Source: Fistulifera solaris (Eukaryota > Bacillariophyta > Bacillariophyceae > Naviculales > Stauroneidaceae). Taken from it: a DNA stretch of 64,000 bases. Numbering within the stretch: the stretch's first letter is position 1; each line of letters begins with the position of its first letter. The DNA lies in NCBI GenBank assembly GCA_030295235.1, contig AP026164.1, forward strand, positions 558,001 to 622,000. The letters are read 5' to 3'. Positions 1 to 64,000 of this stretch are shown here, one piece after another. The notes beneath the pieces were generated by a model, which was not told the origin of the DNA, searched no databases, and was given only the letters and a program-made list of their open reading frames with translations. The position numbers and the translations under genes were made by a program.

Positions 1-543
1 CAGCGGCGCCGCAACAGAGTCCCCTAAACCTACGGCAGCAATTAGAATAGCGGCTCGAGGAGACATGAAATGATAGAGACCCAAGTAAATCAAAAGAGCA
101 TTAAATTGCATCGGTCCCCATAATAGTTCCGAAGGAGAAGAAGACCGAGACAGCGCTTGAACTTCGATATCATCTGGATCCTTACAAATGAAACCTTTGT
201 ACCAAAATCGAATCATGAGAGCTGCTGGCACGATTGTGTTAAATCTCCAAGTCCAGTCAGTCGTATCGTAGAGCGGCCAAAAGATTAAACTGCTACTCAA
301 CACCATATGAATGCATGGTTTTGTCCAAGTTGATCTGCTTCTGTCCATGTTGCTCAGTCGATTGACGAGCTCAAGGCATATTTTAATGCATATCAACGTC
401 CATTGCAGCACTAAAATATTGTTGAGAATTGGGGGAAGATATTTCCATGATAAGTACTTAAGAAAAAAAGCCATGATAGCATACGCGAACAATACAATGT
501 TTTCAAGAGGATCACTTGGACTGAATGGTGCGCTGCGCAGTAT
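1..543 (-). CDS. Partial polytopic membrane protein, dolichol/phytol-kinase-like
   Basis: The minus strand is open from about 543 to the left edge, so the C-terminus lies outside the window. The translation is strongly hydrophobic with several likely membrane segments. It contains a stretch reading ILIAAVGLGDSVAAPL near the edge, which resembles the Gly-Asp motif of the CTP-dependent polyprenol kinase family (dolichol kinase, phytol kinase), an ER or plastid membrane group that phosphorylates polyprenols. An in-frame TGA at 544-546 and a possible acceptor (CTGCGCAG, AG at 534-533) suggest that this is an internal or last exon; a further hydrophobic segment near 640-700 may be an upstream exon. 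Family assignment rests on one motif plus membrane character, so it is tentative. Confidence 0.45.
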   Translation of the reverse strand, partial: MLRSAPFSPSDPLENIVLFAYAIMAFFLKYLSWKYLPPILNNILVLQWTLICIKICLELVNRLSNMDRSRSTWTKPCIHMVLSSSLIFWPLYDTTDWTWRFNTIVPAALMIRFWYKGFICKDPDDIEVQALSRSSSPSELLWGPMQFNALLIYLGLYHFMSPRAAILIAAVGLGDSVAAPL

Positions 544-1228
544 TCAACTGGATCGAAGCTCGGATAAGTGTTTGTTGATTATTAGGGGTGGCGTATTAAT
601 TACGGCATGATTACACCTGGTAAGAAAATCCGCTCAATCAAGGTTTGGACGTTCCTCATTCAATCCGATAACAGCATAAACAATAGCAATTAGAATGCCA
701 TGTGTTCGAGGCGTTCAATGAATTCTTTCTGGTGAAATATGCGGACCTTGCCTCAACACAACCACGACTGCATTTCAGTCATGAATCACATTTTGTATTT
801 TATCCGTTCTGTACGCCTCCTAGAGGAAGCTTAATCGCCTGACTGAAATAAATTTAAAAATTCATAAGTTAGGGCATGTTATTTGGAGATCTGTTAATGG
901 AGTGGAAGACGTCGACGCGTTGCGCAACCAACTTTTAATCGAAAGGTGTTTACTCTCTTTATGAAGTGTACCCCTGCGTAGGGCGACAATGTTCCGACTC
1001 AGCCGGAATCCAGTCCCGGAAAAGTTATGCCTCCGCGCTCCGCTCGGCTCCGCGCGCAATCAGCGGCTCGTCTGTCTGTCCTCCCAACGGGTCGATCTTG
1101 TGATCTTGTGGTCTTGTGGCTTGTGGCAATGCGGATTTTCGTTCGCCCTTCTATGTTTGCCATGTTGCTTTGCAAATAGACTGGACTAGTGTGCTTTCTT
1201 TGAGGGAAAGATTCTGCGGTGGCTTTCT
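544..1228. other. Intergenic or upstream-exon region
   Basis: This stretch separates the minus-strand membrane-protein gene from UPF1 on the plus strand. It may hold upstream exons of the minus-strand gene (a short hydrophobic open segment near 640-700) and the UPF1 promoter and 5' UTR, including T-rich and G/T-rich DNA just before the UPF1 ATG. No other gene is supported. Confidence 0.4.
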
Positions 1229-4200
1229 ATGCTTTTGAAACAGCCAATGGAAGACGAAAAAGCCAGTAACGACCGCATCGGTCACGCCGAAGTTCACTTT
1301 AACGACGAGGACGACGACCCGGAAGAGAGCGAGGACGATGAAGAAGAATCCAGTGACGGGGATGAAGACTTATCCGATGTATCTCATGAGGAAAATGCTT
1401 CGGATGATGATGAAGACATACTTCTTTATTCTGCTGATCACTACGACGAAGACAACTTACCGGACTATTCTTGTCGTTATTGCGGTATTCACAATCCATC
1501 TTGCGTTGCGATGTGTGTGGAGTCCAAAAAGTGGTTCTGCAATTCATCGGGTACAACCGGTTGCAGCCATCTCGTCCACCACTTAGTTCGATCGCGCTCT
1601 CACCAGGTTCAGCTGCACCCTAATAGTCCCTTAGCGGACACTGTTTTGGAATGTTATAATTGCGCTTCGAAGAACGTCTTTGTTCTGGGATTCGTCCCTG
1701 CCAGTGCCAGTTCGGTTGTTGTTTTGCTGTGTCGTGTGTGCGTTGAGACAGTGCCTGCTTTGAAAGACATGGATTGGGAACTTTCACAGTGGCATCCGGT
1801 GTTGCAGGATCGACAATTTCTTCCGTGGTTACTGTCGGTGCCATCGGAAAAGCTTCAGTTGCGCGCACGGGATATCTCGCAAGCTCAAATGGCAAGGTTG
1901 GAGGAGCTGTGGAAAACAAATCCGGAAGCTCGCTATGCGGATTTGAATCGCCCGGAAATAACGGAAGAGCAGGATCTACCTTCCGTGCAGCGTGTGTACG
2001 ATGATGGATATCATTACCAAAATATACTCGCACCGCTTGTGCAGCTCGAAGGTGATTACGACAGGCAAATGAAAGAAAGTTTGACGGAAGAGAGTATATC
2101 TATTCGTTGGGACAAGTCGTTGGCGGGGAAACACGTGGCCACATTTTCTTTCATAGGTTACAAGCGGAACAGTCGAGGATTGTGATCGGCGACGAACTAC
2201 GGATCAAACTAGGACAGGGTTCACAGTTTTTGTTTGGACGAGCATGGGAAGGAGTTGGATATGTCAAGAGCATCATTGATGGTGAAGTCGAACTCGAATT
2301 ACGGAGCGTCTCTGTCCCGGAGAGTATCACGGACGATTACGTCGTGGAATACGTTTGGAAAAGCACGTCGTATGATCGTATGCAGAACGCTTTGAAAACG
2401 TTTGCGATCGATGACACTTCGGTTACAGGATATATCTACCACAAGCTTCTCGGACATGCGGTTGAAGAACAGCGAATTGCTACCGCCAAAATTCCAGCAA
2501 CCGAAGCAGAATTCCATGTTCCAGGCTTGCCTCCTCTAAATGAGTCGCAACTTGAAGCGGTCAGCACAGTCCTGCAGCGCCCTCTCAGCTTAATTCAAGG
2601 GCCTCCAGGTACGGGCAAAACTGTTACTAGTGCAACCCTTGTTTACCATCTGACGCGGCAGAATATGGGTCAAGTGCTTGTGACAGCTCCCAGTAATGTT
2701 GCTGTCGATCAACTGACTGAAAAAATTGCCGCTACGGGGCTCCGTGTTGTACGTCTTGCTTCAAAAACTCGTGAACAGACGTCTTCAACCATTGATCATC
2801 TGTGTCTGCACGTCATGACTCCTTTGGCTGCTGGTGATGAGTTTCAAAAATTGCAACGTCTGAAGGATGAGATCGGCGATCTCTCCGAACGAGATCAGCG
2901 CAAGTACCGAGCTCTTCGCAATCGTACCGAGAAAGAAATCCTTCAAGCTGCTGACGTGATCTGCTGTACGTGTGTTGGAGCTGGTGACCCGCGGTTGAAG
3001 AACTTTCGTTTCCGCCAAGTGCTGATCGATGAGGCAACTCAAGCCATTGAGGCAGAAGCTTTGATTCCAATTGCCATGGGAGCAAAGCAAGTCGTCTTCG
3101 TTGGCGACCACTGCCAGCTAGGACCTGTCGTCATGTGCAAAGCAGCGGCAAAGGCTGGCTTGACACAAAGTCTATTTGAGCGACTTGTTCTTATTGGGAC
3201 GCGCCCAATTCGTTTGCAAGTGCAATACAGAATGCATCCTGCTCTTTCTGAATTCCCTTCCAATATGTTTTATGAAGGCAGTCTGCAGAATGGTGTGACG
3301 GAAGCCGATAGACAGTTGTTGACTATGCCTAGCTTTTCTGGCAAGGAAGATTTCCCCTGGCCTGTTCCTGAAAAGCCCATGTTCTTTTATTGCATTAACG
3401 GAATGGAAGAGATTTCGGCATCTGGCACGTCTTACTTGAACCGAACCGAGGCCTCGTACGTGGAGAGAGTTGTGACGCATTTGTTGCGAATGGGCGTGAC
3501 TCCGGCACAGATCGGTGTTATTACGCCATACGATGGACAGAAGAAGTACCTTTCTGATTACATGCGCCGAGTTGGCGCTCTGGCCAGTTCGCTTTATGAA
3601 GCTATTGAAGTTGCTTCGGTCGACGCTTTCCAGGGCCGTGAGAAGGATTTTATTCTGGTTTCATGCGTCCGCTCTAGCGAAACACAGGGTATTGGTTTTT
3701 TATCGGATCCACGACGTCTAAATGTGGCGCTTACGAGAGCTCGCTTGGGAATTATCTTGTTCGGGAACCCTCGCGTACTGAGTAAAAACCCGCTTTGGGC
3801 TGCCCTGCTAATTCATTTTAAGGAGTACGAATGTCTTGTTGAGGGCCCCTTGACCAATCTTCAGGCAAGCTACATCACCATTTCACGCCCGAAGCGCAAC
3901 CCAGCTAGTGATTCTCGTTACGCTTTTACTGCGCTAGCAAGAGGCGGTTGGGATGGACGCTGGGAAGACCGACGAGACCGCCCGAACGAGGCCCCTGCCT
4001 TTAAGCGCCGTGGACGCAGCAAACAATCGGACTCAAGATTCGATCCTCGGTACGAATCATCCAGCGGTGCTCCGGCTAACGCCAATGGATCTAGTGGAGG
4101 TTTGCCCATTCCGAGCTTTGCTCCTTTGCCGAGTTACGCTGGCGGCGGTGATGATTTGAGCAGTGTGGGAGGCGACAGTGCTGTCGACTCGCAGTTTGGT

Positions 4201-4326
4201 GGAAGTAGGGCAAGTTTCTTCTCCCAGCAGACGCAGCGAAAAGACGATTCTCGCGGACCATCATTGGGCTACTTTGTCGGCGGACCTAGCGGTAATTTTT
4301 TTGGTGGGGATCACGGCAAGAAATAA
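1229..4326 (+). CDS. UPF1: UPF1/RENT1 RNA helicase of nonsense-mediated decay
   Basis: UPF1 is the superfamily 1 ATP-dependent RNA helicase at the centre of nonsense-mediated mRNA decay. An acidic N-terminus (about residues 15-75) leads into the cysteine/histidine-rich zinc-binding CH domain, whose first cysteines are in [13 protein letters not shown]. The helicase core follows: Walker [10 protein letters not shown] at 2596-2622, a Walker B of DEAT type near 3027-3040 (human has DEST), [26 protein letters not shown] and ALTRARLG. The C-terminus is Arg/Gly/Ser-rich, as in many UPF1 proteins. The CH and helicase parts lie in different frames: a single base appears to be missing in TTTTCTTT at 2144-2151, and homology runs straight across it. 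The ATG at 1229 is the first in frame; a second is at 1247. Identification is secure; only the frame break is uncertain. Confidence 0.95.
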
Positions 4327-5334
4327 TAACGACTAAGGTACAAAAGGAGTAGGAACAATGGACTCGGGATCGTCTGCGATCAACTATAGCAGAAAATGTT
4401 TGTCTTCTGTTACTAAACAGTTGCTTTTCGGAGAGGAGGGGACAAAGATCTACCCATTCTTCTCGCGAGACGATCCAAATGGTCCACGCAGGACTTTCTT
4501 GTAGCAATCGCTTAACCGTTCACCATCTACCAGGTATCAACAACAGTAGACTGTTTAGCGACGTCGAACCGACCATAAGAGTTTAAATAGTAAAACGCAA
4601 TAAGAATATGGATAGGTAGCTAAGCGAGGAAATGTTGAAATTGGTAGATGCTTCTTGCTTCTTGCATCGTTTGATTCGTAATGTCGTAAGTAAAATGCCT
4701 TGGGAGCAGTTTGGTCTCAAAAATTACTATAGACCCAAAGTGTTGTCTGTTTTTCACAACGACTGGATTTCAGTCATGAATCATCATTCTTCCGAGTCAG
4801 CGCTACCTAGCCTTTGTTCTTACTGCTAGCATGCTAAACTATGATTGTCCTTATTACATTCAATATTCTTTGGCAGCATTCGCGATGCACTGATTGATTC
4901 GTGATGTCAAGATGCCTTGGGAACGAAAAACTTCCATTGTCTTCTGTCCAATGATTAACCCTAACACTACTATCACTACTTTGGCATGTGAGCCACGTCA
5001 CGAGTGCAGCTTTTTACCAGGTACCTGGAAACGGCGTTAAAATTCTGCCTCGTCGTAGACGCTACGTAGAATCTTGTACTTGGAGGCAGAATTTTAACGT
5101 CCTTCCCCGGTACGGGTTGGTCGCAAATTTTGCAAAGGTCAAGAAGAATGCGAGAACGACGATGGAGGCGGTTCGGTGAACCAATCCAACTTTTTCGACG
5201 TTGTTAATCGCTCTTTATATGCACTAATCCTGTAATTGTGGAAAAAGGGTGTGAAAGGTCGTTTGCCTGCAAATCTGGTCACTCCTAGCTTCTCGTTTTG
5301 AACATCGACCAGCGGACGCCGTCGTAGCCAAATC
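4327..5334. other. Intergenic region between UPF1 and formin gene
   Basis: About 1 kb without a supported gene. It contains two loosely similar copies of a short segment (GATTCGT followed by ATGCCTTGGGA, near 4672-4706 and 4894-4923). A perfect 17-bp inverted repeat at 5035-5099 lies about 240 bases before the formin start codon. The rest is presumed UPF1 3' UTR and formin promoter. Confidence 0.5.
5035..5099. repeat. Perfect 17-bp inverted repeat upstream of formin
   Basis: The left arm CGTTAAAATTCTGCCTC (5035-5051) and right arm GAGGCAGAATTTTAACG (5083-5099) are exact reverse complements separated by 31 bases. It could form a hairpin in the formin 5' leader, or be a dyad regulatory site or the relic of a small inverted-repeat element. 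No function is shown. Confidence 0.7.
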
Positions 5335-8300
5335 ATGCTGGCAACAGAACCGACTACGCAGAGATCACGGAAATTGAAATATTTACAGCAACAGGAACGG
5401 CGGATTTCTGCACTTTTAGACGTTAGTTACGTAACGAATCGCATCATTGCCGCTTCGCAACCCATTCCGGACGATGAACCAACCTATCGAGATCTGGGAC
5501 GGTCAACTTGTGAAGGAGAATCATTCACGCAAAGCGAACAACAAAGAGACGCCTCGGAACGTAGTGCAGGCATGTATCAGGAATTAGAAGATTCTGTTTC
5601 ATCTGCCCGGCAAGTTTCTTATTCAAATTTTGGTGAAATCGGCAAATCAGACTTTCAAAGTCCCAATGACAACGATGATACGTCCTTAAGCTTACAATCC
5701 GACATCCGGTCTCGCAGAACTTTCAACTCGTCAGTCAGAAACGAAAACAATCCACGAAGAAACTATGCACACTCGTTGGCTAAATTCCTGAATAAGAAAC
5801 ACGGAGAGGGCAATTACCTTTTGTTTTCATTATGCGATGATCAAGCGGATGACTCCACATTGTTTCACCTGCGGCGTCAAATTGTACAATTGCCTTGGAA
5901 ATCCTCCAGAGATAATGCTTCGGAGCTTCCTACGGTCCCTTCATTGCTGGATATCTGCTACGCTTTTCATGCATGGCTAAACATGGAGGGCATTTCGGTC
6001 GGAAACGAAGGTCACTCGTCGCTCAAGCGATCGCAACACGTGGGCGTGATTTATTGTCCCAACGGAAAGACTCGAACGGCTATTGCTATCGCTTGCTATC
6101 TCAAGTTCACTGGTCAAGTGGACAAGACTGAAGATGGCTTCTTACTCTTCCTCGAACAGCGATGTCCGGATAGTGAGCTTTCACCGGCTACTGTGGCCAA
6201 AGCTCTCCCCGCGTCCATTCGTACTTTCTTTAGAAATTTTGATTCCACGATCAAGCTTAAGCGATATATGAATCAACAACCGCTCTTACTTCGGTCAATA
6301 GTAATGCGTGGCCTTCCGGTTGAAGAGAAACCGTGTTTGAATATTTTCAACGCTCAAGGTGACCATGTGTATTCCAGTCACCCTGACTTGTTTGGAGATA
6401 TATCCGTGACGAACCCTTATGCCCAGCAAGATCCCGGTCATTGGGAGGAAGAGGAAGGTTTCTTTCCAGTCAACCAGATCTTGGAAGGGGACTTCTATTT
6501 GCTGTGCCGATTCGGAGGACACTACGCAGACGATCTCTCTGATCCATCAAAGATCATTTTTCGTTATGCAAACACAACAAGTTTTCTTGGAGCTGGACCT
6601 ATCCACTTACGATGTGATAGAGTTGATCTGATGCGTCGATACGCGCACCTAATTGATTACAAGGAATTTTTACTCTCTATGACGTTTGAAGCATCTTGGA
6701 ATTGCTCTAGTCAGCAAGAAGCACCTTTGCTACAGAGAGATAGTATATCTGACAATGTTCTTTACGTGCGAAGCGGGTACGAGGCTATGGAACAAGGCTG
6801 GGAAATAATTTCACGGCATCATTGCGCAAAGCCAGTGACCATCGATGTCGACCTTTTACGAGCCTCCTGTGAAAGTCTACATGATTGTCCTTCTCATCTT
6901 TCCGCTTTGGCCTTGCAGCTTAGCAACTTTGATTTGAATAGCGCTAAAAACATGCTCACAGAAGGAAAAATGAGTCTTTGGTGGAGTCGTCGGACAGCGA
7001 CAGAGGCTCCATCTCTCCAATATCAATCGATTAGCCATACACAGCCCACTGTTCGGCCAGAACATCTTGAAATAAGAAACCGTATTTTAAATTTGGTCAG
7101 GGGTGTTGGTGCACTATCGACATCATTTGGGAATGACTCGTTTCAGACAAGGGCAACGAAGCCATCCACTGAAGATATTGAAGAAGGATACACACCAGTA
7201 AAACGGCCAGATGCAGCTTCTTGGTATACATCCCCATTGATGCGACCCAAGTCGGGCGACATCACAAATGCAATCGGCAAGGCTAAATTCATTTACCCAA
7301 ATTCAGACCATCCATTACGCCGAAAAGAACAACCTCTCGTTCCCTTTTTTCCGCACCCGTTACCTATGAAAGAAGGAACAAGTAGCGTGCTTGATGATCC
7401 CCAGAATCGCAATGCTTTTGACATGTTGATGCTTTCTAGCCCTCCTAACATTTCCATGAATGATTTACTTGCATTGCAGCGTTATCTCAGAGGTGAAAGG
7501 GAGCGTCCTCATCCAGAAACAGCTAAGATATGCGGTGATGGTACAGAAATCATGCTAGGTCGTGGAGCAACCAATGACCTCAGCAAACTACCTGGCGACA
7601 AGAATGAAAGTGTCGTCGACATGAAAAGGACAGCATATCCTTCGGAAAAACCAGCTCTCACAAATGCAAAAACTAATCTCATATCGTATACTCCGTTGAA
7701 AGATGATGAATGTTTTTCGAAGTACTACAAGATGCTGAAGATGGGCCTACCGCGAGGCGCTGTTGAGAATGCAATGACTCGAGATGGCGCTGACTTGTCG
7801 CTGCTTGATTTGGATCCTGAAAAGAGTCTTGTGTCTCAGAGACCGACACAGGCTGTATCCTCGGACCGTCCGTTGAAAGATGATGAATGTTTTTCGAAGT
7901 ACTACAAGATGCTGAAGATGGGCCTACCGCGAGGCGCTGTTGAGAATGCAATGACTCGAGATGGCGCTGACTTGTCGCTGCTTGATTTGGATCCTGAAAA
8001 GAGTCTTGTGTCTCAGAGACCGACACAGGCTGTATCCTCGGACCGTCCGTTGAAAGATGATGAATGTTTTTCGAAGTACTACAAGATGCTGAAGATGGGC
8101 CTACCGCGAGGCGCTGTTGAGAATGCAATGACTCGAGATGGCGCTGACTTGTCGCTGCTTGATTTGGATCCTGAAAAGAGTCTTGTGTCTCAGAGACCGA
8201 CACAGGCTGTATCCTCGGACCGTCCGTTGAAAGATGATGAATGTTTTTCGAAGTACTACAAGATGCTGAAGATGGGCCTACCGCGAGGCGCTGTTGAGAA

Positions 8301-11300
8301 TGCAATGACTCGAGATGGCGCTGACTTGTCGCTGCTTGATTTGGATCCTGAAAAGAGTCTTGTGTCTCAGAGACCGACACAGGCTGTATCCTCGGACCGT
8401 CCGTTGAAAGATGATGAATGTTTTTCGAAGTACTACAAGATGCTGAAGATGGGCCTACCGCGAGGCGCTGTTGAGAATGCAATGACTCGAGATGGCGCTG
8501 ACTTGTCGCTGCTTGATTTGGATCCTGAAAAGAGTCTTGTGTCTCAGAGACCGACACAGGCTGTATCCTCGGACCGTCCGTTGAAAGATGATGAATGTTT
8601 TTCGAAGTACTACAAGATGCTGAAGATGGGCCTACCGCGAGGCGCTGTTGAGAATGCAATGACTCGAGATGGCGCTGACTTGTCGCTGCTTGATTTGGAC
8701 CCTGAAAAGAGTCTTGTGTCTCAGAGACCGACACAGGCTGTATCCTCGGACCGTCCGTTGAAAGATGATGAATGTTTTTCGAAGTACTACAAGATGCTGA
8801 AGATGGGCCTACCGCGAGGCGCTGTTGAGAATGCAATGACTCGAGATGGCGCTGACTTGTCGCTGCTTGATTTGGATCCTGAAAAGAGTCTTGTGTCTCA
8901 GAGACCGACACAGGCTGTATCCTCGGACCGTCCGTTGAAAGATGATGAATGTTTTTCGAAGTACTACAAGATGCTGAAGATGGGCCTACCGCGAGGCGCT
9001 GTTGAGAATGCAATGACTCGAGATGGCGCTGACTTGTCGCTGCTTGATTTGGATCCTGAAAAGAGTCTTGTGTCTCAGAGACCGACACAGGCTGTATCCT
9101 CGGACCGTCCGTTGAAAGATGATGAATGTTTTTCGAAGTACTACAAGATGCTGAAGATGGGCCTACCGCGAGGCGCTGTTGAGAATGCAATGACTCGAGA
9201 TGGCGCTGACTTGTCGCTGCTTGATTTGGACCCAGATAGAAGTCTCATCTCCCAACAAAGCAATATCGCGAACAATAAATTTGGAACTAAGGAGACTCTT
9301 TCAAACACGGCCGAGTTTAATCAGTTTCAAGCCGAGGATATTGCTTCTCAGAAAGCATCTAATTCTCATCTAAGGGCAGAGCCACGACTGAACGCAGGAA
9401 AAAAGAATGTGAGACGGAAAAAGATATATTGGAATCCAATAAACCCCGGGGGAATTGAAAGAGGATTCTTTGTGGTCGTTGGTGAAAGGAAAAGTGCCGA
9501 TGGACAGTTTAAAGTACGATGTTCGAGAGTTCGAGGATCTTTTTACCGAGTCGCCTGATGCAGCAAAAACCAAAACAATAAAAGCAGAGAAAAGAGTAGA
9601 AACAAAGAGGAGCGTCCAGGTTGTTGATGGGAAACGATCCATGAACGGAGGCATTATTCTTAAGCGTTTAAGGATCGAGTATAAGGTGCTTGCTGAGATG
9701 GTCGAATCAATGTAAGTAAGATCTTGATGACGCTTTGTCGTTCAAAGCAAAGCTTTTCTTATGGCATCGTTTACGCCCCAGGGAAATTGGAGCTCTGGAC
9801 GCAACATCGATCAAAGCGCTGAAAGAATACCTACCTACTGCTGACGAAAGAAACCAGCTTCAATCCTATTTACAAGCGGCTGGTGAATCCAAGGAGAAAC
9901 GAGAAAAGCTCTACGGTGATCTGAGTGATTGTGAGAAGTACATGATTTGCATGATGGACGTAGCTAAAGCCGAAGATCACTTCGATTGCATGTTATTCCG
10001 GGTGCAATTCCGATCCAGATTCGACGAACTTACTGAGTGTCTTAGGACGGTAGACAAAGCTTGTGATGAGGTCAGGTTTTCTGAAAAATTTCGACAGATT
10101 ATGGCAATAATACTAACCGTGGTCAATCAAATCAACACGGGTGGCGAAGGAAAGGGTCAGGCTATGGGTTTTAACCTTGAGACACTTTTGAAGCTTAATG
10201 AGGTATGTCTTTTTGGCTTGTCAATGGACATCTTCGCAAATCTCATCTTTCTACTCAAATCAGGCGAAGGCTTTTGATAAAAAAGACAAGCGTTCTTCAA
10301 TATCTCATCAAAGTGGTCAAACGAAACGACGAGTCGCTAATTGAATTTCATGAAGACCTTCCACATACCAACGACTCAGCAAACATTATATTGGATTCTC
10401 TATGTTCTGATATCAAAGCATTAAAGGAAGAACTTGAAAAATTATTTAAAACATCACAAGAGCAAGCAGACGAGCTCTTGGACCTTGGGATAGCATCTAA
10501 ACTCTCTCTTTCGGAATTGAAAGAGCAGAAAACGAACGTTCGTACTCTTTCGGGTGTTTCACAATTCAACCAGGTAGATCATTTAACGGGTAGAACACCT
10601 ATGGAAAGGTTTTGCCTACATGCAAAAGCATCAATCGACGAGGCTAATCAGCTGACTTCGCAAGTCCAGGTCAAGTTTAGAAGCCTTTTGCAATACTTTG
10701 GAGAGGACGAGAAGATGGCTAGTAATGAATTCTTTGGGACACTCAAACGGTTTATCGCAGATTTTAAGAACGCAAATCAAATTGTACAGAAAAAGGAGAA
10801 CATGCGGGTACGTTTTCTGAATAACATACATCTGAAAATTAATTTGAAGCATTGCTCACATTGCTGAAGCTGCGAGAGATGAAAAGACAAGAGAGCATGA
10901 TACAGACAGACCGACGGATCGGCTTAGAGAAACAAAGTAAACAAGCATTCCACGCAACAGAAGTCACCAAATCTAGTCCCATGAGCTCAGCATCAGCGAT
11001 CTCTGCATTCTTTGCAGCAAAGAAGGAAGCGGATTCTCGGCTTTTTGTTTCGGATTCCGCCACCGGTGGCGTGAGTTTTGTTGACACAACACCAATTGAC
11101 TATTCCAGTTCAGCCTCAGGAGAGGCACAGTTGTCAGCTGGTACTGATGTAGACCAAGGCATTGATGGAGAAGCGGACAAAAGGGTGGTTTGTGAACCAG
11201 GAAAATTGTCGCCACATGCAGCAGTTGTGGTCTCCGCGTCTTCTACATCGAGAAAACAAGGCTCCTTTTCAGAAGGAGACCAAACCGATACGGTTAGTAC

Positions 11301-11535
11301 CATCGGCGCTAGCGCTGCAAGCACACCATCTGTAGATTGTTGCGATTCGTCACCCGCAGTCATTTGCGTTGATGAGGAGAAAGAAAAAGGACTTTTTGAA
11401 TTGTCGAATGCTTGCGAAGTAGGCAAGGGTGGAGGCGGCGAAGGAGATTCTAAAATTCCGAGTGTGGCATCGGCTATCTCTGAGTTTTTTGCAGCAAAGA
11501 AATTGGAAAGACATTCGTCAAACACCAAAGTCTGA
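5335..11535 (+). CDS. Formin with PTEN-like/C2 region, 9 x 59-aa repeats and FH2 domain
   Basis: Formins nucleate and elongate actin filaments through the FH2 domain. Exon 1 encodes a PTEN-like phosphatase region (Cys241 and Arg247 in CPNGKTRTA match the CX5R loop), a C2-like region (about 305-470), a linker, then nine repeats carrying SKYYKMLKMGLPRGA, a motif like that near the C-terminus of the WASH subunit CCDC53. FH2 begins at KKIYWNPINP and continues through VVDGKRSMNGGI and YLPTADERNQ. Introns inferred from frame and GT-AG sites are 9712-9781, 10203-10263 and 10808-10869. Two frame breaks sit at homopolymers: C4G5 at 9444-9452 and A6 at 10279-10284. No proline-rich FH1 was seen. The tail repeats an ASAIS-x-FFAAKK motif twice. 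The closest described architecture is the plant class II formins; orthology is inferred. Confidence 0.88.
7696..9234 (+). repeat. Coding minisatellite, 9 copies of a 177-bp unit
   Basis: The unit starts at 7696 and recurs every 177 bases (59 codons); the ninth unit starts at 9112 and diverges after the LLDLDP codons. By eye the copies are virtually identical even at third positions, with one visible T-to-C change at 8700 in the sixth copy. Because the period is a multiple of three, the antisense frames also stay open across the array. Near-identity at silent sites indicates recent expansion or ongoing homogenisation. Confidence 0.97.
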
Positions 11536-11787
11536 TTTAATTATCGGTGGAGTTGGTATTGATGTTCCCGCACCACCCGCCAACTGTTGCGATACGGCAA
11601 AAGTCGTGCCTAATGGAAAAGAGGACGATCATTCTCAATTGTCGACTGATGATATTCACACAGAATCTTCGAGGTGAAGAATATTATAGAAGCGATTGAA
11701 GTGAATCTTATCGCACTGAGCGTAACACAACAAAAGATGGAGAAACTAGAGCAAATAAAAAAATCGACCACGAAACTGTTTGCGCAC

Positions 11788-13565
11788 GGAATCGGACAGT
11801 GTCACATGGAAGAGCTTCGCTCCTCGCCATCACCGCCACGCGCATCCATCAGCCGTATTTATATAGTAATTAAAATTATTTGGTTTTGAAATGAACAAGT
11901 GTTAGCATGTAGGAGTTGTGGTATACATTTTTCATTGTGCCGGGACATATGGGGGACCCTTGCGAGTGCCCGTAACCGCTAACCTATTTCTAGGATAACT
12001 CATAAGCACCGCAAGAGCTCCGAAGACGTTAAGCAGATGTCAACAAGCGATCACAAACGCCCATGTATCCGGTTGGGAGCGGAAAGGCGAATGTGGCTTT
12101 CATAAGCTGCTCAGCGGGTGAACCCCAAACCCCGCTCAACCGTTACCATTGCTTCACCAATCACTGGCGCACACAGTTCTTCGGCACGCCTCATGGATCC
12201 CACAACTCAGGTGAAGAACTTTTCCCAGCACAATGCTCCAACTGCGTGTTTTCCGGTAAGGCAGGAAGCCTCGCAAGCAGGCAAGCGAATCGTCGAGACG
12301 ACACGAGGTTGCCGTTTCGCGAGACGACTCCTCCTTCCTCGGGACATACGCACCACAGCCCTTCATGCGCTCCCACTATGTATTCAACCATACGGTCCCA
12401 AGCTGTGATCGCAGGCCACAGCTTTGGCAACAACTGAATACGGGGAGGACATCAAACCTCTCTCAGTCGCCTTTGAGAGGAGATGTGAGAAGAAGAAGAA
12501 CGCAGCGAAAAAATAGACAAAGATGTTTGGCGATGCTTCTCCGCTTCTCCTATCGTAAAATCAAAATCAGTTTGTGTTCACAAACTCAATTTAAAAATCA
12601 TTTAGAGGGAACTATCTAAGTATTTCTATTTCGAGCAACGGTTTTCTCCATGTATTGGTTGGGATCCCACCACCCACGAATGAATGTCACGATATACGCG
12701 TCTGCATATCTTTCAATCATGATGAGCGCAGCTGCGAGCCCGGCCTGCTCGTATCTCACAAGTAAAGCACGTGTTCAAAATTCAATTTGGAATAAGGGGG
12801 GAAAGAATGGAAGTCAAGTCCATTATAGGCACTTTTGTTTGCCCCGACTTTGATGATGGGTGAGAGTGAGCACGACGATTTTTGTTTAACGCGTTCGTGC
12901 TTTGCTTTTCAGTCTTGTTGAAAACGGGTGTGACTATGTAACGATTAATTTTACTTAAAGACTGGGTACCGATGTGCATGAGTGAGAGACGAGCTAGGAT
13001 GGTCATGAGTCAATTTAAACTCCGTGTAGGAATTTCATGTTGTTGTGTCATCGGGAGCTTTTCAATCGCAATTCTTCAATGTGTATTTGGTTAGTGTGTC
13101 TGTGTCTGCTCATTGTCAGCGACGAGGTGACTACGGAGTACTTTTTATTTTACTTTTTTTACAAAAGAAGGACGACGGAGGACAACAAAAGCGAACAGAA
13201 CGAGACAATACAAGATACAAGTATCGAGTACGGAATAACAATCCTCTCGACTGATGATAATGCGGAAGGGAAACGATTAGGAAAAGAAGCTACGATATCA
13301 CGACAACAGCGATCACCACTCGTTGAGATTTCCGAGGATGTCATCTGACGCGTTGTAGACGATCTGCTGTATTTGTGGGTGTCATTCCGCGAGTAATCGC
13401 AAAAATGAATGAGTGTCCTTTTACTGTGCTAGAGGAACCGCCATCCGCTTTGGAAATCTTGCACGATTGTGTTTCGCTTGGTTGACCTCTTTTTATTCGA
13501 AAGGCAATATCTTTTTGTTGCACAGTCTCAAAATTGGTGTATCCCTGTCTGCAAATGAAACGCCT
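11788..13565. repeat. Dispersed repeat, copy A (~1.8 kb)
   Basis: This segment is repeated in the same orientation at about 54,882-56,520 with scattered substitutions. It opens with ACGGAAT[C/T]GGACAGTGTCACA and stays clearly alignable to about 13,565, after which similarity becomes patchy until about 13,830. Copy A carries about 140 bases (roughly 12,920-13,060) absent from copy B. Open frames of 60-125 codons occur in both copies, but most differences inside them change amino acids and several overlapping frames are equally open, so coding is not supported. No terminal inverted repeats, LTRs or transposase were found. It lies directly downstream of the formin gene. Boundaries are approximate. 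Confidence 0.8.
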
Positions 13566-14552
13566 CGTTGATGTATCACCCGATGGGCATGCGGATGTGC
13601 TTCGCCGTATACAGTTTTCTGCAGAAAGGCAAGACGAAAATGTTCCTGCAGATGACCACTCGTATAAAAGCGATTGTATCCAAACCTTATTCGTTCAGCT
13701 CGACCAACGATGTATGACCGTCGAACTCATTCAATGACACACCAATCATTAAAACAATCAGCAAATAAGGCACAAGAACGTTTATTCACATCGATAGTCA
13801 TGTTCCCGTGCATTAGCATCTGACAACGGCAGAAAAAAACAACGATCCGTACAGCGAAGACTAGCCGCGACAAACGATTGTTTTCGGCAAGAGTTGACGT
13901 GGATCTGGTAGACGACGACAGCCCATGACACCAATCAAGTACCTTAGACCTTTGCATGGGCGGAAAAAGCGTTCGGAGCAGGACCATCGTATCCTGTAGA
14001 ATTTGTGGATGGGAAATTAGCATTGCACAGGGATCAATCACTCCGAGAATCTATTCTATCAGGTACTGGAATGAGGAAATGATGGTGTCTTCGTTCCTCC
14101 CTTGAAGTAAGGGTGCTGTGCCCTCTTTGCACAATGGTCCCATAGCACTGCCGTCTATCAGACCAGTCAGAATTTTTGAATCATTGTTGAAAGTAAAAGC
14201 CGCCATTAAGTGGGCCGGGGATGCGAAGAATCGAAAAAACTAAACCTTTTATGCGATAATTTTCTGTCAGAAAGACGCTGTTGCTTCCCAATCATTACGG
14301 TATGATGTACCGTAGCAAGTCTAATTTTTTCTTTTTCGTGAAAAGTTTCCCCGATACTGTCTCGAAAAAGCACAGGAATGGAACAAAATAGGATGTAGGG
14401 TGTAAACCTTAGTAACTCGGACTGAAAATCAATCACGAGACATCTTTCGTGCAAATTTTACACCATGACAATAACCTGTGAAAGGAAGCAAGAAACAACG
14501 CGTCGAATGAGAAGATCAACGATAAACAGAATGATCTTCCATTTTCAAAAGA
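13566..14552. other. Gene-free stretch before hydrolase gene
   Basis: The first 260 bases are a diverged continuation of the dispersed repeat; short blocks such as CGATGTATGAC[C/G]GTCGAA are shared with copy B. The remainder to the hydrolase start codon contains only short open frames without recognisable motifs, and presumably includes the hydrolase promoter. Confidence 0.4.
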
Positions 14553-17328
14553 ATGCCTATGCCATATACTGAGATTCAGCAAAGTGATAGGGAGAAAGAG
14601 CTTGACGGACACCAAACTTCGATCGGAAGTACGGAGGGCGCCTCGCCTCTTGAGATTGAGAACGATGACACTTATTATGACTTCGCTGAGCAAGCACTTT
14701 CTTGGAAACATCCGTGGTTTTTCACGGCGCCTTTGATACTATTGCTGGAAGTACCTCTGCTAAGTGGTAACGCGCTTGTCTTTTATCATTTAACTGGTCG
14801 AGTGTGGGCTGCTACGCTACCAATGCTTCACCTCTTGCTGGCTTTCCTTTCTATTCGCTGCTCTGTGGTCGATGCAACTAATCGTGAGATAAACAGCACG
14901 AGACTGGTGATATCTCTCTCACTTTTGGCTGACATACTTCTCGCTGGCTTTTTCTACCCTTTCTTCTACCATAATATTAAGGAGGCATTTTTCATTGAAC
15001 CAGACGGCACGGATGTCATCGAATGGTCCAACTACAAGCGACTCTTTGATTTATTCGCTTTCAGTTCGAGGGTATATTTCATTTTAAGAACGATACTATC
15101 CACAGTTGGCTGTCTAGCACGCTTTCAAATTGAATGGCCGTTTCTTGTCGCGAAATGTATCACGTCACCAATCTGCTCACTGCCTGCGGAAAAGGAATAT
15201 AGACTGCGGTCTTCCGTGCAGCGTATCTCGTTCTCAGGTATCATCATTGCAACTTTTTTTCTCTTCGTGGTGCATCTTTTCTGTTGCCGTACACTTTCTA
15301 CCTCCTTTTTCGCTTCGACGGAACGCGGACGCAAACGAGTTTTGCGACCCGATAGATGAAACGGAATGCCTTTTGCCTTTCCCGTCTTTCTTTCATTTAA
15401 GGCCGGATGAAACGTCCGAGACGGGTTGGCGAGTAAACCTACAAGAGGCGTCGCTTCCATTGTTACGAGGTGGAATTTCTATGCATGCCGAGTTCTACAA
15501 CGAACTTGATGGATTTTCAACGATGGGTCCAATTCTCTTTTATATAAATGGTCTAAAGGAGGCGCACGAAGCCGGGTTAAATCAGTTGAAAGGCCTAAGG
15601 GAGATTGCAAAGTCTATAACGCAAGAGTCGGTAACCTTTTTGATTGACGTGGAAGGCGCAACGTTGGTCCCACATAGCGCGGAGATTGACTACCTTGATC
15701 CAAATCATCCCATGGTTTTGCTATTTCCAGCGAGGCCACTGAAGCATAACACTCATTATGCTGTGGCCATCGTGAATGCAACAAATGGCAACGGGGGATT
15801 ACTCGCTCGTAGTAGTGCGATGGAGAACCTTTTTCAGGAGAAACAAGCAGAGCAGCCTACAGGTTCGACTAAACCGGATCAAGGACGAATGTATCGATAC
15901 ATAAGCGAAGTGATTCCAGCTTTACAGAGAGCAGCCAGTTGGCTGAATCTCTCGGAAAATCCGGCAGAGCTTCAACTTTTGTTCGATTTTCACACTATAA
16001 GCGAAACTTCCCAGTTGTCACCCGCGCGAGCAGTTCGCGATGGTACGTTCGCTAAAATTTCAAATGAGAAAGAATGGAGGTGGGATGAACATGTCAGGAC
16101 TAACCGCATCGAGGAATATTCTTGTGATGAACCAGAAAGTGTTCTGGCACGTACAGTTCATGCTGAGATGGATGTTCCGTGGTTTCTACAACACTTTGGT
16201 CCTGGTCATCGAGGGGCATTTCTCGATCCCCAAGCCTTAGATAAAGGCCATGCGTCGTCTCTTGGCATTGCAAAATTTTTACTTCACCTCCCTTGCTCAG
16301 CGCGTTCTGCAGCTCTTGGGTATGATCAGTCAAAACCCATACGCGGCATTATGGAGTACGGTCATGGACTATTTTTTAGTCGCTCCGAGGCTTCAGATGA
16401 TTTTCTCCTCCAAATGGCTCATGACGAAGGATATATTATCATGGCAATGGACTGGCGTGGCATGTCCGTTTTCGATCTGCTGGTTGTAATAAAGACTTTG
16501 ATATCGAAGCCGAGTCAGTTCCAATCGGTTCGAGACAATTTAATACAGGGATATGCAAACAAAATAGCCCTACAGCACTTTGCAAGGAATGCAATGATGG
16601 CGATGGATTGGTTCGATTTTGCAGAGAATGACGCTGTCCTGCGATCCGTCCCTTTCGCAAATGACCAATCTTTATCATTTGTATTCTACGGCATTTCACA
16701 AGGCGGAATATTGGGAGCCGGCTATTGTAGCTTAGCAGGGACAACGGCTTTAATCGATCGAGCCATACTTGGTGTCCCAGGGACTCCTTTTGCTCTGATA
16801 ATGACTCGATCTTTAGACTTCCAAGGCTATGATAGATTGCTTTTGATGAATTTCATGACTAACCGACACGTCCGTATCTTTTTGACGATCATACAAATGG
16901 GATGGGATGCCACCGAAGGTGCTGGTTTCCTCGCACCCCCTATCCGAGAACCTTATCCGCGCATGCTTCTACAAGCAGGGCTAGGAGACGTTATCGTACC
17001 AGCTCTTGCAGCCGAGGCTCTTGCCAGAGCTTTCAACGCCACTCTACTACCAGGAAATCCGCGAGACGTTTATGGCTTAGAGCGTGGACAAGCGGCGTCC
17101 TCGACTTCCATTGGACCGAACGTCACATTCACTGAGCTTCTGTTTACGAACGACTACTCCTCTCTACCACTCGACAACACTTTCGCTGTCGACAACCCGA
17201 TTCATGATTGTGTTCGAAGAGACAAAGCATTGATAACACAGATAACAGAATTTATCAATACTGGACGCATAGTAGACCCCTGTGAGTCGGACAACTGTAT
17301 TCGAGAAAAAGATAGTTGTTGGGACTAG
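14553..17328 (+). CDS. Membrane-anchored alpha/beta hydrolase-like protein
   Basis: The N-terminal ~250 residues contain several hydrophobic helices (for example around 14,720-14,870, 14,900-14,970 and 15,225-15,300), suggesting a multi-spanning membrane region. A long, mostly hydrophilic domain follows with alpha/beta-hydrolase features: SFVFYGISQGGILGAG (16,670-16,720) carries the Gly-x-Ser-x-Gly nucleophile elbow, preceded by a strand ending AMDWRGMS. Cysteines cluster near the C-terminus (PCESDNCIREKDSC), consistent with a lumenal or extracellular domain. The two parts are in different frames, with the shift inside or beside T5 at 15,306-15,310; I treat it as one gene, but two overlapping genes or an unrecognised intron remain possible. 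The substrate is unknown and I do not recognise the exact family. Confidence 0.6.
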
Positions 17329-17502
17329 CTATTGAATCGGTTTAAGATGTCGTTCTTCATTATGAGCGAGAACTTATTCGTTTGCCATTGCAAAAGAAAA
17401 AAAAACAAAAATTTACGCCTGTGTCCATGCATGGGGTCGCACGTTCCCGGACTTATACTTTTGCAAAGCAAATGCAAGATAAGGTTGAATAAATCCAATA
17501 AC

Positions 17503-18929
17503 TTACTCTTGCTTTTGACGCTTGCTAGCTCCACCCCTCGTAACGTCTCCGGGCTCGATCGCGACAGAAGTATGAAGAAATTCCGCTGCCTCGGCAGAAG
17601 CCTTGACTTTCACTGCGCTACGCGGTAACATTTCGGCTTCGTACGCCTCGATAGCTTTCCGAATTACTTCCTGTTTATCGCCACTCTCACTTGCCGCACG
17701 ATAAATTGATTTAGTCAGCGACAAAGCATCTAGCAGTGCCTGATTCGCGCCTTGTCCTTTGAAAGGGCTCATGGGATGAGCGGCATCGCCAATCAGGGTG
17801 ACGACTCGATCTCCAATATTCTCCAGACTTCCAATATCGCCCATAAATAGCGTTGAAGGAGAAAGAATTGCGCGGTCATAAACCGGGTAACCAGAAACTA
17901 AATAAGAGGGAGTAGACTTCAGGATGAATTCAATTGGGTTGTGCCAATTGGAACATCGTCTACGGGCCTCCTCCAAAAAAGCTTCATTTCCTTTCTTCGC
18001 GAGATCTAGTGAATCGGACTCACTAAAGGGAAACTAAGCTGCCACATATACGCAGAGCTTGAATATGGCATCATATACAAACGAGTGGTACCGTCTGCAG
18101 TTTGAAATACTGTCTTTCCATCTAGCAACTCACTCTGTGAGCGATCTATCTCCAGCAGCTCGCATATACCGAGCATTACGAAACAGTTCAAGTACCGCAA
18201 ACTATCTCCCACCAATTGTTCTCGAACTTGACTTCTGATTCCATCAGCACCAACTACCAAGTCAGCCGTGTGATGAACCCTTGCTCCACTTTTTATGTTA
18301 AGAAAAGTCAGCAGTACTTGTTTGTTTTCGAGCTTCTCATAATTGAGAAGTCGGTAATTCCAGTGAATACGATCGCAATTGACGTTTTGAATATCTTCCT
18401 GTCCACTGGCAACTTGCAACAGCTGCCGCCGCAGTGACTGCCGAGCGATGTGAATGTTCTGCCGACGAGGTTCTTTCTTTCCTTCGCTCGACTTGATTTC
18501 CTCCTCGCCATCTTCCTGCTTCCAATGCCGCATGCCCCACTGACCAACCACCGTGCCATCGGCTGTATGCACAATATGTTTCGTGGAAGTGATGCCGTCT
18601 TCCAATTTCCAAATGCCGAATCCTTTCAAAGCTTTACTTGCTTGCTGCATAGTCAGTCCGTACCCTTGCGCTCGGTCGATGAAATGGGCATCACGTTCGA
18701 ACACATCATAGGGAATACCTCGATGTCGACAAGCAGCAGCTAGAGCCCAGCCGGCTAATCCACCTCCCACAATAGCGACCCGCGGAAAACGATCATTAGC
18801 TGGCACCCTTTCGTCGGATGGAACGAGTCCAGAGGCGGAACACGAGCCGCACGATTCGACACGTTCCGACAGTCCCTTTTGCGAGCTTTCCGACTGGATG
18901 GCCTTTTCAACATTCCCTCTCCATGACAT
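17503..18929 (-). CDS. FAD-dependent monooxygenase (PHBH/UbiH superfamily)
   Basis: These are flavin monooxygenases that hydroxylate or epoxidise small molecules using NAD(P)H and oxygen. Diagnostic motifs in order: the dinucleotide-binding VAIVGGGLAGWALAAACR with acidic end of strand two (FERD), the DG motif in LVVGADGIRSQVREQL, and the second FAD motif TLIGDAAHPMSPFKGQGANQ. The protein is about 465 residues, normal for the family. The N-terminal ~45 residues are Ser/Glu-rich without a clear signal. The last third is in another frame, with the break near 18,025-18,033 (AAAGGG on the plus strand), inside the conserved WQLSFP region. Substrate specificity cannot be read from the sequence; bacterial-like salicylate-hydroxylase relatives, ubiquinone hydroxylases and zeaxanthin epoxidases share this fold. 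It ends 174 bases from the hydrolase gene in convergent orientation. Confidence 0.85.
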
Positions 18930-19059
18930 GCGTTACACACTTTCCATTCGAGCTGCATCGTTGAGCTCAACGATTTCTGCAACGATCCCCAACACACGAA
19001 TTGCTGATTGCGGCCGCTTCGGAAAGTACTCCACCAAGGCAACAGAAATACTGCGCTTT

Positions 19060-19431
19060 TCATTTAGTGTTCCGCCGAACAACTCTTTGATATTTCCCCG
19101 AAGCACTTCGCTCCAGTGCTAAGGAGTTCTTCACCGTAGTTGCTAAAGGTAAATCGTTGGGAAAGTGAATGTATCGAATGGTCGATCCTCGAATGTGAAC
19201 GGTGTGCACGGCCTGATCCGTCGATAACCCCAGCCCTAGCGATGATGATGATTTAACATCCTCTAACATCAAATTCATGTCTCCATCGCTCGCGGACAAG
19301 TTTCCCCGGATAATTTTCCCGTTCTTGAGTTCAACCGATAATTGAACACCAATAAAATGACGCAAAAACGTAGCCAGTGCTTTGGGCTGTTTCTTCTTTG
19401 GATTGCCGTCTACTGGTGGTGTCATTGTCAT
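19060..19431 (-). CDS. Sm-like protein, LSm10/SmD-like
   Basis: A 123-residue protein matching the Sm fold: Sm1 motif in LRHFIGVQLSVELKNGKIIR followed by GNLSASDGDMNLML, and Sm2 in VHIRGSTIRYIHFPNDL. The extended IRYIHFP ending, and the SmD1-like spacing, recall LSm10 of the U7 snRNP or SmD1, rings that bind U-rich RNA in snRNPs. Expected length and intact frame. It lacks the GR-dipeptide tail of SmD1, which favours LSm10, but assignment within the SmD group is inference. It starts about 255 bases from the divergent serine-rich gene. Confidence 0.78.
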   Translation of the reverse strand: MTMTPPVDGNPKKKQPKALATFLRHFIGVQLSVELKNGKIIRGNLSASDGDMNLMLEDVKSSSSLGLGLSTDQAVHTVHIRGSTIRYIHFPNDLPLATTVKNSLALERSASGKYQRVVRRNTK

Positions 19432-19687
19432 GGTGGATGCTGGAAAACAGTGCGAGGCGCAGCCTGCGAAAACGACGACGTTTCCAGTATTGTGTGCGTC
19501 GTACCAGCATGTCCCAACTGACTTCTTCTTTTAGAGTCAAACTTCTCCTTTTACAATTTACCTTTCCACCCGGGACTTGACTGTGATTTATACTGTGCTG
19601 GTCGATTTGCGCGCCAAAACTAGGCCACAGTATTGGATACGGTAAATCACAGCCCGGCACTCCAATTCAGTACGGTACGTCACTCGA

Positions 19688-20473
19688 ATGCAAATGCCAC
19701 CATTCACTTTCTCCTCCTCTGCTTCTGCGACTGCGCACCTTGATGATGATCGTCGACCTTCCTCCCGTCCACCACTCACACCCACTCCTTCACATTCATC
19801 TTCGATTCGTTCGTCGTCCCCTTTACTCATTCGCTGCTCCTTCATTCAAGTCAGCGGACCTCGCAAGGCAAGTCCTCCGAAGGGAAGGAAGAAGATGTCG
19901 ATCCATCTTTGTCAACACAATAGTGACAAAGTCTCGATGGATGATTCATCGGCTTCCTTGTCTTCGAGCCGAAGCCTGCTCCAACTGGAAACCGCGATCC
20001 ACGAAAGTGACACCTTTCATGGTACGTCGTTACAACAAGTAGAACGACCCTCCAAACACCAAGACAAGAAAGGTTTGCACAGACGATGCTCGTCTTCGAG
20101 TCTTACGAGAGTATCGTCTTCGTATACCGATCCATCCATTCCGGCCTTTGTGTACATTCCCATTGCATTCTCACCAAGTTCCCCATCGATTAACGATGAT
20201 GATGATGCATCTTCATCTTCTGAAGAAGACTTGGATATAATACACTTGAGCCACGAGTTTCATCACTGGCAAGCTTTTCCCAACATGTCTGATGTGAAAC
20301 GCAACACGACATGGGGAATCATCACCGCTACCGTCAACGATGTGATAGTGGATGAGCAGCTGCAACTGGTTAAGATGGACTACTTTTCACCATCCGAAGC
20401 CAGTCCGATACGGCAGCCCAAGCCGCCTCTGTCTCATTGTTCGCTCTCCACTTCTTCGCTCCTCGTGGTATAA
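19688..20473 (+). CDS. Serine-rich low-complexity protein, unknown
   Basis: An open frame of 261 codons from the ATG at 19688; an in-frame ATG at 19,895 (MSIHLCQHN) may be the real start, because the preceding part is simple Ser/Pro/His sequence in a T/C-rich leader. It has several serine tracts, an acidic NDDDDASSSSEEDLD block and a conserved-looking core (FHHWQAFPNMSDVKRNTTWG). No known domain was recognised. It might be a regulatory or disordered phosphoprotein; function is not assigned. Confidence 0.5.
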   Translation: MQMPPFTFSSSASATAHLDDDRRPSSRPPLTPTPSHSSSIRSSSPLLIRCSFIQVSGPRKASPPKGRKKMSIHLCQHNSDKVSMDDSSASLSSSRSLLQLETAIHESDTFHGTSLQQVERPSKHQDKKGLHRRCSSSSLTRVSSSYTDPSIPAFVYIPIAFSPSSPSINDDDDASSSSEEDLDIIHLSHEFHHWQAFPNMSDVKRNTTWGIITATVNDVIVDEQLQLVKMDYFSPSEASPIRQPKPPLSHCSLSTSSLLVV

Positions 20474-20662
20474 CAACTCCATCACGATGCGACGGGAAAA
20501 CCCCGCCCTGTCTCAAGTACCGCCCGCTAGCGTGGACAATACTCCAAATAGCTACTTGGAGATAGTTTTCTATTTATGTGTTTGCAAGAATTAGTTTGTA
20601 ATTGTGAGAGATAATTAGTGTTTATTTGTCAAAGAAAGGTTTAGGAAAACGCTCACTGCCGT

Positions 20663-22246
20663 TTACATTTCTACATTGACTTTGAGTTTCGGCTGCACTC
20701 TTAGCAAGGGTGGTCGAACACCACCAAATTGAGAAACTGTTTGCGGGTCGTCGGCATCATTGTGAACGCCGAATGTGATGCTGTTCCCACCGGGGAGATC
20801 ATAGCCCACAAAGCCTTGTAGACTGCCGAACCCATCGGGGCGGAGCATGGCTACCAGATCCAAAGCTATGTCCACCGATCTCTTTCCCGGTTTCTTTTCC
20901 TTGCTCACTGTCTTTTCACTTGATTGAGGCGCAAAATCTTTGCAGAGGGCGAATCAGGAAAGGCCATCACCGCGTCATTCAGGTCGGCAATGATGCCCCG
21001 GATGACATTTTCTTTTGTGAGACCCAGAGAAGGTACTTCGACTTTTTCCAACGTCGTTTCGACGATAAGACTTTCTTGTCGTAGAGCTTGAGCCCCCGTT
21101 TCTACCTGCGTTTCAGCATTCGACAGAGCTGTCTTCAGCAATTGCTTCTCCAAACGTTTCAAAGCCGCCGCTCGAATTGATTCAACCGACTCTTCAAAAA
21201 CAGAAGTTATTCCTCCATCCATCAATTCGATCAGTTGCTGGCGAATTTTTCGGCGATAAGTTGCAACCGACGTCCATCCGGTGACAGCACGAGTTTGACC
21301 GTCCCATTCGGCTAGGACGGAATCACGGAGTTCCGCAGCAGTCTCTCCCAAGTCATTCACACTCAAACCACGAGCCGTTCGGCGTTTCCAAACCAGTAGC
21401 TGGGCCTGTATACGGCGCGTCAATTGACTGGCTACAGTGCCTAAAGTCAAGTAGGCGCTGGCTACATTTGGAGGATCCAACGCAAGCTCCGTTACGCCGG
21501 ATTGGCGGATCTCTTCATTGGCCAGCAATAAAGCTTCAGATAATGGCTTTCCTTCCTGATTATTTTTGGTGTCTCCAGCTAGAGCAAAGATCTGTGACAA
21601 GACGATCGGCGAGTTAGGCTAGTCGAAACAAAGCACAACGTCAACAAAACATGATGCTTACCTTCGCTGCATCCGCGGACGAGGAAGCTGCAACTACCTG
21701 AAGATCAAACGCTTCATCAAAACGCATGTCATTGTTTTGCTCTACAGCAACAGTATCATACAGTGATTTCACTTGCTGTTTTAACAATTCCTGATCAACC
21801 TCTTCCTCATCGGCCGAAGAAACAACAAGGACGAGGCTTGTTTTTCGCGGAGTCGATGCCCGAAAGATTGCAGTCAATGTACGCGCATGTCTTGAATTGT
21901 CTATACCCGATAGAATATCACCGTTCGTGATACCCTCTAGAATGATTGTCGGGGCTGTCTGTGCGCACAATGCCAGAGCTATCCGATCGGCAGTTGAAGT
22001 ACTCTGCAGCGTCGCTCCTCGGCATAGCATTTGATTTGTCGCCGAATCATAACTCAAGATATCATCAAACGCTTTTCCCAAAAATAAAGAAGGAGTGCCG
22101 GGAGAAGGGATGATAGCTACTAAAGAGTCGGAAGAAGCCGATGCAGGGATTGAACCTAATTTTAGTGTCCCACTCGGATCCAGAATTGGTGATGCAGCCG
22201 CCGCTAGAGACACGGAAAGGAAAGTCGACAAATACCGTAAAAGCAT
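20663..22246 (-). CDS. Secretory-pathway protein of unknown family
   Basis: The N-terminus MLLRYLSTFLSVSLAAAA is a convincing signal peptide, so the product should enter the ER. Exon 1 (22,246-21,662) is joined in phase 0 across a 70-nt GT-AG intron (21,661-21,592) to exon 2. The central part is helical and charged (LTRRIQAQLLVWKRRTARG; ALKRLEKQLLKTALSNAE). The final ~80 residues, beginning SKEKKPGKRS, are in another frame; the indel is near 20,926-20,937. Total length would be about 505 residues. I recognise no catalytic motif. The C-terminal region, glycine-rich then ending in a beta-like LLRVQPKLKVNVEM, is unusual. An ER or secreted role is inferred only from the signal peptide. Confidence 0.65.
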
Positions 22247-22862
22247 ATTGTTTTATTTTAGATAAAGCAAGACACTGAGAAAAATTCTGTTGAACTCTTT
22301 TACTTTGATTCAACAACTACCTTCCGACGGAGTATTTGTGTGGCCCTTGCTAGTTTATATCCCAAGAAAAGCAAAACGCAAATCTGTTTGTCGGCACCCG
22401 CAATAGCTTCCACCTGGCGCCGCCCGTCTGTCATGCATCATATGGTGCCGTGTTGGTGATTTGTGTAGACTATCAGCTATTTTGTAGAGACGATATCATC
22501 CTTTCTGCAATTTTGCAAGAGGCCATAATTACGAAACTTCAAATAAGATAGCAATGCTAAGCTGTATCCTGTTTTATGTACGTTGGTGGGGCAGTTCGAT
22601 GTTCGATGCTTCTTTTTGGTTTCTGGGGGTCGGAGACTACGTTTTAGTGTAGAAAGTTACCATTGTGGTTGGGGGCATTTCCATACGGCGGCACGCTCGG
22701 ACGAAAGCAGCGACGAGCAGCATCGTCCATGGTGCTGCGCTTTGTATCCTGGATGAAATTCCGTGAACATACGCTCCATTTTGCGACGAGCATCTCTTCT
22801 TCATTACATTAAGTCACCATTTTCATCGATTATAATCATTGAACGTAATTGACGTCTCCGCC
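22247..22862. other. Divergent intergenic region
   Basis: 616 bases between the start codons of the minus-strand secretory protein and the plus-strand HSA/SANT gene. It presumably carries both promoters. No further gene, RNA or repeat was identified. Confidence 0.45.
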
Positions 22863-25800
22863 ATGCCAGTTCCGAGGAACAAACGCAAACGCGTCGAGAA
22901 TCCAGTCGACAGCACCTCAGCACCGTCCCGCCGCCGTCGGGATAGTGGAACGGGTGCTGAGCCGCCGACAAAATCGGATGTTACTCGTCAAGATACAACA
23001 ATCGACGAGGGAAACGATCAAGTCGAAACTTCCACCGACATCAAACTTCCTCTACACGAAGAGGATACCGAAAAGAATGCAGAGCTCGACGAGAGTGAAA
23101 ATTTGCCGATGGCATCTCCATCAGCCGAGGGGGCATCGAATAAAACTCGACTTCGTGCCTTGCTGGTTCATAGAAAACTGTTGCTGAAGCGATTACAAAC
23201 GATGAAACAAGCAGCACAAGCAAGGCTGAGTGATCTTCCACCAACAAATCAAACGTCAGATGAAGAAGTTTCATCATTTCGAGAACTCTTACGCCACGCG
23301 ACAACTATTGCTCGACAGCAGGCTAAATCCGAAACTCAACAAGAACGATCCTCCGTTTCTCTGCGACGGGGATCTTCAGTGGGAAAAAGAATGAATGCGG
23401 CTTTATCTACTCTATCATCTGTAGACCCCGGAACTGCTGCTCAGCCGATACCCACAGGAGATATATCATCGTCAGCAGTGGACAGGCCACAATCGGCGGC
23501 TCACAAATCCTTAGTCGTCAAACGGTCTGTAACGCCCCAGCCTCAACAACGTCCTGCATCAGCACCTACTCTCGTGAACAACAATAAACTGCAACAACAA
23601 CGAGGGCCGCCGCACAAAGGACACCCACGGCAGCAACGTTCAGTGCCCTCGATCTCGATGAATAACGCTACGTCTCAGAACATCATCTGCGGGGAAACCG
23701 CTGCACTGAGGGAACAAAAAGCCGCTATTCAAGCGAAATTGAATTCTTTGTATGAGAGAAGAGGACAGACATTTCCTCCGACAAAACGCTTTCACAAAGG
23801 CAGGGACTTGAAACTAGAATTACCCCCGCGTCGACAAACTGCGTGGGATGTCTTATTACAAGAAATGCGATGGATGGCTACTGATTTTCGAGAAGAACGT
23901 AATTGGAAGCGTGCGACAACTCGATTGCTCAGCTCCGCTGTGATGAAAAAAAGAAACCAGCGCCAAAGAAATACCAGCAAAAAAGAAAGTTGAAAAAGAC
24001 GTCCGCGCCCCTAAAACTCCAAGAAAGGATTGTTCGAATGTTTACGATGACGCAATTGACGTTGAAACGGCAAAAAACATTGCGAGACAGCTATCGACAA
24101 TGATTTCTGAAAAGATTGCTGCTCTTCTTCACGAACCAAAACTCACAAAAGACGCGGCCGAGGGAACAAATTTGGAAAATGCCACCGTTGAAACGGTGCA
24201 TCCCATACACGACAAAAATGACATGCATGAAAAAATTTCTTCTCTTTTCGAGAGCGTTCAAACCACAACATGGAAAGAGGAGCAGGATTTTGATGAAGGG
24301 CAGCAGTACGGATTGCAGATGTCTGAGAAACAATCTGCTACCATTCTTAGAATAGAGTCCAGATGGGATAAGTTAAATGTCGGGAGTGTGCTTCATGGAA
24401 GTCGTTGCAGCGGTAAAACTATACTTGTCTGTTCTCTTCTGTGGCGACGCCGAGATCTTGGTCCGCAGCTTTTACTCTGTCCGGCGTCAAGGTTAATTCG
24501 TTGGGGACACGAGCTTCGACGTTTCAACGGCCTACGGCCGTTCGTCTTGGACAAAAATGTAGGAATTGATACTCTTGGAAAGAACGATGTGCTTCTTTGT
24601 AATCATATGTCTCTGGGTCGCTTGAGCAAGTCTAGCAGGGCCAAGCACTTCGTTTCTCTGATAATTGATTGCCGTCATGCTTTCGGCTTTGGAAGATTGA
24701 CAACTACTCAAGCTTCTTTTTGTCCGTCATCAATCATATCGTCAGATTGGTGGGATGCCGCCAATGGTTTGGTAAACATCCAACAGAGATGTTTGATTGT
24801 CGAAAACGAGTCGAACACTGGTGAGCTACCAACGTATGCTCGCTGCCTGCCTCATAAACTGACACTCGAAATTTTGGCGTTCCGCACAATGTTGCTTATG
24901 GGTGCGCCCATTTCGACCCTTTCGTCTGAGCGACTGGGAGCTAAAAACCTCCTTTCCTGGGCCAGGAAACATGTGAAGGAGGGATCAACGAAACCAGCGT
25001 CTCTGTTTAAGGCAGTGAAGGATGTGTTACTTTCTTGTGTAAAGCCGTTACTTATTGATTTATTATCGGCCCCTCAACTCGATCGGTCCTGTTTATCGAA
25101 TAGCGGTAAAGAGCCATGGATCATTGTTCCGATTCAAATGACAGCATCACAACAAAAAGCCTATGTTCATTGCTGCCAGGAAAGTCAATTTTGTCTTTCA
25201 CAAAAATTATCGGATTGTCGCTCGATTTCAGACTCATTACTGCGACTGCGAAGGTGCTGCTCATTCGTCGAAAACGATGCTGTATCGTCTACGGTGACTC
25301 TCTATCAGGCAATGAATGACTTTTCGAAAGTGAAGACGTCACAATATAGCAACCCCTCTTGGTTGTCTTTCGATGCCGCTAGTCGCCTGCTCAAAGCATC
25401 GGGCAAGCTTCAAGCTCTTCTGTCGATACTTTCTGAACAATCTTCAGTATCAATGGGAAACGAGAGTTCGGTGGAACTTTTGCTGGAAACCAAAAACACG
25501 CTTGACTTACCTTCTTCTGCCATTCCGAAAGCTAAGAGAATCGCTGTTGTTGCGGCATTACCGGAGTTGTTGCTTATGACCTCAATTCTACTTCACTGTG
25601 TGGGTCTCAGCCATCGGTTGCTCTTGGAACCCACGTCCATGCCAGACGAGTTAGTCTTCGACAATTGGAAAGAAAACCAACTTGCGCTTTGTGACTTCAA
25701 CTCAGACACATTACTACCGGAAATTGTCGTTTGTTCGATTGAATCGATATCGGGTGATCACGGGGGTTGAGTACCGAGCTAGCTGACCTTTTGTCTGCCT

Positions 25801-28752
25801 CGACGAAGATTGGAGCGGTCGTTCTGAAGTGTTGCTTCAACAAGTTGTTAACCGTTCGTTTCAGCGACGTTCTCGTCAAGGCATGGCACCGTGCAACTTC
25901 CTGCGCTTGATATCCAAAAACACATGCGAATCTACTTTTCTTTTGGATCCCCACAAGCTATGTTCAGGTCGACAGCACCGAATATTTTCTTTAAAAATAA
26001 ACCCTATTGGGTGGTTTGATACGCATGTTGCTCCTGAAGAATCAAACAAGGAAGGAGAGGATCCAAGAAAGAGAGCCGTTTCATCCTGTCTCTTTGGATT
26101 CCCAGCGGATAATGTGCTGTCATTCCGCGACTCTCTACTATCTGAAATTCTTGCCACCGACAAACTACCCCCATTACTCTCGCATAACGGAGATGTATTG
26201 TTTCTACCGTCATCGAAACAAAATAATGAACTGGAATTAGAATCGTCCTTTATCTATTCAATGATCGAAAGCGAGTGGTTGGCGAAAGCGACAACGACTG
26301 CGAGACGAACTCCGATCCAGACAAAAGAAACAATCCAGGAAAGTTTTTCAGTTCCTGCGCTCTTTGATTCGGAAGCTGCTTTCTTTTTTTGGAAGACTAC
26401 GAAAGCGTCTCTTTTTTCTTACATACAGCAACTTGCCGTCATCAGCGAGGCAGTCACGTTCGGATTATCAGAAGGATTGACTCTTGCTAAACCATCATCA
26501 ATAGCCGGTTCTGTCAATAAGGATGAGCGCATTTCCAAGGGGACGCAAATCAAAGAATCATTCTCCGATGATATGAAACCCGATGCATCGGAATCATCTC
26601 TCCTTTTCTACAACTTCAATGACACCAGGAATGAAGACCGTAACGAACACCGTCAACGTTTCAACCTTTACGCCGCTTCATTTGGTAAAGTATTTTCGGC
26701 CTCGGATCTCTCTACCCTATGTCAAGGAGAGGAACCAATATTTTACACTCCTCCTCTATTCCCACGCATCGTTGAGTCCTCGATTCTTGCCGAGAGTGAC
26801 TCGGAATTCATCATATCGTCATCGGTAGCAGATGCTGCTATTAAGATTTCGCCAAACGGAGATCATCGTGATGCAAAGAGACTACGTTTGGATCACGAAT
26901 TCGAACATTCAGAAGATGTTTTGTTTGACATTGCGCTAGATCTCGAAGATATCAAGAAAGATGATAGCTATTCCCAGTCACTAGCAGTGCCAAGCCTAGT
27001 TGAAGACTTCGGGATGGCCGGCGCAGGTGCTGTTCCTCTCCCACGGGATTCTGCTCTTGCTGCTGCTCACACTGCAGTAGTGCCCATGAAGCTTTCATAC
27101 TATAAAGAAGCCACGGATTGTTTTATCGGCAATGATGTTTTTGAAGCCGAGAAAGAAAGCCCCTCTTTGTAGATGAATCGACGTTGAAGTCGGTCATTTT
27201 ATTTGTGTCAAGAAAACGTCCCCGCGGACAGGTGGTGCGACCGGTGACTTCTCAGCCGGGTAAAGCGTATCGCGTGCCCTTACCCGGTTCCTTAGGGCCC
27301 CCTTCAATTTTGGCTGCTGGCAAAAGCGTCAATGGTGTTATACACGAGCACAATGGTAGTTTGACGGGCAAGCAGATGAAGAAAAGAAAGGCAATGGGTT
27401 CCAGCGACCACACGATGACAGTCTCATCTGCATTTACGCGATTACCTTATAACGACACAGCACTTCTAGGGGGAACCTCGGGCCAAATGGGCGGACAAGC
27501 AAGTGTCAAAACCAAGGATTCACTGAAGAAAAATTTGCTGATTTCCTTACGCCAATCGTCGAGTGGTTTAACGTTGTTCGAATCGACAGGCTTTCGTCTC
27601 GCCTCAACTGACGTAAAAAATCGTGTGGGTAGCAGACTGATGTCGCACTCCTGGACATCTAATTCTGCTTTGGAAGTTGGACCGGGATTGCCTCTTCATG
27701 TCGTGCGACCAGACAGGGACCGTCACCCCATTTCTTTCGAAATCGACAAGTCACTATGGACTAGTATTATTAAGAAGTTAGGATCAAGCAATGACGAAAC
27801 AGGAAACGAGTCATTGGAAGTCGCGACTAAGCAAAAGGAATCTTTCCACCAGTCTCTCTCTATACCTTGTCGAATGAACTTCGGACCATTCCAAGCAGGA
27901 TTTCTTGCGTCTCCCACTGGTATGACTTACATTTCAGCGACCAAAAATCGCGTGGGAATTTCGTTACCAATGGGAGTGAAAGTCTCCTCGAACTTCGATA
28001 GCAGTATCAACAATGTGGACTGGACGCCGAGCCACGACGAACATCTCATCCGTGCAGTACAAAAATTCGGTTTTCATTGGAACATGGTTGCGAAATCACA
28101 AGCGTGTTTCAATGAATTCCGTTACGTTTATGATAGCCAGTCCGCTTCTCGGGGAATCTCTCGTAACTGTCGTGAACGGTGGCAGGCATTGTCAAAACTT
28201 GATCCCCTCTTGAATGCGAATGGGAACCAGCGACACAAATATTTTCGTCACAAGATCGATCTACCGGCAGGAGCTGATGCAGGCCAATACATTGAGCGTC
28301 CATCTTTCGCCGCTTGTAAACAAAAAGATCAAGCAATTGTTATCTTTGTCCCAGGATCAGCGCTGTTGGGTAAACAATTGGATGATGCCGAGAACAGTGC
28401 AAGGAAGGATACAGTGGAATTAGATCAAGCAAAAGCAACGATACCAAAACGAACTTTCAAAGCATTTAACAAATCGAAACCTTTAGCTATGAAGCAAAAG
28501 GTTCCAATTCCAGGTGTCGCAACGGAGAAGCCATCCATCGGGCCAAGCCACCCCTCTCATGCTCAGTCCGTTGAAGAGGCCGTTACAGCATTGGGAGCCA
28601 GTGGAAGGTCCGAAATGTGGCCGCTCCAACTTCTAGTGGCGAATGCTAAACGCACACCATCAGGAGATAACAACAAAACGACTAGTAATGTTTCTGCAAA
28701 TAGCCGAACCAACACTCAAGCGCCTGCAGGTCAACCCAAAACTGGAGCATAG
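22863..28752 (+). CDS. HSA - degenerate SNF2 - SANT chromatin protein (p400/Domino/EAF1 type)
   Basis: Domain order is that of p400/Domino, scaffold subunits of NuA4/TIP60 acetyltransferase and H2A.Z-exchange complexes. A basic N-terminus (KRKRVE) precedes an HSA domain (23,820-23,945; PPRRQTAWDVLLQEMRWMA). A SNF2-like region follows: motif I GSRCSGKT (24,396-24,420), LLLCPASRLIRWGHEL, IIDCRHAF where DEAH is expected (24,663-24,685), LLMGAPIS, VPIQMTASQQKAY, ASGKLQALLSIL, and DEDWSGR with QVVNRSFQRRSRQG in place of motif VI (25,800-25,880). A SANT domain (28,018-28,190; VDWTPSHDEHLIRAVQKFG) precedes a disordered tail. Four frame breaks lie at A7 23,946-23,952, G5 25,762-25,766, T4 25,789-25,792 and near 27,155-27,163. 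The ATG at 22,863 is the first good start. The ATPase is probably inactive (inference). Confidence 0.85.
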
Positions 28753-28888
28753 CTTGAGCACCTATGGGTATTTGCAGATTTGTACAGTAGAACATAACAC
28801 TACAGCAGTATAGAAACAATTTTGAGATGTATATGGGAGCAACGGTCGAATTTCGAATTGTAATCCTATCTTACTACAGTGGAAAAGC

Positions 28889-29510
28889 ATGATGGATCGT
28901 GGCGGGCGTAACGAAAATACAATTCCTCCCGGACGACGCCCGCAAGGACAAATCAAAAAAATGTGGTGGTCGAAATCAATACTTTGTCATTGCAAAATGC
29001 ATCCGCACTGGACAAACAACCCTTTCACGTACCGAACTCAAAGATTTTACCTGCAATTTGGTGCGCGAGCAACAATCAAACCGCAATTTGTTTTGACGCA
29101 CATTGCTTGACGGAAAGTTTGTCCCCATATCAGCTGCGATATTATACGGGGGTTATAGCCCATTCCCCCAGACAAAGAAAGTGGAGCGAGCCAAACCAAA
29201 GGTAGAAACGACCAGTTCCATAATCACGGACACCAACTCAAAAATCTCGACGTCATTGCAAGGTCTAGCTATCGGTCGATTGTCCATCGTTCCTTTTGGA
29301 TCTCCACCACGTTTTTCGACTAACGGAGACTCAATATGCTTGGTTTCATTACTCTACGGAGATAATTTTTTCGGTCGGATGTTACACGAATCGAAAACTC
29401 GGTATGCATTGAAATCCAAAGATCGAATATCGAAGCACATGAACTGGATGACAGAAACGGTAACCTTGCTGACTTTCAAATACTATTCGTCACGACATGT
29501 CAGTGATTGA
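28889..29510 (+). CDS. Hypothetical, broken or frame-shifted open region
   Basis: Two overlapping open segments: one through about 28,899-29,093 and one through 29,103-29,510 in another frame (reading DGKFVPISAAILYGGYSP near its start). They look continuous in composition and could be one gene of roughly 200 residues with a one-base error near 29,090-29,105; a candidate ATG pair is at 28,889-28,894. No domain was recognised. It could equally be non-coding, and a 25-base sequence inside it (near 29,216) is repeated at 29,697. Confidence 0.28.
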
Positions 29511-29883
29511 GAGGAAGAGCGACTGTACATTCCTAGTCGATCCTTTCCTTCGACCGCGGAGATCATTCATTACAAGCCACTTCTCTCTGCATTCTCACCA
29601 TGAGACTCGACTGCGCTGATTAGCGCGTCGAGACAAAGCGCGTATCTACCCAATCGAAATATCCGATCGGATCTTAGGGCAAAAGGTATAAAGATGAGTT
29701 CCATAATCATGGGCACCAGTTGCTATACATCTCCCTGCACACCACGCTTACTAAGAATCCTACTCGAAATGAGAAAAAAAGTCCGACTACCCAAACTACA
29801 ACACCAAACACCACCCATGATGGTAGTAGTATCTACAGAGTCGACGAAGTTCCCTGTGTTGTTCGACATCATACTCCTTGCGG

Positions 29884-29925
<42 letters not shown>

Positions 29926-30085
29926 TCTTAAGACTGCTTCGACCACTCCAGAATGTTAGACCAGAAACATTATAGGTGCGATCGAAATAGAACTTTTGGC
30001 AACAATTTCTTTCTAAAACATCAATACCTGGTAAGGTTACAGGATCGACGTGGGGAACAAGGTTGGCCTTTTTTTTTCTTCCTAG
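29511..30085. other. Gene-poor stretch with GA microsatellite
   Basis: No supportable gene. It holds a second copy of a short segment (AGTTCCATAATCA[C/T]GG, near 29,697) and the GA run described separately, followed by T-rich DNA just before the MITE-like element. Confidence 0.4.
29889..29922. repeat. (GA)n microsatellite
   Basis: About 17 uninterrupted GA dinucleotides. A second GA run lies at 30,792-30,815; the two bracket the MITE-like element. Confidence 0.95.
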
Positions 30086-30653
30086 ATCAATTTAGAAGTG
30101 TTAGGGATAGGGATGATATGTGAAGGCTCGTCATCTCACGTATCGACGGACAGAAACAGAAATTCTGTCAACCAAGTCGCTACGTTTCGCAACAACAGAA
30201 GAGGAAGTATCTGGTAGAGCTAAGACGATAAACAGTCAAAGTTTTCCAAACAACAATATTATTAAGCCTTTACAAATCCGACAAATGAACAAGGTGGAAT
30301 CTCACTGGGTGATGGTTCCGCCGAGAATGTCACTGCCATCGGACTAGGTCTTGTTTTATCTTGAAATTCTGAGCTCACGTATGTGGCTCTAACATTCTTG
30401 TATCGCGTTGCTTGCAACCCTTTCACGCCTTCACGATCAACCCAAATCGTGCAAAGACCCTTGGGCCTCGCCCAAGAGGTTACACTCCGGATGCTTCCGA
30501 TTTGGGGATCGGAATTCGCGATTAGGTCGTGCGGCCATATTGGCTGAGTCCCTAGTAGTCTGCCCGCTATCCGCATTTCCGTGACACGTCAGTCGTCGTC
30601 TCGTCGCGGCTCAAAATGTTTATCATCCCTATCCCTAACACTTCTGAATTGAT
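30086..30653. mobile_element. MITE-like element with 33-bp terminal inverted repeats
   Basis: The left arm 30,086-30,118 and the reverse complement of 30,621-30,653 agree at 32 of 33 positions (GAAGTGTTAGGGATAGGGAT is shared). The 502-base interior encodes nothing recognisable. A TA lies just outside each end (30,083-30,084 and 30,654-30,655), allowing a TA target duplication if one extra base at the left end is accepted. Size, inverted ends and lack of coding capacity fit a non-autonomous DNA transposon; the superfamily is undetermined. Confidence 0.6.
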
Positions 30654-30791
30654 TAACTCGTCCTCGTCCGCATCCGTTTTTTTTTTCGTCGATTGACATT
30701 ATGCCGAGAAAAATGACCATGAACATATAGGAGATAACTGAGGCGCTTGTTCACCTTTGATACGAAACCTAACGGAAAGAAAGAAAGTTAA

Positions 30792-30815
30792 AGAGAGAGA
30801 GAGAGAGAGAGAGAG
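30792..30815. repeat. (GA)n microsatellite in presumed 5' leader
   Basis: A run of 12 AG/GA dinucleotides ending 7 bases before the start codon of the pepsin-like gene, so it would lie in its 5' UTR if that start is right. Confidence 0.9.
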
Positions 30816-30822
30816 CGTAGCA

Positions 30823-32131
30823 ATGAGATGGCTCAATGAACCAGTGTCGGGGGTAACGTTTACGATGTCCATTGCCAACTGTCATTTGCATTCCTTCGTC
30901 GGAAAGGTCCAAATCGACGGGAGTGACGTGCTTTTGTTGATCGATACTAAAGCGACCGATGTGTGGATTGACTTTACGAATGACAGCCATGTAAGTAACA
31001 TCAACAAATCATAGTGACGTGCATTACATACAGTATGATGACTCATTCCACTTTGCCATACGACAGAGTTCGTCGTCATCACATTCTTTCCAGATGGGCT
31101 TGGACCATCAAATCGAGGCGTTCGATCAAGTCTATCAACAATATACTGGAAACGACGCATTACCATGCAACGCAAAAGGAATATTAGGGCTCGGAAGAAG
31201 TGCAACGACCTCCACCAATGAAACCAGCGTTCTGGGTCATCTGTCTCCCTTATTAAAACACGACATGTTCGCTATTTACGCCACCACCACGGATGACGCC
31301 AACGGCGATGTCCTATCAACGTCTTCCAAGATTGTATGGGGCGGATATGATAATCGTCATTATCAGGATTGTTTGGAATGGAACAGTGTGGGTCAATGGG
31401 AAGAGGAACAACTCTTCAAAGGCGGCTGGGATTTGGTGTTGCAAGGGGCGTTCGTGGGTGGTGCGGATTTACCGGATAGTCAAGAAGCTCTCATAGATAC
31501 AGCGACATACAATATTCAATGTCCTCTAACAGCGTTGGAGAAAATCATTCGAGTGAACAAATTGGTGTGTTACAAAAACAGTTATGACACTCTGGTACCG
31601 GTCGATTGCGTGGCGGGGGAATACAATGTTCTGGCACTCGCCGATTGTGATGCACATTTCGAAAGCTTGGGATTTTACATGGATGGACACACCTACTACA
31701 TGACCAAAGACAATTTAGTGTACACAATAATATTACCAACGGGCTCTCACGAAAAAATATGCGCTCTCCGACTGGAACGTTCCAACACGACAGAGAGTTG
31801 GGTGTTGGGGACCATTTTCATGACGCGCTATTACACGGTGTTTGATTTTGCTCGCAATCGCATCGGATTTGCCGTGCGCAGTGAAGGCCGCAATAAAGAA
31901 CGGTGTCCCGACGACTGGTCCGAGGATATTCGTTACGATGGAAAGCCCATTCCGGTTCCGACGGCCCCTCCGACCGTCGCTCCCACGTCGGCACCCACCA
32001 TCACCAAGAACACAACCCGCAATGAACAAGGGCCTTCGATGGCGCCGATTATTGGTTCGGCTTTATTGATTCTATTGTGTTTTGCCTTCCTTCGAGGGGG
32101 GGAATCGACGGCGACGGCGGCGGATACATGA
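30823..32131 (+). CDS. Pepsin-like (A1) aspartic-protease homologue with altered active site
   Basis: Exon 1 (30,823-30,990) and exon 2 (31,034-32,131) join in phase 0 across a 43-nt GTAAGT...CAG intron. Pepsin-fold landmarks: GILGLGRS, IVWGGYDNRHY, GGWDLVLQGAFVGG and, near the end, WVLGTIFMTRYYTVFDFARN. Both active-site motifs are abnormal: the first reads LLLIDTKATDVW and the second EALIDTATYNI, so the aspartates remain but the glycine of each DTG is lost. A Pro/Thr-rich linker and a C-terminal hydrophobic helix (GSALLILLCFAFL) predict a type I membrane anchor or GPI signal. No signal peptide follows the chosen ATG, so an upstream exon may be missing. Fold is well supported; proteolytic activity is doubtful. 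Confidence 0.78.
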
Positions 32132-32265
32132 ATCGGACAACAAATATTCATTGACGTCCCGTCACGAAGATGCTGAAGCGCCCGGTCTGGAATTAATGTG
32201 AGCAGGAGATAGGCCATAATCATAATATATATGAGTAGATTAGCAATTGAATGGTTAACACTTCC

Positions 32266-32960
32266 TTAGAAAAAATCGTCCGGATTTTCTTTCTTGTGTT
32301 CCTCCCCTCGATTCGGATCGACGAGCTGTAACTGTTTCCTCAGTGTTGCATTATGAACATACTCTGGATGTACATAAAACTGTTTCCCCCTTGGCAACAA
32401 AAGTTACACAGGGGATGCAATCCTTTGTAGGGGATTACATCCTTTTCCGGATCAAAGACAGTTTCCACACTGGTCAAGAACAGGCTACGTGAGACCGCTT
32501 TGAGCAAGCAATCGGCTTCTTTTATTTCGTTCGGTGGTGCCATTGAATTAATTTCATCGGTTGCATCCTCTGCTTCCTTTTTCTGATGACATTTTCGAAC
32601 CGGAATCTTTTCTATCTTGTAGACGTAGGGCGAAAATACAAAATGAATGGCGGCCGTCGATACCATGGAACCGGCGACGAACGTCATACCGAATGCCAGA
32701 ATGCCCACTTCCACATCGGGTATCCCTCGAATGGCACAAAACGCGGGCAAACCGACACTTCCGGTAAAAGCCGATAACACCGAAACAGCCCTCAATCGTG
32801 TAACAATCCCTCCCATGGGCGATTCGTACAACACATGGGAGACTTCTTCATCAGTGGTAGCAAAGTTGCGACAAGGCAATGGTGTTACACGAAATGACGC
32901 TGACGGCCAAATGATGCGGTTCCATCGCGATACTTGCACTAACTTGAAAGACATTGTCAT
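32266..32960 (-). CDS. TMEM70-like mitochondrial membrane protein
   Basis: TMEM70-family proteins sit in the mitochondrial inner membrane as a helical hairpin and assist ATP synthase and complex I assembly. Here a basic, Ser-rich N-terminus (likely presequence) leads to a conserved-looking VLYESPMGGIVTRLRAVSVL, two hydrophobic helices separated by a short loop, then HFVFSPYVYKI, as expected for the family. The last ~40 residues, containing QFYVHPEYVHNATL and ending DDFF, are in another frame; the shift is at a C5 run on the plus strand (32,386-32,390). The ATG at 32,960 is preferred; one at 32,954 is also possible. Moderately confident family call. Confidence 0.68.
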
Positions 32961-33348
32961 CTTTTCAAGATAAAAAGAAGATACTTGCAAAGTCTCAATG
33001 CACAGCTAAATATATTATGTTAGCTACTAGAGGTGAAAGGTGTTTAAAGCTTGAAATATCATAGGAAGGGGAATTCGTGACAGAAATCCAGTCGGACACC
33101 GGAAAGCGCGTCGTCGCTCTTATAAGCTAGTTGGACCAACGAACGAACAAGGGAACGGAATAACGTAGTACCAAAATATAGCTGCTGCAAGTGACCTGAG
33201 TGCCGTAACATTACCTAATGTGATCGATGGAGTAGCATAGTAGCAGCGACCGAATCCGACAACCTACAAATGTACCAGCCGCAATTATCAACGAATTCAT
33301 GACAAAAATGTGCAAGCTACCCCCTTATTTCTGCGCTGTGACTTGTGA
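32961..33348. other. Intergenic, nothing recognised
   Basis: About 390 bases between the TMEM70-like start codon and the PP2C stop codon, both on the minus strand. It should contain the PP2C 3' UTR and the TMEM70-like promoter. No other feature was seen. Confidence 0.4.
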
Positions 33349-34963
33349 CTATGGCTCATAGCGTCCCGGTCCCATCGCCAGGGAGCTCCCACAACTTTTT
33401 AGATCAACAATTACGGCAGAAAAGTTATCCGTCGATCCACATGACTTTGCGTGTTCACAAAGATTACGAGCCGCCCATTTGAAGCGATCCGTGTCAATCA
33501 TCAGCTTTCCATGCTCCATCGCACAAGACGACGCTATCACTACGTGTGCGGCCTCCTCATTGTCCAGCACATCCCAGATTCCGTCCGACGACACAATGAG
33601 AAACAAATCATCCTTTCCAATGTCATATTCACAAATCTCCGGATCCGCGATCACGTAAGGCTTCAGACTGGCATCGCCAATGGAGCGCGATACAGACAAC
33701 AAGCCCTCCTGAACGAATAAACAATAGGTAAAAAGATGGTGAGAAAAAAGTTGTGGAAATACAACCGAATCCATAATTGTGACAATGATTTTTTAGGAAT
33801 CACCGTGAAAACCAGACGTACCACTCTCCATCTTCCCCAATGAATAACTCTACCCCCGAGCTCTGTAATCCGCCGTGTTTCATCCGGTAAACCAGGCTTG
33901 TGATCGCGACTAAGTCTTACGATTGAACCATCCCACCGGACAATTATAGCCCGAGAATCACCAGCATTCGCACATACGACGCGTCGCCCTCCCACAAGTG
34001 TTACCGCACACGCCGTACTTCCATCTGGTTGACCCGTTCTTACAAAGTCATCGTCGACTGATAGAAAAGTATTCTTCATAGCGTAACCCAGATCATACGG
34101 ATAAGATTTGTCATTCCGAAGATAGGCCGTCATCCAATCGGCACAAAACTGACTGGCCTTGTCTCCCCCGTGGCCATCAAAGATCCCCAAGAACGTCAAT
34201 GGCATAGTTAGCCGCTGCGTCCGCTTTCTTCCGTATGTCACTTCCACATCTTGTGAATTTGACTTGACATCCACAGGACTTACTTCGACCTGAACCGCAT
34301 CGAGATTCTCCACGCAATACCTGTTTCCAAAGAACCAACGGGTGAGAAGAGGGCTCAATGTTTATTTTCTTCAATAATAAATATAAAAACGTACCGATCT
34401 TCCATGTAAGGTCGTCCTCCCTCATCACTCCAGTGACTAACGTTTAAATGTATCCCATTGGGACGCAATTCCCGTCGTTCCATTACTGAAGGACCGACCG
34501 GTTGTTTCTCTGCCCCATCCGTAATCGATGATCTCAATGAATATCTCACTCGAGTCAGATGGGCCGGAAGCGATGCTGGAGTGTGTCCGAAAATATCACC
34601 CATTTCCGAAGCCAAAGGAGAGGGTGGAGATGTCAATTCCGATTCTACTTCTGGAGATCGACTACTTCGCAAAAACTTTGGCACCGCTAAACACGATTTC
34701 GAAGAGATCCCTTTGAATTTCATACAGTGGTCCCGATAACTTTCTCCCGGATCCGATTCGTACGGATCTTCCTCGGCCGGCGCACTGCGACTCCGGCGTC
34801 GCGTAGTGTCGTCGGTTTGTTCTTTATTCTTTCGTGCTAGCCGCTTCCTTCGCAGCTCCCATCCGTTTGATTTACGAGCCGTTGTTGATGCTTCCAGTGA
34901 CTGATTTTCCTCAACAGTTTCCATCGTCACTTCCCTGCTTCGTGATCGAAAAAATGGCGCCAT
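33349..34963 (-). CDS. PP2C-family serine/threonine phosphatase
   Basis: PP2C (PPM) enzymes are metal-dependent Ser/Thr phosphatases. Three exons (34,963-34,395; 34,320-33,822; 33,708-33,349) join cleanly across GT-AG introns of 74 and 113 nt. The first ~170 residues are a basic and Ser/Pro-rich, probably disordered, extension. Catalytic-domain motifs: GGRPYMEDR, FLGIFDGHGGDKAS (metal-binding Asp and Gly), CANAGDSRAIIV, RLSRDHKPGLPDE, LLSVSRSIGDASLK, FLIVSSDGIWDVL and GSTDNFSAVIV, i.e. the usual metal-binding aspartates are present. No frame break. Location and substrate cannot be deduced; there is no clear transmembrane or targeting sequence. Confidence 0.93.
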
Positions 34964-36237
34964 GGCAATGAAGAATGCTGTTCGAAACGTTTACAACTTT
35001 CGTGTAACTGGTGGGAGTTGTCGCTGGTTTTCCTTAAGACAGAGTTGTATGTGATTGCCGTTGAAAGATACGCAACTGCGTTACCGACACGAGTTGCTTC
35101 TTAAAGAATTCTAGAGCAACGTCAACAACGGTGAAAAGTTCACAAATATTCCCTTTGAAATTCGCTCTCTTGCTCGTAATCGTGATTTCAGACTCTTAAA
35201 CTAAACCTCTACGAACACGCTTTAATTGTTGAATAAAAGATTGTCGGCCGTCTCGCAATTAGATTCGTAAACGTAAACGAAACAAAGGCGTAAAATTACT
35301 TTTAGAATTGAAACGATCAATGATATCGACAACGGATTGTTACTTCCTAACGGGCTCAACACGTGCTGCAGTTGCAGTTTCGGTTTCAGTCGCAGTCCGT
35401 TTCAGTTTCATCGCGTGGTTGGCCCCAAACTCTCGTCTCGCTTCTCGTTCGTGCTTTCTTATGCAGCGCTTGATTTCTTCCACCTTTTTCTAAATCCAAA
35501 AATATGATATGAGTTATGATCATATACAGCCATGTATAGAGAATAGAGAGACACTATCAGTTTAACCCTGGCTGCTTTTTCTAACTATCGCTAAGTGAGA
35601 TGCGTTCTATACACAGCGAACTTTACTTAGGTGGCACGGTTTCGCCAGTCCAGACAAAACTCGTTCCAATTCGTCTTGGGGAACTAGGACTCTACAACTT
35701 AAAGTACCAGGTAGCATTGGATGGACATCTTTCGTTGGCAAGAACGAAATTCTCTTCGTGTTTCAACCAATAAAGCCAAATAAATAAGCCTAAAAATTAT
35801 GTTAAAATGACAATTTCTGTTCGAAAGGAAACAATCACTCCTAAATCATATATTTTACTGTTTTCTGGCCCACTATTTGCAAGAGTTGTTGTACAAGTAT
35901 AGAACTAAAAGTGGAAGGAAAGCATTTTCATGATATTCTCTTTTTGTCAGCAGCTTACTCTTTTATCACAGTCCTATCCCCTTGATCCGAAAAATTACTA
36001 ATTAAAAGTACCAAAATTCTTGTTTGACAACGTGAACATTGTTCACCACACACCACACCGACAGCCGACCAAGAAAAAAGGTGGAATGACGAATGACCTA
36101 AGCGCACCGAATGCCAAAAGACATCTCCTGCGCCAACAATTGAACAACAAAGTTCAAGAAAGGTCTCCGGAAAACGCTTTCGTTGACCAAAAATAAGAAA
36201 GCGTTTACTTCCAGAATTGACGGGGCCGATCAGAAGA
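34964..36237. other. Long intergenic region, one possible exon
   Basis: About 1.27 kb between the divergent PP2C and ankyrin genes. The only coding-looking segment is a short minus-strand exon candidate at 35,340-35,489 (listed separately). The rest is AT-rich and contains no recognisable gene, RNA or repeat; it should include both promoters. Confidence 0.4.
35340..35489 (-). CDS. Possible terminal exon of an unidentified gene
   Basis: Preceded by a plausible acceptor (TTTGGATTTAG), 49 codons run to a TAA and read as a charged, helical peptide (KKVEEIKRCIRKHEREARRE) ending in a Thr/Ala-rich tail. The composition looks coding, but no upstream exon could be identified, so the gene model is incomplete and may be wrong. 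Confidence 0.22.
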   Translation of the reverse strand, partial: KKVEEIKRCIRKHEREARREFGANHAMKLKRTATETETATAARVEPVRK

Positions 36238-36979
36238 ATGCCAAGTAGTTGTAGTGCAACTCAATTGCAATATCAAGTGCTGCTAGCGGCAGCTGCCCAA
36301 GATGGGGCGCTTGCGGAAGTCAAATTTCTAATCAACAATGAGAAAGTCGACATCAATGGAGGAGATGTTTTTGACGAGACTCCTTTGCATTGGGCCGTTT
36401 CCTCGCAGAATGAATCCGTCGTTCAATTCTTATTAGAAAACGGTGCCGACGTCAATCGGCCTCATCTCAAAACCCGAGAAACACCGCTGCACCGAGCTTG
36501 TTCCGCCGGAAGTTTAGAAGCAGTCCGTCTGCTCTTTCAATTTGGCGCCGATGGTGTATGGCTAGACAAACAACGACGATCACCCTTACAATCTGCTATT
36601 CAAAAACGCCAATGGCACATAGCTCAATACTTTATTGAGGATCAACCACAACTATTATCTTCTTGTCCGGAATTGTGCCTGCGGATCACTCAATTTGGTC
36701 AAATATCGTTGCTGAAACAATTTTTGAAAAAGGAATCTGCTGATACGTTGGCTTTTTTGTTGGGCAATCCGACATCAGGCGATAGAGCTAGTTACGGTAT
36801 TTTTGCGCAGCAACGCTTCGTTAGTACACAGAGACCACCGAATAGGGGAAACCGCTTTGACTATGGCTTGTAAACAGCGTTTTCCAGATGCGCTACATGC
36901 CATGCTCCGATCTCGCCCAGACGTTTGGCCGGATGTCGCTAATTTGTTATCGGGCAATGGAGCCACAGAAGTCAATTAG
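36238..36979 (+). CDS. Ankyrin-repeat protein
   Basis: Ankyrin repeats are protein-binding modules. At least four are visible: the DETPLHWAVSSQNESVVQFL unit, the RETPLHRACSAGSLEAVRLL unit, a third around RRSPLQSAIQKRQWHIAQYF, and a last one around IGETALTMACKQRFPDAL near the C-terminus. The final ~75 codons are in another frame; the break lies at T6 (36,753-36,758), after which the stop is TAG at 36,977-36,979. The first ATG is at 36,238. There is no other domain, so partner and role are unknown. It ends 40 bases before the stop of the convergent ecdysoneless gene. Confidence 0.82.
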
Positions 36980-37019
36980 ACTTTAAATTTTACGCTAAAA
37001 TATTGGTCTTTTTTGAACG

Positions 37020-38767
37020 TCAAACACAGAATTTAGCAACTGTATCTACGGCAAACCTCGTAAAAAAAGTCTGCACGGGTCCAGTTCTCCCAGCATTCTC
37101 TTCCAAAGACTGTTTCCAGTTCGTCACAATGTCGTCATCGTCATCGTGGTCACGCTGACGCATAAGCTCCAAGTCCATAGCATTCATTACATCTTTCATT
37201 GTTATTGTTTCCTCGTTACCCTCGTCATCGTATTCTTCTTCATCATCTGCTAGCTCATAGTCTTCGACCGAGAAATACGGATCAGGTGTATTGTCCAAGA
37301 ACTCGAGATCTTCAGGAACAGTTGCCTTAAGTGTGGCTTGTAAGATGTTGAGAAACATAACTGGATTGACACTAGGACTGTCGACTACTGGAATCCCATC
37401 AAACTCGCTCGAGGTTCGTAGAAAGGACTCGACTTGATGCTCTAGAATATGTTCGTCCAAATTGAAGTTTTGGTCGTCGGAAATCACCATCCAAGATTCA
37501 TCCTCGTCAACGTTCGATCGCCTTGGTAGGCCATCCCAACCAGGATGATCGACTCCTTTTTCAAGGTTGAACGTATCGCTGCTGATCCGTACTGGATAAT
37601 TGTACACTGCTCGTCAAGCTTCAAAAAAGAGTCAAGGTTGAAGGCCGCGCGATTTGGTCCAGCTTGAAAGGCTTCTAGAAACCATGATACATCACTTCCC
37701 GTCCTTGCCAGTAGAGCAGGCCATCGCTGTAAGGGAGCTAATTCCTTTGGAAAAAAAGACGAAGAAGTTTCGGAAATCAAATGTTGCAAACCAGCCACTA
37801 TACGAACCCCCAGAGCGACACCGTTTTGCAAATGCGGTGTTGCATCATTCGCCGCTTGTCGCATCAGGCGATTCAATTCGGGAGTTCGGAAAGGAACTTG
37901 TTCCGATTCGGGCCAAGTTCGACTCACCGCAGTTCGTAGTGCTGCGTATTGGGTTCGCCCTAATGAACACGTCGTCCATACCCAATCCACTTGGTCCGCC
38001 GACAGTTGAGGATTACGCGACAAAGATTGTTCGATGAACGAAGCCGCTGCTTCGTTTCCCACTTGAGGAAGCGTTTGCAGTAAGTATGCGATTCGCCTGG
38101 GGACAGCAATAGCTGTGCGTTGAAACATAGGAGCAGACGACGCCACTCTCGACTGGATTGCTTGTTGAAAAGCATCCGAAGCAACATCGAATCGATTCTC
38201 ATTTATTGCTGACAGAGCTTGGCCAACGGTAAAGCAATCGTTCGGAGGAGGTAACAGAATAATCTGCCCATTTTGTATCCAGCATCGATTACGACAATAC
38301 TCCATTTCATCGTCCGATTGTGTGTGGACCCAGTCGGGCAAATGATAGGCAGCTTCTGTCAATAGTAAATCACCATCGTCCCAAAATTTCACCACAATGT
38401 TGTCGTCCCCTGCATTCAAAAATAGCCCCACAAGATACCAGCAGTCTCGAACATCACAATAAATTAGCTTGGCTCGCAAGTAAGGTATCCTATCCTCGCT
38501 GACGTGTACATCAAAGCAAGGACGATGCCACCATGGATAGGCGTCGAGTTTCGCATTCCAGTCAACAGCCAACTGTGTCAAGGCAACAAAGTCGTAGGGA
38601 TTCCGGTAATCCTTGCGATGACAATAGACTTCAACGAGAAGTTCACTCTGGGTTGATGTCTGTGTTGCTAAGGCCTCTTCTAGCAAGGTTGCCATGGTTC
38701 CGTGTTCGACAAGATAACAACGACAATACGACAAACAAAGAGTTCGCGACGACGACGTAATAAACAT
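37020..38767 (-). CDS. ECD: Ecdysoneless (ECD/hSGT1) homologue
   Basis: Ecdysoneless proteins are conserved eukaryotic factors linked to pre-mRNA splicing, R2TP interaction and cell-cycle control. The family signature is clear: VKFWDDGDLLLTEAAYHLPD followed by NRCWIQNGQIILLPPP, and the N-terminal region with WNAKLDAYPWWH. The C-terminus is highly acidic (DDEEEYDDEGNEE; DHDDDDD), also typical. The acidic third is in a different frame from the N-terminal part; the shift lies near 37,600-37,610 (CTTGACGAGCAGTGTAC in coding sense), so the span is given as one gene of about 580 residues. The ATG at 38,767 or, more conventionally, 38,695 (MATLLEEAL) starts translation. Confidence 0.83.
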
Positions 38768-40018
38768 CTCATTTTTTACCCCTTATACACTATAGCCCGA
38801 AGTGTCGTCGAATAATCTCACGACTGGGATTCTGTCACGAAGCAACCTTTCCTAGCTAATTAGCGACCTCACCTTCATTCGTTCGGCAAGCGTGCTAGCC
38901 TACATTGAAATACATTACGATCCAATCATAAGGTAACATTTGCAAAACCCCTTATCGACCAGTAACGTTTTTTTAAACTTGTCAAACGTTGTCTTCCGTT
39001 TTTAATATTTCCTGAATGTTGTTCCTATTTCGATGAGACAGCAATTGAGTCATGAATCAATATAAATTCGACGCAGATTGCTACCTAGCCTTTACTCCTT
39101 CTCCCTTGGCTTTCACCGAGACACAATTACCATCAACATCATTTATTTTACACGCTTCAATTCTAACGGTCGAATTCCTTGCGGAGGATTGTTGTCTTCC
39201 GTCGTTCTACAATAGCGTAATGGAACTTTTGAATGTAATTGACTGGCTACTGGTAGTCTATCAGCGCAAGAGGCTCAGAATATACGTGGACGTAGCGCGT
39301 TCATAGAGTATAACGAGAAATTTAGGCAATGTCTATTGCGGAGTTTTTATAGGTTACGAATGCTAACACAATTCCCCCCTTAGCATGCACCAGTCGTTTT
39401 TGAGGAAAGAAATTGTCGAAGGGGCGAAATTCATTTCCAACGAAGTCATGACGGCAAGATTTTTGCATTAATTGCCTATCTTCGTTGCTTAATTGGGCTT
39501 CGGACCTGCTGCAACCTCGTCCAGTTGCTGTTTCATTTCGACCTTTATTTACATTTAAAGACGCTGCAATCGCAGCCAGCAGTTGGGCTTCTTCCTCTTC
39601 GCGAGTACGAGGAGATAAATGAAATAGACCTTTACTTGCCAATTGAGAACTCATTGGTGTTTGTTTTAAAAGAAAAGAAGGGATGTCTTTTTCGTTGTCA
39701 CAATTTTGTGTGGCAAGAAAGATAATGAACGACACTTCGAAGCACGATTCTATGGTACACAAAAGCCGTAGAACCATGTCAAGCTCGTGACTGCTATTCA
39801 TTCACGAAAAATGAGCCCTATTTTGAACGAAAATTTTGCAACATTCACCAAAAAATCACGATGATAACTGTTCTGCACTGACAATACGTCTACTAAATCC
39901 CTTCTAACTTCATCATTTTAGCTTGTCTCTCAATTTCCTTTCACATCCACATAGCTATTCATGCAAGAAAGCAATTTCCGTTGTGGAAATTGAGACTTGT
40001 GCTGTCTGCGTCTTGCAA
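38768..40018. other. Mostly non-coding region
   Basis: About 1.25 kb. Apart from a weak minus-strand candidate (39,322-39,654) there is no recognisable gene. A plus-strand open frame of 84 codons at 39,052-39,306 has no motif and was not called. The region upstream of 38,850 should hold the ecdysoneless promoter. Confidence 0.35.
39322..39654 (-). CDS. Small hypothetical protein with UIM-like helix
   Basis: A possible 110-residue product from the ATG at 39,654. Near its start is EEEEAQLLAAIAASLN, which resembles a ubiquitin-interacting motif (acidic patch, central Ala, Ser near the end). Nothing else is recognisable, and no homologue comes to mind, so this is a weak call; the open frame extends further upstream to 39,801. 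Confidence 0.3.
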   Translation of the reverse strand: MSSQLASKGLFHLSPRTREEEEAQLLAAIAASLNVNKGRNETATGRGCSRSEAQLSNEDRQLMQKSCRHDFVGNEFRPFDNFFPQKRLVHAKGGIVLAFVTYKNSAIDIA

Positions 40019-40550
40019 ATGACGAAAAAAGACGCACGCGAGGTGTTGGAAAAAGTGGCTGCCGACCCCCGCTTTCATGGCAGGTGGATGCCTCCTGAGG
40101 CTTGGCTGTCTCTTACTTCATTATATTCCACTAAGCCACATGACCAGAAGTTAATTGCAGCGGTTTTACGAGGACGAGGTACTGAAAGAAAACGCAAGAA
40201 CAATAGCAAAAGGAGTCGATTTGCCAAGTAGAGCCGTGGGCCGAATACCGTTCGGCGACTTAAAGAAAGACGCGCACAGCGAGGCTCTCTTGCAAGAACT
40301 TCGAGCACGGAAGGTAATCTCTGATACTGACAAAATGCTTAAAGCCGGTAAGAAAAAGAAAGACGGCGATCGAAATTGGACCGACTATCTCAACCTTTGG
40401 AAGGCGGACGAGAAACAATTGTGGCATCTTGAGAACACGGATGCCGATCCGAACAAATTCGATCCGAAGAGTTTTGTCAGTCGTGGGGATGGAGTGGTCC
40501 AATTATTTCCTTGTGACATTGTTAATGAAATTCTTTTTGTCGATTTGTAA
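40019..40550 (+). CDS. Small conserved-looking protein, unknown function
   Basis: From the ATG at 40,019 the frame reads through DPRFHGRWMPPEAWLSLTSL, then needs a one-base correction near 40,150-40,156 to continue as LQRFYEDEVLKENARTIAKG and finish at 40,550. The joined product of about 175 residues is basic, helical, and has the Pro/Trp-rich composition of a small organellar assembly factor or ribosome-associated protein, but I do not recognise the family. The fact that two complementary-looking halves abut supports a single gene. Confidence 0.55.
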
Positions 40551-40955
40551 TTGTCTGGAGAAGGCACGTCGCCGAGCGCGAAGAACAGTGTCACGATTAC
40601 CATTCCTCTATTAAGCATGCCATGACGATTAAGATGTGCGCAACGTGCCGCGTTTTCGGAATCAAATCTTGTTTCGTCTGTGTCATGATCTTTGAATGAT
40701 GGCACATGCAACAATTGAAGCGTTGAATGCAGTCACTTTGCAGTTGAGTGAGATAATATCTAATAAAATTGTAAGAAAATTAGACAACATTAGTGGATCA
40801 AGAAGCTGCCTTAAAAGTTAGATATCAATTTAACCACGCAACCATGCGTTGAGTGGTGTTTAGTTGTAAATAATGATCGGTCCCATCGCGGCAAAGCGGA
40901 GAGAAAAGTGAAGAAAAATACCGAGAACCATTTTGCCTCATTTGATCGTCGAACC
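40551..40955. other. Intergenic, nothing recognised
   Basis: 405 bases between two plus-strand genes. Only short, motif-free open frames on either strand. Confidence 0.4.
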
Positions 40956-41345
40956 ATGCTTACTCGCCATCTCTCTTTTTCATCCGCAGCCAGCACCAAC
41001 GAGCTTTCCGACTCTTTGGATTGTTTTAGCAACGAGCTGCGAGAGGGCGAAGAAATTCATCTTGACCTGAGTCACTTTCCCTTCGCTTCTGCCGAATGCA
41101 TTAGCCTTCTTTTTGGGTTCTTTGCCAAGCATCACAGCGCCATCGTCTCAGTTCACGCACCCTTCGATTTGCTGTCAATCTTGTTCCCCAAACTATCAGA
41201 TTTTCGTAGTTTCAACTCAGTGTCAACAAAGATTGAAGCCACCTACCGAAAATCAATCCTCTTGGACCACGCTGTGGCCGAAGACTGCGACGAGAGCGAA
41301 ACAGATTCGGATCTCTCGTTTCAGTACGCAAGTCAGCTGCCTTAA
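40956..41345 (+). CDS. Hypothetical protein, 129 residues
   Basis: An intact frame from ATG 40,956 (MLTRHLSFSS) to TAA. The middle (GEEIHLDLSHFPFASAECIS) and the following hydrophobic segment look like a compact alpha/beta fold, loosely reminiscent of STAS-like or leucine-rich folds, and the C-terminus is acidic (CDESETDSD). No family is assigned. Confidence 0.45.
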   Translation: MLTRHLSFSSAASTNELSDSLDCFSNELREGEEIHLDLSHFPFASAECISLLFGFFAKHHSAIVSVHAPFDLLSILFPKLSDFRSFNSVSTKIEATYRKSILLDHAVAEDCDESETDSDLSFQYASQLP

Positions 41346-41632
41346 AAAGCGCATAGGAAAATGGACGACTAGAGCGTCACCGCAAAGGTTTTAATGATTA
41401 GCATCAGGACGACGAACACAACGACGACAACAAAAACAATAGCAAGCAAACGCGACGACGATGATCACTGATGTTTTTTTGCATCTTTCTACGCGATGTC
41501 CGATAGTACACCTATTTATATAGAATAAAGGACTATCGATTTTATTGTATTCGACATGGTTTCGTAGGACTTGTGTCCCATAGATTCATTCGCGAATTCG
41601 CGTATGGAGTTCGCAAAATGACAGGTTCTGCG

Positions 41633-41828
41633 TGACTTGACTCACAAGGAATGTATTTGATGATAAAGATATATTATAAGCATGTTAACAGCTAAAGTAA
41701 AGATGAGCAGGACGCAGTTCTCAATAGATGAGAACCAAGCGTAAATGGAATCGATAATAGATTGCCATGATCCATAATCTTCTAAGAACAGAACGTAAAG
41801 AACAAGAGAGGACATGTAGTGTACTGCA
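41633..41828 (-). repeat. 3' LTR of the gypsy element
   Basis: 196 bases identical by eye to 46,398-46,593. Because the element reads on the minus strand this is its 3' LTR. It contains an open frame on the minus strand, duplicated in the other LTR, which is incidental. Confidence 0.95.
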
Positions 41829-41874
41829 TTCTGCCTCCCAACATATCTTGAAAAGTAATGTTGCTTGAGATAGA

Positions 41875-43189
41875 TCAATGTAGATAAGGTTTGACTCGTC
41901 GGATATTGATATGTTCTTGAACGGTGTCGTTGAGTTGGATAGTTAAATTTCCGTTCTGAAATACTTCGACAACTTTATAGGGTCCAATTGCTCGATCTTG
42001 TAGTTTTGATGGTTGGTAGACTAGTTTGAGGACTTCCATTCCTGGTCTGTAGTTGAAAGGGAATCGTTTTTGGTTTGCTAAGACTGTTCGTTCGTCGATG
42101 AGTTGTTGTCTATTCTGTTGAATGGTGATCCAATCAGCAACAACTGGTATATCAAGTATCATGTCCGACCAAAAACTAGGGCTCCCGGTGTGGCTTTGAG
42201 TCCTCCATGACACGACGCTCTAAGTGCAAAGACGGTATTTGCTAGGGCGGTGTCAACCATGAGTTTTCCTGTTTCCAAGGCTGTTGGTGGATTCAAAGAG
42301 GACATCGTTCGTAGAATATTACCAACTGATTGATGCATACGTTCGCAGATCGCGTTTGATGTTGGCGTCTTCTTGTTTGAAGGTGATTTGTGGATTCCAT
42401 ATTTTTGTAGAGTGATTTGAAATCCATAGCCAATAAATTCACCACCTTGATTGAATGTGCAGAATAATGGTCGTGGATATTTTGATAGCCAAGCGTTGTG
42501 AAGTTGCAAGGCGACATAATCGCACGCTTGTTGTCTAGTCGTATGAGTTCTGCAAGGTTGGTTACCGGATCGATGATTGAAAGGGCGATGAAACTGTGCT
42601 CGTGACCGGCTATTTGAAGAGTCCATGGTCCTATGAGATCAACACAAATGTCTCTCCATGGATGAATATTTGCTTCGTGGCGGTAGTTCTCCGTATCCGC
42701 GTTGAAGTTGCTTCTTTCATTGGCATTCGTCGCACCTTGATACGTAGTCATCGATTTTATTTCGTAATTGGGAGTTGTAAAGATGTGTGGAGATGGTGTC
42801 GAATAGTCGACTTCTTCCTAGATGACCGAGTACAAAGTGGTACCATGCCACTGTCTCATGTAATAGTTCATCTGGTAAATAGATCTTCCACGGTTCATTT
42901 GGTTTTGGAATGAAACATATAACATAAACATTGGGTGCGAGCATTTGTTCGCAAAATGATTGTGGATATTTTTGTCGTAGCGTTTGCAAACGGCGTCCCT
43001 CGTTTGTACCGCTCGAAGCCTCTTGTAATCTAAGACAAAGGGCGCCACTTCATTGAGTGGTAGATTGACAAAGCAACTCTTAAGGTCGTCATCGTCGATG
43101 GCCATTGAATAAAATGTTTGACTTCCCTCTTCGGTGGAGTCAACGTATTGTGGTTCGAACCTGTTAAGAATTTCTTCGTCAAATGGCAA
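41875..43189 (-). pseudogene. Retrotransposon integrase region (frame-broken)
   Basis: Integrase inserts the cDNA copy. Pieces in several frames show a zinc-binding N-terminal region (H...H then YVSRCDEC, near 42,720-42,870), catalytic-core residues in WRDICVDLIGPW (42,620-42,680) and FNQGGEFIGYGF (42,410-42,470), the glutamate in NAICERMHQSVG (42,300-42,360), and a short C-terminal NIRRVKPYLH. There are four or five frame shifts; no intact frame covers the domain. Confidence 0.85.
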
Positions 43190-43207
43190 GCGTGAGAGAG
43201 CGTCCTG

Positions 43208-44696
43208 CTAATGGATTATCTTCACCTTTGATATGGTGTAAGTATGTACCGTATTCATCAAGAAAAGTCTTCCATCGTAGTATTCTTTGTGATGTGTATT
43301 TTTCGAAGACATTGTTTCGATGGTCCGTATAGACATGAAGGTCTGGACATCCATAGAGCATGGTACCGAAACTCGTGTAGTATCTTGACAATAGATAAGA
43401 GTTCTTTTTCTCCTGTAGTGTAATTTCGTTGTGCAGCGTCGAAGTTTTTTGGTATAGTAGGCGACTGGCATTTTGTCTTGAAATATGGCCGCGCCCATTT
43501 GTTCATTGCTTGCGTCGGCATAAATATGGAACGGTTTGTTATGATTTGGGTACTGGAGAAAGGCATCTTGAGCCAGTAGTGCTTTAATTTGCTTGAATGC
43601 TTGTTCCATTTCGTTAGTCCAGTTAAGCTCTTTGCCTTTCGTTGCCGTTGCTTTTGATAATGGTGCAAGAATATGAGCTCGACGAGGGTACATATCGCGA
43701 TAAAAATTGATAGCTCCAAGGAAGCTTCGTAATTGATGAACGTCTTTTGGTTGCTTGAGCGCGAGGGATGGGAGTTATACGTTTTTTCCAAGGTTTTAGA
43801 CCATTCGGTGTTAACCAGTATCCTAGCCAATCCGTTTCTTGAACTCCCCATTCGCATTTTGAAGGATTGACAATGAAGTTATTGTCTTGCAATGTCATTA
43901 AGACTCGGTCAAGAAGTTTAAGATGAGCTTCCCACGAAGTCTGAAAAGCATCCGACATCGTCGATGTAGACTTCAACGTCTTCAAAGTTTCGAAATATCT
44001 TTTCCATCTTCTCTTGAGATATGTCGGGAGACTGTGATATTCCCATTGGTAATCTGTTATATCGGTAATTTCCAAATGGCTGCACAAATGACGCAAAGAT
44101 TCTTGCTTTCTTCGCCGAGTTCGAAAGTATAAAACTGCATTGAGATGTCGAGTTTCGTAAGATAGCGATATCCCTTCCGTCGTTTGAGAATGTCGGTAAT
44201 GATTGGAAGGTTGTAGACTTTTCGGCTTGATAACTTTATTCAATTGACGGAAGTCTGAGATCCATCGAACTCGACCATCTTTTTTTGGAATAATAAATGA
44301 AGGTGAAAGCCATTCGGATGGTCCAAATTTCGATAGGACTCCGATAGCTTCAAGATGTTCTAGCTCGCCTTTGAAGGTAGTTCGGTTGTATGGCGAGATT
44401 GGATAATATCGGCATGCGTGTGGTTTGCTTCCAGGTTGGATATCTATGTGGACTTTTTCCGGAAAGCATCCAAGTTTGCCTGAAAATAAACGCTTGTATT
44501 TTGATAGTAGACTTGCGAGTTGGTCCTTTTGCACATCGTTTAGATGATCTTGCTTTTGTGCGATTATATTTGGATTGGTTTCTTCATATTTCGCTGGTAG
44601 AATCTCTTTTGATTTGTATCCTGCCTCCTTGATTTGTTCTTCTGTAATGAAAGTTTCGAACGAATTAATTTTATCGTTTTCAAAGAGATCGGACAT
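43208..44696 (-). pseudogene. Retrotransposon reverse transcriptase / RNase H region (frame-broken)
   Basis: RT motifs include GVLSKFGPSEWLSPSFIIPK, RVRWISDFRQLNKVI and the catalytic YIDD box (near 43,950-43,970). RNase H follows with FHIYADASNEQMGAA (near 43,480-43,530). The region is spread over at least three frames. This is a gypsy-type RT by motif order. Confidence 0.9.
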
Positions 44697-44744
44697 GGAG
44701 GTAAAGTGTGCAGAGAAGTAGTTCGGTATAAAATAGTCACTTGA

Positions 44745-45119
44745 TCAAAATGGTATTTGGTTTTCGAACCATGATACTGTTTTCGTTGAATTGTGAATGT
44801 CGATTCCGAGTTTGGTCATTAAGTCATTTCCGATGATTACGTCATAGATCGTTTGAACGTTATTGAAAATGATACATGGAAGTGGACCTGGCACTCGTTG
44901 AGAGGCGGAAAACTCGGGTAACGAGATGTCTTGAAGTTCAACTTGATTGTTATGGGTTTCAACGCCATGAAGACCGACGATGCGTTTACCTTGAATGAGT
45001 TTTGGCGTCGCACCTTTTGGTAAAGCTCTTCGATTAAACATTGTATGATCTGATCCTGAATCAAACAATATTTTTAATGGATGCTTGTTTTCTTGGCCTT
45101 GAATATATTTAGCTGACAT
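44745..45119 (-). pseudogene. Retrotransposon aspartic protease
   Basis: A retropepsin-like segment with the active-site ILFDSGSDHTMFN and, further on, a hydrophobic VIIGNDLMTKLG matching the conserved I-I-G-x-D/N motif. It is open over 124 codons in one frame but not joined in frame to gag or RT as the sequence stands. Confidence 0.82.
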
Positions 45120-45315
45120 GATAGTTATAGGACGAGGGCGTGTCTTGCGATTGTTGTATCATGTAATTAGGTATTAATTTAATGTCTAAATCTCCAGAAT
45201 AATAAATATCGTCGCATAAAGATGTGAATGATATAGAAGAAGATACATTTGATTCACTCTGCGAAGACGATATTCTGGGATCAGACAATAAATTTTCATC
45301 GGCGGTTGTTACGGC

Positions 45316-46359
45316 TTAACGATGACATACCATAAAACTGATTCGGATACAAGTCGTTGTCGCCATCATTCCGGCTGGTTTTGAAGGAGTTTCTTGTGCG
45401 ATTTTTGCATGATCTTGAGGTGCTGTCTTGCTGTTCTTGGTTTCATTGATCTTGCGGATTTTATTTGGATTGTAGTTATTTCCGTTTCGATTATACCAAC
45501 AGTAGTTCCAATCATGATGACTCACACCGTTTTTATCAAGGCATTAAGCGCTTTCGGCAGTCACCAACCGCTTTAAAAGTCTTGCGTTTGTTACTGCCTC
45601 CGTTGTTCTTGTTTCCTTGATTATTTCCTTGATTGATGTCGTTATTCTTGCCTTTCCATTTGTTGTTGGAACGATCGTTGTTTTGTTTCTTGCTTGAATT
45701 TTGTTGAGGATTTTTCTTAGCGATATTTTGTTGCTTGATGAAATATTCCAAAACTTCTCCCTTACTGATTCTGGCTAAATCAAAGGAGCTTTTATCAAAG
45801 GACTTTTGCCACCACTCGGGCATAGCACCATAAATCGCATGCTTGAGTGTCGATTCATCGAGTTTCATTGCATTTCCAGGGAGAAGACTTATCCAGTTGT
45901 TTGCTTCTTCCATCAAAATGTTAAATTGACTCCACGTCCATTGTGAAAGGAAGACGACTGTTTCGAATTTCTTCAATAAGACTGAAGCTGGTATTTGCTT
46001 TATAAAACTTGTTGATGAAGTTCTTGAGCTTCGACTTGAATGTTTTGCTTCCATTGTTTTCCGTCCATGCTGAAATAAAATTTGGAGAAAGCGTTCGCGG
46101 AAATAATTGCATGCACGTTTTTTTCAATCTTCTTCTCGGTTTTTTCTGATTCTTCTCCACCGATTGCTTGTTTGACATAATAAGGTAGTTGCGTGCAATG
46201 TCTCATGAACGGCGTGAATTCAATTTTCGTCAATCGCTTGATATGAATTTCATACTTCACTCCTTCGAGCTCCCATTTGAATTGGATCTCTTGAACATTT
46301 TCTTCATCCTTGTATCCGGGGTTGAAGTAAACATTACTGGTTGATTTCTTGGCTGCCAT
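45316..46359 (-). pseudogene. Retrotransposon gag region (frame-broken)
   Basis: The likely gag start is the ATG at 46,359 (MAAKKSTSN), just inside the 5' LTR. The product continues over at least two frames as a helical capsid-like segment, then an Asn/Lys/Gly-rich basic stretch and a single Cys/His cluster around SHHDWNYCWYNRNG that looks like an atypical zinc knuckle. Confidence 0.72.
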
Positions 46360-46397
46360 GGTGTATTCGATATGAGCGTAGCGTCCTGTGATCACAA

Positions 46398-46593
46398 TGA
46401 CTTGACTCACAAGGAATGTATTTGATGATAAAGATATATTATAAGCATGTTAACAGCTAAAGTAAAGATGAGCAGGACGCAGTTCTCAATAGATGAGAAC
46501 CAAGCGTAAATGGAATCGATAATAGATTGCCATGATCCATAATCTTCTAAGAACAGAACGTAAAGAACAAGAGAGGACATGTAGTGTACTGCA
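46398..46593 (-). repeat. 5' LTR of the gypsy element
   Basis: Identical to the 3' LTR by eye. Immediately inside it, in element sense, the sequence reads TTGTGATCACAGGACGC, which does not start with the TGG expected if a full tRNA 3' end primed minus-strand synthesis. Confidence 0.95.
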
Positions 46594-46809
46594 CTGCGTT
46601 CCATGTCACGCTTCATCACGTTCCGCGAGATGCGAACGGAGAACCGATCGGTGTAAGCGTACGAAACAGACGAATGAAGAATGAACGAAAGGAACAGCGA
46701 TGGCCTCATCCTTTATCGAAAGGGGAATATACCTTGAGCCGATTTCCTAAAGCCTAACGAGGGTAGAAAAACTACAAGTGCGACCAGACAGACTAGTCTT
46801 CTATCGTCA

Positions 46810-48443
46810 TTACTCTTGCTTAGGACCAATCATGTCTTCGGCAACAACCCATTCGTCGAACTGTTCAGCCGTCAGAAATCCAAGCTCAATTGCGGTATCT
46901 TTGAGCGTTGCTCCTCTTCATGGGCTGTCATGGCTATTTTCGCGGCATTCTTGTATCCAATGTGAGGGTTCAATGCCGTAACTAGCATCAGACTTCCGTG
47001 CAAAAGTTCTTTGATGCGACCTTCGTTTGCTTCAATACCACTTATGCAGCGTACTGCAAAACTTTCCGACGCTTGTCCGAGCAAGGTAGCGGATTGCAGC
47101 AAGTTAGATATCATGACTGGCTTGTACACATTCAGCTCCAGCGCCGGACCTTGCGATCCAGCAAAAGTTATCGCTGCATGATTTCCAATGACTTGGGCAC
47201 AAACCATCGTGAGAGCTTCACATTGTGTCTGATTGTGTTGAATAGTGAGAAAATCAAAATGAGTTTCAGGTTGCATGATCTTTTCATGTAAAACAACTTA
47301 CAGGATTGACTTTTCCGGGCATAATGCTGGATCCTGGTTCGTTTGCTGGAAGAGAGAGTTCACCCAGCCCGCATCGAGGCCCTGATCCTAGCCATCGTAC
47401 ATCACAAGCAATCTTATGCAAGCTGGCAGCAACCGTATTGAGTGCAGCGGAGGCGTGAATCAAAGTATCGTGTGCCGCGAGAGCTTCAAATTTGTTGGGC
47501 GCCGTGACAAAGTCCATTTTCGTCTCTTCCGCGATCGCCTTGGCAATGGCAACATCATATCCCATGACCGTGTTCAAACCAGTACCGACAGCAGTTCCGC
47601 CGAGTGCCAAGCGGTACAACGCAGGGATTGACGCCTCAATGCGCTCGATACCGTATTCAACTTGCTGCAGATAGCCGCTGAATTCTTGTCCTAACGTTAA
47701 TGGTGTCGCGTCTTGACTGTGAGTCCTTCCAATCTTGATAATGTTCTCAAATTTCTTCACTTTTTCTGCAAGAGCGTCGCGGAGAACTTTCAAGCCCGGG
47801 ATAGTAACAGTAGTCAAACATCGAACGGCTGCAATGTGCATAGCGGTGGGAAAGGAGTCGTTGGAGGATTGTCCCATGTTCACATCGTCGTTCGGGCTCA
47901 CGTAAGCCTTCTTTTCTTCTTCCGTCAATCCCGTCTTGTCAAACGGCAAACCGAGAATCTGATTTGCTCGATTAGCGATCACCTCATTGACGTTCATGTT
48001 GGTCTGCGTACCCGATCCTGTCTGGTAGACGACCAGAGGAAATTGTTTATCATGTTGACCGGAAATGATTTCTTCCGCGGCTTGCTGCATTGCAGTCGCT
48101 TTCTTCTCGGAGAGCTTTCCAATTTGAGCGTGATATTTCGCGCAGCATTTCTTAATCAAAGCTTGTGCGTAAATCACATCGAGCGGCATCTGACAATTGG
48201 AAAACGGAAAGTTCTCGATGCTTCTCTGCGTTTGAGCCCCCAAAGATTTCCTGCCTCTACTTTCAGTTCTCCAAGAGTATCGCTTTCAATACGAGCTGGA
48301 ATATCTTCTACGACAGTCATCTTCAGCTGTTTGGATGAAAAGAAGGAGGAAGAGAGGCGTACAGTCTTGGAATAGGAATTAATAGCTCGAAAGCAATGAA
48401 TGATAAACGATTGGTTGCATTTGCTCAAAATTCGTCCTCTCAT
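46810..48443 (-). CDS. Class II fumarate hydratase (mitochondrial)
   Basis: Fumarase interconverts fumarate and malate in the TCA cycle. Class II signatures are present: [46 protein letters not shown] and the family signature [11 protein letters not shown]. An intron of 73 nt (47,301-47,229) falls directly after that signature, in phase 0. Two frame breaks occur at G runs: C5 on the plus strand (48,237-48,241), inside LWGAQTQ, and at 46,913-46,914, after which the C-terminus continues as [14 protein letters not shown] to a TAA at 46,810-46,812. The N-terminus from ATG 48,443 ([12 protein letters not shown]) is basic and Ser-rich, a likely mitochondrial presequence; ATG 48,320 ([10 protein letters not shown]) would give a cytosolic form. 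Confidence 0.93.
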
Positions 48444-48826
48444 CGTCGTGCCACGTGAAAAATGTCGCAAGTCGCAACTGCAAACAGCAAATGCGTTGTG
48501 CATTCTATAACATCAAAGCCAGTCACAAATGGAAAGATCGGTCACGAATAGAGAAAGACGAGGAAATCATCATGCGATCATGCGGATGAAACTGCAGAGA
48601 CTTTCCGGTACTCGCAGCCAATCATTTTGCATCTTGAAAACCGCAAACGACTGATGTCATTCCTTTGGAATTCCAGCGGAGTGCGGCGCCGTTTTCCGTC
48701 GCCACATTTCCGAACGCCAAACGAAAAAACTTATGTCCGCACAATTAAGTCAAACACGAAGCTTCTCTTTCTTCTTTCACCCACCCACCACAAACCTTTC
48801 CCATTGAAACAAATCATCAAACCATC
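48444..48826. promoter_or_regulatory. Shared divergent promoter, fumarase / OAT
   Basis: 383 bases separate the start codons of two head-to-head mitochondrial metabolic genes, so they must share or abut promoters. No specific motif is claimed. Co-regulation is inference. Confidence 0.5.
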
Positions 48827-50222
48827 ATGCTCGCACGAACATCATTATTTCGTTTCGGAAAGGCCAGCTTCCCGCGGTCTTTCTCAACAGCGTCAATCGA
48901 GATGCATAGCCGGACGGAACACTGCATTCATTTAGAGGAACAGTACGGTGCCTTCAATTACGCGCCACTTCCGGTTGTGCTCAATAAGGGTCGAAACACC
49001 AAAGTCTGGGACGTGGAAGGCAACGAATACTTCGATTTTTTGAGCGCTTATTCGGCAGTGAACCAAGGTCACTGTCATCCGAAAATTTTGGAGGCACTTT
49101 ATGAGCAGGCCTCCAAGTTGTGTCTGACGAGCCGTGCCTTTCACAACGACTGCTTGGGAGAGTATTCGGAATACATCACCAAGTACTTTGGTTACGACCG
49201 CGTTTTACCAGCCAATACTGGTGTGGAGGGCGGTGAGACCGCAGTCAAGCTAGCTCGTCGGTGGGGTTATGCTGTCAAGGGCATTGCACCCAACAAAGCT
49301 CGAGTGCTGTTTGCCAATCAGAACTTTTGGGGAAGGACTCTAGCTGCTATTTCAAGCTCAAATGATCCGACGGCGTTCCGTGGTTTTGGACCTTATATGC
49401 CGGGCTTTTCCAACGTTCCATTTAACGATTTGGGTTCGCTCGAGAGTGAATTCGAAAAGGACGTAAGTAAGAAGTAGTTGTAGACGACGAATATGAAGCT
49501 TTCATTGAGTCGGCAGAGTACTCATCAGTGTCTTGCAAAATCTAGGCTGAGAATATTGCTGCATTCATGGTCGAACCGATCCAAGGAGAAGCTGGTGTTG
49601 TTGTTCCCACGGATGGCTACATGAAAAGGTGAAGCAGCTCTGCGAGAAGTACAACGTTCTGTTAATCGCTGACGAAGTTCAGGTAGGAATTGGACGCACA
49701 GGCTACGAGCTGGCTGTGCAACACGATGACTGCAAACCAGATATGATTGTCTTGGGGAAAGCTTTGTCGGGTGGTGTTTTACCAGTGTCGGCTGTTTTGG
49801 CTTCCGATGAAGTTATGTTGCAATTAAAACCAGGCGAACATGGTTCTACCTACGGTGGAAATCCGCTGGCGTGTAAAGTCGCAACGGCTGCTTTGCAGGT
49901 TCTAAGAGACGAAAATTTATGCCAGAATTCAACAGCTCGCGGTGAGCAACTCCGAAATGGGTTGAACAAATTGGAGGGTACAACCGCTATTGCAGAAGTA
50001 CGAGGACGTGGACTGCTCAACGCGATTGTCATTGACGAGCCCAAGGGTCACTATGGTGCTGCCGGAAAAGCGTACGAACTTTGTCTGAAAATGAAGGATA
50101 ACGGCCTGTTGGCGAAACCTACGCACGGCAACATAATTCGTTTCGCTCCTCCTTTAACAATCACGGAAAATGAAGTCGACCAGTGCCTTGATATCATCGA
50201 GAAGAGCCTTGGTGAACTCTAA
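48827..50222 (+). CDS. OAT: Ornithine aminotransferase
   Basis: A PLP-dependent aminotransferase converting ornithine and 2-oxoglutarate to glutamate semialdehyde and glutamate. Motifs: [59 protein letters not shown] (PLP-binding Asp) and the Schiff-base lysine in [15 protein letters not shown], ending with a [12 protein letters not shown] segment typical of OAT. A phase-0 intron of 83 nt occupies 49,463-49,545. One frame break lies at A4 (49,624-49,627), inside DGYMK-VKQLC. The N-terminus [20 protein letters not shown] is Arg/Ser-rich without acids, a mitochondrial presequence. The single-base break apart, length and motif order are normal. Confidence 0.95.
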
Positions 50223-50864
50223 TCAGATACAGCGATCTTCGAGAACAAGGGTTTCTTTTAAAGATCATATTGTCTTTTGTAGGACTTTTTCTATTCTTGC
50301 CTTTTTTGATTACTTTGGCGGGTGAGCAGCATCCGCATCTTACTCTTCCTTTAGGCAGCACTTTTCCGATTAGTAGATGATAAAAGTACCGGTACTCCGT
50401 TTTAGCTGAAACATCTTTCAAATGTGGCAGGCAACAGCAGGGACTGAAAATTAGTGTCGGCATGGCATCATCCCATTACATATCTTGTAGTTTGTTGCAC
50501 GGAACGGTAGATTCATCTCTACGGGATCGTTAGCATCATCAATATTACCATTGGATACGTGCCATAACGGGTCGCTACTTATTGCCCTAAGTGTAGTTTC
50601 GTAAGAAGTTCTTCAGGGTGATTGACCGACACCGGGACTGAAATTTGGTTTAGTCGGAAACGTCATGTCAAATTAACCGTTCGCGTTTGGTTTGTTACGT
50701 TTAACCCTGATCGGAATGGACATTTTATTTTTGTTGACGATGGAGATCGAGGTTGCGTCTCGCGTTCATTGCAACACTCTAACTTCACGCAAAACAATCA
50801 TCGTCCAACAAACACTCTTATTATTTCATTTATATACGACAGATACTATTACAACGAGTATCCA
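50223..50864. other. Intergenic, nothing recognised
   Basis: About 640 bases between OAT and the next plus-strand gene. Open frames present here lack motifs. An open frame continues in frame upstream of the 50,865 ATG but reads as unlikely sequence. Confidence 0.4.
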
Positions 50865-51458
50865 ATGGGAAATATCTTTTGCGGCGAAAAGGAAGAAAGC
50901 GCAAAAGCAACTGCTTTCGATAGCAAGGATATCAACAGCACCTCGAATGAAATTCCCAACTCGGCTTTGCATTCGTCCTTTCCTGCTACGAACGGTAATA
51001 ATGCGCTACAAAATCAACAACAACAGAATGGGATACTTAATGATCCTGAAGAGTTAGCGAAACTTCAAGCATCACGAGAGGAAGAAGCTCGATTACAACT
51101 GGTCCTTCAACAAGCCGGCCGAGCCATGGTATCAGTTCGATCGACGCGGGGTAGCACGCCATATTACGATCAAGGCTTTGCCGCTGCCTTGCACCAACAC
51201 TTAGAACAAACAACGAAATTCCCTTCTGTTCCGAACGAATTGCCCCCGCCAAGTCAAACACCCGTATATACCAGTTTATCAAAACCAATGTGGCAAGATA
51301 TAATGCTGGGCAAACAAGATAGTGGATTGGCTGGTCTAGCCGGAGAGAACCCTCATACTTACATGGATCATGAAGCGGAGGCATTTCTCGACAAGGTGCA
51401 GGTCAAGAAAGAGAGACTGTTTGCGGGCACAAACCCCATGGTGGAGAATTTGCTGTAA
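50865..51458 (+). CDS. Putative N-myristoylated/palmitoylated protein
   Basis: Translation from the ATG at 50,865 gives MGNIFCGEKEES: Gly2 followed by a cysteine at position 6 is a classic dual-acylation signature for membrane attachment. The 197-residue product is hydrophilic, with an Asn/Gln-rich region, a charged helix (EELAKLQASREEEARLQLVL) and a Pro-rich centre. The frame is open upstream, but this ATG is chosen for its acylation signal. LAMTOR1-like scaffolds share this layout, but sequence similarity is not evident, so function is not assigned. Confidence 0.6.
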   Translation: MGNIFCGEKEESAKATAFDSKDINSTSNEIPNSALHSSFPATNGNNALQNQQQQNGILNDPEELAKLQASREEEARLQLVLQQAGRAMVSVRSTRGSTPYYDQGFAAALHQHLEQTTKFPSVPNELPPPSQTPVYTSLSKPMWQDIMLGKQDSGLAGLAGENPHTYMDHEAEAFLDKVQVKKERLFAGTNPMVENLL

Positions 51459-51547
51459 AAGTATGCCAAGTATGATTTGTATAGGAAGAGCATGTCGAGT
51501 CGACTTGCTTGTCTATTTTATGAATGCTGTAGAAAATTGTCTACGCT

Positions 51548-52438
51548 TTAGAGAGTGTCGATTGTTTCACGTTCATCGATTTGAACGTGTCCTACTAAAT
51601 TAAATGTCACCAGTCGATCAGTTTCTTCGTTAGCATCCCCAATCCATTCCATGTCATCCACCATGATCAAAGATGCTTTTCCCATGACAGTCCCTTGATG
51701 GAATTTGTAACGTCGTCTGGGTGTCACAATATCCAGACTCGCGGCAAGAGCTGCCGCGGCAATGCCCGTCGCTGGATCCTCCGGATAACCCGAGGCCCGA
51801 GGAAATTGTCGACATTCATATTCTTCATCATTGACTTTGGCGTACAAATACAGTCCCGTCGAATAATCTAAAGCATCACAGCAACTTTTGAAGTGTTCTG
51901 GATTAAGAGGAGCCTTGGCTTGGTGTAGGGCTTCCACCGAATGCACGCGGATGAGTGTTTTTAGTCGAGCAATCGATGCGTGACAAAACGATGACGACTG
52001 CACGTCCGACGACTGTAAGCCCAATGTATCACGGATTAATCGGAACAGGAGTGGTGAATTGATAACTTTTTGTTGATAAAATGGTGCTCGCATGTGTAAA
52101 GAAACGATTTGATCGGGAACATCTACTTGAGCTTGGTAGGTATTCGCGCGACTATCTTGAAAACGAACCATCGAGGTCTGCTCCGCCATACAGAAAGCAC
52201 CTCCCATAGCAGCATGTGCACAAAAGCTCACTTCTTCTCCCGTCGGCATATAAAAAGCCATTCGCTTTTGGAGTGAATCGATCACCACACTTTCCCATGT
52301 ACAAGTCTTGGCAAGTTCCGAGCCGACCAAGTTTTCGCCCATGAAGACAGTGACCGGGTTCCCTCCCGTTCCTTTCCATTGACAAAAGACACGTGCGGAA
52401 ATTTTGTGAATGAGGCGTGCTGTTTTGTTTGTGGACAT
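51548..52438 (-). CDS. PhzF-family isomerase/epimerase-like protein
   Basis: PhzF-fold proteins include phenazine-pathway isomerases and many uncharacterised eukaryotic members (MAWDBP/PBLD). Motifs: GTGGNPVTVFMGENL near the N-terminus, the catalytic Glu in TGEEVSFCAHAAMGGAF, and RASGYPEDPATGIAAAALA with the second half-site, followed by KFHQGTVMGKASLI. The frame is intact, about 297 residues, the usual length. It should be a small cytosolic enzyme; its substrate is unknown, as for most of the family. 316 bases of unannotated DNA separate its start from the DNMT2 start on the other strand. Confidence 0.88.
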   Translation of the reverse strand: MSTNKTARLIHKISARVFCQWKGTGGNPVTVFMGENLVGSELAKTCTWESVVIDSLQKRMAFYMPTGEEVSFCAHAAMGGAFCMAEQTSMVRFQDSRANTYQAQVDVPDQIVSLHMRAPFYQQKVINSPLLFRLIRDTLGLQSSDVQSSSFCHASIARLKTLIRVHSVEALHQAKAPLNPEHFKSCCDALDYSTGLYLYAKVNDEEYECRQFPRASGYPEDPATGIAAAALAASLDIVTPRRRYKFHQGTVMGKASLIMVDDMEWIGDANEETDRLVTFNLVGHVQIDERETIDTL

Positions 52439-52754
52439 GCTGCAAGGAATGCTCTAAGAGGCTAAGAGGCACAAGACGACTGATGTGATGTTATCATTAT
52501 TATTATTTCCTCTCCGTCGTGATGAATGAGCGAGAGGCAACATTGCTTTATGAGCATCACTAAGGGTAAAGTTAAACATCTCTAGGGGGTTATCTTCCTA
52601 ATTCCTAACCCTAAACCTCAAACGAACTTTCACCTTAGCTGCGTCCGCCCTCCCATCCGATCAGTATGTGCCCCACCTCAAACCTTTTTTTTTACTTTCG
52701 CATTGCACACAATTCCTATGATTTGACAACCAATAATGAAGCACTGAAAGAAGC

Positions 52755-54074
52755 ATGTCTTTTCGCATTGTGTGCTACCTGTTATTAACTACTCATTGTT
52801 CATCATTTTTCACACAAAATAGAGTTACGCTGGCATCATTTCGATTGAATACAACACCATTATTGTTTACCATGAAACGAACCAGAAACGAGGATGCACC
52901 TCAAAAGGATCCGTCGCTATCATCACTAGAAACAATCCGCTTTGTCGAGTTTTATGCTGGAATCGGCGGATGGACTATGGCGCTACAACAAGTAGTAGAG
53001 CGGGGGCATTCCGACCTTTCCGGCTTGCGATTCGAATGCGTCGCTGCTCTCGATCATTCGGATCTGTGCAAAGTTGTGTACGAACACAACCACAAACCCG
53101 TCACCTTGTCAAATCGACCAATCCAAAAACTTACGGTCGGTCAAGTGGAAGAGTGGCAAGCCGATTTGTTCGTCATGAGTCCTCCTTGTCAACCACACAG
53201 TCGTCAGCATACGCATCAAGAGCGGGAATTGCAAGACAAGCGGTCCGAGAGCTTTCTGCACTTGTGTGAGTTAATTCAGTCTCTTTCGACCGTACCTTCC
53301 GTTATTTTGCTGGAAAATGTGGTTGGATTTGAACGATCGCAAAGTTTTTCCTACTTTCAGAAAGTTTTGAAGGATCGGAATTATCAGTGCTGTCATTTCA
53401 TAATTAATCCCAGTCAAGTTGGATTACCTAACGATCGACCTCGTTTCTATTCTGTGGCTGTACAAAACAATTATATCAAGCTAGAGAAAGATTCTTGGCA
53501 AAGCAAGTTCTTTACAAAACCGTCCGATGACATTAGTGCGGAGGTTATCATTCACACGGAAATTCCCGAGTTGGGAGTGAACGCGATGAACAGCATCATT
53601 GAAAAGGATATACCCAAGCTCCAACATTTCCTCGATAATCCGCCCGATCCGCGTTTGAGCATTCCAGAGAAGGTTTATCAAAAGCGAGCCGCCTGGTGTC
53701 TTGACATTGTCACTCCCGAACAACGACGCACATCGTGTTTCACGTCGGGGTATGGGAAATTTGTTCGCGGCACTGGCAGCGTCTTGTACACTGGAGAGGG
53801 AACGTTTGAGCTGGTAGCACCCGAACAGCGCGAATACGATGCTGAGTGGGACAAGGAATTGGATTGGACGAAAGCGCGGTACTTTTCTGGTTCCGAGTTG
53901 GCTCGTCTATTTGACTTCTCGAATGAATTTGCTTTTCCACGAACAGTATCACTGGGACAGCAGTGGAAGCTTGTGGGTAATTCACTGAATGTGAGAGTCG
54001 CTGCTCGACTATTGGAGTTTGCGTTTAGGGTACGCAGGAACCCGTTGCCGATAAATTTGGTCGGCACCCATTAG
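52755..54074 (+). CDS. DNMT2: DNMT2/TRDMT1-type tRNA (cytosine-5) methyltransferase
   Basis: DNMT2 looks like a DNA methyltransferase but methylates C38 of tRNA-Asp and other tRNAs. Motif I reads FVEFYAGIGGWTMAL, the catalytic Cys is in MSPPCQPHSRQ, motif VI is ILLENVVGFE, and the diagnostic CFT motif is TSCFTSGYGKFVRGTGSVL. Motif X is present near the C-terminus (VGNSLNVRVAARLLEF). Intact frame, no intron needed. From ATG 52,755 the protein has 439 residues with a hydrophobic, Ser-rich 39-residue extension (signal-like); the ATG at 52,872 (MKRTRNED) gives a conventional 400-residue form. It is followed by the dispersed repeat and a decayed copy of its own 3' end. Confidence 0.94.
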   Translation: MSFRIVCYLLLTTHCSSFFTQNRVTLASFRLNTTPLLFTMKRTRNEDAPQKDPSLSSLETIRFVEFYAGIGGWTMALQQVVERGHSDLSGLRFECVAALDHSDLCKVVYEHNHKPVTLSNRPIQKLTVGQVEEWQADLFVMSPPCQPHSRQHTHQERELQDKRSESFLHLCELIQSLSTVPSVILLENVVGFERSQSFSYFQKVLKDRNYQCCHFIINPSQVGLPNDRPRFYSVAVQNNYIKLEKDSWQSKFFTKPSDDISAEVIIHTEIPELGVNAMNSIIEKDIPKLQHFLDNPPDPRLSIPEKVYQKRAAWCLDIVTPEQRRTSCFTSGYGKFVRGTGSVLYTGEGTFELVAPEQREYDAEWDKELDWTKARYFSGSELARLFDFSNEFAFPRTVSLGQQWKLVGNSLNVRVAARLLEFAFRVRRNPLPINLVGTH

Positions 54075-54880
54075 AGCTGCGGCAATGCAAACGACGATAT
54101 TAAGATGCGCTGGGTGCAAAGCAAGGGGGAGGTGAGGATTTTATTTGACTTCGCCCGTCTTGACGCTGTGGAGTCGATTCAAAGCGGAAATTACTCGACT
54201 AATGGGTCGCAATTCCGCGACAGATGAGCATTTCTTGGTTGAGCTGGATGGTAGGCATGTATACAGGAATGACATTGGGGTATGTCGCGTTGGCATTGCT
54301 CTTTGGCTATGTCTGTTTTACAGCGTATGTAGTTTCGGTTCAGAACTAATTAGTCTTCCCCTCTTGGCATCAATGATGTAACCTGTATGATTTCCGTACA
54401 AAGAAGCACGCGCCCTCCTAGCCATACGTCCTTCAGTGCTGAATGAGCCACGAAACCTCTCGGCGAGCCCCTATTCTCCCCTATGATGTTAACCCTTAGG
54501 GTTCTGTTCCAAATAGCTGTGCTAGAGCGGCACATTAAGACGGCATGAGAGAAGAAAAAGAAGAGATAGGGTCCATTCGAATAGTGGACCCAAAGGAACC
54601 GAGTAGAGTAATGGAAGCATGATGGGAAACATTACCAACATGTTGTGGGCCTTGGTTCAACAATTGATTTCGATGTCGGCTCTGTTCCTCAGCTCTTTGT
54701 CGGTGGCAGGGAGAAATTGAAGTAAATTCTTTGCCCAAAGCGCACCACATCGAGTGGAGCAGATACTAGCTAGGGCAAGTAATAACAATTTACAAAGCAG
54801 CATACATGAGTTCGCGTGCAATGAGCAACAAAGGCACAAAACAAGTAGTTCAAGCCGAACGACCATAAAACCGTTTAGAC
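54075..54880. other. Non-coding stretch between DNMT2 and repeat copy B
   Basis: About 800 bases with no recognisable gene. It should contain the DNMT2 3' UTR. The last 30-40 bases show weak similarity to the DNA preceding repeat copy A, so the repeat may start slightly earlier than annotated. Confidence 0.4.
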
Positions 54881-56520
54881 ACACGGAATTGGACAGTGTC
54901 ACATGGAAGAGCTTCGCTCCTCGCCATCACCGCCACGCGCATCCATCAGTTGCATTTATAAATTAATTAAAATTATTCGCTTTTGAAATGAACAAATGTT
55001 AGCATGAAGGTGTTGTGGTATACATTTTTCATTGTGCTGGGACATATGGGGGACCCTTGCTAGTGCCCGTAACCGCTAACCTATTTCTAGGATAACTCAT
55101 AAGCACCGCAAGAGCTCCGAAGACGTTAAGCAGATGTCAACAAGCGATCACAAACGCCCATGTATCCGGTTGGGAGCGGAAAGGCGAATGTGGCTTTCAT
55201 AAGCTGCTCAGCGGGTGAACCCCAAACCCCGCTCAACCGTTACCATTGCTTCACCAATCACCGGCGCACGCAGTTCTTCGGCACGCCTCATGGATCCCAC
55301 AACTCAGGTGAAGAACTTTTCCCAGCACAATGCTCCAACTGCGTGTTTTCCGGTAAGGCAGGAAGCCTCGCAAGCAGGCAAGCGAATCGTCGAGACGACA
55401 CGAGGTTGCCCTTTGGCGAGACGACTCCTCCTTCCTCGGGACATACGCACCACAACCCTTCATGCGCTCCCACTTTGTATTCAACCATACGGTCCCAAGC
55501 TGTGATCGCAGGCCACAGCTTTGGCAACAACTGAATACGGGGAGGACATCAAACCTCTCTCAGTCGCCTTTGAGAGGAGATGTGAGAAGAAGAAGAACGC
55601 AGCGAAAAAAGAGAGAAAGATGTTTGGCGATGCTTCTCCGCTTCTCCTATCGTAAAATCAAAATCAGTTTGTGTTCACAAACTCATTTTAAAATCATTTA
55701 GAGGGAACTATCTAAGTATTTCTATTTCGAGCAACGGTTTTCTCCATGTATAGGTTGGGATCCCACCACCCACGAATGAATGTCACGATGTACGCGTCTG
55801 CATATCTTTCAATCATGATGAGCGCAGCTGCGAGCCCGGCCTGCTCGTTTCTCACAAGTAAAACACGCGTTCAAAATTCAATTTGGAATAAGGGGGGAAA
55901 GAATGCAAGTCAAGTCCATTATAGGCACTTTTGTTTGCCCCGACTTTGATGATGGGTGAGAGTGAGCACGACGATTTTTGTTTAACGCGTTCGTGCTTTG
56001 CTTTTCAGTCTTGTTATTTCAATCGCAATTCTTCAATGTGTATTTGGTTAGTGTGTCTGTGTCTGCTCATTGTCAGCGACGAGGTGACTACGGAGTACTT
56101 TTTATTTTACTTTTTTTACAAAAGAAGGACGACGGAGGACAACAAAAGCGAACAGAACGAGACAATACAAGATACAAGTATCGAGTACGGAATAACAATC
56201 TTCTTAACTGATGATAATGCGGAAGGGAAACGATTAGGAAACGAAGCTACGATATCACGACAACAGCGATCACCACTCGTTGAGATTTCCGTGGATGTCA
56301 TCTGACGCGTTGTAGACGATCTGCTGTATTTGTGGGTGTCATTCCTCGAGTAATCGCAAAAATGAATGAATGTCCTTTTACTGTGCTAGCGGAACCGCCA
56401 TCCGCTTTGGAAATCTTGCGCGATTGTGTTTCGCTTGGTTGACCTCTTTTCATTCGAAAGGCAATATCTTTTTGTTGCACGGTCTCAAATTTGGTGTATC
56501 GCTATCTGCCTCGTTGATGT
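54881..56520. repeat. Dispersed repeat, copy B
   Basis: Same orientation as copy A (11,788-13,565), with substitutions scattered along its length and about 140 bases missing relative to A (junction near 56,015). It begins with ACGGAATTGGACAGTGTCAC and similarity fades after the GTTGCACGGTCTCAAA segment near 56,480-56,520, with patchy matches to about 56,700. No coding capacity is supported. It lies between DNMT2 and its truncated copy. Confidence 0.8.
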
Positions 56521-56831
56521 ATCATCCGATGGCAGAGGCCTGTTCGCCGTGCACCTTTTCCCGCAAAGGCACAGACGACGGCGATTCATTCAAGTGTAAA
56601 TGATGTGTATCCCTGCACTATCCGTGCAACCAGAGCAACGATGTATGACGGTCGAATCCTTTTGCCAGCGTCTCTTCTATCAATAAAGCAAATAGCGGAA
56701 AACCACACTCTCGTGCATTCTTGACAATTCGCAAGCAATCGACAAGCTGCATTGTGGACGCGGTGATCTTGCTTGTTATCTCTTTCGCACAAAAAGATCG
56801 CACACTTACAACCAAGTTAAAAAGATTACTC

Positions 56832-57082
56832 AACGATCGACCTCGTTTCTAATTTGTACCCGAACAGCGCAAATACGATGCTGGAAACAAGGATCTGGAT
56901 TGCACGAAAGCGCGGAACTTTTCTGGTTCCGAGTTTACTTGTCTGTTTGATTTTCATAATGATTTTGGGTTCCCACGAACCGTAACACTGGGACAACAGT
57001 GGGAGTTTGTGGGTGATCCACTGAATGTGAGAGTCGCTGCTCGACCGTTGGAGTTTGCGGTTAGGGCACACAGGGACCCGTT
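56832..57082 (+). pseudogene. Truncated, internally deleted DNMT2 3' fragment
   Basis: AACGATCGACCTCGTTTCTA (56,832-56,851) equals 53,431-53,450 of DNMT2; after a few bases the sequence resumes at the equivalent of 53,819 (ACCCGAACAGCGC) and follows the gene to about its position 54,045, including GTGAGAGTCGCTGCTCGAC. Thus about 370 bases of the gene are missing, and there are many substitutions and frame disruptions. It cannot encode a functional enzyme; I interpret it as the relic of a local duplication. Confidence 0.9.
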
Positions 57083-57299
57083 ACTAATACATGATGTTAA
57101 CAAAGGCTTGTAATGACTAGACTTGACTTTGAGATTTATTGGAGCTTCTGTTGATTTTAAATGTAGCACTGACATAACCGTGTCAAGAGAAAGCAATTTG
57201 ACTTGCCCTTCGCGTGGAGACTTGAGACAGCACCTCATCACAGAACTGAACCAGACAAAGTGCTCGCTTTACTTAAGTTCATTAATTTTCTTGACTGGA

Positions 57300-59409
57300 T
57301 CACAGAGCGTCATCATCTATTGACTCTCCATCAATATTTTCGTCGCTGAGTGGCTCTCCGTCAAGCTCTTCGCCGATCGATTCTTTGTCAATGTTCTCGT
57401 CATCAAGATGAAGCTCCCCATCGACGTCTCTGTTTGTGTCTCTGTTTGTGGCATTGTTTTTCGAGTCTTCTTCTAAGGATTCCCCATCGACATCATCGAG
57501 ATCGATGCGATCACCGTCTACTTCGGAATCTTCTCCTGAACATCTGTTCGTTGCATAATCATTCCTCTGACATGGCTTTTGAATATAACTGTCCACTTCG
57601 GTGAAAGACCCTATCTTTGCTACCTCGACGCGTTCTTCGGGTAAGGGTTCGATGACATTCCCTTCACTCGGTGACGGCTGCATTTCCGCGTCGTCAAGTT
57701 CTGAATCTAAAGATCCATCGTTGGAATTGCCTTCATATTGTGTAAGACTTGTTTTCTCCTTTGTAAACTTTGACTTTATCTTCCTCCCTTCGAACCTATC
57801 CTGTAGTTCGTCCAAAAATGAAGGACTGTAAACGCTCCAATTCGTCCAAGCTGCTAAAATTGAACTAATTTCAACGGCAAGCTTATTGCGGGTAAGCCGT
57901 CCACCCCATTCCATTCTACCAACTGCCGTGAAGACGTCTGGGGCCATTTTTTCGATTGCGTCACGATATCGAAACGCGTTCCGGACGCCAGGCTGTTGCG
58001 AATTGAAAAGAATATCGGAAAGAAGAAAGAGCTGCGCTGTTTTCTGCTCCATTGCAACGTCCTTCGGCACGTTCTCTGTGGGTTCTTCTTTTAACAACTC
58101 CTCAAGCATATCGCAAATATGTCGAAATGAGCCGCTCTTTTCGAAACAAAATGCCATGGCTTGACAAATTGAGCCACGTGACGTAGTGAGCTCTTTTCGA
58201 AACAAACGCCTGAATTCAGTTAATTCGTGCGGAGTGAGGTCTTGTCCGTCGCTAGTCCCAACGTGTCGTCGGCATCCATCTGGATTTTCCTTGCGAATTG
58301 CAGTTGTAACTTCTTTCGTCTCGACACCATGGTGCAGGGAAGGAGGAATCCATACCGGTCCTCCCTCTTCCATTACAAAGGGTTCTGTACGCCAAGACTC
58401 CCAGGTGTCCCCGTGCGAAAAACTCCACACACGCCAAAGATAATACCTTCGCTCAGCGTCACTCCATGAACGATCTTGCTCTCCTCTCAACTTCTGTTCC
58501 AGCGGGTGCTCGTCGCTAGCCACAACAAAGGCAGCTCTTGAAATAAAATGCTCCCTTTCGCTATCTGCAGGTACCAGAACCTCTATCGAACCAGCACCGG
58601 CGTTTAGTCCATTCGGTCTACTCGACATTTCCTCTTGATGATTTGGAACGTGGCGACCCCACCGTACCATAATATACCTCCCTACTCGAAACGCATCCGT
58701 GTCATCCAGCTCCTTCAAAGCTGCTTCCGCGTCGGCGCGATATCGAAAACACACGAAACCCGAGTGTCGATTTCTAGATCGCTCTTCGGGGGTTCTAGCC
58801 CACATAATTTTGACCGAATTCAATGGACCTTTTGAATCAAAAAGGAACTCAACAGGCAGGCGTTAGAAAATGTCCTTTTGAAAATAGGGATCATGATTCA
58901 GTCAAATATACCGACTAGAAAGACTTTATCTCACCAAATTGCGCAAACACATTATATACTTGTTCTTCTGTAAGATGGGGAGCGAGATTTCCCACAAACA
59001 AATTCGTAGTAATATTCTCCTCCCCAGGTTGAACAAACGAGCCAGATACCCGCTGATTCGAAGCTGGCGGGTACTTTGAAAGAATGTTTGTTTCCGCGTT
59101 TAGTTCTTGCAATAATGCATCCATTTTGGCTTTCCGGGAAGAACTTATCGCTCCGTGATGTCGTTTCATTGACGAAGTGATTGAAACCTTGACAGGATCT
59201 TTTCTCGTAATTGTTGTTGACACTTCATCTGGTTTAATAGCTTCGCATGACGTTGTTACAGATAGGTTTGGTGAATTGAGTGCATCTTCAGTATCAGGCT
59301 TGCTCATTCTTGACTTCTTTTTGAGGGTCGCAAAAACATCGTCTTCCTCAGACGACGATGTGTCGCCACTCTCGGAGGGTGGGGCGCCTCTACGATGGCG
59401 GGTACTCAT
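57300..59409 (-). CDS. U2SURP: U2 snRNP-associated SURP protein (SR140/U2SURP)
   Basis: U2SURP is a spliceosomal protein associated with the U2 snRNP. Exon 1 (59,409-58,935) and exon 2 (58,828-57,300) join across a 106-nt GTGAGA...AG intron that splits a Gly codon within the RRM (NLFVGNLAPHLTEEQVYNVF then GPLNSVKIMWART). A SURP module follows (EVLVPADSEREHFISRAAFV), then a CTD-interacting domain (LTEFRRLFRKELTTSRGSIC; LFLLSDILFNSQQ), and a long acidic tail with repeats of D-G-E-S. This is exactly the RRM-SURP-CID order of SR140. The tail lacks the Arg/Ser domain of the animal protein. Frame is intact; ATG 59,409 is used because the preceding codons start with GTG. Confidence 0.92.
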
Positions 59410-59843
59410 GAGCACCGTGTCACCACTTAAGTTACGAATTTAACGATGCAGAATTAATAAACGCGGTGGCATCATCGTATAAGCCTACTGGCATTCAGCA
59501 CCTTTTCCGGCTTCAAAAAGCAAGGAGCGGCAAAGCTGCATAATGCGTCGAATGTGAATACGTAGTAATGACGTCTACGTAGACTTTACGTGGGTCTCGT
59601 AGGGGAATAGATCGATAGAGTGGAGACCCGGATGAGTCCAAGTTCGCGCATCGATCGCGGTCTAAAACTTGTCTGTGCTTCGTACGACTTTACATTCTGC
59701 CAACCAAAAAGAAAGAAAGATGCAACGATGCGCAGTTGAATTTGTTGCGCCAAACCAACAAACGAAAAATTCCTTGATCGCAAAGAGGAACAATTTACAG
59801 TTTAGTCTGACTTGTGGTATTGCAGTTACATCGAAATTACAAA
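59410..59843. promoter_or_regulatory. Divergent promoter region U2SURP / GMP synthase
   Basis: 434 bases between two head-to-head start codons must contain both promoters. No individual element is claimed. Confidence 0.45.
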
Positions 59844-61536
59844 ATGGCTTCTTCTGAAGACATTCTTCAACAGGCGGGGAGCTTGGGAAACCTGGACCGG
59901 TGAGTTCTGTGAAGCCGACTGTTACTTTCGAAGTCACCTCCCCCCTGGTCTTACTTTTTTTCTGACATTAGTCCGCAAATCTCCATCTTGGATTTTTGGT
60001 TCGCAGTATTCGCACCTTATTGCACGTCGCGTCCGTGAACTTAATCTCTATTGCGAGCTGTATTCTTGCCAGGTCTCAGCGGAAGAGCTCGGTAAACACG
60101 AAATCACAGCCATCATTCTTTCCGGAGGACCTTCTTCCGTGTACGATGAAGGGGCTCCTCACGTTCGAAAGGAAGTATGGGACCTGATTAGTAGCCGACA
60201 GATACCGGTACTCGGAATTTGCTACGGAATGCAGGAGCTTGCTTACACATTCGGTGGGCACGTTCAGCCGGGTCTCAAGCATGAGTATGGAAAGGCTCAT
60301 GTGCAACGCATTGACCCCAATCATACATCTCCATTGCTTCACAATATGCCTGATGACTTCGTCATGTGGATGTCACACGGCGATAAACTCGATAAAACAC
60401 CCGAAGGGTTCAAAGCAGTAGCCAAAACGAGCAACGCCGAGTTTGTCATCATGGAGAACATTGAGCAAAAGATGTGGGGATTGCAGTTTCACCCCGAGGT
60501 TACACATTCACCCCAGGGCAACATTATTCTTCGCAATTTCTGCATCGAAATCGCGGGTGCTAAACCGAACTGGATCATGACTGATTACGCTGCTGAATTC
60601 ATCGAGTCGGTCAGGAAGCAAGTTGGGGATGGGCATGTGATTGGTGCAGTAAGTGGTGGTGTAGATTCCACAGTGGCCGCCGTTCTCATGACCAGAGCTA
60701 TTGGTGATCGCTTCCATGCAGTCATGGTGGATAATGGATGCTTGCGTAAGGACGAGGCTGTTACGGTTGTCAAGCGACTCCGGGAAGATTGCCATGTAAA
60801 TCTGCGATGTGTCGACGCCTCGGAACGTTTTCTCGGCCTTTTAAAAGGGGTGACTGATCCAGAACAGAAGCGCAAGATTATTGGTCGTACTTTTATCGAT
60901 GTCTTCCAGGAAGAAGCAGATAAGATTCAAGCAGATAGTGGCAGATGCGACTATCTTCTTCAAGGTACTCTTTACCCGGATGTGATTGAAAGCATCTCTT
61001 ATAAGGGCCCATCGGCGACTATTAAAACACACCACAATGTTGGCGGCTTGCCAGCCACAATGAAATTGAAACTAATTGAGCCCCTTCGTGAGTTGTTTAA
61101 AGACGAAGTGCGTGCTTTGGGTATCGCTTTGGGTATCGAAGAGAATAGTGTTTGGCGCCATCCGTTCCCTGGTCCGGGATTGGCCATCCGTATTCTTGGC
61201 GAAGTGACGGCAGAACGTGTCAAGATTTTACAAGAAGCAGATGCAATCATGATTGAAGAACTTCATAAGGCGGGACATTACCGCGCCATTGGACAGGCAT
61301 TCGTTGTGCTCTTGCCGGTTAAGAGCGTGGGTGTAATGGGAGATGGTCGGACCTACGAGGACGTCGCCGCAATCCGGTGCGTCGAGACGACTGATTATAT
61401 GACTGCGGACTTCTATCATTTACCTTACGAGGTGATGGGAGCTATGTCAAGCAGAATCATTAACGAGGTTCGTGGAATCAATCGCGTCTGCTACGACATC
61501 AGTTCGAAACCCCCTGCTACTATTGAATGGGAATAG
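59844..61536 (+). CDS. GMPS: GMP synthase (glutamine-hydrolysing)
   Basis: GMP synthase makes GMP from XMP, ATP and glutamine, the last step of guanine nucleotide synthesis. Exon 1 (59,844-59,899; MASSEDILQQAGSLGNLD) joins exon 2 (59,972-61,536) across a 72-nt GTGAGT...TAG intron, splitting an Arg codon. The class I amidotransferase domain has the nucleophile in GICYGMQELAY and His/Glu in LQFHPEVTHSP; the ATP-pyrophosphatase domain has the P-loop AVSGGVDSTVAAV; the dimerisation domain ends PPATIEWE, the universal GuaA C-terminus. A frame break sits at T5 (59,993-59,997), inside the conserved ILDFGSQYSHLI, where one T is extra. The gene is convergent with the RING E3 gene, 71 bases away. Confidence 0.97.
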
Positions 61537-61607
61537 TCAAGTAGCGTAAATAACACGTAAAGTATTCACTAAGTGTCGCCACTATGGATAGCAAAGCACG
61601 ACAAAAG

Positions 61608-62917
61608 TCAATTTTGACTTTCGAACACAACGTTGTTCATATTCTTAGCCACCGCGTGTGTTGTTGGGAGGTGCGGACCCATTGTCATTTGAATTCGATC
61701 TACCAACAATTGCGTCTGGTCCTGAACTAATAACTTCTTCCACGACTGTATTAAAGGATCGACAGGTTGCAACTGGGCATTGAATACCAAGAAAGTGCCA
61801 TTGACAATTGTGTGATTTCACTTCGCAATCGTTGCACATGATAGTGACAATACGCTGTAAGTCTGCCGGCATGGGATGCTCCGCAATGTCACGAGCTCTG
61901 GCTTCCCAGGCCGCGGCCATCGATTGCTGACTGACCACTGTCTTTTTTGCAGATAGGGCACCGATAATCGAACCCCGCTAGCTTACGGAAGCAGTGAGCA
62001 TGAATGGCGTGTCCGCAGGGCAAGTCCTGCGGCGATTGTCGAGAGGAAAACATATCTTCTCGACAAACGGGGCAGTTGTTTTTGTATTTGTCTTTTAAGC
62101 ATTGATGTGTTTCAAAGACTGTGACGGAAATGCACATGCAGCACTGGTCACAATGACGAAAGGATTCCATTCCGCCCACGCGGCAGAAACCACATTGATC
62201 GCAATGGAAGGGCTTTTTACCCTGTATGCAAATGCGTTAGCAACTACAATTTCAACATTTCAAAGTGAGAATTGACCAGTAGTTCTTACCAGTGACATCC
62301 ATAGATTACAGATTCCACAATGATATTCTCCGAATATTGTGTGACAACTCGTGCACTGGTTTCTGCAAAAGAAGAGCGAAGAAAGTGTCAGAGAATGGTA
62401 ACTTCTTTTCATTTTTATCAATCGATTTTACTTACGTCGCCGCTTGTCTCACGTTACAATTCTTACACACCACCTCACGAATTAAGAAACGATTCAACGG
62501 CGGATGACCCGGAGGACTCAATTCATCATGACATATCCGGCAACCGAACACTCGGTTACAGCAAGGGGCTACAATGTTGCAATTTCTCTCGTAATGCACA
62601 CACGCCGCACTCGCTTCTTGCGCAGGCAAGACCGGAGCCGGAGCGGGAGTCTGTATCGTGCGATTGCCCGTCATGAGTGACTGAATGCGAAATCGTTTTT
62701 CATCCGCACTTAACGAAGTATCGGCCATGACCGCTTGAATAGCACGTCTTCTCGCGACAGCGGCATCTTCTTCTGCTGGAACAGGAGGAGTAGTGACATC
62801 ATCCATGTCGTTCCCGTCTTCCATCGCGTCTTCGTCGTCGGAGAGATCATCCTCGTCGTTCGCACTGTGGTCGTCCATATCCATATCTTCGTCGCGAAAG
62901 TCGTCGTCGTGATCCAT
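61608..62917 (-). CDS. RCHY1: RCHY1/PIRH2-type CHY-zinc-finger RING E3 ubiquitin ligase
   Basis: These E3 ligases combine CHY, CTCHY, RING-H2 and C-terminal rubredoxin-like zinc modules. Exon 1 (62,917-62,436) carries a very acidic N-terminus and the CHY finger (ACVHYERNCNIVAPCC ... FGCRICHDE). Exon 2 (62,362-62,290) holds CTSCHTIFGEYHCGICNLW. Exon 3 (62,221-61,608) completes CTCHY, the RING (NNCPVCREDMF ... LPCGHAIHAHCF ... RCPICKK) and the final zinc ribbon (IMCNDCEVKSH). Introns are 73 and 68 nt with GT-AG ends. One frame break lies at T6 on the plus strand (61,943-61,948), directly after the RING. Human RCHY1 targets p53, but here only the E3 role is inferred. Confidence 0.92.
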
Positions 62918-63320
62918 CTTTCTGTTCGTTTGAAAGAAATGTATGAGAGCAAACTGTGTCGGTAAACAAAGATTCTTTCTGAGTCTTCTTTAGCAAAGAA
63001 GGGTGAATGCGATTACGTTTTTACATAAACCAAACGATGACTGATTTCCTTCATCTGCTGCTGCTGCGTCGATGTGTGACACTGGGGATGACGGCGGCGG
63101 GAGACTTCCGTTAGGTCTCCAACCAGGGTGAACCTCTTCCGATAGCTCTCCCGTTAGGAGAGACGTTAACTGACTACATTCAACTTTACAGTAGAGTACG
63201 CGCCATTGGATGTGGTACTAATTACTTAGAATCTACTTAGGTTGCTCGATAAAGTAACAAAGCCTTATGAATGACAGTCCCGGATGATTCATGAATCACC
63301 CCTCTAAGATAACCAAATCC

Positions 63321-63480
63321 TCAATAAACAATAGTCAGCGAGCGCGACCGCTCTTGATAAAGAAAAAGTCAGCGAGCGCGACCGCTCTCAATTGTCAATA
63401 AAGAAAAACCAGCCTACGTGACCCTGATGCAGCGAGCGACCTTCCAATAAAGAAAAACCCAGCCTACGTGACCTTCCACC
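63321..63480. repeat. Degenerate short tandem repeats
   Basis: Four imperfect units share a core of [C/G]AATAAAGAAAAA followed by CAGC. GTCAGCGAGCGCGACCGCTC occurs at 63,334-63,354 and 63,368-63,388, and AGAAAAACC(C)AGCCTACGTG at 63,400-63,421 and 63,451-63,470. AT-rich and GC-rich blocks alternate. Non-coding; function unknown. The flanking 62,918-63,320 region has no recognised gene. Confidence 0.75.
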
Positions 63481-63592
63481 GATCAAGGCTTTCGTCGAAA
63501 ACTACTTCGTGTAAATAATCAAAACCCAATCTACACAATTTCAGTTTCAAACTAGACTTGGTTGATTAATATCACACATTACTCTATACGTG

Positions 63593-64000
63593 TCATTCAG
63601 CCAATTGAAACATAACATCAAATACAAAAGGTCGGAGATCATCTCCGACTCCAATCTCCGAAATAGAGTCAAGGAACCATGTCCTCTCATTGAGGGCACG
63701 TCGACCATGTTTCAGAATTGTCGCCGCATAAAAACATACATATGGTCCGCAACTATGGCCATCATGTTGCAATAGTTTATTGGGAAGACGCATTTCTTGG
63801 TATTCCCACGGTAATCGGGTAATGTTGATTCCTGCTGCTCGCTTGTTGACGGCATTCTAATTGCTGCCTCACCGCACGCAATTTAAATAAACCTGAAAGC
63901 CAGACAGCATTAGAGTAGTGATCGTCCGGATCTTCGAGGGAGTCGAGCGAATAAATAACTCGATTATCGGCATCAACCACCATCAACCACCAGTGCCTCT
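63593..64000 (-). CDS. 3' part of a Ulp1-like C48 cysteine peptidase
   Basis: The gene runs off the right edge, so its N-terminus is missing. The Ulp1/SENP catalytic triad is visible: His in RHWWLMVVDADN at the edge, Asp in VIYSLDSLEDP, the oxyanion Gln and nucleophile Cys in LLQHDGHSCGPYVC. Such enzymes remove SUMO or related ubiquitin-like modifiers. A one-base break near 63,828-63,840 separates the His/Asp half from the Cys half, which reads ITRLPWEYQEMRLPNKLLQH just before the Cys motif. It could be a cellular deSUMOylase or a protease captured by a DNA transposon, as Ulp1 domains often are; the missing N-terminus would decide. Confidence 0.75.

What the first reader, a model, noticed from the sequence alone, without database searches (positions are those of the whole stretch)
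22863..28752. HSA-SNF2-SANT protein whose SNF2 ATPase looks catalytically dead
Known from the families: yeast splits functions between Eaf1 (HSA+SANT, no SNF2) and Swr1 (HSA+SNF2, no SANT), while animal p400/Domino fuse all three. Seen here: an HSA, a SNF2-like core recognisable over its whole length, and a SANT domain, in p400 order. Motif I keeps GKT, but the DEAH box reads DCRH and motif VI reads QVVNRSFQRRSRQG. Inference: a p400-like NuA4 scaffold whose ATPase has decayed, an intermediate between p400 and Eaf1 architectures.
Basis: partly seen in the sequence, partly recalled or inferred. Interest (0 to 1): 0.75.

Follow-up and report, generated by a model that had tools for sequence, protein, structure and literature searches.

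The report
NuA4-type scaffold with dead SNF2 core
A single-celled alga, probably a diatom, carries a chromatin scaffold protein laid out like the animal p400 protein but with an ATP-driven motor that looks decayed, which may be a snapshot of how a motor protein turns into a plain scaffold.

Summary
The gene at 22863-28752 (+) encodes an HSA domain, a two-lobe SNF2-like core and a divergent Myb/SANT repeat, in p400 order. Its three frame breaks look like single-base assembly errors. A second copy on contig C3 (89% protein identity over 1702 codons) breaks elsewhere and shows the same decay: SGKT kept, DEAH box DCRH, TGTP replaced by GAP/GVP, motifs V and VI scrambled. Lobe 1 lies far above, and lobe 2 above, every one of 100 shuffles. 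The core is under purifying selection (dN/dS 0.18), about tenfold weaker than the ATPase exons of the separate, intact SWR1 (0.02). Tra1, EPL1, MYST and YL1 genes are present. Best reading: an EAF1/p400-type NuA4 scaffold whose SNF2 core survives as a non-catalytic fold, while SWR1 remodels. Against a simple 'decayed p400': the long INO80/SWR1/p400 insertion in lobe 2 is missing (46 aa; 740 nt in the resident SWR1), and HSA similarity cannot separate p400 from SWR1, whose HSA ranks the same way. The SANT match is sub-threshold. Orthologues elsewhere, complex membership and direction of evolution are untested. A new variant of a known kind.

The parts
22863..28752 (+). whole gene, first ATG to stop, about 1,960 codons in four overlapping-frame ORFs; the assembly carries single-base breaks
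23823..23984 (+). HSA domain (WDVLLQEMRWMATDFREERNWKRA); its last part runs into frame break 1
   Evidence: Pfam PF07529 E 3.2e-11; C3 copy's HSA hits EP400 E 5.9e-10, SRCAP 1.1e-7, EAF1 6.9e-5
23940..23995 (+). frame break 1 (A-run); the C3 copy has one base fewer at this run and its own break shortly after
24313..25062 (+). SNF2-like lobe 1 (motifs I-III and the degenerate RR region); extra residues between motifs II and III
   Evidence: the motif III segment alone is not significant
24409..24420 (+). motif I, SGKT retained (family: GLGKT)
24667..24678 (+). motif II, DCRH in place of DEAH/DEAQ (catalytic Glu replaced by Cys)
   Evidence: identical in the C3 copy
24901..24909 (+). motif III, GAP in place of the GTP of TGTP (GVP in the C3 copy)
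25140..25960 (+). SNF2-like lobe 2, spanning a frame break; 46 aa between LRRCC and SGKL, where the resident SWR1 has 740 nt
25735..25767 (+). motif V region, SIESISGDHGG (family: SLKAGGTGLNL)
25767..25795 (+). frame break 2 (two single-base differences from the C3 copy, which reads through here)
25838..25882 (+). motif VI region, QQVVNRSFQRRSRQG (family: QATDRAHRIGQ)
27160..27172 (+). frame break 3
28018..28200 (+). Myb/SANT-like repeat (DWTPSHDEHLIRAVQKFGFHWNMVAK ... ISRNCRERWQAL), sub-threshold in Pfam

Best explanation
It is the platform subunit of a NuA4-type histone acetyltransferase complex (EAF1/p400 class). Its central SNF2 domain has lost ATPase chemistry and is kept as a folded, non-catalytic module. 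Inferred working: the HSA helix binds the actin/ARP4 module; the SANT-like repeat binds Tra1/TRRAP; the pseudo-SNF2 body spaces and braces the two ends so that the acetyltransferase module can be tethered. H2A.Z exchange is done by the separate SWR1. Shown here: architecture, degenerate motifs in two diverged copies, purifying selection, a separate SWR1 with intact motifs, presence of NuA4 partner genes. Inferred: complex membership, the partner of each domain, absence of ATP hydrolysis.
For: HSA and its EP400/SRCAP/EAF1 affinity. Both SNF2 lobes against shuffles; a prokaryotic SNF2 HMM gives 13.5 bits for each copy against at most 3.0 for 100 shuffles; collinear alignment. DCRH and the other degenerate motifs in both copies; 20 of 20 aligned SNF2 loci of this genome keep D-E at motif II (22 loci were given, 2 had no lobe 1 match, and these 22 are a part of the places behind the 81 matches). 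dN/dS lobe 1 core 0.185, lobe 2 0.184, HSA 0.149, SANT 0.178; Fisher tests on rounded site counts give p 9.9e-5, 4.6e-6, 0.022 and 3.2e-4 in that order. Resident SWR1 ATPase exons 0.018 and 0.016. Tra1, EPL1, MYST, YL1_C. Precedent: the fly DOM-A complex acetylates H4K12 without DOM-A ATPase activity, and a Domino ATPase inserted between the HSA and SANT of yeast Eaf1 does not affect its function (PMC7239659, passages). In human TIP60, EP400 SANT binds TRRAP and EPC1 is held between HSA and the post-motor domain (PMC11995519, passages).
Against: The SANT match is below Pfam's cut-off, and the PDB hits of this region are MYB chains and one CEF1 chain, with no EP400 or EAF1 chain listed. HSA cannot separate p400 from SWR1. 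The P-loop GKT is kept, so nucleotide binding is possible. No orthologue outside this genome was found, so the decay is seen in one organism. EPL1 was found on one contig only and as a partial match. Lobe 2 has an hhalign probability of only 49.7, and a single-family HMM of the window's lobe 2 finds no SNF2 locus significantly. Two stretches are less constrained: 24700-25200 has dN/dS 0.43 (p 0.018), and 25200-25380 has 0.90, not different from neutral (p 1). The AlphaFold model with SNF2 rows has pLDDT 59.5 and matches SNF2 structures, but without those rows it is uninformative (pLDDT 32.5).
Confidence: 0.7

Rival explanations
1. A SWR1-class or other SNF2 remodeller paralogue that lost activity and took a regulatory role unrelated to NuA4, for example a dominant-negative partner sharing ARP modules with SWR1; the SANT-like repeat is an ordinary Myb domain.
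For: HSA ranking does not separate p400 from SWR1; the SANT-like region resembles MYB chains; lobe 1 is about equally close to SWR1 and a BRM/SNF2-like paralogue.
Against: HSA followed by SNF2 followed by SANT is described for p400, DOM-A and PIE1 (passages). Only two HSA locus pairs were found in this genome, this gene and SWR1 (4 matches of 11 scored candidates), so if it is not the NuA4 scaffold none was found, although Tra1, EPL1 and MYST genes are present.
Confidence: 0.15
2. Both copies are pseudogenes of a p400-like remodeller, and the frame breaks are real.
For: Neither copy is open in this assembly.
Against: Breaks differ between copies and sit mostly at homopolymers by my reading. 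UPF1 in the same window also differs from its C3 copy by single-base gaps, some at homopolymers, and SWR1 copy L020 has a frame change where L021 reads on. dN/dS is 0.28 over 1702 codons, p 3.6e-34.
Confidence: 0.05
3. The SNF2 core still binds or hydrolyses ATP by an unusual chemistry, with the P-loop kept and other residues replacing the DEAH glutamate and arginine fingers.
For: SGKT is the same in both copies; lobe 1 core dN/dS is low.
Against: Motifs II, III, V, VI and the RR pair are all altered at once; dN/dS is about tenfold that of the SWR1 ATPase exons (p 4.2e-5).
Confidence: 0.1

Closest known systems
p400/EP400 and Drosophila DOM-A
   Same: HSA, SNF2 core and SANT in the same order; serve as platform of a NuA4-type complex (passages)
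   Different: EP400 keeps a motor with an insertion domain that sits with the RUVBL hexamer; here the catalytic motifs are degenerate and the insertion is missing
Yeast Eaf1 / plant AtEAF1 / Plasmodium PfEAF1
   Same: HSA scaffold without ATPase function, in an organism that also has a SWR1-type protein
   Different: Eaf1 and AtEAF1 have no SNF2 domain between HSA and SANT (PMC4358907 passages); PfEAF1 misses SANT (PMC11036802 passages)
SWR1/SRCAP
   Same: HSA followed by SNF2 lobes
   Different: SWR1 has intact motifs and the long insertion; this genome has such a SWR1 separately
Plant MOM1
   Same: Chromatin protein with a degenerate SNF2 domain derived from an active remodeller (PMC2507757 passages)
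   Different: MOM1 comes from CHD3 and its partial SNF2 is dispensable for silencing; that it has no HSA/SANT architecture is recalled, not from a call

Membership tests
EAF1/p400-class NuA4 platform | HSA domain of the p400/SRCAP/EAF1 type | tested here: met
   Pfam E 3.2e-11; C3 copy's HSA: EP400 E 5.9e-10, EAF1 E 6.9e-5; does not exclude SWR1
EAF1/p400-class NuA4 platform | SANT domain C-terminal to HSA | tested here: inconclusive
   Myb/SANT match below Pfam cut-off; MYB21 E 6.9e-6 by profile, no EP400 or EAF1 chain listed; position fits
EAF1/p400-class NuA4 platform | Physical association with Tra1/TRRAP, EPL1 and MYST acetyltransferase | not testable with these tools
   Partner genes are present, association unknown
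p400/EP400 (active SNF2 ATPase) | SNF2 motifs I-VI intact | tested here: not met
   DCRH, GAP, SGDHGG, NRSFQRRSRQG; 31 of 100 family-conserved positions kept
p400/EP400 (INO80-family split ATPase) | Long insertion in lobe 2 that sits with RUVBL1/2 | tested here: not met
   46 aa against 740 nt, at most about 246 aa, in both copies of the resident SWR1
SNF2 superfamily fold | Two RecA-like lobes with collinear motifs | tested here: met
   By sequence: profile-profile scores above 100 of 100 shuffles for both lobes, HMM against shuffles, collinear alignment. Limits: motif III segment alone not significant, lobe 2 probability 49.7; structural model only with SNF2 rows
Eaf1 sensu stricto | No SNF2 domain between HSA and SANT | tested here: not met
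   SNF2-like core present

The most novel reading that the evidence does not exclude
This is a living transition form: an HSA-SNF2-SANT platform in which the ATPase was switched off and the RUVBL-binding insertion lost once a separate SWR1 existed, so that EAF1-type scaffolds arise by erosion of a p400-like ancestor rather than p400 by fusion of Eaf1 with Swr1. The remaining pseudo-SNF2 fold would be a conserved structural module of this lineage's NuA4.
Probability: 0.3. Interest if true: 0.78.

Novelty: new variant of a known kind. Interest (0 to 1): 0.6.

Why it matters
Whether p400 arose by fusing Eaf1 and Swr1 (the view taken from yeast chimeras, Auger et al. 2008 as cited in passages of PMC7239659, PMC4358907 and PMC6089883) or Eaf1 by losing the motor of a p400-like ancestor is, to my knowledge, open. 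A scaffold with a dead but selected SNF2 core makes the loss route testable by sampling related algae. It would also show that the ATPase of such a scaffold can be lost in nature, in line with the report that DOM-A works in H4K12 acetylation without ATPase activity (PMC7239659, passages).

Tried and rejected
Relatives in viral contigs and in genome contigs with the ORF 23950-25767: none confirmed, so no orthologues for a phylogeny; both are collections of viruses or prokaryotes, so this says little about other algae. PDB searches with the core: only weak lobe 1 hits. DBINO search for INO80: silent, and its controls were silent too, so no conclusion. NCBIfam: one hit far below its cut-off. AlphaFold without other rows: pLDDT 32.5, uninformative; the model with 22 SNF2 rows is partly circular and I do not lean on it. 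Subfamily placement of the core by score: lobe 1 about equal for BRM/SNF2-like L025 and SWR1, nothing significant for lobe 2; the subfamily names of paralogues rest on recalled motif II signatures. I did not build a tree, because decayed sequences attract each other and no orthologues were at hand. A tighter membership claim from the HSA ranking was rejected after the control with the resident SWR1. Alignment A3 misaligned lobe 2 and was replaced by A4. One search (wrong strand of a light-harvesting locus) found nothing and was repeated with the right frame. Literature: the listings of searches showed no paper on a diatom NuA4 scaffold or on a p400/EAF1 protein with a degenerate SNF2. Several of these listings were capped (20 of 85, 20 of 168, 15 of 132 and 12 of 34 papers shown), two returned none, and bioRxiv and most subscription journals are not in that library.
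Full report
Setting. The window is G000:C4:558001-622000 of a 51.7 Mb genome in 61 contigs. Many SNF2 loci come in pairs on paired contigs, and the window's gene has a counterpart on C3. A light-harvesting protein of this genome matches chains named LHCI, ACPI, CAC and FCPI (60 of 102 hits shown); that these names belong to algae with red-lineage plastids is recalled. GC of about 0.46 and paired chromosomes fit an allodiploid diatom such as Fistulifera solaris (42 homoeologous pairs, GC about 45%; PMC5935921, passages), although 61 contigs is fewer than 84 chromosomes. This identity is an inference, not a result.

The gene. Four ORFs in overlapping frames run from 22836 to 28752. Alignment with the C3 copy shows 13 single-base gaps inside the coding region, two of them a compensating pair five bases apart, and four gaps of a multiple of three. 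The single-base gaps are spread over both copies and, by my reading of the output, lie mostly at or beside homopolymers. UPF1 at 1190-4326 of the same window also differs from its C3 copy by single-base gaps, and SWR1 copy L020 changes frame where L021 reads on. So the breaks are most likely assembly errors. In 26608-26726 the two copies are read in different frames and I cannot say which is right. That stretch, short pieces beside the other breaks and the tail after about 28246 are left out of the counts below.

Selection. Over 1702 codons that are in frame in both copies dS is 0.193, dN 0.054, ratio 0.28 (Fisher p 3.6e-34 on rounded site counts). By part: HSA 0.149, lobe 1 core 0.185, lobe 2 0.184, SANT 0.178. 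Weaker: the stretch with motif III 0.43, the linker before the core 0.52, the stretch 25960-26600 0.45, and 25200-25380 0.90, the last not different from neutral. The two ATPase exons of the resident SWR1 pair give 0.018 and 0.016, its acidic N-terminal exon 0.174. The excess of replacement changes in the window gene's lobes over SWR1's is significant (p 4.2e-5). The core is thus kept, but at the level of a scaffold part, not of an ATPase.

The SNF2 core. Profile-profile alignment to SNF2 profiles built from 20 loci of this genome for each lobe gives 48.3 for lobe 1 and 32.1 for lobe 2; none of 100 shuffles of either reaches the value, though the hhalign probability is 93.5 for lobe 1 and only 49.7 for lobe 2. 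Three comparisons with flanking segments stay within their shuffles (28, 7 and 10 of 100 reach them). The motif III segment alone does not stand out (7 of 100). Cross comparisons are weak: lobe 1 segment against the lobe 2 profile 2 of 100, the reverse 5 of 100. An HMM of 77 prokaryotic SNF2 cores (of 80 loci fetched) gives 13.5 bits for each copy against at most 3.0 for 100 shuffles. A 23-row alignment is collinear from motif I to VI. It keeps SGKT, the P of motif Ia, the D of motif II and the G and P of motif III, but changes the catalytic Glu to Cys, the Thr of TGTP to Ala, the RR pair of PFxLRR and most of motifs V and VI; 31 of 100 family-conserved positions are kept. The C3 copy has the same state apart from two residues in motifs III and VI. 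Of 22 paralogous SNF2 loci given, 20 aligned in lobe 1, and 20 of 20 keep D-E at motif II; these are a part of the places behind the 81 PF00176 matches.

Structure. With 22 SNF2 rows AlphaFold gives pLDDT 59.5 and pTM 0.55 for 24289-25767, and the 50 Foldseek rows shown, of 1147, are mostly SNF2 remodellers at probability 1.00, with a few other helicases. Alone the sequence gives pLDDT 32.5. So the model shows compatibility, not independent proof.

What family. The 52-aa HSA of the C3 copy hits EP400 (5.9e-10), SRCAP (1.1e-7) and EAF1 (6.9e-5). The control with the resident SWR1's HSA gives the same order, so this says 'p400/SRCAP/EAF1 class' and no more. The C-terminal repeat is Myb/SANT-like, below Pfam cut-off, and in the PDB resembles MYB chains. 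What favours the NuA4 platform is the order HSA-SNF2-SANT, the presence of a separate SWR1 with DEAQNIKN and QDRAHRIGQ, the lack of a third HSA locus in a six-frame search (4 matches of 11 scored candidates, two pairs), and Tra1, EPL1 and MYST genes in the genome.

What does not fit a simple decayed p400. EP400 carries an insertion domain that, with the motor and the hexameric AAA-ATPase, forms most of the BASE module (PMC11995519, passages). The resident SWR1 has 740 nt here in both copies, at most about 246 aa; the window gene has 46 aa, like the non-split remodellers of this genome (13-48 aa in the six loci where the pattern could be measured). Either the insertion was lost with the ATPase, or the core came from another SNF2 protein. 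By score lobe 1 does not decide.

Mechanism. In human TIP60, EP400's pre-HSA and HSA carry the ARP module, its SANT and HD bind TRRAP, and a piece of EPC1 is held between HSA and the post-motor domain (PMC11995519, passages). The DOM-A complex of flies acetylates H4K12 without DOM-A ATPase activity, and yeast Eaf1 tolerates a Domino ATPase between HSA and SANT (PMC7239659, passages). The simplest reading is that here the same scaffold is used with the motor switched off: HSA and SANT do the assembly, the pseudo-SNF2 body is a spacer and brace, and SWR1 does the remodelling. Loss of the insertion would also cut the link to RUVBL1/2. This is inference.

Against what is known. Papers seen in part describe three architectures, HSA-SNF2, HSA-SANT and HSA-SNF2-SANT (PMC4358907 passages; PMC6089883 passages and section 16). 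None of the passages seen mentions a degenerate SNF2 in this class, and the listings of nine searches, several of them capped (named in Tried and rejected), showed no diatom case. A degenerate SNF2 in a chromatin protein is known from plant MOM1 (PMC2507757, passages). I rate this a new variant of a known kind.

Noticed in passing
window 1190-4326 (+): UPF1 RNA helicase; differs from its C3 copy by several single-base gaps, some at homopolymers, a sign that this assembly has scattered indel errors.
   Followed up: yes
L020 5532-7529 (-) and L021 5818-7611 (-): The resident SWR1 has an acidic N-terminal exon with several repeats of a DDETT...GREMTYEEEL..LR.MY type unit, possibly H2A.Z-binding repeats (a guess).
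   Followed up: no
L021 8656-9476: Two ORFs encode the same 127 aa (8656-9039 and 9093-9476) near one SWR1 copy; no such pair in the L020 ORF list.
   Followed up: no
window 52740-54074 (+): C-5 cytosine DNA methylase domain (Pfam E 1.1e-33).
   Followed up: no
window 5302-9558 (+): 1,418-aa open frame matching WASH subunit CCDC53 with nine repeated stretches; may be a low-complexity match.
   Followed up: no
window 43623-44744 (-): Reverse transcriptase match just above Pfam's cut-off, perhaps a retroelement remnant, in an A+T-richer stretch.
   Followed up: no
window 26608-26726 (+): The two copies are read in different frames in this stretch of the gene; which frame is right is unresolved.
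   Followed up: partly
G000:C16:1028491-1028805: EPL1 domain found on one contig only, although the matches for HSA, Tra1, MYST and YL1_C came in pairs.
   Followed up: no
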